From a virus: a stretch of 29,144 nt of DNA. The translations under genes were made by a program, and so were the position numbers. Positions 1 to 29,144 of this stretch are shown here, piece by piece; position 1 is the stretch's first letter; each line of letters starts with the position of its first letter. The stretch is from positions 1-29,144 of IMG/VR virus record IMGVR_UViG_3300009169_000074; one strand, given 5' to 3'. Under the pieces are notes generated by a model, which was not told the DNA's origin, did no database searches, and was given only the letters and a program-made list of their open reading frames with translations.

Positions 1-669
1 AAGCTGTGATGTTTCAAGAACATATACTGAAGAGTCAGTATAAGCATTATTAAGAAGATTGTCTAATGTAGCAAAGTTAATATACTTATTTCCATTAGAG
101 AAAAATAGATATCCGTAATTGCACTTACCTTTAGTTCCTTTAGCTCTTGCTGAAATCCAACGAAGAGCATCTGCAGGACTCCAGTAAGGCATACAAAAAC
201 CTTCAAAGAAAGTATCACTAGGTTCTATATCTATAGATTGTGTATTAATTCCTAGCATGTTCTTAACAATATCATTTACTATTTCAGACGCTTTAGTCTT
301 CTTTTCCCATGCTTTAGAGAACTTAAGACTTGTCAAATTTTTAAAAAAGGTATCAACAAAGTATAATTCTAATACTGAGCTTTGACCTTGTTTAAATCCA
401 GTAACAGATGAAATCTTACCTATTTTAAGTAAAGAGAATTCTCGTTCTACAATAGCGTCTTTGCCATAAGACAGCAAAATTAGTTCATTTCCTGTAAGTG
501 GGCCCATTTCCTTTAGGCCATATTTATCAGTTATTGTCATCTTACCATAACAACAGAAGCTATAAATGTCTTCAATGAAGTAGCATTCATAAATGTCTTT
601 ATTGTCAATTGACACAGTTTTTAGTGCACCTAGACGAATACTGATTGAAAATATACCTTGATTAGACAT
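1..669 (-). CDS. Putative baseplate hub protein, gp27-like (3' end outside window)
   Basis: An open frame begins at the ATG whose complement is at 667-669 and runs off the left edge with 223 codons visible. The protein starts MSNQGIFSISIRLGALKTV. In the second half it carries PYWSPADALRWISARAKG followed by a GYLFFSN strand. This aromatic 'W-x-P..A..WI..RA' signature recalls the gp27-type hub family, where the domain helps build the ring between tail tube and spike. That is recalled family knowledge, not an alignment. It follows the gp53-like gene by one base and has no clear SD, so it is probably translationally coupled. Position at the end of the tail cluster fits a baseplate hub component. 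The C-terminus is not visible, so a fused spike or lysozyme domain cannot be excluded. Confidence 0.5.
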   Translation of the reverse strand, partial: MSNQGIFSISIRLGALKTVSIDNKDIYECYFIEDIYSFCCYGKMTITDKYGLKEMGPLTGNELILLSYGKDAIVEREFSLLKIGKISSVTGFKQGQSSVLELYFVDTFFKNLTSLKFSKAWEKKTKASEIVNDIVKNMLGINTQSIDIEPSDTFFEGFCMPYWSPADALRWISARAKGTKGKCNYGYLFFSNGNKYINFATLDNLLNNAYTDSSVYVLETSQL

Positions 670-670
670 A

Positions 671-1054
671 TTATTTTGCCGATACCATAGAAATTTCAGT
701 TAGTAGTTGATAAAGATATTGAGGTTTGAGAATCTTTAAACTTTTTCCAGGTAACAGATCTTCAAACGGATTCTGTATATCATTAAATAGACAAATTACC
801 CACCAAAGAAATGGAGTGCCGTAGTATTTATTACTAATGGTGTCAGGAAAGTCTGAGTCGTCTACGTCATGATTTAAATAATAAAGAATACTTTTTTGCG
901 CATCGTCATTGATAATATAGTTTCTAAAGATATTAAGAAAGTACTCTTTAGTTTCTGTATCATGAAGTAAGTTAAACAAATTAAGCTCACTAGTATTGCT
1001 AAGATAGTGATTTGTTAACTGATAAAAATCTAATGTTGATTTTTCTATAGGCAT
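671..1054 (-). CDS. Baseplate wedge protein, gp53-like
   Basis: 127 residues. The central segment reads PDTISNKYYGTPFLWWVICL followed by FNDIQNPFEDLLPG. In gp53-type baseplate proteins and related LysM-like tail proteins a 'PD.IA..YYG.P.LWWVI...N...nPF' motif of this form is typical, so I assign it to that family. In T4, gp53 joins the wedges into the hexagonal baseplate around the hub. The N-terminal half is helical and unremarkable. It lies between a gp48/54-like gene (15 bases upstream) and the gp27-like gene (1 base downstream), which supports a baseplate role. The SD is weak, so translation may depend on coupling to the upstream gene. Confidence 0.6.
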   Translation of the reverse strand: MPIEKSTLDFYQLTNHYLSNTSELNLFNLLHDTETKEYFLNIFRNYIINDDAQKSILYYLNHDVDDSDFPDTISNKYYGTPFLWWVICLFNDIQNPFEDLLPGKSLKILKPQYLYQLLTEISMVSAK

Positions 1055-1068
1055 AATTAAAACTCGCT

Positions 1069-1881
1069 TTACTGTATTCTGGGTCCACCAGTCACTGTTA
1101 CTGAGCTTCCTACATCAAAAGTATCAGAAAATAGTGGTGTTATATCTTGAAAAGTTAGTTGTAATTTACAGACAGTAGGCTTTCCGTTAACATAAGGATA
1201 AGACATCTCAGGTTGTATAGTCTTTAGTGCTGCATATTTTAAGTTGATAAGACCTCCAGGTATAGTTTTAACAGAAAAGATATGAGGAGGAATTATTGAC
1301 AAAAAATTATCTCCATCTTTCTTTGGACTAGAAAATTTCATCAGACTTCTTAAAATCTCTTCTATATAACTTGGCCTTTCAGTAAAAAGAGCAAGATCAA
1401 AGTTTAAATTATATTCTAAGTTTGCGGTTCCTTTGTAAACTAAAGGAGCGTCAATTCTATAATTAACAACATCACCAGATAAAAAATTACTTAGAGCATT
1501 GGCTATGGTGTTAACAGTAGAATTTGTTCCTGGATTCTGCGCAGTACTACCTCCGCCTTGGCCTGTTAGTGCCCCCCAAATTTTTCCTGTGGTATTAGTA
1601 TAAGCTGACTTAATGTCTTGTATTGGAACAGCCCAGTTAGACACGATGTTTGCCATCCTAGAAGTGATGTTTTCGTATTCTGCCCAGTTATGATCTAAGT
1701 TAAGTTGTATATCAGAAGGCGCTAAAAATCTAAAAACTCCTTCTAGGGCTCCATGTCTAACAGCATTAGGACTTCTAACATTAGAAGACTGCGGACTGTA
1801 TTTATACGCATTTATTTCAACCCACAAACTTGTAGATTGATTAATTGCTGGACCTTCTTGTGGAACTTGAAATTCTAACAT
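1069..1881 (-). CDS. Baseplate/tail-tube junction protein, gp48/gp54-like
   Basis: 270 residues. Near the N-terminus it has PSDIQLNLDHNWAEYENITS, and it ends SDTFDVGSSVTVTGGPRIQ. The 'hNW.eyeni.sR' element and a beta-rich C-terminal half (QLTFQDITPLFSDTF) resemble the T4 gp48/gp54 proteins that cap the hub and nucleate tail-tube polymerisation. A Gly/Ser/Thr-rich linker lies at about residues 105-125 (GQGGGSTAQNPG). The gene follows the tape measure by 12 bases with an AAGGAG SD eight bases before the ATG. T4 also places 48 and 54 right after the tape measure gene 29, so order supports the call. I cannot tell gp48 from gp54 here, and only one of the pair is visible in the window. Confidence 0.5.
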   Translation of the reverse strand: MLEFQVPQEGPAINQSTSLWVEINAYKYSPQSSNVRSPNAVRHGALEGVFRFLAPSDIQLNLDHNWAEYENITSRMANIVSNWAVPIQDIKSAYTNTTGKIWGALTGQGGGSTAQNPGTNSTVNTIANALSNFLSGDVVNYRIDAPLVYKGTANLEYNLNFDLALFTERPSYIEEILRSLMKFSSPKKDGDNFLSIIPPHIFSVKTIPGGLINLKYAALKTIQPEMSYPYVNGKPTVCKLQLTFQDITPLFSDTFDVGSSVTVTGGPRIQ

Positions 1882-1893
1882 GGATTCTACTCC

Positions 1894-4800
1894 TTAAGGA
1901 TTAAAAATTGATACATGCATGCCAAGAAAATCTACAAACAGATCAGAACCTGCAAACGGATCAATAACTTGTGCACTAGACTGGCCGCCAGAAGATACTT
2001 GGTTTATAATTGTATTTGTTTGAGTAGTGGAGGCTTTATCTATTGCTCCTGGCATTTTCTCTACACCAGCTGCAGTTTTATTTGCTACAGATATTTTATC
2101 TGCTTCAATCTGAGCAGCATTAACTCCTTTTTGTGTTTCTAGGTTTTGAATTTGGGCGCTCGCTGGTGACGTTCCAGGCAAATTCATAAGAGGACTTGTA
2201 CCTGGAACTGAAACAGCTCCAGCACCAGGAACTATAAACGGATTAGCAGCTTTAGTTGTAGAATTTTTAGGCAAGTCATCAATATACTTCTGGGTAAGAG
2301 ACTTCCACATGAATCCTTTGCCTGCGCTGTAAGATTTTACCGCAAGTTCATTTGTAAAAGGATTAATTTCTGTTCTTTCAGCATGAGTATCTCCGTATTC
2401 AAATCCTTTATCGCCAGGACTTCTTCTAAATGCTATTGCAGTACCAGGCCCAGCGGCTTTTAATGCTTCTAGAGTTAATGGAACTTGAGCGCCTGCGCCA
2501 AAACTTTGCATAATTTTATCTGGGATTCCTACACCAGCATTATTCCAAGGCAGAAGTTTATTTTCTGGCACGCCTTTACTAATCATAGCTGAATTCAGCT
2601 CTTTTGTTACTGCATCTCCGCAATTCTGAAAGGTTTGTAAAACAGATTGAGCTATGGGCTGAACATTTCCTCCAAGAGCGCCAAATATATCATAAGCATT
2701 CTTTGCATACTTTAAACGTTCTCCCATATTAGCGCCACCGGATCTTTCAAAAGTAGCATCCCATACTTTTGTCGCAGATTCTACAGATCCTGTTTGCATC
2801 ATTTTGCCCCAGTCGCCGCGCTTTTTAGCCTCATATACTAAATATTCTAATTGTGTCTGTCTGTCATTAAAATTTTTACCTTGTGCTTCTGCCCAAGCTA
2901 CTCCTGCAGGATATCTTTCTTTTACGTCCCATTGAGCAATTCCTTTATGCGTTCCCTTTTCATTAACAGCATATGGATTTAATTTAGATTCTTGCATTAA
3001 ATTACCAACAATCCCTGCAGCCTGTTCTTTTGTTGCTCCTTGAGACATTAAGAATTGCAAAGCTGCATGCTGCTCTGGAATAGAAGAACCTGTGCCAGTT
3101 TTTAAACTTTTTGCCATTTCTGTATTATAGTTAAATGGATTTACTCCTGGAGTATTTAAAGCATTAACAGCATTTTTTACTCCATTAACAAGCCAATTCC
3201 ATAAATCATGTATCCATGTAGAAATGTCATCCCAAAGACTTCCTAACCAGCTACCAGATCCAAAGTATTTTTCTGTTCTTTTAGTATCTAATTTAGCCAT
3301 ATCCTGAGTTTGAACCATATTTGCTTTAACCATAGCTTCATACATGGCATTTTCAGCACTTCCTGCTGAAGGAGAATCGCCAGCTTTAATATCTTTTTCA
3401 ATCATACCACCAACATTTTTACCAATCCATCCACCAATAAACCCTCCAATCATCTCTCCTGCAAAAATACCCGCCGCTACACCAGCAGGACCTCCAACTA
3501 TCCCAAGAGTGCCGCCGATAGCTGCACCAGCAGCCTGGCCAGTTAAAGATCCTCCTACTGCTCCTATAGCTTCTCCTGCACTACCTCCTTGAAGTGCAGT
3601 TAACGCACCAGATAATCCAGCTGCGCCGCCTCTAGTAGTTAATGCTAATTTACCGAGTTTACCTATACTGCCAAGGACTTTGCCGCCGCCCTTCCTTAAT
3701 GCATCAATTCCAAAATAACTTCCTACTAGAGTTAGTACATCAGTAAATCCTAGTCCGCCATCATCTGCTGCAGCTGCACCAGGCTGAGCTCCAAAAGTTC
3801 CTGAAGTATTTCCAACAAAAGCTCTAATTCTAGATTTTATTTTCTTTTTAGTTTCTTCATTACGTAGTTTTTTTGCCGTAGATTCTTTAGCTTCTTTAAC
3901 AGCAGCTTTTCTTAATCTTTTTTCAGTTTTTATTAACTTCTCTTCTTCTTTAATAGAATTCCATTTAAATATGAAAAATCTTTTTAAAGATCCTAGAAAA
4001 CCAAATATTTTATCTTTAAGAGAGGTGTTACCTTTAGAGAAAACTTCAGCAAGTTTAGCCATGCCATCTTTAACTTTACTTGCATACTTTGAAATAATAC
4101 CACCTTTAAATACATTAGAAAAACTAGTAAAGTTTTTCGTAAGTTTACTGCCAACCCAGGATGAAAAAATCTTTAAATTAGAGATTGCGTGAAAAGTGCC
4201 TTTAGCTAAACTCCATACAGCCCTAAATAAAGGCTTAAATAAAAATTTCCAGAATTTGCCACTAAGAATCATTCGCAACGGGCTAGTAACAAGTTTTGCT
4301 GTTTTCTCGCTTACTCCTGCTTTAACTAAAAGAAATCTAGCTCCAAATTTGATTAGGGCGTATTTAACCCACCAACCAATAGTCTTTTTAACCCACCCAA
4401 ACACACTTTTTGCAGAATCCCAAACAGCAGCCAACTGAGGACCTAAAATTTCTCTAAAATCTGATTTTACTGCTTCTATAAGACTTTCAAACTTCTCTTT
4501 CATAAAGTCTACAGCTTTAGCGAACACTTTAATAATAGGCTTTTTTCTAAGATCAAAAAAGTCTTTCATAGACTCTTTAGTTTTTTGAACTATTTTTGAT
4601 TGGGCCCTAGAATATAATTTGTACCCACCATATGCTATTCCAGCAACGGCACTTGCTACAATTAGGGCCTTCACACCTCTTAAGAATCCTTGATTCTGCT
4701 TTAATTGTTCTTTAAGATATGTTTTTTGGGTCTGTGCTAAAGTACTATGAAATTTAGGTAGAAGGCCTTTGCTAGATATAACAATAGGAGCAGACCCTCT

Positions 4801-4896
4801 GGCAAGTCTTACATTTACGGCTTCAGAAGCCTTATTTGAGACTTTTACAGGAACTGCTGTCATATCTCTATTTTTTAATACATCTGTTATAGGCAT
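1894..4896 (-). CDS. Tape measure protein with tail-lysozyme and C-terminal Cys/His domain
   Basis: 1000 residues, the longest gene in the window. Layout: basic N-terminus; a hydrophobic segment at about 74-95; long amphipathic and coiled-coil helices to about 360; a glycine-zipper block at about 420-500 rich in GxxxG (for example GGFIGGWIGKNVGG); a phage tail lysozyme-type domain at about 608-742; a second domain at about 755-875; and a Pro/Ala-rich tail. The lysozyme call rests on QAAGIVGNLMQESKLNPYAV, where E636 in MQES is the likely catalytic acid, followed by GIAQWD. The last domain has C759 in NCGDAV and H838 in GDTHAE, reminiscent of NlpC/P60 or CHAP peptidases (inference). The protein would set tail length, insert into the membrane on ejection and open the cell wall. 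An SD (AGGAGA) and a late promoter box lie just upstream. It sits where T4 has gene 29. Confidence 0.85.
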   Translation of the reverse strand: MPITDVLKNRDMTAVPVKVSNKASEAVNVRLARGSAPIVISSKGLLPKFHSTLAQTQKTYLKEQLKQNQGFLRGVKALIVASAVAGIAYGGYKLYSRAQSKIVQKTKESMKDFFDLRKKPIIKVFAKAVDFMKEKFESLIEAVKSDFREILGPQLAAVWDSAKSVFGWVKKTIGWWVKYALIKFGARFLLVKAGVSEKTAKLVTSPLRMILSGKFWKFLFKPLFRAVWSLAKGTFHAISNLKIFSSWVGSKLTKNFTSFSNVFKGGIISKYASKVKDGMAKLAEVFSKGNTSLKDKIFGFLGSLKRFFIFKWNSIKEEEKLIKTEKRLRKAAVKEAKESTAKKLRNEETKKKIKSRIRAFVGNTSGTFGAQPGAAAADDGGLGFTDVLTLVGSYFGIDALRKGGGKVLGSIGKLGKLALTTRGGAAGLSGALTALQGGSAGEAIGAVGGSLTGQAAGAAIGGTLGIVGGPAGVAAGIFAGEMIGGFIGGWIGKNVGGMIEKDIKAGDSPSAGSAENAMYEAMVKANMVQTQDMAKLDTKRTEKYFGSGSWLGSLWDDISTWIHDLWNWLVNGVKNAVNALNTPGVNPFNYNTEMAKSLKTGTGSSIPEQHAALQFLMSQGATKEQAAGIVGNLMQESKLNPYAVNEKGTHKGIAQWDVKERYPAGVAWAEAQGKNFNDRQTQLEYLVYEAKKRGDWGKMMQTGSVESATKVWDATFERSGGANMGERLKYAKNAYDIFGALGGNVQPIAQSVLQTFQNCGDAVTKELNSAMISKGVPENKLLPWNNAGVGIPDKIMQSFGAGAQVPLTLEALKAAGPGTAIAFRRSPGDKGFEYGDTHAERTEINPFTNELAVKSYSAGKGFMWKSLTQKYIDDLPKNSTTKAANPFIVPGAGAVSVPGTSPLMNLPGTSPASAQIQNLETQKGVNAAQIEADKISVANKTAAGVEKMPGAIDKASTTQTNTIINQVSSGGQSSAQVIDPFAGSDLFVDFLGMHVSIFNP

Positions 4897-4926
4897 TTGC
4901 TGGTGTTCTCCTAAAAAATAAAAACA

Positions 4927-4963
4927 GGTCTTAAGAAGTATTTATACTACTCTCCTTAAGACC
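4927..4963 (-). terminator. Rho-independent terminator before the tape measure gene
   Basis: Perfect 9-bp arms GGTCTTAAG (4927-4935) and CTTAAGACC (4955-4963) enclose a 19-base loop. Read on the minus strand the stem is followed by TGTTTTTATTTTTTAG, a good U-tract. It would end transcripts coming from the tube/gp26 genes. The loop itself is a nested palindrome (AGTATTTATACT, 4937-4948) that contains a TATAAATA box. Confidence 0.7.
4939..4946 (-). promoter_or_regulatory. Late promoter TATAAATA inside the terminator loop
   Basis: TATAAATA on the minus strand, identical to the T4 late promoter core read by the gp55 sigma factor. It lies 43 bases before the tape measure ATG. Expected initiation about six bases downstream falls inside the descending arm of the hairpin, so transcripts starting here would not contain the full terminator stem. 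Confidence 0.55.
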
Positions 4964-4999
4964 CGCAGATCCATTCGCATAAAAGTGAAGTGGAGGAAC

Positions 5000-5205
5000 T
5001 TATTTTGTCTGTTTTATGTTGTGTTGACTTTGAACTTCTTCCTTTAATTGTTTAATAATTAAGTTTAAGTATGCTTCTCTCTCAAAATCAGAAATAAGAG
5101 AGCTTTCTAATAATCCTATGTTGGCGTATTTACTGAGATAATACTGCTCTTCTACAAGACTTTCTGCAGTTACACCTTCAAGTATTATCTGCTTTAGAAC
5201 AAAAA
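5000..5205 (-). CDS. gp26 -1 frameshift extension (no start codon of its own)
   Basis: A 66-codon frame in the -1 frame relative to the gp26-like gene. It reads VLKQIILEGVTAESLVEEQY and ends NIKQTK with TAA at 5000-5002. Its composition is protein-like (leucine- and glutamate-rich helices), but upstream in this frame there is no ATG, GTG or TTG before a TGA. It joins gp26 exactly at a T TTT TTG heptamer. The predicted fusion is gp26 through residue 241, then these 66 residues. By analogy with lambda G/GT it would be the rarer long form of a tail assembly chaperone acting on the adjacent tape measure. Initiation at AUA or at an unrecognised site is the alternative. Confidence 0.6.
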
Positions 5206-5922
5206 ATTGTCCAAAGGCACCTCATTTTCGATAGAATCTTTACATCCTTCGCACTTCATCTTGTATTTAAAATCAAGGCCAAAATTAAGATTATTAAACC
5301 AGTCTCTTATCTTTTCATACAGACCTTCAGGAAGTATATTAACAAAATTAAACGAATCTTCAGCTGAAGGGGCATATTCTCCTTCAGGAGTTACGATCTT
5401 TTTGATGCAAATTGCGTGAGACCATAAAGCTTGATCAATCATTCTTTGTTGATATTCTAGCTCTTTGTCTACTTTTTCTTGAGCCTGTTTTTGAATTCCT
5501 CTAGTAAGAATACTTAATTCTACAGAAATATTGTCATCAAGTTTTACTGCAGTTTCAATAGACTTAAGCTTTTTTGTAGACAGCTTAGACAAATCTATTG
5601 TTTGCATGGTCTGTGAATTGCATTTTGAGCATGTATATAAAAATTTATAGATGTTGCCTTTAGTTCTACGTCTAATTGCTACAAGTAAATAAAATCTATC
5701 TTCTAGGTATAAATCATCAATATTAAAGCTCTCGTCAACAACACATCCTATAATCAGATCATCTAGCGCATCTTCGGAATCCTCGTCAGTAGCACCATAA
5801 GCTAAAAGCTTTTTTAGTTGAGATGTCGTAAATGGGCGAATTTTAACTTTTTGCCCTGAACCTGGTAAAGTTTCAACAAATTCATAACTATTTAAATACT
5901 TAATAACATTTTCTAAACTCAC
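5194..5922 (-). CDS. Baseplate hub assembly protein / tail chaperone, gp26-like
   Basis: 242 residues from a GTG start; the SD GGAG lies inside the last codons of the upstream endonuclease gene. It resembles the T4 gp26 family (T4 base plate protein). Visible features are an N-terminal FVETLPGSGQKVKIRPFT strand region, then TTSQLKKLL, and two CxxC knuckles, C98/C101 (YTCSKC) and C224/C227 (KCEGC), which together could bind one zinc. In T4, gp26 acts in hub assembly just before the tape measure. Position directly upstream of the tape measure also matches the chaperone slot of other long-tailed phages. The last codons are AAT TTT TTG TTC TAA, with a slippery run immediately before the stop. Confidence 0.75.
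   Translation of the reverse strand: MSLENVIKYLNSYEFVETLPGSGQKVKIRPFTTSQLKKLLAYGATDEDSEDALDDLIIGCVVDESFNIDDLYLEDRFYLLVAIRRRTKGNIYKFLYTCSKCNSQTMQTIDLSKLSTKKLKSIETAVKLDDNISVELSILTRGIQKQAQEKVDKELEYQQRMIDQALWSHAICIKKIVTPEGEYAPSAEDSFNFVNILPEGLYEKIRDWFNNLNFGLDFKYKMKCEGCKDSIENEVPLDNFLF
5200..5206 (-). promoter_or_regulatory. Predicted -1 ribosomal frameshift site T TTT TTG
   Basis: In the gp26 reading frame the heptamer is split T-TTT-TTG, the X-XXY-YYZ form used for -1 slippage. The SD-like GAGGTG (codons GAG GTG) lies 11 bases upstream, close to the roughly 10-base spacing of the stimulator in E. coli dnaX. The stop TAA is one codon downstream. I saw no convincing 3' stem-loop by eye. Confidence 0.6.
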
Positions 5923-5923
5923 T

Positions 5924-7579
5924 TTATTTTCTCCATTTATATACTAAATTTCCACAGTCCCAGATTCTATTAAATCCATGGTCCTGCATGTTTTGCCATT
6001 CTGTCTTAGTACTGTTAAAATTCTCTAATAGGGAACTTAACTTATGCTTCTGGTATTTAACTCTATGTTCTCTGTGACCTTGTACTATATACCAATAATT
6101 TGGTCCAGATACATGATCTAATTCAAATCCTAGAGTTTCATACATCTTACCTGAAAACCATCTTCTATCTGCGTAGGATACTACTTCTTCTTCAGGAGAA
6201 TACTCCTTAACGTAATGTTTAAACAGCCTATCAGCTCCACCTACAACTGAAGTATAGATCTTATTGCAGAACCTGAGCATTTCTGTCTTTGGAGATTCTC
6301 CAGTAATCTTTCTTTTGCCGAAGGTCATTATCGATACTAGCCCTTCTTCGTAAAATAGCCCTAGGCTTGTAGAACTTACACAAGTTCCCTGGATATGATT
6401 CTCTTCAAGGAACTTATCTTTAGTTTTACAATCAACCTCTTTAATAGAGCATTTTCTTGCATAAATTTTATTCTCTATCTTATTAAACTTGTTAAGCAAG
6501 ATAGATTTAACAATCTCTTGCTTGTAAAGCCACTCATCTTCAAAAACATGAATAAGTTCTATTCCTTTAGATTTACATTCTTCAGTCTTATTAAGATGAT
6601 ATTTAGGGTCTGTTCCTCTTAATTCTGAGTGGTAGTATATCCCATTAAATTCTATGGCTAAATTATCTTCTGGAATATAGATATCTAACTGCCTTGGTGA
6701 TATTACTTTCCTAGACCCATTAACTGCATTAACGTATTCTGATACAAAAGAGTATACTTCTTGTTCTGCGTTAGACGTTCCATTACCAGAGCATTTACCG
6801 CACCTTAGGTCTCTCCACCAATTACATAATTGAGTAGCATTTAAATGGCCTTTATCACATACAAATTCAATATCCTTAATAAACTCTGCAGGTTCTGTTA
6901 ATAAAGTACAATTATGTTCCTGCATACTTTTTATTAATCTAGGCCAAAGACTTTCAGCTCTATTAACTTTATTTCTTTCTTTGGTCTTTGATATATGTTC
7001 AGAACTTTTTCTGTAGTTATCTACTCCATATTTCTCTAAACAAGTTTGCTTTCTTTTCTCTTGAATCTCTTTAGACCTAAAATGATGAGGTTCTCCATAC
7101 TTCTCTAAACACGTATTCTTAAACTTTTCTTGAGCAATACTGGAAGCGAAAGGATATGTATTTCCGTACTTCTCTAAACAAGTTTCTTTAGCTTTTTGCT
7201 TTACTATTTCAGTTCTTTGTGGTATACTTTCTCCATACTTCTCTAAACAAGTTTGCCTGTACTTTTGTAATGTATCTTCATGTTTTATAGAACATTTATT
7301 AGAACAGAATTCCTGATACCCATATTGAAATCCTTTAAATGTAGTTTTCTTAGTCTTGCATGTTTTACATAAAGGAGCTTCAAAGATTCCATTAAAAACG
7401 TGGTATAATCTTTGATTAAAAGTAGGATTCTCTAAGAATTCTGTTCTTTTTACAATTTCTGTAAATACCTTAGGAAAATTCTCTAAAGTCCACAAGCCTT
7501 GATGCCTACTTCTATACACATTAAGGCACCTTCCATTAGACCTCAAGAGATTTTCTTCTATAAAACTTTTCAAGTCCAT
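5924..7579 (-). CDS. Free-standing homing endonuclease, Vsr-like (PD-(D/E)XK-related), with zinc fingers
   Basis: 551 residues. N-terminal zinc finger C71/C74...C92/C96 (CKTCKTK, FCSNKC); four copies of TCLEKYG at residues 110, 133, 156 and 179, exactly 23 residues apart; a second Cys cluster C241, C252, C260, C263. A nuclease core follows: LDIYIPEDNLAIEFNGIYYH (D299, E310, H317) and LIHVFEDEW, as in phage endonucleases with a very-short-patch-repair fold (the I-Bth0305I type; family knowledge). The C-terminal third (ADRRWFSGKMYETLG onward) is a separate DNA-recognition-like domain. It would nick or cut cognate sites and spread its own gene. It lies between the tube and gp26-like genes, has only a poor SD, and ends two bases before the gp26 start. 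A C-terminal paralogue fragment is at 19195-19458. Confidence 0.75.
   Translation of the reverse strand: MDLKSFIEENLLRSNGRCLNVYRSRHQGLWTLENFPKVFTEIVKRTEFLENPTFNQRLYHVFNGIFEAPLCKTCKTKKTTFKGFQYGYQEFCSNKCSIKHEDTLQKYRQTCLEKYGESIPQRTEIVKQKAKETCLEKYGNTYPFASSIAQEKFKNTCLEKYGEPHHFRSKEIQEKRKQTCLEKYGVDNYRKSSEHISKTKERNKVNRAESLWPRLIKSMQEHNCTLLTEPAEFIKDIEFVCDKGHLNATQLCNWWRDLRCGKCSGNGTSNAEQEVYSFVSEYVNAVNGSRKVISPRQLDIYIPEDNLAIEFNGIYYHSELRGTDPKYHLNKTEECKSKGIELIHVFEDEWLYKQEIVKSILLNKFNKIENKIYARKCSIKEVDCKTKDKFLEENHIQGTCVSSTSLGLFYEEGLVSIMTFGKRKITGESPKTEMLRFCNKIYTSVVGGADRLFKHYVKEYSPEEEVVSYADRRWFSGKMYETLGFELDHVSGPNYWYIVQGHREHRVKYQKHKLSSLLENFNSTKTEWQNMQDHGFNRIWDCGNLVYKWRK
5934..5941 (-). promoter_or_regulatory. Late-promoter-like TATAAATG upstream of gp26-like gene
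   Basis: TATAAATG on the minus strand, one base off the late consensus, embedded in the YKW codons at the end of the endonuclease gene and 12 bases before the GTG start of gp26. Initiation here would leave almost no leader, so it may be chance. Confidence 0.25.
7025..7252 (-). repeat. Four 69-base spaced repeats encoding TCLEKYG
   Basis: Near-identical 21-base units at 7232-7252, 7163-7183, 7094-7114 and 7025-7045, each encoding TCLEKYG, with a constant 69-base period inside the homing endonuclease gene. The linkers between units differ in sequence but keep length, so each unit is probably one helical DNA-contact module. Confidence 0.85.
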
Positions 7580-7615
7580 TAATACAACTTTAACATATTT
7601 TACACGAATGTAAAC

Positions 7616-8143
7616 TTATTCGTATTCAAAATATGTATAAGCAAACTCCACATCAAATGATGCAAATTCCGAGGTTTGACTATGGTCCAACTGCAAGTCA
7701 CCAATAGTACTTGGCCAAGCATACTTAAGTCTATATTTTATCGAAGTAGTAAAATCTTTAGGATTTAGCAAATATAGCTCTTGATCTCTAAAATACTCAT
7801 TAGGCATTGCGTGTCTATTAGTCTTAGGATTTAAAATCAAGTCTTGCCATTGCAAAAAGATTCTACGGATCTGAGCATTTACATCAACATTAAATGTTAC
7901 TGATAGGTTATTGTATGTTCTTTTACCAGCAAATTTTGCGTCAAATCCCTGCCAAGCAACAATGTTTTCATCTATCGTGCTTGATGGCAGTGTAGCAGTC
8001 TTGATTAGAAATCTAGAACTATCCATTTTTGTTAAAGGAAAATTAGGCTGGTAGTAGAATAAATAACTTCTAGCTCCAGTTTCAAAATTTGTTTTAAAAG
8101 CATCTATATTTAACTCTGATGCTGTAGGCACATTTCCTGCCAT
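7616..8143 (-). CDS. Tail tube protein, gp19-like
   Basis: 175 residues, about the length of T4 gp19 (163). The signature is the tube fold: N-terminal FETGARSYLFYYQPNFP, then SRFLIKTATLPSSTIDE, then YNNLSVTFNVD, and the C-terminal strand EFASFDVEFAYTYFEYE. These match the T4-like virus tube family. Hexamers stack inside the sheath to form the DNA channel. The ATG has an AGGAGG SD eight bases upstream. It directly follows the sheath gene, as in T4 (18-19), with a 26-base hairpin in the gap. Downstream lies the inserted endonuclease gene rather than a head gene. Confidence 0.88.
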   Translation of the reverse strand: MAGNVPTASELNIDAFKTNFETGARSYLFYYQPNFPLTKMDSSRFLIKTATLPSSTIDENIVAWQGFDAKFAGKRTYNNLSVTFNVDVNAQIRRIFLQWQDLILNPKTNRHAMPNEYFRDQELYLLNPKDFTTSIKYRLKYAWPSTIGDLQLDHSQTSEFASFDVEFAYTYFEYE

Positions 8144-8160
8144 TTTAGTCCTCCTGATAA

Positions 8161-8186
8161 GGAGCTAGATCTTTAAATCTAGCTCC
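8161..8186 (-). other. Hairpin between sheath and tube genes
   Basis: Perfect 10-bp arms GGAGCTAGAT / ATCTAGCTCC with a six-base loop. On the minus strand no U-tract follows (next is TTATCAGGAGG, the tube SD), so it is not a classical terminator. It may be an mRNA processing or stabilising element that lets sheath and tube be made in different amounts. On the plus strand it is followed by TAGATGTTTTATTTTA. Confidence 0.5.
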
Positions 8187-8199
8187 TAGATGTTTTATT

Positions 8200-9969
8200 T
8201 TATGCTACTTCTGCGAAAGAAGTTCCAGTTTTTGTTCCAATAAAATGCAGTCTGATGTACGTAATAGCATACACAGGTTTTACAAAGATATCGCATCTTA
8301 GTTCGCCTTTAGCTATTGTTTCTGGTGAATTATTTGTTTCGTCGCACACAAGTCTGAAATCTTCTATAGATCCTAGGCCTTTTGCTGTGTTAAATACAGG
8401 TTCGATGTCAATTAGGAACTGTTGACGTTTAAGAGCAGTATTAGGCTCCTGTAGATAGTACTTAGCAGCATCGGCTACTTTTTGTTCTAGAAGTAAGAAT
8501 GTTAATCTTCCATGAACATATCCAAAGATAGATTCTTTCTGTAACATAGTTTTCTGGGTCCATACATATTTGCCTAGACCAGAAAAGCTTACAATACTGT
8601 TAACATTATGTTTGTATATATCATCTCTTTCAGAAAGAGATGGATTCCATGCCAATCTACGTATACCGGTAAGTTCTGCTCTGTTTAATCCAGCAGGAGC
8701 TAGACCACCAGCTTCTATGCACTTAATATAGATTCCGGCAACATACCCAGATGCGGGTATCCAGCGATACTTATTACTATACTTGTCTTTAATATCTAGC
8801 CAGTTGCCGTAAGCTGCAGCATAGCTTGTGTTAAATTCTGGATATGCAGCATATAGGCCAGTGCTCCAAGTTACTAGATCATCTGCCTCATCACCAAGGT
8901 TATTTACAACACTTGCGCTTGGGCAGTCGGTAATAAACATGCAATCTTTACGGGTTGCACACATCTGAACTGTAGTAGATTTAGTAGTATTATCTTTGTC
9001 ACCATCGATAAATACTCCAATTCTATTGTCTTCAGAATTAGCATATAGATTTACTGCAGCTGTAAAAACTGCGGCCGCAGGGGCTTCATTTCCATCTACA
9101 CCAATTGCAATATTGCTTGTGTTTGTGCCTCCGCCAAGAGTCTGCCAACTAGATGTTGCAAAATTGGTCAGCGCGGTATTCTTATATGATGGGTTAAATG
9201 TTACTCTTATATAGGTAGAATTTTCATTAATTCTATTTTCTACATACATACTTTGTGTAAGATCGTCTACTTTCGCTTCCTCTGTAGATACGTTCCAAGA
9301 TTCAACAAAAGACCAGTTGCTATCTACTGAAGTATCAGCATTCTGTTTACATTCTTGAACAATTACCAAAAATTCTTTAGTTGTTTCTAGTAAAGAGTCT
9401 ACGTTACGAATTGCAGTGTAAGTATCCCAGCTAGCATGTAATTTCTGACGAATTAGGTCATAGTTAGTTTTGTCACATACAGCAACTCTTAGATAGTTAC
9501 CAGACCATCCTCTGTGGGCGGCAATAACATACATCACAAATGGATCTACACAAGCAACTTCATCTGCAAATGCATCAGGATCACTGATGTAACCAACACC
9601 AGTACCTAGTTTATATGCGCTGGCTGAAGTCATTGGTGTAAATGTTGCTGAAGTTCCTACAGTTGCTTTTGTTCCAGAAAATGTTGCCGTAGCGGGCATT
9701 ACTCTTGTACAATAAAGATTATCAGAACTTTTCAGAAATCCTATTGCAGAAAACATATCACAAAAACATGGAGAATATGTGGTTGGTTCTCCAAATGTAG
9801 AAACAAGAGAATTTTCATTGTTAATTAAAATTGTGTCATTTTCCCTACCTTTCCATGTATTTCTAAGAATAATGGCGCCGGTAGTTCCAGATGCAGTTTC
9901 ATTGTACTGTGTTTGGTCCTCTTCAGTCACAGAAATCTGCGGTGAAATTAAGTCTACTAGTTCAGGCAT
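8200..9969 (-). CDS. Contractile tail sheath protein, gp18-like
   Basis: 589 residues, somewhat shorter than T4 gp18 (659). Diagnostic parts are the N-terminal ISPQISVTEEDQTQYNETAS and TTGAIILRNTWKGRENDTIL, a Phe-rich FGEPTTYSPCFCDMFSAIGF segment, and the C-terminal core domain with FVKPVYAITYIRLHFIGTKT. The N- and C-terminal parts form the conserved contractile core, while the middle (about 100-330) is the variable surface domain. The SD is AAAGGAG. The gene leads the tail cluster and is preceded by a leader of about 160 bases after a TATAAATA promoter. Confidence 0.9.
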   Translation of the reverse strand: MPELVDLISPQISVTEEDQTQYNETASGTTGAIILRNTWKGRENDTILINNENSLVSTFGEPTTYSPCFCDMFSAIGFLKSSDNLYCTRVMPATATFSGTKATVGTSATFTPMTSASAYKLGTGVGYISDPDAFADEVACVDPFVMYVIAAHRGWSGNYLRVAVCDKTNYDLIRQKLHASWDTYTAIRNVDSLLETTKEFLVIVQECKQNADTSVDSNWSFVESWNVSTEEAKVDDLTQSMYVENRINENSTYIRVTFNPSYKNTALTNFATSSWQTLGGGTNTSNIAIGVDGNEAPAAAVFTAAVNLYANSEDNRIGVFIDGDKDNTTKSTTVQMCATRKDCMFITDCPSASVVNNLGDEADDLVTWSTGLYAAYPEFNTSYAAAYGNWLDIKDKYSNKYRWIPASGYVAGIYIKCIEAGGLAPAGLNRAELTGIRRLAWNPSLSERDDIYKHNVNSIVSFSGLGKYVWTQKTMLQKESIFGYVHGRLTFLLLEQKVADAAKYYLQEPNTALKRQQFLIDIEPVFNTAKGLGSIEDFRLVCDETNNSPETIAKGELRCDIFVKPVYAITYIRLHFIGTKTGTSFAEVA

Positions 9970-10131
9970 AGTTATCTCCTTTAATTTATATAGATAGAAG
10001 AATCATTCAATCTATATTTAATTCTATATAAACAAGAACAAATTCAAAATTTTGTTTTGGTCTAATGGCTGGGTACTTCGTCGTTTATTTTTCTCGTTAG
10101 TAGCTTTCGTTTGCTTACATCTATTTATATA
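9970..10131 (-). promoter_or_regulatory. Long 5' leader of the sheath transcript
   Basis: AT-rich stretch between the minus-strand TATAAATA and the sheath ATG with no ORF of note. It holds an 8-bp inverted repeat ATATAGAT (9988-9995) / ATCTATAT (10010-10017) adjacent to the SD and a short self-complementary CAAAATTTTG. A leader of this length is longer than those of the other late genes here. Confidence 0.4.
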
Positions 10132-10139
10132 AAAGCACT
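10132..10139 (-). promoter_or_regulatory. Late promoter TATAAATA for sheath/tube genes
   Basis: Exact TATAAATA on the minus strand in the divergent gap, within TATATAAATAG. It lies 20 bases from the plus-strand promoter at 10159. It would drive the tail operon late in infection, as T4 late promoters do. Confidence 0.65.
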
Positions 10140-10158
10140 AACTTTTTTTGTTTTTGAG

Positions 10159-10187
10159 GTCCCTTTTTGCATCAGGCGTGATATAAT
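10159..10187 (+). promoter_or_regulatory. Plus-strand promoter P1 (GTCCCTTTTT / TATAAT)
   Basis: GTCCCTTTTT at 10159-10168 and TATAAT at 10182-10187 (extended as TGATATAAT). The start-to-start distance of 23 bases places GTCCC at the -35 position. Downstream is a short leader with GGAGG and the first plus-strand gene. The same pair recurs at 11431, 14299 and 17624. Confidence 0.75.
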
Positions 10188-10213
10188 GAAACTAAAAACA
10201 TGGAGGCAGCCAA

Positions 10214-10675
10214 ATGGATGATCGCGAAAAATACAGCAAAATCATTGATGCAAGAGTAGAATGGTGCTGCCCTGGTAGACATGGAGTGGTCCGTAATGTT
10301 ACAAAAAGGGAATGGCATGAAGAAATTGGTCCTGCACTTCAATATTTTTACGCCTGCGGAAGAAAAGGCGTATGGGCCACAAAAACGGTAAAAGGCGTAT
10401 TTGATATAGAATTTTGCCATCAAGCGAAAGTTTTTCCGGCGCCTAAAAACCCATGGGAATGGTGCGGTGAAACTATCCTTTTTAAAGACCAGCAGAATGC
10501 AGAAAAAATTAATCTCAAAAAATCTTATGCCTTTAGAATTGGTCAGAAAGTCTCTTTCACCTATAAAAATAAAAATTTTACTGGGCTGATCTTCTCTATA
10601 AATAAAAGAGCTTCTATTGTGGTAGAAAATGACGAATGTGTCTACTACATTCCTTTTGACCAAATACAAAAATAA
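10214..10675 (+). CDS. Hypothetical protein with C-terminal small beta-barrel-like segment
   Basis: 153 residues, not assigned to a known family. The N-terminal part is rich in Cys, His and Trp (VEWCCPGRHG, REWHEEIGPALQYFYACG, PWEWCGE). There is no HExxH motif. The last 50 residues, starting FRIGQKVSFTYKNKNFTGLI and ending YYIPFDQI, look like an SH3/KOW-type barrel often found at the end of small phage DNA- or RNA-associated proteins (inference). The start is set by the SD GGAGG nine bases upstream (GGAGGCAGCCAAATGG). It is the first gene after promoter P1, so probably an immediate early product. A long open frame on the opposite strand is its shadow. Confidence 0.7.
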   Translation: MDDREKYSKIIDARVEWCCPGRHGVVRNVTKREWHEEIGPALQYFYACGRKGVWATKTVKGVFDIEFCHQAKVFPAPKNPWEWCGETILFKDQQNAEKINLKKSYAFRIGQKVSFTYKNKNFTGLIFSINKRASIVVENDECVYYIPFDQIQK

Positions 10676-10684
10676 AGGAGAAAA

Positions 10685-10936
10685 ATGATGAATAGAAAAA
10701 CTTTTATCTCTCTGGTAAAAGAGGCCGAAAATGGCTCAGTGTTCAAAGATGACGAAGATCTCAACGAACTCATGCGCCCCTTTGATGGACTGGCTCTCCA
10801 TAAAGAAAGAAGAATGGTAACAAAAAATGCGGCAATAACCTGCATTAGATATCAAGCCCTTCAGCTTAATGGCAAATGGGATTATGAAGAGCTTGAAAAT
10901 CTTCAGCATTATTTTAAAAGGGTAGATTTAATTTAA
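10685..10936 (+). CDS. Hypothetical small acidic/basic protein
   Basis: 83 residues (82 from the second of two adjacent ATGs at 10688, which has better spacing to AAAGGAG). Two predicted helical regions, FISLVKEAENGSVFKDDEDL and YEELENLQHYFKRVD, surround a segment with ALHKERRMVTKNAAITCIRY. No family recognised. It follows the previous gene by nine bases and is followed by another strong SD, so it is part of the P1 operon. Confidence 0.65.
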   Translation: MMNRKTFISLVKEAENGSVFKDDEDLNELMRPFDGLALHKERRMVTKNAAITCIRYQALQLNGKWDYEELENLQHYFKRVDLI

Positions 10937-10951
10937 AAGGAGGCAGCCAAA

Positions 10952-11215
10952 ATGGTTATCACAAAAGAATGGGTTGATTCTATTGCTCCTAAACATGGAA
11001 GAACTTCGTGATCTGATGATAATTTAGCCAATGCATATGGCGGGTGGAGCGGATTTTATGACAGAAATACAGGAAAAAAAGAAATCCGCGTGCCCAGATG
11101 TACAAGATGTTATCTGCTGGATTCCATCGGATGTCATTCTGAGGACTTATCTTTTGAACCTGTCGTTGATATTTGGCTGCGATATAAGGAGGAAAATGAT
11201 GAAAAGGACTCTTAA
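10952..11215 (+). pseudogene. Zinc-ribbon-like ORF interrupted by an in-frame UGA
   Basis: A strong start signal (AAGGAGGCAGCCAAAATGG) opens a frame MVITKEWVDSIAPKHGRTS that meets TGA at 11009-11011. The same frame then continues for 67 more codons, from SDDNLANAYGGWSGFYDRNT to a TAA at 11213-11215. It includes RCTRCYLLDSIGCH, a CxxC-type zinc knuckle. The continued frame ends with a short overlap into the next gene's start, as real neighbours here do, which argues that the whole 87-codon frame was one gene. UGA is a genuine stop elsewhere in this window, so recoding of all UGA is unlikely. Options: inactivating mutation, sequencing error, or UGA readthrough. Confidence 0.55.
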
Positions 11216-11429
11216 GATTGAGATTGAATGTGGGGATTTTACCTGTGCATCTGTTCCTGACAAATTCTGTAAATGGATAGGATCTACAAAATTTGGGACA
11301 ATTCCTGTATGCATGTTATTTAACCAAGACAATGAATCATATACTGTTCTTGGAGAGATAAACGGATGGGTAAAAAGATGCGACGCGTGCCTCGATTCTG
11401 AAAATAAAAATACATGCATTAAATTTTAA
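11196..11429 (+). CDS. Hypothetical small Cys-rich protein
   Basis: 77 residues from the first ATG, or 76 from 11199, which has better spacing to AAGGAGG. A much longer in-frame opening from 11031 is rejected because it has no SD and overlaps the previous frame. It begins MMKRTLKIEIECGDFTCASV and ends with RCDACLDSENKNTC. Cysteines are spaced as pairs (CGDFTC, CDAC), so metal binding is possible, but no family is recognised. It is the last gene of the P1 unit; promoter P2 begins two bases after its stop. Confidence 0.6.
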   Translation: MMKRTLKIEIECGDFTCASVPDKFCKWIGSTKFGTIPVCMLFNQDNESYTVLGEINGWVKRCDACLDSENKNTCIKF

Positions 11430-11430
11430 A

Positions 11431-11458
11431 GTCCCTTTTTCCTAGATTATGATATAAT
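11431..11458 (+). promoter_or_regulatory. Plus-strand promoter P2 (GTCCCTTTTT / TATAAT)
   Basis: GTCCCTTTTT at 11431-11440 and TATAAT at 11453-11458, again within TGATATAAT. Start-to-start distance is 22 bases, one less than the other three copies. It drives the genes from 11479. Confidence 0.75.
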
Positions 11459-11478
11459 TAAAATACAGGAGGATATCC

Positions 11479-11616
11479 ATGGAAAAAGAAACATGCTTCT
11501 GGTGCGGCAAGGAAGTTAAATGGGTAAATTCTTTAGGATATTGCAGAGAGTGTATGGAATTGCTTATTGCCCAACACCACAAAGAGGCCAAAAATGACAA
11601 AGGTAGTCATTCCTAA
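11479..11616 (+). CDS. 45-residue zinc-finger-like protein
   Basis: Starts MEKETCFWCGKEVKWVNSLG and continues YCRECME. The pattern CxxC-x12-CxxC (C6, C9, C22, C25) is a compact treble-clef/zinc-ribbon arrangement seen in many small phage proteins that bind nucleic acid or host RNA polymerase (inference). The SD is CAGGAGG nine bases before the ATG. It is the first gene after promoter P2 and overlaps the next gene's start by 23 bases. No counterpart is recognised by name. Confidence 0.7.
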   Translation: MEKETCFWCGKEVKWVNSLGYCRECMELLIAQHHKEAKNDKGSHS

Positions 11617-11923
11617 TTACAGATTTTCTAACTGGAGCAGAGGCCAGTCAAAGCCTGGTTCCTGGAAATTTCTGTTTGAATTTGAGGGAAAAGATATTCC
11701 TAATGATATATCTTTAACTCAGAAGGCTAGGGATAACTATGCAAAGAAAAAAGACCCTGTATTTGGGTATGTTAACTTTCGTGGGCTGAGTGAGAAGGAC
11801 ATTATCTCTATTATATCATCAGCAAAGAGAGGAGAAGTTCACTTAGGCTGCACTAGAATGAACTGGTTAAGCTGTTATAAAATAAAAGACCCTAAATTTT
11901 ACGGAGACCAATGTAATGATTAA
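11594..11923 (+). CDS. Hypothetical protein
   Basis: 109 residues, start chosen at the ATG after AAAGAGG because the longer opening at 11567 lies inside the zinc-finger gene and has no SD. The protein starts MTKVVIPNYRFSNWSRGQSK and has a compact alpha/beta look with FGYVNFRGLSEKDIISIISS and a C-terminal RMNWLSCYKIKDPKFYGDQC. No family recognised. Its 3' end overlaps the DHH phosphoesterase gene by eight bases (TAATG-type spacing), so the two are probably coupled. Confidence 0.6.
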   Translation: MTKVVIPNYRFSNWSRGQSKPGSWKFLFEFEGKDIPNDISLTQKARDNYAKKKDPVFGYVNFRGLSEKDIISIISSAKRGEVHLGCTRMNWLSCYKIKDPKFYGDQCND

Positions 11924-12767
11924 ATGTTTTTATCATAGCGCCGACCTGGACGGTATCTGTTCAGCCGCCATTGTCAAATATAAATATCCTGACGTAGAAC
12001 TTTTTCCTATAAACTATGGAGATAAGTTTCCTTGGGCAGATATTAAACTGTCAGACATTGTATTTATGGTAGATTTCGGTTTACAACCCATAGAGGATAT
12101 GGTAAAATTAAAAGAAAGTTGTTATTTAACTTGGATAGATCATCATATTACGGCAATTAAAGAAGCAGAACGGGTAGGTCTTGAACTTCCTGGACTTAGG
12201 ATAGATGGAACTGCTGGATGCGAACTTACATGGCAATATTTATTTCCTAATCTAGATCTTCCTTGGCCTGTGTATTATCTAGGAAGATATGATGTATGGG
12301 ATCATTCTAATAAATGGGTTTTACCATTTCAATATGGTATGCGTCTAAAAAATCTGTCTCCAGATTCAGATAAGTGGGAAATTCTTTTTGACGAATCTCA
12401 CAAAAATCATACAGAATTTCAGTGTAATATAATTGATGACGGGCGACTTATTATTAACTGGGAAACTGTTGAAAATGAAAGAACTGTGTCTTATCTTTCA
12501 TTTGAGACTGTTTTTGAAGGCTTAAGAGCAATTGTCTGTAATGCCCGCGGAGGGTCTACTTTATTTCAATCTAAATACAATGAAGAAAAGCACGATATCA
12601 TGATTAGCTTTGTTTATACTGGCAAAAGCTGGAATTATAGCTTCTATTCAACACAAGATAATGTTCACTGCGGAGAATTAGCGAAAAAGCTAGCTAAGAA
12701 GTATAATAGTACAGGTGGAGGTCATAAAGGCGCGGCTGGAATGAATATAAAAGAATTTATCTTTTAA
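11916..12767 (+). CDS. DHH/DHHA1-family phosphoesterase
   Basis: 283 residues with the full set of DHH motifs: I, HSADLDGICSA (H7, D10, D12); II, MVDFG (D53); III, WIDHH (D75, H76, H77); IV, GRYDVWDH (D126); and the DHHA1 glycine box GGGHKGAAG (267-275). These coordinate two metal ions, usually Mn2+. Family members hydrolyse short oligoribonucleotides, pAp or cyclic dinucleotides, or act as RecJ-like exonucleases. The size is closest to NrnA-like or phage stand-alone forms. In a phage it could recycle nanoRNA or degrade a nucleotide second messenger made by host defence; the sequence does not decide which. It overlaps the upstream gene by eight bases. Confidence 0.85.
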   Translation: MIKCFYHSADLDGICSAAIVKYKYPDVELFPINYGDKFPWADIKLSDIVFMVDFGLQPIEDMVKLKESCYLTWIDHHITAIKEAERVGLELPGLRIDGTAGCELTWQYLFPNLDLPWPVYYLGRYDVWDHSNKWVLPFQYGMRLKNLSPDSDKWEILFDESHKNHTEFQCNIIDDGRLIINWETVENERTVSYLSFETVFEGLRAIVCNARGGSTLFQSKYNEEKHDIMISFVYTGKSWNYSFYSTQDNVHCGELAKKLAKKYNSTGGGHKGAAGMNIKEFIF

Positions 12768-12781
12768 AAGGAGGTCAATAG

Positions 12782-13234
12782 ATGCAGAAACTTAGAGACT
12801 TTTGCGCAATAAACATAATGGAATGGGTTCCTCCAAAGCCACTACCACAAGGAACATATAATAATGTATTTGAGAATGAAGAATTAGGTATTGGATTAAC
12901 TGTAGGATGGAGACATGAAGATGGTACTTTTTATTCCAATAAAGAACTTGAACCTTACACATATTGGAGAACAAAAGATGGAGAAATCGTTAAAGCTCCT
13001 TGGGGAGGGTATCTTACTAAAGGACAATACGGAAAGTGGCAGCCAGATAATATTTATAATGGACAAATATTTTTATTAATTGAGAAGATTAAAGAAACTA
13101 AAAACATTGAGATTTACTTTCATAAAACTTGTGGCCTTGATGATGGAGTTTCTGTAAAAATAGGAAACGGATCATATCACTGGGACAAAAACTTATTTTT
13201 CGCACTAATAGACTCGTATAAGGAGTATAGCTAA
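12782..13234 (+). CDS. Hypothetical protein, possible phage ABA-sandwich type
   Basis: 150 residues after a perfect AAAAGGAGGT SD. N-terminal helix with FCAINIMEWVPPKP, Trp/Tyr-rich centre (EPYTYWRTKDGEIV, APWGGYLTKGQYGKWQPDN), and a C-terminal half with IEIYFHKTCGLDDGVSVKIG and LFFALIDSYKEY. A helix with 'M.W' followed by a Trp-rich sheet and a closing Ala-rich helix is the pattern of the phage ABA sandwich domain, but this is only a resemblance. Part of the P2 operon. Confidence 0.6.
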   Translation: MQKLRDFCAINIMEWVPPKPLPQGTYNNVFENEELGIGLTVGWRHEDGTFYSNKELEPYTYWRTKDGEIVKAPWGGYLTKGQYGKWQPDNIYNGQIFLLIEKIKETKNIEIYFHKTCGLDDGVSVKIGNGSYHWDKNLFFALIDSYKEYS

Positions 13235-13267
13235 AGTTATCAAAATATTAAGAATTTAGGAGATTAA

Positions 13268-13483
13268 ATGGCTGGATATATTGGAAGGGTAAAATTGGAT
13301 AAGGAGACTGTAGAGGATCTTTTATTAATCGAACAAGATGAGCGTTATGATGAATATTATGCGATGAAAATAGATGATGAACTTTATCATGTTTATGGAA
13401 TTAATGGGCCTAGATTTATTACAAGACTTGATAATTATGATTTAAAACGGTATATAGAAAAAGTTCCCAATGGCATACTATAA
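13268..13483 (+). CDS. Hypothetical small acidic protein
   Basis: 71 residues, starting MAGYIGRVKLDKETVEDLLL, with a mixed alpha/beta pattern (YYAMKIDDELYHVYGINGPR). The SD is TTAGGAG. Its last 14 bases overlap the start of the PD-(D/E)XK nuclease gene in another frame, which suggests translational coupling and maybe a functional link with the nuclease. No family recognised. Confidence 0.6.
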   Translation: MAGYIGRVKLDKETVEDLLLIEQDERYDEYYAMKIDDELYHVYGINGPRFITRLDNYDLKRYIEKVPNGIL

Positions 13484-14108
13484 CTCTAAAAAAACAGAAC
13501 TTCCGTCTGTAACTACTCTCATTGGGCGGTATATGAATAAGCCTTATTTAGCATTATGGGCTAGAGATCTTATGAGAGATCATGGCATAGACTTTGAAAA
13601 TGAAACTAGAATTGCGACAAATATTGGTACAATGGCCCATGAAATGATTGAATTTGATTTATTAGGGCTTCCTACAAAGACTTATGTTAATAGAGACTCA
13701 GACCAAGTTAAACATGCCTTAATAGCTTATTCAGCATGGGAAAAATGGAAAGAAATCAATACCATAGACGAAGTCATAGCAACTGAAGCAAAGCTTGTGT
13801 CAGAAGAACATTCTTTTGGTGGAACTATAGATGTTGTGCTAAAAATGAACGACAAAATTACACTTCTAGATTTAAAAACGTCAAAAACAATATCAGTAGA
13901 GTATTTAATTCAAGTAGCTGCATATGGTAAACTATGGAATGAAAACTTTCCAGATAGACCAATTGAAAGATATGAAATTCTGAGAATTGACAAGCATACA
14001 GGTAAATATGACTACGAGGGATGGAGTGAGTTAGAAAAACCATGGAAGATCTTTAGGTGTTTTCTACTTATTGATAAATTGTTAAAAGAAGTTCAAAATA
14101 CTCTTTAA
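13470..14108 (+). CDS. PD-(D/E)XK nuclease, RecB/Cas4-like
   Basis: 212 residues. Core motifs in order: SVTTLIGRYMNKPYLALWAR; GTMAHEMIEF (H57, E58); TEAKLVSEEHSFGGTIDVVL (E106, D121); LLDLKTSK (D134, K136); and YLIQVAAYGKLW (Q148, Y152). This is the RecB-family exonuclease arrangement H...E...D...DxK...QxxxY. It would degrade or resect DNA ends during phage recombination or break down host DNA. The four-Cys iron-sulphur cluster of classical Cas4/AddB is absent, so it is the simpler phage type. The SD is poor and the start overlaps the preceding gene by 14 bases, implying coupling. Confidence 0.8.
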   Translation: MAYYNSKKTELPSVTTLIGRYMNKPYLALWARDLMRDHGIDFENETRIATNIGTMAHEMIEFDLLGLPTKTYVNRDSDQVKHALIAYSAWEKWKEINTIDEVIATEAKLVSEEHSFGGTIDVVLKMNDKITLLDLKTSKTISVEYLIQVAAYGKLWNENFPDRPIERYEILRIDKHTGKYDYEGWSELEKPWKIFRCFLLIDKLLKEVQNTL

Positions 14109-14119
14109 AGGAGAAATAT

Positions 14120-14269
14120 ATGGTTCCGCTCACAAATGCTCTATGTTTAACTGTTAGTTTTGCATCCTTTATGGCATTTTTGCGCTGCGAAAGAAAAGAT
14201 TGGGAAGGTAAATCTATGCTGTTTTATTTTATTGCCCCAATTTGTCTTGCTTTGGGATTGATTCTTTAA
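14120..14269 (+). CDS. 49-residue two-helix membrane protein
   Basis: Starts MVPLTNALCLTVSFASFMAF, then a charged turn LRCERKDWEGKS, then the second hydrophobic helix FYFIAPICLALGLIL. The SD AAAGGAG precedes the ATG by eight bases and overlaps the nuclease stop. A helical hairpin with a charged loop of this size could be a host-membrane-targeting early protein, such as superinfection exclusion or an antiholin-like protein, but there is no direct evidence. It is followed by another GGAG and then promoter P3. Confidence 0.6.
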   Translation: MVPLTNALCLTVSFASFMAFLRCERKDWEGKSMLFYFIAPICLALGLIL

Positions 14270-14298
14270 AGGAGAACGTTGATAGTACAAATTAACAG

Positions 14299-14327
14299 GT
14301 CCCTTTTTTGACCATGTGTGTTATAAT
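14299..14327 (+). promoter_or_regulatory. Plus-strand promoter P3 (GTCCCTTTTT / TATAAT)
   Basis: GTCCCTTTTTT at 14299-14309 and TATAAT at 14322-14327, distance 23 as in P1. Here the extended -10 is GTGTTATAAT. It drives the 14355 gene and the DNA ligase. Confidence 0.75.
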
Positions 14328-14331
14328 AAAC

Positions 14332-14674
14332 TAAAAATCTTTGGAGGCATAAAAATGAGTTATATGCGTGATAATATCAGAGAAGGTAAGTATGACAATA
14401 AACTTCCTTTTATGTCTAGGAGAAAAGACCAGAAAGCGCATGAGGCATATTACAAAGAGGCCAGCCTTCTCAGAGAACTTTTTGTTAATGATCTTGAAAA
14501 AGAATACAACACAGCAAATCTTAAAGGAAAAGATAAAATCTTTGCTTATGCGTGGGAATTAGGTCATGCGCACGGGTTTAGCGAAGTTTTATCGTATTAT
14601 GAAGAAATTTCTGCTCTTGTTGTTGATTTGATGTTAGCAAATCTTCCAGACAATAAATAAAAATCTTTGGAGGC
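14332..14674 (+). repeat. Duplicated 17-base leader TAAAAATCTTTGGAGGC
   Basis: Identical copies at 14332-14348 and 14658-14674, each ending in the SD of a gene (14355 and 14679). The region between them is the first of these genes, so a duplicated translation-start cassette flanks it. Confidence 0.8.
14355..14660 (+). CDS. Hypothetical helical protein
   Basis: 101 residues, start set at the ATG nine bases after TTGGAGG; a longer opening at 14316 overlaps the promoter and is rejected. Begins MSYMRDNIREGKYDNKLPFM, is rich in Lys, Glu, Ala and Tyr, and is almost entirely helical (KAHEAYYKEASLLRELFVND; FAYAWELGHAHGFSEVLSYY). The family is not recognised. The first gene after promoter P3, with the ligase directly behind it. 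Confidence 0.65.
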   Translation: MSYMRDNIREGKYDNKLPFMSRRKDQKAHEAYYKEASLLRELFVNDLEKEYNTANLKGKDKIFAYAWELGHAHGFSEVLSYYEEISALVVDLMLANLPDNK

Positions 14675-14678
14675 CATT

Positions 14679-15896
14679 ATGTCGTTGAAAAATGTTTATG
14701 TTGCTTTGGAAGAAATCGCAAATGAGCCTTCTACTAATGCAAAACAGTCTCTAATTCAGAAATATCTAGATATTCCATATTTTAAAGAAGTGGCGTATTT
14801 TGCATATAATCCATTTCTAAAATATAAAATCTCTGATGTTCCTGCAGCGAAATTTGACTCATCAAGATCTGCCGCAGATATTTTCAGCATATTAAAGCAT
14901 CTATCTACACAGCGTGGAGCAAATAATCAAGATCGTGATGCTTTGTCTAGAATATCATCAATAGATTCTGAAACGATATCTGTAGTAAACAGAATTCTTA
15001 AAAGTGATTTGCGGTGCGGGGCCGGAATAACACTATTTAGGAAATTTATTCCAGAAATTCCTGTACATGAACCTATGCTGTGTGGAAAAGAATTTGATAA
15101 ATTTATGAAAGTTGCAGGATCCTATGATAATGTAGCAACTTCCATAAAACAAGATGGAGTGCGAGTATGGGCAATAGTTATTGGTGAGAATGTTCGTTAT
15201 ATTTCCCGCAACGGCAAAGAATTTCCTAATTTCGATGTTTTTAACGAACATCTAATTTCAGCTGTTAAAGAGATGAATTTATCAGAAATCCAGGTAATTT
15301 TTGACGGAGAGGTAATCACTAAAGACAAAGACTTTCAAAAGGTACTTACTCAATTTCGCAGACTTACAGAAGCAACTAAAGATATTTTCGAATTTAGAAT
15401 TTTTGATATTGTCTTAGATAAGCCATTTACTGAAAGATATGAATTACTTAAGGAATATTTTGTCGAAGATTATGAAGTTAATCGTCCTATCGTTAATTTG
15501 GTTTATCATTCTAGACACCTCAATTCCAAGGAAGGGATCTTTAAGCTTCTAGATCAGGTTATAGACGAAGGTGAAGAGGGTCTGGTAGTGAAGACCTTGA
15601 ATGGTCCTTATGAATTTAAAAGGTCTAATCATTGGTGTAAATTGAAAAGGTTTTATACTGAAGATTTGCCTGTAATTGGTATGGAATACGGCACTGGTAA
15701 ATATAAGGATAGACTAGGAGCTTTGATCTGTGATTTCAATGGAGTTAAGGTTAGTGTTGGTTCTGGGTATGATGATTATGAACGAACTGAGCTTATGCTT
15801 AATATTCCGTCCATGATAGAGGTAAAATACCAATCTGTGACAAAAGATGGAAGCCTTAGGTTTCCTGTATTCATGAGAGTTAGAGAGGATAAATGA
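14679..15896 (+). CDS. ATP-dependent DNA ligase
   Basis: 405 residues. Nucleotidyltransferase motifs: I, SIKQDGVRVWA with the AMP-accepting lysine K157 (KxDG form); III, FDGEV (208-212); IV, EEGLVVK (299-305); V, WCKLKR (319-324). The C-terminus, with GTGKYKDRLGALICDFNG and SLRFPVFMRVREDK, is the OB-fold domain. The enzyme seals nicks in phage DNA during replication and recombination, using ATP. The start is the ATG after TTGGAGG; an in-frame TTG at 14667 lies inside that SD and is rejected. The N-terminal 130 residues form a helical domain like the one in T4-type ligases. The stop TGA overlaps the start of the HNH gene (ATGA), and the last codons are duplicated after that gene. Confidence 0.9.
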   Translation: MSLKNVYVALEEIANEPSTNAKQSLIQKYLDIPYFKEVAYFAYNPFLKYKISDVPAAKFDSSRSAADIFSILKHLSTQRGANNQDRDALSRISSIDSETISVVNRILKSDLRCGAGITLFRKFIPEIPVHEPMLCGKEFDKFMKVAGSYDNVATSIKQDGVRVWAIVIGENVRYISRNGKEFPNFDVFNEHLISAVKEMNLSEIQVIFDGEVITKDKDFQKVLTQFRRLTEATKDIFEFRIFDIVLDKPFTERYELLKEYFVEDYEVNRPIVNLVYHSRHLNSKEGIFKLLDQVIDEGEEGLVVKTLNGPYEFKRSNHWCKLKRFYTEDLPVIGMEYGTGKYKDRLGALICDFNGVKVSVGSGYDDYERTELMLNIPSMIEVKYQSVTKDGSLRFPVFMRVREDK

Positions 15897-16640
15897 TAAA
15901 AGGTACACACCATACTGTGAAAACTAAAGAAAAGATTAGTAAATCTTGCAAAGGCAAAAAACCATCTTTAGAAACAATTGAAAAGCGGGCAGCTAAATGC
16001 AGAGGTAAAAAACTGCGCCCTAAATCAGAAGAAGAAAAGCAGGTTTTACGTGAGAAGTGCAGTGGATGGCATCATACAGAAGAAGCAAAAAAGAATATAA
16101 GCAGAAATTTAAGAGGGGTACGTCGAGGGGGCCAAACAGATGATCATATAAAGAAAAATAGAGAAGCGCACTTAGGAAAAAAACATTCTGAAGAAACAAA
16201 AAAGAAAATGAGTATAACATCAAAGAAAAGAATGGAGCAATATGAAAATAGATTAAAAATATCTAAAACTTTAAAAGAACTTCTAAAAGATCCTACTAAA
16301 AATTCACAATGGCGTGGCGGTATTTCTTGTGAACCATATTGTATAATTTGGACTAAACAATATAAAAATGAAATAAAAGAAAGAGACGAGAACAAATGCT
16401 GGAACCCATTGTGTAGAAATAATAGTAAAGGATTTGGCCCTCACCATATAGATTATATAAAGAAAAATTGTCACCCAATGAATTTGATAACACTATGCAA
16501 ATCGTGCAATTCTCGTGCCAATTTTAATAGAACACAATGGAAAATATATTATACAGACATAATGTCTCAAAGATTTCCAGAACTTGTTGAATCTTACGCA
16601 ATATACCTAAAGAACAATTATGCAAATTGAGAGGATAAAT
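15883..16640. repeat. 12-base direct repeat GAGAGGATAAAT bordering the HNH gene
   Basis: Copies at 15883-15894 (last codons of the ligase) and 16629-16640 (immediately after the HNH coding sequence). The second copy is followed by AAATG, so in the ligase frame it would read E-D-K-stop and then the ATG of the next small gene. This is what an uninterrupted ligase-to-16643 junction would look like. Confidence 0.75.
15893..16630 (+). CDS. HNH homing endonuclease with NUMOD3-type repeats
   Basis: 245 residues. The N-terminal half is a set of basic NUMOD3-like repeats (HTVKTKEKISKSCKGKKPS; HHTEEAKKNISRNLRG; HSEETKKKMSITSKKR), which bind DNA. Then a 'WRGGISCEPYC' box and an HNH core: C169 and C174, GPHHIDY (H184, H185), N197 in MNLITLC, C202 and C205. 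The cysteines hold a structural zinc and the His/Asn residues the catalytic metal. Such genes are mobile and usually act on a site in or near the gene they follow, here the ligase. The ATG overlaps the ligase stop (ATGA), so translation is coupled. It appears intact. Confidence 0.85.
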   Translation: MIKGTHHTVKTKEKISKSCKGKKPSLETIEKRAAKCRGKKLRPKSEEEKQVLREKCSGWHHTEEAKKNISRNLRGVRRGGQTDDHIKKNREAHLGKKHSEETKKKMSITSKKRMEQYENRLKISKTLKELLKDPTKNSQWRGGISCEPYCIIWTKQYKNEIKERDENKCWNPLCRNNSKGFGPHHIDYIKKNCHPMNLITLCKSCNSRANFNRTQWKIYYTDIMSQRFPELVESYAIYLKNNYAN

Positions 16641-16642
16641 AA

Positions 16643-16735
16643 ATGATTTGGATACTATGCCCTTTAGCTTCATTGATCTATTTCTTTTATATTTTTAGTT
16701 ACAGAGAATCTGCACCAGCTAGTTGGGACAAATAA
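16643..16735 (+). CDS. 30-residue membrane peptide
   Basis: MIWILCPLASLIYFFYIFSY followed by RESAPASWDK: one hydrophobic helix and a short polar tail. The SD GAGAGG lies in the 12-base repeat after the HNH gene. It may have been the gene directly following the ligase before HNH insertion. Its own 3' end carries the next gene's SD (AAAGGAG). Short, so the call rests on context. Confidence 0.45.
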   Translation: MIWILCPLASLIYFFYIFSYRESAPASWDK

Positions 16736-16746
16736 AGGAGAATACA

Positions 16747-17019
16747 ATGGCATGGATTAGATCTCAGGATAGAAGTATGGTTTTAGACATTAATAGAGTT
16801 TTGGTAGAAAAAGAGGGCGCAGAATATTTAATACGTGCTACAGTTGTAAGTGGATGGTCACCATATATAGTAGGCAAGTTTTCTACATTTGAAAATGCAA
16901 TGAAGGAATTAGATGAGATTGTTTCTTGGCTAAATAATGATATAACATATGCTAAAAATGGTGAATATATAACTGGAATGTTTGCTAATAATGTATATCA
17001 TGTAAATGAAGACGTATAA
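16747..17019 (+). CDS. Hypothetical 'WIRSQD'-type small protein
   Basis: 90 residues, start fixed by AAAGGAG before the ATG at 16747. It opens MAWIRSQDRSMVLDINRVLV and later has IVGKFSTFENAMKELDEI. I recall a family of short proteins with 'WIRSQD' at the start and a 'LG.Y.t.ekA..vLdeI' helix, common in Firmicutes and their phages. The match is by pattern only. Function unknown. Next gene begins 11 bases downstream. Confidence 0.65.
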   Translation: MAWIRSQDRSMVLDINRVLVEKEGAEYLIRATVVSGWSPYIVGKFSTFENAMKELDEIVSWLNNDITYAKNGEYITGMFANNVYHVNEDV

Positions 17020-17029
17020 GAAGGAAAAC

Positions 17030-17620
17030 ATGAAAAAAATTGGAATAGATTTTGATGCTGTACTAGTTCAATCTGATCTAATTCTCTGCCAAATACTAAC
17101 AGAAAAGCTTGGGTATGTAGTTCTTCCAGAGAGAATTAAAGCTTATGCTATAGAAGAGTGCTGCCCTGAACTATCATCAGATGACGTCAGAGATGTTATT
17201 GAGAAGCTAGTCTGTATGGAATATACGTTTCAAATTCCTCAATATCCTGGTGCTTTAGACTTCCTTAAATGGTATGGAAAATCAAATGAGATCATCATCA
17301 TAACAAACAGAATAGATCTTGAACCTGTAGAAGTGTATCTGAGACATCATCTAGATAAAAATACCTTTGATCAGATAAGACTTTTTTATGCAAAGGAAAA
17401 AGGCCCTTTGGCAAGAAGCTTGGGTCTAGAATATTTTATTGAAGATCATCTAGTAAATGTCATCAATCTAGCAAACCATGGAGTAATTCCTATTCTTTTT
17501 AGGCAGAATTGGAATGAAAATGTAATTTCAAAAAGAAGTAATTTGTTTGATCTTGTTCATTTTGTCAACTCATGGGAAGATATCTATTATTTTGTTGGAT
17601 GCGAACTTTTTGGGTATTAA
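17030..17620 (+). CDS. HAD-superfamily phosphatase / nucleotidase-like
   Basis: 196 residues. Motif I GIDFDAVL (nucleophile D7, acid/base D9), motif II IIIITNR (T92), a candidate motif III lysine in AKEKGPLARSLG (K122 or K124), and motif IV IEDH (D139). These define a HAD fold with a small alpha-helical cap between motifs I and II. Phage members include 5'-nucleotidases and deoxynucleotide monophosphatases that tune nucleotide pools. The usual DxDG is DFDA here, a mild variant. The start is the ATG after AAGGAAAAC; a longer opening at 17006 overlaps the preceding gene and is less likely. It ends P3-driven transcription just before promoter P4. Confidence 0.75.
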   Translation: MKKIGIDFDAVLVQSDLILCQILTEKLGYVVLPERIKAYAIEECCPELSSDDVRDVIEKLVCMEYTFQIPQYPGALDFLKWYGKSNEIIIITNRIDLEPVEVYLRHHLDKNTFDQIRLFYAKEKGPLARSLGLEYFIEDHLVNVINLANHGVIPILFRQNWNENVISKRSNLFDLVHFVNSWEDIYYFVGCELFGY

Positions 17621-17623
17621 TAT

Positions 17624-17652
17624 GTCCCTTTCTTAAAGCTTTATGATATAAT
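17624..17652 (+). promoter_or_regulatory. Plus-strand promoter P4 (GTCCCTTTCTT / TATAAT)
   Basis: GTCCCTTTCTT at 17624-17634 and TATAAT at 17647-17652 (TGATATAATAAA), distance 23. The T-run has one C. It drives the membrane-protein cluster from 17677. Confidence 0.72.
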
Positions 17653-17676
17653 AAACTTAAAACTGAGGAGGATGTT

Positions 17677-17865
17677 ATGGTTAAAATGAGACTTACTATT
17701 GTGTGCGAGTACGTAGCAAATCCTGAGCATTATGGTACTGAAGATCCAGTTGAAATGGCAAAAATAGACATGAAAAACTTTAGTGAAAACCCAGATCTTC
17801 TGTCGGAAATGATCATCACAGATGAATACACAGCTATCGTAGAACCTGTAAAAGGAGAAGATTGA
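17677..17865 (+). CDS. Hypothetical small acidic protein
   Basis: 62 residues after GAGGAGG. It starts MVKMRLTIVCEYVANPEHYG and continues TEDPVEMAKIDMKNFSENPD, ending VEPVKGED: a beta strand, an acidic helix and a second strand. It looks like the widespread short phage proteins with 'NPEHYG..DP.EMA.iD', whose function is unknown. Its TGA overlaps the next ATG (TGATG), so the two are coupled. Confidence 0.65.
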   Translation: MVKMRLTIVCEYVANPEHYGTEDPVEMAKIDMKNFSENPDLLSEMIITDEYTAIVEPVKGED

Positions 17866-18275
17866 TGGAAATACAAAAAAAGAATTCACTCTATAGACTG
17901 TTTATCTGGTGTCTTAAAGTCTGTGACAGATTTACAGACAAAAATATGGCTTATAGATATAGGAATCAGACCAATTTATGCCATTTTGTCAGAGTGATTG
18001 TATTCTATACTCCATTAGTATTCTTTCTCAATTTTCTTTCTTATTCTGTCATTTTAACGTCTGTATTTTTACTGTTTTTCTGGTTTAATTTAAAGGATCT
18101 AGGCATTGTATTGCTTTTACTTACAGCAACGGTTGCGTTTACATTCGGCGCTGTAGCTTTAGGATTTAAACTTTCTAAACTTGAAAAGTATGAATTTTAC
18201 AAGATTACTACTAAGTTTATCAAAGCCAAAAAAGACAAGATTTGTCCTTACATCACATTTGAAGGAGAAAAATAA
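17865..18275 (+). CDS. Membrane protein with three hydrophobic segments
   Basis: 136 residues from the ATG overlapping the upstream stop (an in-frame TTG at 17862 is rejected). After a basic N-terminus (KKNSLYRLFIWCLKVCDRF) come hydrophobic stretches around residues 43-60 (IVFYTPLVFFLNFLSYSV), 61-74 (ILTSVFLLFFWFN) and 80-100 (IVLLLLTATVAFTFGAVALG). Then a charged cytosolic tail rich in Lys, ending HFEGEK-like. No family recognised. It forms a translationally coupled pair with the gene before it and probably the membrane protein after it. Confidence 0.65.
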   Translation: MEIQKKNSLYRLFIWCLKVCDRFTDKNMAYRYRNQTNLCHFVRVIVFYTPLVFFLNFLSYSVILTSVFLLFFWFNLKDLGIVLLLLTATVAFTFGAVALGFKLSKLEKYEFYKITTKFIKAKKDKICPYITFEGEK

Positions 18276-18276
18276 T

Positions 18277-18573
18277 ATGTGGTTTATTCTATCCTTGCCT
18301 TTCACAGTGTTTTCTATACTAGTATGCGCGGGTCTTATATGCATTGAAACTTTAGTGCATTTTAAAGTAGAATCAGCATCTGTTGTCAGTTCTACTGTAT
18401 GTTCATTTGTTGACGCAGAGAGAACTGATACTGGTATAAAAATCAAAGTTAAATGTAATGATAAAGAATACTACAGCTATGATAGAAGCTTGTTAGTTTG
18501 GTATGTAAAAAATCCAAGCAAAGAAGCTAACTGCCTTATAACCGCCGATGGCAATATTATTAAAGGTGAATAA
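18277..18573 (+). CDS. Membrane-anchored small protein
   Basis: 98 residues, start set by GAAGGAGAAAAATAAT before ATG at 18277. One N-terminal hydrophobic helix MWFILSLPFTVFSILVCAGL, then a soluble domain with ASVVSSTVCSFVDAERTDTG, IKIKVKCNDKEYYSYDRS and NCLITADGNIIKG, which looks beta-rich. No lipobox or clear signal peptidase site. Two cysteines outside the anchor could pair if exported. The gene starts two bases after the previous stop and ends directly at the next start. Confidence 0.65.
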   Translation: MWFILSLPFTVFSILVCAGLICIETLVHFKVESASVVSSTVCSFVDAERTDTGIKIKVKCNDKEYYSYDRSLLVWYVKNPSKEANCLITADGNIIKGE

Positions 18574-18906
18574 ATGGATAGAAATATGACAACGAAAATT
18601 CCTATTGATTACTTTTCAGAAATAAACAATAAATTTAAAAAAGTTACATACGGGGAAATTATACAAACTCTAAAAATTGAACGCGTGGTATTAGAAACGT
18701 TTGTGTTTAGAGACACTAAAACGGTGAGCGCAATTGATGGGTTATTAGATATTATGATTGAAAAAATGCTACATTTATCATATAGGTACAGTTTATGGGA
18801 TTTATGTCTGAACTGGAACACTCATCCTACGCAAACACTGCATATTTCAGAGACTAAATATATCAATGTTGCAGATATATCAATCTATAAAGAAATCCAG
18901 AGGTAA
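18574..18906 (+). CDS. Hypothetical protein
   Basis: 110 residues beginning MDRNMTTKIPIDYFSEINNK immediately after the previous TAA (TAAATGG), SD AAAGGTG. Mixed alpha/beta with YGEIIQTLKIERVVLETFVF, a helix MIEKMLHLSYRYSLWDLCLN, and a C-terminal WNTHPTQTLHISETKYINV. No family recognised. Part of the P4 operon. Confidence 0.6.
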   Translation: MDRNMTTKIPIDYFSEINNKFKKVTYGEIIQTLKIERVVLETFVFRDTKTVSAIDGLLDIMIEKMLHLSYRYSLWDLCLNWNTHPTQTLHISETKYINVADISIYKEIQR

Positions 18907-18913
18907 TGAATAG

Positions 18914-19168
18914 ATGAACATGATGAAAAAGGCTTGGTTAACCGCGGCATCAGAAAATTTGTATTCTTTAACTCTTGAAAGTGAGAAAGTTGATACTTTA
19001 GAAAGTATTACATCACAAGATGAAATATTTCCTAAAAATCCTACAGCAGAACATCCATTAAGGAGAGTAAGTATAATCAGATATCTAACTGAAGAAGATC
19101 TTATAAACCTATACGATACTCTTGGTTCATTTTTAATAAGTATGTATGCAAAAGTTTATAAAAGATAA
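18914..19168 (+). CDS. Hypothetical protein
   Basis: 84 residues. Three possible starts lie close together (18914, 18920, 18923); AGAGG lies ten bases before the first. It begins MNMMKKAWLTAASENLYSLT, has an acidic middle (SITSQDEIFPKNPTAEHP) and a helical end (YLTEEDLINLYDTLGSFLIS). No family recognised. It is the last intact plus-strand gene before the endonuclease remnant and the converging capsid operon. Confidence 0.55.
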   Translation: MNMMKKAWLTAASENLYSLTLESEKVDTLESITSQDEIFPKNPTAEHPLRRVSIIRYLTEEDLINLYDTLGSFLISMYAKVYKR

Positions 19169-19194
19169 TCTTTTTAATAACTTAAATAAACTTA

Positions 19195-19458
19195 ATGCAT
19201 GCAGAGTTAGGCAAGATGTATGAGTCTTTAGGATTTGAACTAGATCATATATCTGGACCTAATTACTGGTATATTATTCAGGGTCGCAGGGAACACCTGG
19301 TTAAATATCAGAAGCATAAGTTAAATTGCCTATTAGAAAATTTTGATCCTTCCAAGACCGAATGGCAAAATATGCAGGACCATGGTTACGATAGAATTTG
19401 GGACTGCGGAAATTTAGTATATAGGTTTACAAAAAGAAGGCAAAAAGACGGTGCATAA
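19195..19458 (+). pseudogene. Homing endonuclease remnant (C-terminal domain only)
   Basis: 87 residues, MHAELGKMYESLGFELDHIS through YRFTKRRQKDGA. From GKMY to NLVY it matches residues 477-547 of the endonuclease at 5924-7579 at 59 of 71 positions (about 83%), for example GPNYWYI and EWQNMQDHG. Everything before the GKMY region is missing: no zinc finger, no TCLEKYG repeats, no nuclease core. At the junction GCAGAG-TTAGGCAAG looks like a collapsed form of the ADRRWFSGK codons. There is no SD. It is most simply the 3' scar of a lost endonuclease gene. Its stop lies inside the hairpin that ends the capsid operon. Confidence 0.75.
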
Positions 19459-19481
19459 TGAAATTATGTTCATTATGCACC
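19450..19481 (-). terminator. Terminator of the major capsid operon
   Basis: Perfect 13-bp arms GGTGCATAATGAA / TTCATTATGCACC with a six-base loop. On the minus strand it is followed by GTCTTTTTGCC, a short U-tract. It lies 17 bases after the capsid stop. On the plus strand no U-tract follows, but the strong stem may still block converging transcription. Confidence 0.8.
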
Positions 19482-19497
19482 GCGTAAGTTGTTGATA

Positions 19498-20703
19498 TTA
19501 GTCAGTAAAGTTATCTACTCTCACCCATCGATAATACAGGGACGAACCAAAAATATTTGAGTGTACCCCATATCTGCTCATTAGCCCGATTGTTGGGTTG
19601 AAAGAATCTTCAAAAGTTGCTTTACTTGCCATTAGTGAAATGTATGGCAGATAAATAATACCCGTGTCATAAGCAGATGGGCCTTTATAACCTACTAAGA
19701 AGCCTACCACTGAACTAAAGGTATCACGATATACAGAAATACGACCGTCTAGAGTACCAAGTCTTGCTACTCCAGTAGGAGCTGTATTTGCATCACCAGC
19801 TACGGGCCAAATAGTAAAAGCAGATGTTGCTTCAAAAATGGCACATACTGTTGGATGGCATACTGCCCAATTACCAGCGCCTCTACGGGTTGTAATAGCA
19901 ATGTCATTTGCTCTGCGAATTAGCAAATTAAACAGAGCACGATAACGTTCACCTTCCCATCTACCGTCACAAGTCAAATAATTCCATGAAGAACTTGTAG
20001 CAGTAGAACCGGTTGCTGAAGTTTTAATAGCAGTAATAAGTTCACGATCGATTTCCTGAGTAATTTCGTAACTCAGAATGTCCATCATTTCACCTTCAAG
20101 ATCTAGGCCGTGCATTGCTTTAAGATCTTGGGCTACTTCTTGAGACCAGCGGGCGCGTAGTTTACGGGTTTTAGCCTCTACTTGTGCTTTTTCTAGAGTC
20201 ATGTTAACTTCTTTGATATGAGTACCTGTACCGATACCGATACCAAAGTCAGAACCTACACCAGAACCTGCTTTAGATCCAAGAGCTTCCTGAGCAGAAG
20301 TAGTAGCAGAATAGGTGTAATCTGCATCAACGGTGTTATAACCTACTTCCTGGCCGTGAGAAACGCTATTATAAGTTTGACCTGCGCGATAACGCAGAGC
20401 AAAAGCTAGACCGACAGGACCTGTCATAGGCTGTACGCCTACTAGATCATGAGCTACTAGTTCAGGGAAAGTTCTACGTACCATAGGAATAGCGATTTGA
20501 TAGAAATCGCCGTTTGTGGTATAAGAACCGCTGCGGTTAAAAGTTGCTTCAATGTTAGAGCCAGATTCGTTTAATTGAGAAGTAAGCCAAAGCTCCTGAT
20601 TCTCAAGCATGATAGCTGTAGCATTTTTAACTTTTTGAGATCTAATGGGATTGCCTTCATTAAGGATATCTTCCCATTTCTTAACCATATCTTTTACGTT
20701 CAT
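19498..20703 (-). CDS. Major capsid protein, gp23-like
   Basis: 401 residues, shorter than T4 gp23 (521). Family landmarks: N-terminal KDMVKKWEDILNEGN and IMLENQELWL, then IAIPMVRRTFPELVAHDLVG, VQPMTGPVGLAFALRYRAG, LRARWSQEVAQDLKAMHGLD and the C-terminal YLPYISLMASKATFED. In T4 the N-terminal propeptide is removed by the gp21 protease after an (L/I)-x-E motif. Candidates here are L44-N45-E46 and L14-N15-E16. Hexamers build the head shell. SD AAGGAG, 12 bases after the scaffold stop. The shorter length reflects a reduced insertion domain. The propeptide shares a motif with the scaffold C-terminus. Confidence 0.92.
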   Translation of the reverse strand: MNVKDMVKKWEDILNEGNPIRSQKVKNATAIMLENQELWLTSQLNESGSNIEATFNRSGSYTTNGDFYQIAIPMVRRTFPELVAHDLVGVQPMTGPVGLAFALRYRAGQTYNSVSHGQEVGYNTVDADYTYSATTSAQEALGSKAGSGVGSDFGIGIGTGTHIKEVNMTLEKAQVEAKTRKLRARWSQEVAQDLKAMHGLDLEGEMMDILSYEITQEIDRELITAIKTSATGSTATSSSWNYLTCDGRWEGERYRALFNLLIRRANDIAITTRRGAGNWAVCHPTVCAIFEATSAFTIWPVAGDANTAPTGVARLGTLDGRISVYRDTFSSVVGFLVGYKGPSAYDTGIIYLPYISLMASKATFEDSFNPTIGLMSRYGVHSNIFGSSLYYRWVRVDNFTD

Positions 20704-20751
20704 TTAAATTTCTCCTTAACTTTTAAGAATTTCTTTCCATCTTTTAACCAT
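20660..20751 (-). repeat. 29-base imperfect direct repeat across the scaffold/capsid junction
   Basis: Minus-strand copies at 20723-20751 (encoding MVKRWKEIL near the scaffold C-terminus) and 20660-20688 (encoding MVKKWEDIL near the capsid N-terminus). They match at 24 of 29 positions, and all but one of the five differences keep or conserve the residue. Confidence 0.75.
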
Positions 20752-21576
20752 CTCAGAACGATAGGTTTGGAATGGAGTCTTGTTTTCATTTACTTCTTCT
20801 GTCTTTTCTGTTTTATCTTCTACAACGAGTTGCCCTTTGCCTTGAGGCTCTTCGGCTTCATCCATTGTACCTTCATCACACTCAGGGCATTTACCAGAAG
20901 TACACTTACTTTCTTGTACACTTTCAAAGCCGCAATTAGAACATTTACATGTATACTTTTTACTTTCTGCTTCATGTAGTTTATTTTCTACAATCAAAGA
21001 AAACTTGCGGTCAATTTCTTTTGCATTAGAAACGCCCTCTAGCAAACCTAGCACGCGTTTACGTTCAGGAGTTGTAAGACCTTCGCACTTCTTAGTTTTA
21101 TATAGCTCAGAAGCTAGATCCTGGGCATCAGATTCTATTACCAGTTTCTCTTCAGTTAGAGTATTGATTTCATCATTAAGTTTAACAATCTCGTCTCTGG
21201 CTTCACTCAGAAGCTCTCTGGCTTCTTCGTCAAGGACACCTTCATCAATGCCAATACGAACTTTAAATTGGTCAATTAGATCAGAGTATAGTTCACCTTT
21301 ACGAGCATATTCCATAATATTTTCAGGAATAATCATTTCTTCTTCTAGAATATCATCTACGAAGTTAGAAAATTTAGAAGTAATGTCTTTCTTGTAATCT
21401 TCAAACTTCTCTTCGTAATGCTCTAAAAGTTTTTCCTTTTCAGTTTCTAAAGCCTCATCAAGCTTTTCTTTGACCTTTATATCAACAAGATCATTAAGTT
21501 TCTCAGTAAGAGCAGCTTTTTGTTCTTCATTTAATGTTTCTGCTTTAAGCATATTTAGAATTTCATCAAACATCAT
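20716..21576 (-). CDS. Prohead core scaffold protein, gp22-like, with zinc ribbon
   Basis: 286 residues, largely acidic coiled coil as in T4 gp22 (269): ALETEKEKLLEHYEEKFEDY, then FVDDILEEEMIIPENIMEYA and EARDEIVKLNDEINTLTEEK. The position between the protease and capsid genes matches T4 order 21-22-23. Unusually, residues 210-233 form a zinc-ribbon-like CKCSNC...CPEC element (C212/C215, C230/C233), which T4 gp22 lacks as far as I recall. The C-terminus EMVKRWKEILKS resembles the capsid propeptide. The core guides shell assembly and is digested by gp21. The SD AAGGGGG precedes two adjacent ATGs. Confidence 0.8.
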   Translation of the reverse strand: MMFDEILNMLKAETLNEEQKAALTEKLNDLVDIKVKEKLDEALETEKEKLLEHYEEKFEDYKKDITSKFSNFVDDILEEEMIIPENIMEYARKGELYSDLIDQFKVRIGIDEGVLDEEARELLSEARDEIVKLNDEINTLTEEKLVIESDAQDLASELYKTKKCEGLTTPERKRVLGLLEGVSNAKEIDRKFSLIVENKLHEAESKKYTCKCSNCGFESVQESKCTSGKCPECDEGTMDEAEEPQGKGQLVVEDKTEKTEEVNENKTPFQTYRSEMVKRWKEILKS

Positions 21577-21585
21577 CAGACCCCC

Positions 21586-21990
21586 TTAACGTTGTCTAGT
21601 TAAACCAAGCTTTTTGCCACTAAGACCTTTACCCATTTTTTCCATACGAGCAATTTTTGGTTTTAGTTTTCTCATACGAGCTTTGATTTTGGTTTTATTT
21701 TTTCTGTAATACATTCTTGACTTACGTCTACCTGCTGCAGATGTTTTCTTCAATAGACGCACTTCACTAATTTCTTCGCCCTCGTCGTCTTCACTATCAT
21801 CTTCGCCAGAATCTAGTTCTTCTAAAAGCTTATGATAACGAACGAGTTGATCTTCATCCATTGATTCATCATTAAGATCAAGTAGAAACTCAACCATGTC
21901 ATTAAACAGCTCTTCGTCAGACATTTCTTCATTTAGAGTTGATTCAATATCTTGGCCGAGGTATTTCTTGAGTTTTTCGTTTATATCCAT
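21586..21990 (-). CDS. Small prohead core-type protein with acidic and basic halves
   Basis: 134 residues from the ATG at 21990; the ATG at 21999 directly abuts AGGAGG, so the second is better spaced. The N-terminal half is very acidic (ELDSGEDDSEDDEGEEISEV) and the C-terminal 50 residues are very basic (RRKSRMYYRKNKTKIKARMR), ending GKKLGLTRQR. This polar split resembles T4 core or internal head proteins that contact DNA. I cannot match it firmly to gp68. It lies just before the scaffold gene under its own TATAAATA box. Confidence 0.6.
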   Translation of the reverse strand: MDINEKLKKYLGQDIESTLNEEMSDEELFNDMVEFLLDLNDESMDEDQLVRYHKLLEELDSGEDDSEDDEGEEISEVRLLKKTSAAGRRKSRMYYRKNKTKIKARMRKLKPKIARMEKMGKGLSGKKLGLTRQR

Positions 21991-22020
21991 ACGAAACATC
22001 CTCCTGTTATTTACTATATA

Positions 22021-22028
22021 TATTTATA
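22021..22028 (-). promoter_or_regulatory. Late promoter TATAAATA upstream of core/scaffold/capsid genes
   Basis: Exact TATAAATA on the minus strand in the 43-base gap after 22034, 31 bases before the ATG at 21990, with the AGGAGG SD in between. It would give a late transcript covering 21990, gp22 and gp23. Confidence 0.7.
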
Positions 22029-22033
22029 AAATT

Positions 22034-22309
22034 TTACATTTTTGTTACATGCAGTTTAGATTTAGACTTGTGGAGTTTAGATTTCTTCGTGTTGCGTATT
22101 TTTGCTGCGTGATATAGTACTCCACCTGTAGCTCCTACAACAGCCCCGCCAATTTTAAAGATGGGGCCGCCTATTATAGACCCAATAAGAGCACCGTCTT
22201 TTGCTCCACTAGCTGCGGCCATAAAGTAAGGCTTACCGTGTTGTATGATCCACTTGCCTTTTTTGCCTTCTAGAATAAATTCTATCCTATTTAAAAGATC
22301 TAAATTCAT
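22034..22309 (-). CDS. Small head-module protein with putative capsid-targeting N-terminus and glycine zipper
   Basis: 91 residues. It starts MNLDLLNRIEFILEGKKGKW; residues 8-15 (RIEFILEG) match the start of the 23663 gene product and contain an I-L-E sequence that fits the T4 gp21 cleavage rule (L/I)-x-E. The centre is a glycine zipper (ALIGSIIGGPIFKIGGAVVG) that could insert into a membrane, and the end is basic (KKSKLHKSKSKLH). An internal head protein that is packaged and ejected with DNA is a reasonable guess. Start overlaps the previous stop (TAATG). Confidence 0.6.
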   Translation of the reverse strand: MNLDLLNRIEFILEGKKGKWIIQHGKPYFMAAASGAKDGALIGSIIGGPIFKIGGAVVGATGGVLYHAAKIRNTKKSKLHKSKSKLHVTKM

Positions 22310-22596
22310 TACATAAATCCAAGAATAGATTTAATACTATCTTTAAGTTTAAGTATAGAACCTACTGCAATATTCTTAACTGCCTCAATTGGAATCTTTT
22401 TCAGATCAGAATACGCAGATTTAAGTTTAGTATGTGCAGACATGAGGTATTTAAGATTTTTAGCATCTTCGCTTTCTTTTATAACAGCATCAATAACTTG
22501 AATAGCTGCATCTACACTATTAAGCATAGCAGCATACATATTTATTGCTGAAGATTCATCTAATTTTTCATCAGTAAGATATTTCCGAAGAGACAT
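22309..22596 (-). CDS. Small helical head-module protein, unknown
   Basis: 95 residues, starting MSLRKYLTDEKLDESSAINM and continuing in helices AAMLNSVDAAIQVIDAVIKE and MSAHTKLKSAYSDLKKIPIE, ending SIKSILGFM. No family recognised. It follows the prohead protease by one base and overlaps the next gene by one base, so the three are co-translated. A role in the prohead core or as an internal protein is inferred from place alone. Confidence 0.6.
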   Translation of the reverse strand: MSLRKYLTDEKLDESSAINMYAAMLNSVDAAIQVIDAVIKESEDAKNLKYLMSAHTKLKSAYSDLKKIPIEAVKNIAVGSILKLKDSIKSILGFM

Positions 22597-22597
22597 G

Positions 22598-23395
22598 CTA
22601 TTTTCCTATAACTTTAGATATTTTTGAATATGCTTTTTCTAGAAGATCACGAGCTTCTACAAGAGTAGCGTATTTAATTCTATCTCCAGACTCCTTCATT
22701 ACTTTATCCATATTCTTTAAAGGAAAATAGAGATCAAACTTATCGATAACTTTTGCTAGAGATTTAGTAACATCTGTGTTACTTTCACATAAAGAATCTA
22801 TCTCTTTTAACAGAAAGTTGAAGTACTCATTTCTTATTACTTCAATGTTAGGCTCTGGCTTTGTCTCTTTAACGTCGTAGACAACAAACTCAGTTCCTTC
22901 ATATATACCTTTAACCCAAGAGGGATTATTACTGGGGCTTGATACTAGATCCCATAGCAAAAGCTTATATTCATCATTTACATATCCGCTTTCATCTACA
23001 GAACCCAGGCCTCTAGAACTAATACCAATAGGACCTTCTCTTAAAAGGGTCTTGGCGATATTACCTGTAGGAGTATCTAGAATTTTAGCTTTACCATAAA
23101 GGTCGTCGCCTTTCCACTCTAATTGTACTGTTCTAATAGCTACTTTATCTAAATTAGGCTCTGGATTAGCAGGATGGCCTAATTCTCCCCATAAAGGAAT
23201 ACCTTTTTTTAGATATGATTCTTGAAGTCTAGTTACTTCTCTATTTAAAGTATCTTTCTTATAGATTCTACCATTGGCATTTTTCTTTTCTGCTGAAGAA
23301 AAAATTCCAACAACAAAAAGATCTTTGCCTTTTTCTCCTTCTTCTATAAGCTCAACTTCATACGAGCATTCTGTAATGAGTTTCATTTTATTCAT
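22598..23395 (-). CDS. Prohead core protease, gp21-like
   Basis: 265 residues. The protease signature includes SSAEKKNANGRIYKKDTLNR, GIPLWGELGHPANPE (His H74), GPIGISSRGLGS (S126 or S127 as the serine nucleophile) and LWDLVSSPSNNPSW. These are shared by the T4 gp21 serine protease family. It would cleave scaffold, capsid and internal proteins after (L/I)-x-E sites once the prohead is built, then digest itself. The C-terminal 80 residues are an extra helical region. SD TGGAG; start overlaps nothing. Between the small core genes and the scaffold as in T4. Confidence 0.88.
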   Translation of the reverse strand: MNKMKLITECSYEVELIEEGEKGKDLFVVGIFSSAEKKNANGRIYKKDTLNREVTRLQESYLKKGIPLWGELGHPANPEPNLDKVAIRTVQLEWKGDDLYGKAKILDTPTGNIAKTLLREGPIGISSRGLGSVDESGYVNDEYKLLLWDLVSSPSNNPSWVKGIYEGTEFVVYDVKETKPEPNIEVIRNEYFNFLLKEIDSLCESNTDVTKSLAKVIDKFDLYFPLKNMDKVMKESGDRIKYATLVEARDLLEKAYSKISKVIGK

Positions 23396-23399
23396 AATT

Positions 23400-23663
23400 T
23401 TACTCCATAGTCTTTAATCTTTCTTCAAGCCGCTTTATCTCTCGCCTAATAGACTCCTTCTTTGCCTTCTTAGATTTAAGATTGAGAAACAACATTTGGC
23501 CAGGATGCATTAACTTATTCGCGGCTGGCTGAGCAGTATAGCTGTCAGACATAGATCTAATATAATTGCGCAGTTTAATAATCTTATCTTTAACTGCTTT
23601 TTTAGCTGCTGATATCTTTCTACCTTCAAGTAGAAAAGTTATTCTATCTTCAATCTGTGTCAT
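23400..23663 (-). CDS. Small basic head-module protein with putative capsid-targeting N-terminus
   Basis: 87 residues from the ATG at 23663, chosen so that MTQIEDRITFLLEGRKISAA opens the protein. RITFLLEG parallels RIEFILEG in the 22309 gene product, and L-L-E|G fits the gp21 cleavage rule. Longer openings (ATG 23693, TTG 23699) add residues that lie over the previous gene. The rest is strongly basic and helical (KKAVKDKIIKLRNYIRSMSD; KKAKKESIRREIKRLEERLK). It holds the slot of T4 gene 68, but similarity is not clear. Overlaps the upstream gene by 14 bases. Confidence 0.6.
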   Translation of the reverse strand: MTQIEDRITFLLEGRKISAAKKAVKDKIIKLRNYIRSMSDSYTAQPAANKLMHPGQMLFLNLKSKKAKKESIRREIKRLEERLKTME

Positions 23664-23832
23664 GTTCTGATTTTTCTGGCTCAGATATCTCATTTTCAAG
23701 CCCTAATTTATCTTTTATATATCCATCTTTAGCTACAGCAATCTCTTTCTTGATAATATCTTTTGCGGTAATATAGTCATCTTTAGCAAAAGCATCAAGA
23801 GCATCTTTAATTTTATCAACATCAACTGGCAT
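23650..23832 (-). CDS. Prohead core protein, gp67-like
   Basis: 60 residues: MPVDVDKIKDALDAFAKDDY followed by ITAKDIIKKEIAVAKDGYIK and an acidic tail (EISEPEKSEHDTD). The pattern of a short helix pair, where one strand holds a 'D...A.k.i..e', and an acidic end recalls T4 gp67 (PIP), a minor prohead core protein. Position right after the portal gene equals T4 order 20-67. SD AGGAGA; own TATAAATA box 20 bases upstream. Confidence 0.65.
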   Translation of the reverse strand: MPVDVDKIKDALDAFAKDDYITAKDIIKKEIAVAKDGYIKDKLGLENEISEPEKSEHDTD

Positions 23833-23852
23833 ACTATTTCTCCTTTTGTTTC

Positions 23853-23860
23853 TATTTATA
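23853..23860 (-). promoter_or_regulatory. Late promoter TATAAATA after the portal gene
   Basis: Exact TATAAATA on the minus strand (TATAAATAG), 20 bases before the ATG of the gp67-like gene, with AGGAGA between. Initiation about six bases on would leave the SD within the transcript. Confidence 0.7.
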
Positions 23861-23867
23861 AAAAAAT

Positions 23868-25412
23868 TTAAAAATTTGCTTGCTCTTTTACTTTAAATCC
23901 TAATTTATAATCCTGTTTCATTCCTTCTACATTAGCCTTAATGTCATCTTCATCCCACTGTAGGTATTTTTGCATGAGAAAGTATTTAGAGAATTCAGGC
24001 TGGCCGCTTAGTGTCAAGTAGTTATTAAACTTAGTTTCTCTAAGTATTTGTTCTTGTTTTTCTTTATAGAAGCTAGGCTGAGTCATTTTAATTGTAAGAT
24101 TATCTTTACCAAGTTCGTATTCAGCCTTAAGTCCTTTAAATTCTAAGTGAAGGAGAAATAAATTAAGCCATTCATTACAGAATCTTGTCTGCTGTCTTTC
24201 TAGAAATACTGCCCATTTAATTTCATCTCTACTTATTTCTCCAGCAGGACTTCTAGTGAACAATATTTCACTTTCTCTATCACTCTGCATTGCTGAAATT
24301 CTAGAAGCAGGATATTTAAGAGACTGATAAAGTTTGCGCTGAAAATATTTTACATCTCCTAATTCAGTAAAACCTGCAGTAGATGATCCTCCTACTGTAG
24401 ATATTGTGCTTCCGCGTCCCTCGGAACTGGAACTGACGAAAAAGTTGTCCGATATACTTAGGACATCGGGATTTTGGGTAAGTCTTCCTGTGCTAGGATC
24501 ATAGCTTTGTTTCTTCATCATGGACTGTTTTACTTTTTCTACATACTTCATTGCCTTGTCTCTAGGCATATTTCCTACGTCTAGAGAAAATACTAGTCTT
24601 TCAGGAGCTCTTACAATTCTATAAATTATAATAGAAGTCTCTAGAAGCTTTAGAGTATTATACGGAACTTTTACTTTTTCTAGATATCCAAAAATTTCAT
24701 TTTTATATTTTCCATAAATTCCATAATCTACAAGACCTATTTGGGCAGGTTCAAAGTCAATTGTCTCTTTATCTGTAGGACCAAATTTTCTGCCAGAATC
24801 TGGGTTGATATATTGTTTGTATTTCTTTACTTTACCTGTTATATGATCATATTCAAAATCCATAGTTTCTGTTGGAAGCTTCTTAATTCCGATGATACCA
24901 TTCTTTGTGTTTGTCTCATCAATTATTCTTTCATAGTAGAATCTTCCGTCTATAAAATACGTTCTAAAGAAATCATACAACTTTTCTTGAAGCTTAATTC
25001 TATTATAGAATAAATCGTTAAATTCTTCTTGTAACTTATTGATAACATTCTTATTTTTCTTTAATTCTTCTTCCTGGATATCTAAAACTAATACTTTACC
25101 TTCTAGGTCTTCTTGAGTACTTTCTATACAGGCGTCTTCAATAACATCAGCTACTTCTGGCATTTCAGCAATATTTCTATAATTAACAATCTTAGACCGT
25201 TCATTGTTGAACGTTTTATTAATATAGTTTGAATAAAACATATTTAAGGAAGATGTAGAAAAACTATCAAACTGAGGAGAGTATTCAATTCCTTCACCAG
25301 ACATGCTTTTAACAGTTTTAGATGATATTGACGTATTAGCTTTATTTTTAAAAGCAGATATCGCCTCATCTAATTTACTAGTATAATTCTTAACTCCTGA
25401 TAACATTCCCAT
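23868..25412 (-). CDS. Portal protein, gp20-like
   Basis: 514 residues, close to T4 gp20 (524). Recognised by MPEVADVIEDACIESTQED, EKLYDFFRTYFIDGRFYYER, GIKKLPTETMDFEYD, IYRIVRAPERLVFSLDVGNM (crown/stem region), MPRDKAMKYVEKVKQSMMKK and the SRISAMQSDRESEILFTRSP region, all typical of gp20 family portals. A dodecamer forms the DNA entry vertex where the terminase docks and the tail joins. Two starts (25412 and 25406) are possible. It follows the gp4-like gene by 11 bases. Confidence 0.9.
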   Translation of the reverse strand: MGMLSGVKNYTSKLDEAISAFKNKANTSISSKTVKSMSGEGIEYSPQFDSFSTSSLNMFYSNYINKTFNNERSKIVNYRNIAEMPEVADVIEDACIESTQEDLEGKVLVLDIQEEELKKNKNVINKLQEEFNDLFYNRIKLQEKLYDFFRTYFIDGRFYYERIIDETNTKNGIIGIKKLPTETMDFEYDHITGKVKKYKQYINPDSGRKFGPTDKETIDFEPAQIGLVDYGIYGKYKNEIFGYLEKVKVPYNTLKLLETSIIIYRIVRAPERLVFSLDVGNMPRDKAMKYVEKVKQSMMKKQSYDPSTGRLTQNPDVLSISDNFFVSSSSEGRGSTISTVGGSSTAGFTELGDVKYFQRKLYQSLKYPASRISAMQSDRESEILFTRSPAGEISRDEIKWAVFLERQQTRFCNEWLNLFLLHLEFKGLKAEYELGKDNLTIKMTQPSFYKEKQEQILRETKFNNYLTLSGQPEFSKYFLMQKYLQWDEDDIKANVEGMKQDYKLGFKVKEQANF

Positions 25413-25423
25413 TATCTAATCCT

Positions 25424-25873
25424 CTAAAGTTTTAATGTTTTTTCAGTCAATATTTTAAACTCTATTCCATTCTTTTCACAATATGACGAAGCAGCCTGCC
25501 ATTTTGCTAAGTTTCTTGTATATGTTATAACTTCCTTTAGATATGTAGCATCATTCTTCTTTTTAACTGGCCTTTTACACTCTTTTTCTGGTTTTATTTC
25601 AATAACGTAACTATTAATTTCACCAGTTTTAGTTTTGATTTTAACCATAAAATCTGGATAATAAGATCTAGATTTTCGTTGTATTACGTCGTAATACAGA
25701 ATCCTTAAAGATTCACTAGACCATAAAATTACATCTGGGTTTTTATCACACCATTCACAAAATTTACGTTCCCAAGAAGATCTGCATACAGCATGAGTTC
25801 CAACAAACTTTTCTAAGTTCTTAGGAATAAATATTTGGTGATTTTTACTTACTTGGTTCTTTATCCAACTCAT
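25424..25873 (-). CDS. Head completion nuclease-like protein, gp4-like
   Basis: 149 residues, the size of T4 gp4 (150). Matches the gp4/TnsA-like PD-(D/E)XK fold: FVGTHAVCRSSWERKFCEWC, NPDVILWSSESLRILYYDV, YYPDFMVKIKT (D of PDF) and YVIEIKPEKE (E-x-K). The late part has AKWQAASSYCEKNGIEFKIL. In T4, gp4 is needed to finish filled heads before tail joining; the nuclease residues suggest trimming of DNA at the portal. Overlaps the upstream fibre gene by one base (TAATG). Confidence 0.85.
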   Translation of the reverse strand: MSWIKNQVSKNHQIFIPKNLEKFVGTHAVCRSSWERKFCEWCDKNPDVILWSSESLRILYYDVIQRKSRSYYPDFMVKIKTKTGEINSYVIEIKPEKECKRPVKKKNDATYLKEVITYTRNLAKWQAASSYCEKNGIEFKILTEKTLKL

Positions 25874-26898
25874 TATGTTTTTATGATGTAATTACATACA
25901 AGATAAGGTTGTAAATTATTATGAGCTACATTACCTCCAGATTCTCCTGTAGTTGAACTTCCAATATAAAAAGCCGCAGGACCAGATCCACCACCAGCGT
26001 ATGTTCCGCCTTGAACGCATTGAATAAATGAATGAGAATGGTGAGCGAGTTCATTTTCTGTTAAGGTATGTGTTTCTGTACCACCTGTCTGACCTAGTGT
26101 AGTAAAATTTGCGTTAAGTGCGCTTTTACCAACAGGTATTCTAGTTCTTAGATCTGGTACATTAAATGTCAAAGATCCATCACCTACACCATATAAGACC
26201 CCCGTAACAGCAAATAATGTTGCATAAGTAGTTCTTGATACAGCAGATCCGTCACACAGTAAAAATCCTGCCGGCGCAACACTTCCTGCGTAGGGAAAAT
26301 ACACTCCAGCAGGAATTATATCTAAAGCAGCAATAAGGTCATCTACGTATTTCTTATTAGCAATATGGTAATCTGATGTGGGTGCAGAACTAGGAGTAAA
26401 AGCAAAAGCTTGAAATGTAACAGTATTGCCGGTAGTTCCATCCCATTCAGAGTATTTAAGAACTGTCTTGGATCCTACTGTTATAGTACCTGATCCTGTA
26501 AATATTCTATATGGTCCAGCAAGTACTGCCCCATTAAATACTATTGAAGACGCAACAGGAGAATTTACTGTAGCTCCATTTAAAAAGTGTGTAGTAACAT
26601 TTGCTGGAATTGTTAAACTTCCATTTATGTTCCATACCCCAGGAGCTAATACAAGGGTTCTGCTAAGTGCCCCTATATCTGTTATAGCCGCGGCTATTGT
26701 AGATTCATTCTTATCTGTTCCGTATGCTCTAGCATCTACCCATGGGCCTTTAGATATAATATCTCCAGGTTTTATATACGTTACGCCGTAGCTTCCATCA
26801 AACAGCTCTTGTACATATTCTCCAGAAACACTAGTAGGTATCTGAATTATATCATCATAAGAATAACCTTCTAAAATATTTGTTCTTACTTTGCTCAT
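25873..26898 (-). CDS. Tail fibre / collar-domain protein with beta-helix-like middle
   Basis: 341 residues. N-terminal 70 residues attach (unrecognised); 55-125 look like a right-handed beta-helix entry (VDARAYGTDKNESTIAAAIT, then VLAPGVWNINGSLTIPANVT); then an ANKKYVDDLIAAL linker; then a phage tail collar domain from FPYAGSVAPAGFLLCDGSAV through NVPDLRTRIPVGK. The end has HHSHSF and a final His region (GGNVAHNNLQPYLVCNYIIK). In T4 gp12 such His residues hold a metal in the receptor-binding knob. It would bind the cell surface. Location between terminase and gp4 is unlike T4. Confidence 0.8.
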   Translation of the reverse strand: MSKVRTNILEGYSYDDIIQIPTSVSGEYVQELFDGSYGVTYIKPGDIISKGPWVDARAYGTDKNESTIAAAITDIGALSRTLVLAPGVWNINGSLTIPANVTTHFLNGATVNSPVASSIVFNGAVLAGPYRIFTGSGTITVGSKTVLKYSEWDGTTGNTVTFQAFAFTPSSAPTSDYHIANKKYVDDLIAALDIIPAGVYFPYAGSVAPAGFLLCDGSAVSRTTYATLFAVTGVLYGVGDGSLTFNVPDLRTRIPVGKSALNANFTTLGQTGGTETHTLTENELAHHSHSFIQCVQGGTYAGGGSGPAAFYIGSSTTGESGGNVAHNNLQPYLVCNYIIKT

Positions 26899-26908
26899 CT
26901 AATACTCC

Positions 26909-26916
26909 TATTTATA
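26909..26916 (-). promoter_or_regulatory. Possible late promoter TATAAATA before the fibre gene
   Basis: Exact TATAAATA on the minus strand, but only ten bases before the ATG. A transcript from here would start within a few bases of the ATG and lose the GGAG SD, so it may be chance or serve genes further downstream. Confidence 0.35.
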
Positions 26917-26922
26917 CAACAT

Positions 26923-28482
26923 TTATTGCATTGTAATACTTGGGCCTGAGAGCCACGTCCAGTCTTCAAGTTCAGTAGAATCTGTAAGAATTCCCCATAT
27001 ATCTGCATCTTCAGTGGCAGGAGTAAACTCAAAGCTTTCATCTAAAATATCTAAAGTTAATGAATATGACGCCCAATACAATGCTGAAATCAAATCATCA
27101 TTAAGGTTATTGCACCTGAATTTACCAGACACCTCAGAAAAATCATTTAATTGGTCTAAAGTATCTTTATCAACAAGCTCTAGGTTTTTGTCCTCAATAA
27201 GCTTTTTCATTAATAAAACAGCTTTAGGTTTAGTATTTCTTGTTGCTCTAATGCCTAGATCTGTAGATTTACTTCCACAATTGTAAAGTTTTGAATATTC
27301 CAGCTCCCACCAAAGCTGATTTACTACCGCAGATCCTTCTGCGTTATTTTCACAAACAATCCAGGCGCCGTTATAATAGACTCCAAGACGATTAAGTATC
27401 TCTGCATATTTATAAACATCTACCATATTATCATTAAAAACAGCAACTTGTTTAAGTTTTACAGGTTTTAAACTTACAACTTTGAGAATCTGGGCACTAG
27501 AATAATGCTCTCCTGTGCCTTTTGCTGTATCTGCTCCAATTACATACACACATCCATCTATAGGCTTTTCATATACTAGAAGTTTTTTGTTAAGTTGTGT
27601 AGTCACGGGCTGTATATAATTATTAGAAATTTCTTTAAGTACATCTGGATCAATAACTGTAGAAATAGAACCAATGAATGAGCATTCAAACTCTTGTCTA
27701 AATAGATTTACGTCATTGTTTAGGTTCTTAATCTGCTCTTTTTTCCAATCTTCAGTTCTGCCCTCGACATCACTCCATATCGTCTTAAAATGTTTAAATT
27801 CATTTTCTCCGTTAATTGCTCCATGCCAAAGTTGACCAAATAGATTAAACATTCCTTTAGGTGTAGACGCTATAATAATTTTTGCATCCTTTGATGCAGA
27901 AATTGCCGGGTAGTTAGATGCCCAAAAATCTGCTGCTAATTTATCACTAGACAAGTGGCCGAACTCATCAAGCAAAAGGATATTTACCGTTCTTCCTCTA
28001 AAGGCTGCCTTTGAAGTTGCTGCAGTTTGTATCGTACTTCCATTCTCAAATGTTATTGAAGTTTCATTATATTTAATGATTCCAGGTTTTAATTTTTCGT
28101 CAAGCTCCTCGTACATTAACTTTATTCTGGCTAAGAAGTCCTGCGCAGATCTTGCTGAGTTTGACCCAATAGCAACATAAGAATCTGGTCTAAATATCGC
28201 ATACCAAAGAGAATATGCTCCCATAGAAACACTCTTTCCTTGCTGTCTGCCGCTACAGATTATTACTCTGTTATTATTTAAAATTAGATCAAAGATCTCT
28301 CTTTGATAATTTCTTGGAACAAATTTTACTCTGCCATCGTCTGGATGTAATATTGTTACATGAGATAAAAAATAATAAAAATCTTCAGAACATTTAGTAA
28401 GCTTATCTACATCTTCCTCAGAATATTCAAGTTCAGTGTTTGGCCTTTTTATAAAACCAAATTCATCATACTTTATTGACAT
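26923..28482 (-). CDS. Terminase large subunit, gp17-like
   Basis: 519 residues (T4 gp17 is 610). ATPase: Walker A SGRQQGKS (77-84), Walker B ILLLDEFG (D172, E173), coupling motif IIIASTPKG. Nuclease: VIGADTAKGTGEHYS (D318), VCENNAEGSA (E378) and NNLNDDLISALYWA (D462 or D463), an RNase H-like triad. It cuts concatemers and pumps DNA through the portal. N-terminus CSEDFYYFLSHVTILHPDDG is typical of T4-type terminases. The gene follows the LRR gene by five bases. No small terminase is visible in the window. Confidence 0.93.
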   Translation of the reverse strand: MSIKYDEFGFIKRPNTELEYSEEDVDKLTKCSEDFYYFLSHVTILHPDDGRVKFVPRNYQREIFDLILNNNRVIICSGRQQGKSVSMGAYSLWYAIFRPDSYVAIGSNSARSAQDFLARIKLMYEELDEKLKPGIIKYNETSITFENGSTIQTAATSKAAFRGRTVNILLLDEFGHLSSDKLAADFWASNYPAISASKDAKIIIASTPKGMFNLFGQLWHGAINGENEFKHFKTIWSDVEGRTEDWKKEQIKNLNNDVNLFRQEFECSFIGSISTVIDPDVLKEISNNYIQPVTTQLNKKLLVYEKPIDGCVYVIGADTAKGTGEHYSSAQILKVVSLKPVKLKQVAVFNDNMVDVYKYAEILNRLGVYYNGAWIVCENNAEGSAVVNQLWWELEYSKLYNCGSKSTDLGIRATRNTKPKAVLLMKKLIEDKNLELVDKDTLDQLNDFSEVSGKFRCNNLNDDLISALYWASYSLTLDILDESFEFTPATEDADIWGILTDSTELEDWTWLSGPSITMQ

Positions 28483-28487
28483 AAATT

Positions 28488-29144
28488 TTATGCTCTTATA
28501 TCATCCTTAAACTTACTATCTTTAAAATACTTTTCCATTTCTCGAGAAACATAAATATCACCTTTAACCTCTAGATCTTCAGGCAAAGACCTAATCTTTA
28601 GGCATCTTCTAATATCTAAATTTTCACCAACCTGTAGTCCTTCAGGTAAAGCCTTAAGATTTGAGCACCCAAAAAGGTCTAAGCTATATTTTACCTTAAG
28701 GCCTTTAGGTAGAGAAGTTAGAGCTGTGCAAAAATAAAGATCTAAAAATCCTCCTACTTGTAGGCCTTCAGGCAAAGAGGTAAGACCTGTGCATGAGTTG
28801 AGATCTAAACTTCCTCCTACTTTAAGACCTTTAGGTAAAGACTTAATGTTTGATTCTTCAAAATCTAAATGTCCTTTTACATGTAAATTTTCAGGCAGAT
28901 TATTTATGTCGTAGTACTTATTATCAACCTTCATTAGTCCTATATTGTATAGATCATTTATGTTAGTATACTGCTTTCCAGACACAGGCTTCATAACAAA
29001 ATCTTGTACATATTTAATATACTTGTCATCTACAGGCCCATTAGCCTTGCCCTTGATCTGATTTACCGCAGACCCTCTTACTTCTACTGTGCAATGAGGC
29101 TCGTTCTTCTTGTCACGTAGACTGTAGATTGTAGTACTGCCAGA
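28488..29144 (-). CDS. PcfJ-like plus leucine-rich-repeat protein (5' end outside window)
   Basis: The frame is open to the right edge, so the Met at 28994 is internal. Visible N-terminal part: IYSLRDKKNEPHCTVEVRGS then NQIKGKANGPVDDKYIKYVQ, a pattern I associate with PcfJ-like phage proteins. After it come six repeats of about 21 residues with the form LPxGLxVxGxLDLxxCxxLxS (for example LPKGLKVGGSLDLNSCTGLT), a leucine-rich solenoid with a Cys in most turns. It ends YFKDSKFKDDIRA. Function unknown; LRR solenoids bind proteins. It stands directly upstream of the terminase gene, so it is late-expressed. Confidence 0.65.
   Translation of the reverse strand, partial: SGSTTIYSLRDKKNEPHCTVEVRGSAVNQIKGKANGPVDDKYIKYVQDFVMKPVSGKQYTNINDLYNIGLMKVDNKYYDINNLPENLHVKGHLDFEESNIKSLPKGLKVGGSLDLNSCTGLTSLPEGLQVGGFLDLYFCTALTSLPKGLKVKYSLDLFGCSNLKALPEGLQVGENLDIRRCLKIRSLPEDLEVKGDIYVSREMEKYFKDSKFKDDIRA

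Follow-up and report, generated by a model that had tools for sequence, protein, structure and literature searches.

A predicted -1 frameshift joining gp26-like and gp51-like frames ahead of the tape measure gene of a T4-like virus

Two overlapping frames on the minus strand

The window, by which we mean the whole stretch of DNA that was analysed, is a virus record of 29,144 bases. The features of the locus are the following, with the evidence for each in parentheses:

5194..5922, minus strand: open reading frame of a gp26-like tail assembly chaperone, zero-frame product of 242 amino acids, GTG start (PF12322, phrog_150)
5218..5223, minus strand: SD-like GAGGTG, a probable stimulator, with an 11-nt spacer to the heptamer (sequence; codon bias of relatives)
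5200..5206, minus strand: slippery heptamer T TTT TTG, in the -1 register (sequence; kept in 121 of 125 distinct loci)
5194..5196, minus strand: zero-frame TAA stop of gp26 (sequence)
5000..5203, minus strand: -1 frame from the slip site, putative gp51 domain, no start codon (phrog_634, -1 frames of relatives)
5000..5922, minus strand: predicted trans-frame fusion gp26-gp51, 307 amino acids (end-to-end alignment with T4 gp51)
1894..4896, minus strand: tape measure / tail lysozyme gene, directly downstream (PF18013, tape-measure PHROGs)

The 3' end of gene 26 (g26) reads AAT TTT TTG TTC TAA, with TTC at 5199-5197. After a slip, the -1 frame presents 66 open codons, from 5200 to 5003, followed by a TAA at 5002-5000; ATG, GTG and TTG are all absent from the open -1 segment 5221-5000, and the +1 frame at the same site shuts after 5 codons. 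The tape measure gene starts at 4896, about 100 nt past the end of the -1 frame at 5000, so that two overlapping frames stand directly upstream of it, in the layout of genes G and GT of phage lambda. A preliminary description of this DNA had reported the heptamer and its register, the GAGGTG 11 nt upstream, the start-less frame of 66 codons, and the position of the fused gene just before the tape measure: each of these was recovered on the minus strand.

A stable hairpin (4905-4975, minus strand, -21 kcal/mol, z -3.1), followed by a terminator-like T run, lies between gp51 and the tape measure gene. On its loop side, at 4946-4939, is a TATAAATA that resembles a T4 late promoter. Minus-strand TATAAATA motifs occur at 1799, 4939, 10122, 22021, 23853 and 26909, several of them just 5' of structural ORFs; the window has 10 such motifs for 5.7 expected, which is not significant by count alone. 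On the other side of the locus, a DUF7487 protein, homing-endonuclease-like in appearance, is encoded at 5924-7579 (minus strand), between the tube gene and g26. An ORF at 19195-19458 (plus strand) repeats its C-terminal 75 residues with 80% identity, and is possibly a decayed copy.

The zero-frame product matches the family PF12322 (T4_baseplate, E = 5e-25, 88.8 bits for a curated cut-off of 24.5) and phrog_150 (baseplate hub, E = 4e-27). Its AlphaFold2 model has a mean pLDDT of 92; the best PDB match, a weak one (E = 0.43, TM 0.23/0.41), is the HK97 tail assembly chaperone 2ob9, and a PDB sequence search with gp26 found no relative.

The relatives of the -1 frame can be reached by profile searches, not by single-sequence searches: no match was found by tblastn of the 73-aa frame against phages or by a single-sequence scan of viral contigs, and a scan of genome contigs found no relatives. 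By contrast, the frame of the window matches phrog_634 (baseplate hub assembly catalyst, gp51) with E = 4e-4, and so do 19 of the 21 -1 frames of its clade at E <= 0.01, the best with 9e-10. Compared with the -1 frame of one relative, L001, it has 52% identity over 58 residues (E = 5e-22), and profile comparison with the gp51 frames of cyanophages yields a probability of 97.9% (E = 6e-13). Direct comparison of the profiles of window-clade -1 frames and T4 gp51 fails (probability 0.2%), and the link to T4 thus goes through the cyanophage frames. The homology starts at the slip site; AlphaFold2 predicts a stretch of 67 residues as entirely helical, with a mean pLDDT of 89, and Foldseek returned nothing for this domain. 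As judged from these profiles, the 66-codon frame, which the preliminary description took for an unknown extension, is a gp51 domain. It is short and has no start codon, as would be the case for a decayed frame or one open by chance, but we give next to no credence to such an origin, given the identity with L001, the 19 matches in the clade, and the fact that the -1 frame is open in all heptamer loci except for contig-end cuts and two short cases.

Conservation of the predicted slip site

The window was compared with its relatives in a set of 125 distinct loci, window included. These loci are kin by descent, so that codon counts are not independent, and 80 of them come from one search centred on P-HM2. 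An in-register TTTTTTN is found at most 2 codons from the g26 stop in 121 of the 125, and all 80 cyanophage-type IMG/VR loci have T TTT TTC in frame, one codon ahead of the stop. Beyond the stop, the -1 frame of heptamer loci has 54-67 open codons, apart from exceptions that include two loci running off their contigs and two short cases, while the +1 frame has a median of 5.

The codons themselves are constrained. In each of the 121 loci, the middle codon is TTT, a codon that accounts for about 68% of Phe codons elsewhere, and T is the third base of the codon before it; pooled codon usage for the same residues predicts a heptamer in only about 42% of the cases. The third codon is TTC, following the invariant TTT, in 106 of 121 slip sites, whereas pairs of Phe codons elsewhere in the same genes read TTTTTC in only 13 of 111. 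Most heptamers end in C, and UUUUUUG of the window is the sole one ending in G. Taken together, heptamer and open -1 frame are, on this comparative evidence, well beyond chance.

Four loci were counted as lacking the in-register heptamer. K351 (L015) has no heptamer and has TAATG; GXN1 (L006, near 3248) and L134 (near the g26 stop), two divergent relatives likewise devoid of the heptamer, have a gp51-like frame in +1 that opens with an ATG of its own. The fourth, L132, has a TGA at about codon 202 of its gp26 homologue, where relatives have Trp, and TTTTTTA farther on, which suggests that TGA is read as Trp in this genome, or else a sequencing error. The L132 gene runs on past the TGA to AGT TTT TTT TTA TAG. 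GXN1 also has a CCC C shortly ahead of the stop.

The slip site of the window combines a heptamer of type X XXY YYZ with an SD-like element at a spacing of 11 nt, within the range of about 10-14 nt of the dnaX type. Among the 121 distinct relatives, 78 have such an element upstream, either GGAGG/GAGG at a distance of 10 nt or AAGG at 9 nt. Of the 84 Glu-Gly pairs at this site, 60 have GAG as the Glu codon, for 28% elsewhere; with GAA as the Glu codon, the Gly that follows is GGG in 13 of 24 pairs, for 7% elsewhere, and this exchange of GAG and GGG is significant (Fisher p = 1.5e-5). Since this bias restores the purine block, the block itself appears to be under selection. The RNA downstream has a weak structure, with z of about -1.7 to -2.1 in the window and 0.16 in L001: the structure of the window is not common to its relatives, conserved downstream structure is not supported, and Rfam has no match.

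Another way of obtaining the same extended protein is transcriptional slippage, in which RNA polymerase inserts a single extra U when it copies the T run, and the resulting mRNA reads from gp26 into gp51. The close relatives of the window have runs of 8-10 T, for example AAT TTT TTT TTC, and the SD-like element is missing in 13 of the 24 loci with runs of at least 8, compared with 7 of the 97 loci with shorter runs, an association that largely follows clade. However, in the window and in 93 other distinct loci the run is exactly six T long, and the base after it is usually C or G. On runs as short as this, slippage is usually poor. Furthermore, slippage by the polymerase would need neither a conserved register of the heptamer nor an SD-like block upstream, and we consider it very unlikely.

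Probable ribosomal frameshifting and other possible routes to gp51

The remaining alternative is a free gp51, made by termination and reinitiation or from a non-canonical start just past the g26 stop. Starts near the stop are indeed common: 90 of the 121 loci have an ATG or GTG at most 30 nt away, and many relatives read TAATG, TGATG, or have an ATG 5-14 nt past the stop. Free gp51 may thus be additionally made in those 90 loci. Starts of this kind are absent in the other 31, window included, and the frame of the window is devoid of ATG, GTG and TTG. In addition, L001 has TAATG but its nearest relatives have TAATTA; conservation thus does not lie in the start. The preliminary description had held that homologues with a normal start codon would count against a frameshift: such starts do exist, but the heptamer is kept in all these loci, with or without a start. 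In T4, moreover, the gp51 domain is present as a fusion. A free gp51 as the explanation of the conserved arrangement seems to us extremely unlikely.

We conclude that programmed -1 ribosomal frameshifting very probably produces a minor predicted gp26-gp51 fusion, following the strategy of lambda G/GT. Comparative evidence strongly supports what the preliminary description had proposed on this point, namely a -1 frameshift, a stimulator like that of dnaX, and the analogy with lambda. Most ribosomes would translate gp26 and terminate at the TAA, 5196-5194; a minority would pause near the end of g26, aided by pairing of GAGGTG with 16S rRNA. The tRNAs in the P site (tRNA-Phe, on UUU) and in the A site (tRNA-Leu, on UUG) would then slip back by one base onto UUU UUU, and translation of 66 more codons would yield the 307-aa fusion. 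By analogy with lambda gpG and gpGT, both forms would act as chaperones: coating of the tape measure protein would fall to the gp26 part, and recruitment of components of the tail or of the baseplate hub to the gp51 part.

There is a broader conjecture, which we regard as possible but doubtful: within this one family of chaperone genes, the routes to the extended form would be exchangeable. Under this conjecture, the window and the cyanophages may use a U6 heptamer with an SD-like stimulator; the closest relatives of the window may use a run of U8-U10, often SD-less, with possible transcriptional slippage; an added coupled start codon may be a further route; and T-even phages may have duplicated the gene and lost the slip site.

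The predicted frameshift bears on annotation. No join is marked at the g26/gp51 junction in any annotated record that was inspected. The gp51 of P-HM2 is deposited as only 31 aa (L004 3250-3342), and the annotation of S-WAM2 has a gap where the gp51 frame lies (L005 3215-3392). Ah1 and PX29, which we take to be Aeh1-like, both have the heptamer, and the open -1 frame of Ah1 has no annotated gp51. With no join marked, and gp51 reduced to 31 aa or missing, as in S-WAM2 and Ah1, the chaperone is probably misannotated in many genomes. In 2010, Sullivan et al. (PMC3037559) described cyanophage and marine vibriophage gp51 as lacking about the first 200 residues of T4 gp51, spoke of a "reduced" cyanophage gp51, and listed gp51 as absent from Aeh1; a frameshift was not given as the reason for the shortened gp51. 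The frames described here offer such a reason for the "truncated" gp51: the missing part would be gp26, joined by the predicted -1 shift. Nearly all marine T4-like phages examined have the same arrangement, and the cultured cyanophages make the prediction directly testable.

Comparison with known systems

The preliminary description knew of no frameshift in a T4-like chaperone of the gp26 type. This appears to be wrong. Vladimirov, Gautam and Davidson (2022, pmid 34826709) identified which proteins are the tail assembly chaperones in the T4-like group; of the papers that cite them, one reports poly-T slippery sequences in T4-like TAC-N genes (PMC12846349) and another separate short and long genes in some T4-like phages (PMC10885494). 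A frameshift of this type has thus already been proposed for T4-like chaperones, and is not new here.

The chaperones gpG and gpGT of lambda are also related by a -1 frameshift; their likeness to the pair described here is one of arrangement, and the window differs by its slip site, TTTTTTG with an SD-like element, and by belonging to a contractile T4-like phage. With E. coli dnaX, it shares a slippery heptamer and an SD-like stimulator about 10 nt upstream, but the run is of A in dnaX and of U here, and no conserved downstream stem-loop was found here. In the chaperone genes of Vandenendeviridae and Andersonviridae, TAC-N likewise ends in a T-rich -1 slippery site, from which a -1 frame is open to the tape measure, but the motif is GTTTTT and the phages belong to another group (PMC12846349). 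Cyanophages, vibriophages and further T4-like phages have pairs formed by gp26 and a short "gp51", which agree with the window in heptamer, position, frame and gp51 domain, but the two are annotated as separate small genes, or the second is omitted, and many have an extra start near the stop.

In T4, gp26 and gp51 are encoded by two separate, divergently oriented genes without heptamer. The zero-frame product of the window matches T4 gp26, and the predicted fusion matches T4 gp51 end to end: T4 gp51 belongs to PF12322/phrog_150 and matches phrog_634 at its C-terminus, and in a joint alignment it spans the whole predicted fusion, while T4 gp26 ends near the slip point. The T-even gp26 genes, which serve as a negative control, read GAG TTC TTT or GAG TTT TTT and have no heptamer. 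The -1 frame of the window is not a self-contained gp51 of the T-even type: it lacks a start codon, and for its gp26-like domain it depends on g26. From this correspondence, two products that would come from a single gene in other T4-like phages appear to have a gene each in T-even phages. According to a review of 2016 (PMC5009743), the G-T frameshift is widely conserved among long-tailed phages, "except T4", and the comparison shows how T4 could be a derived exception to this conservation.
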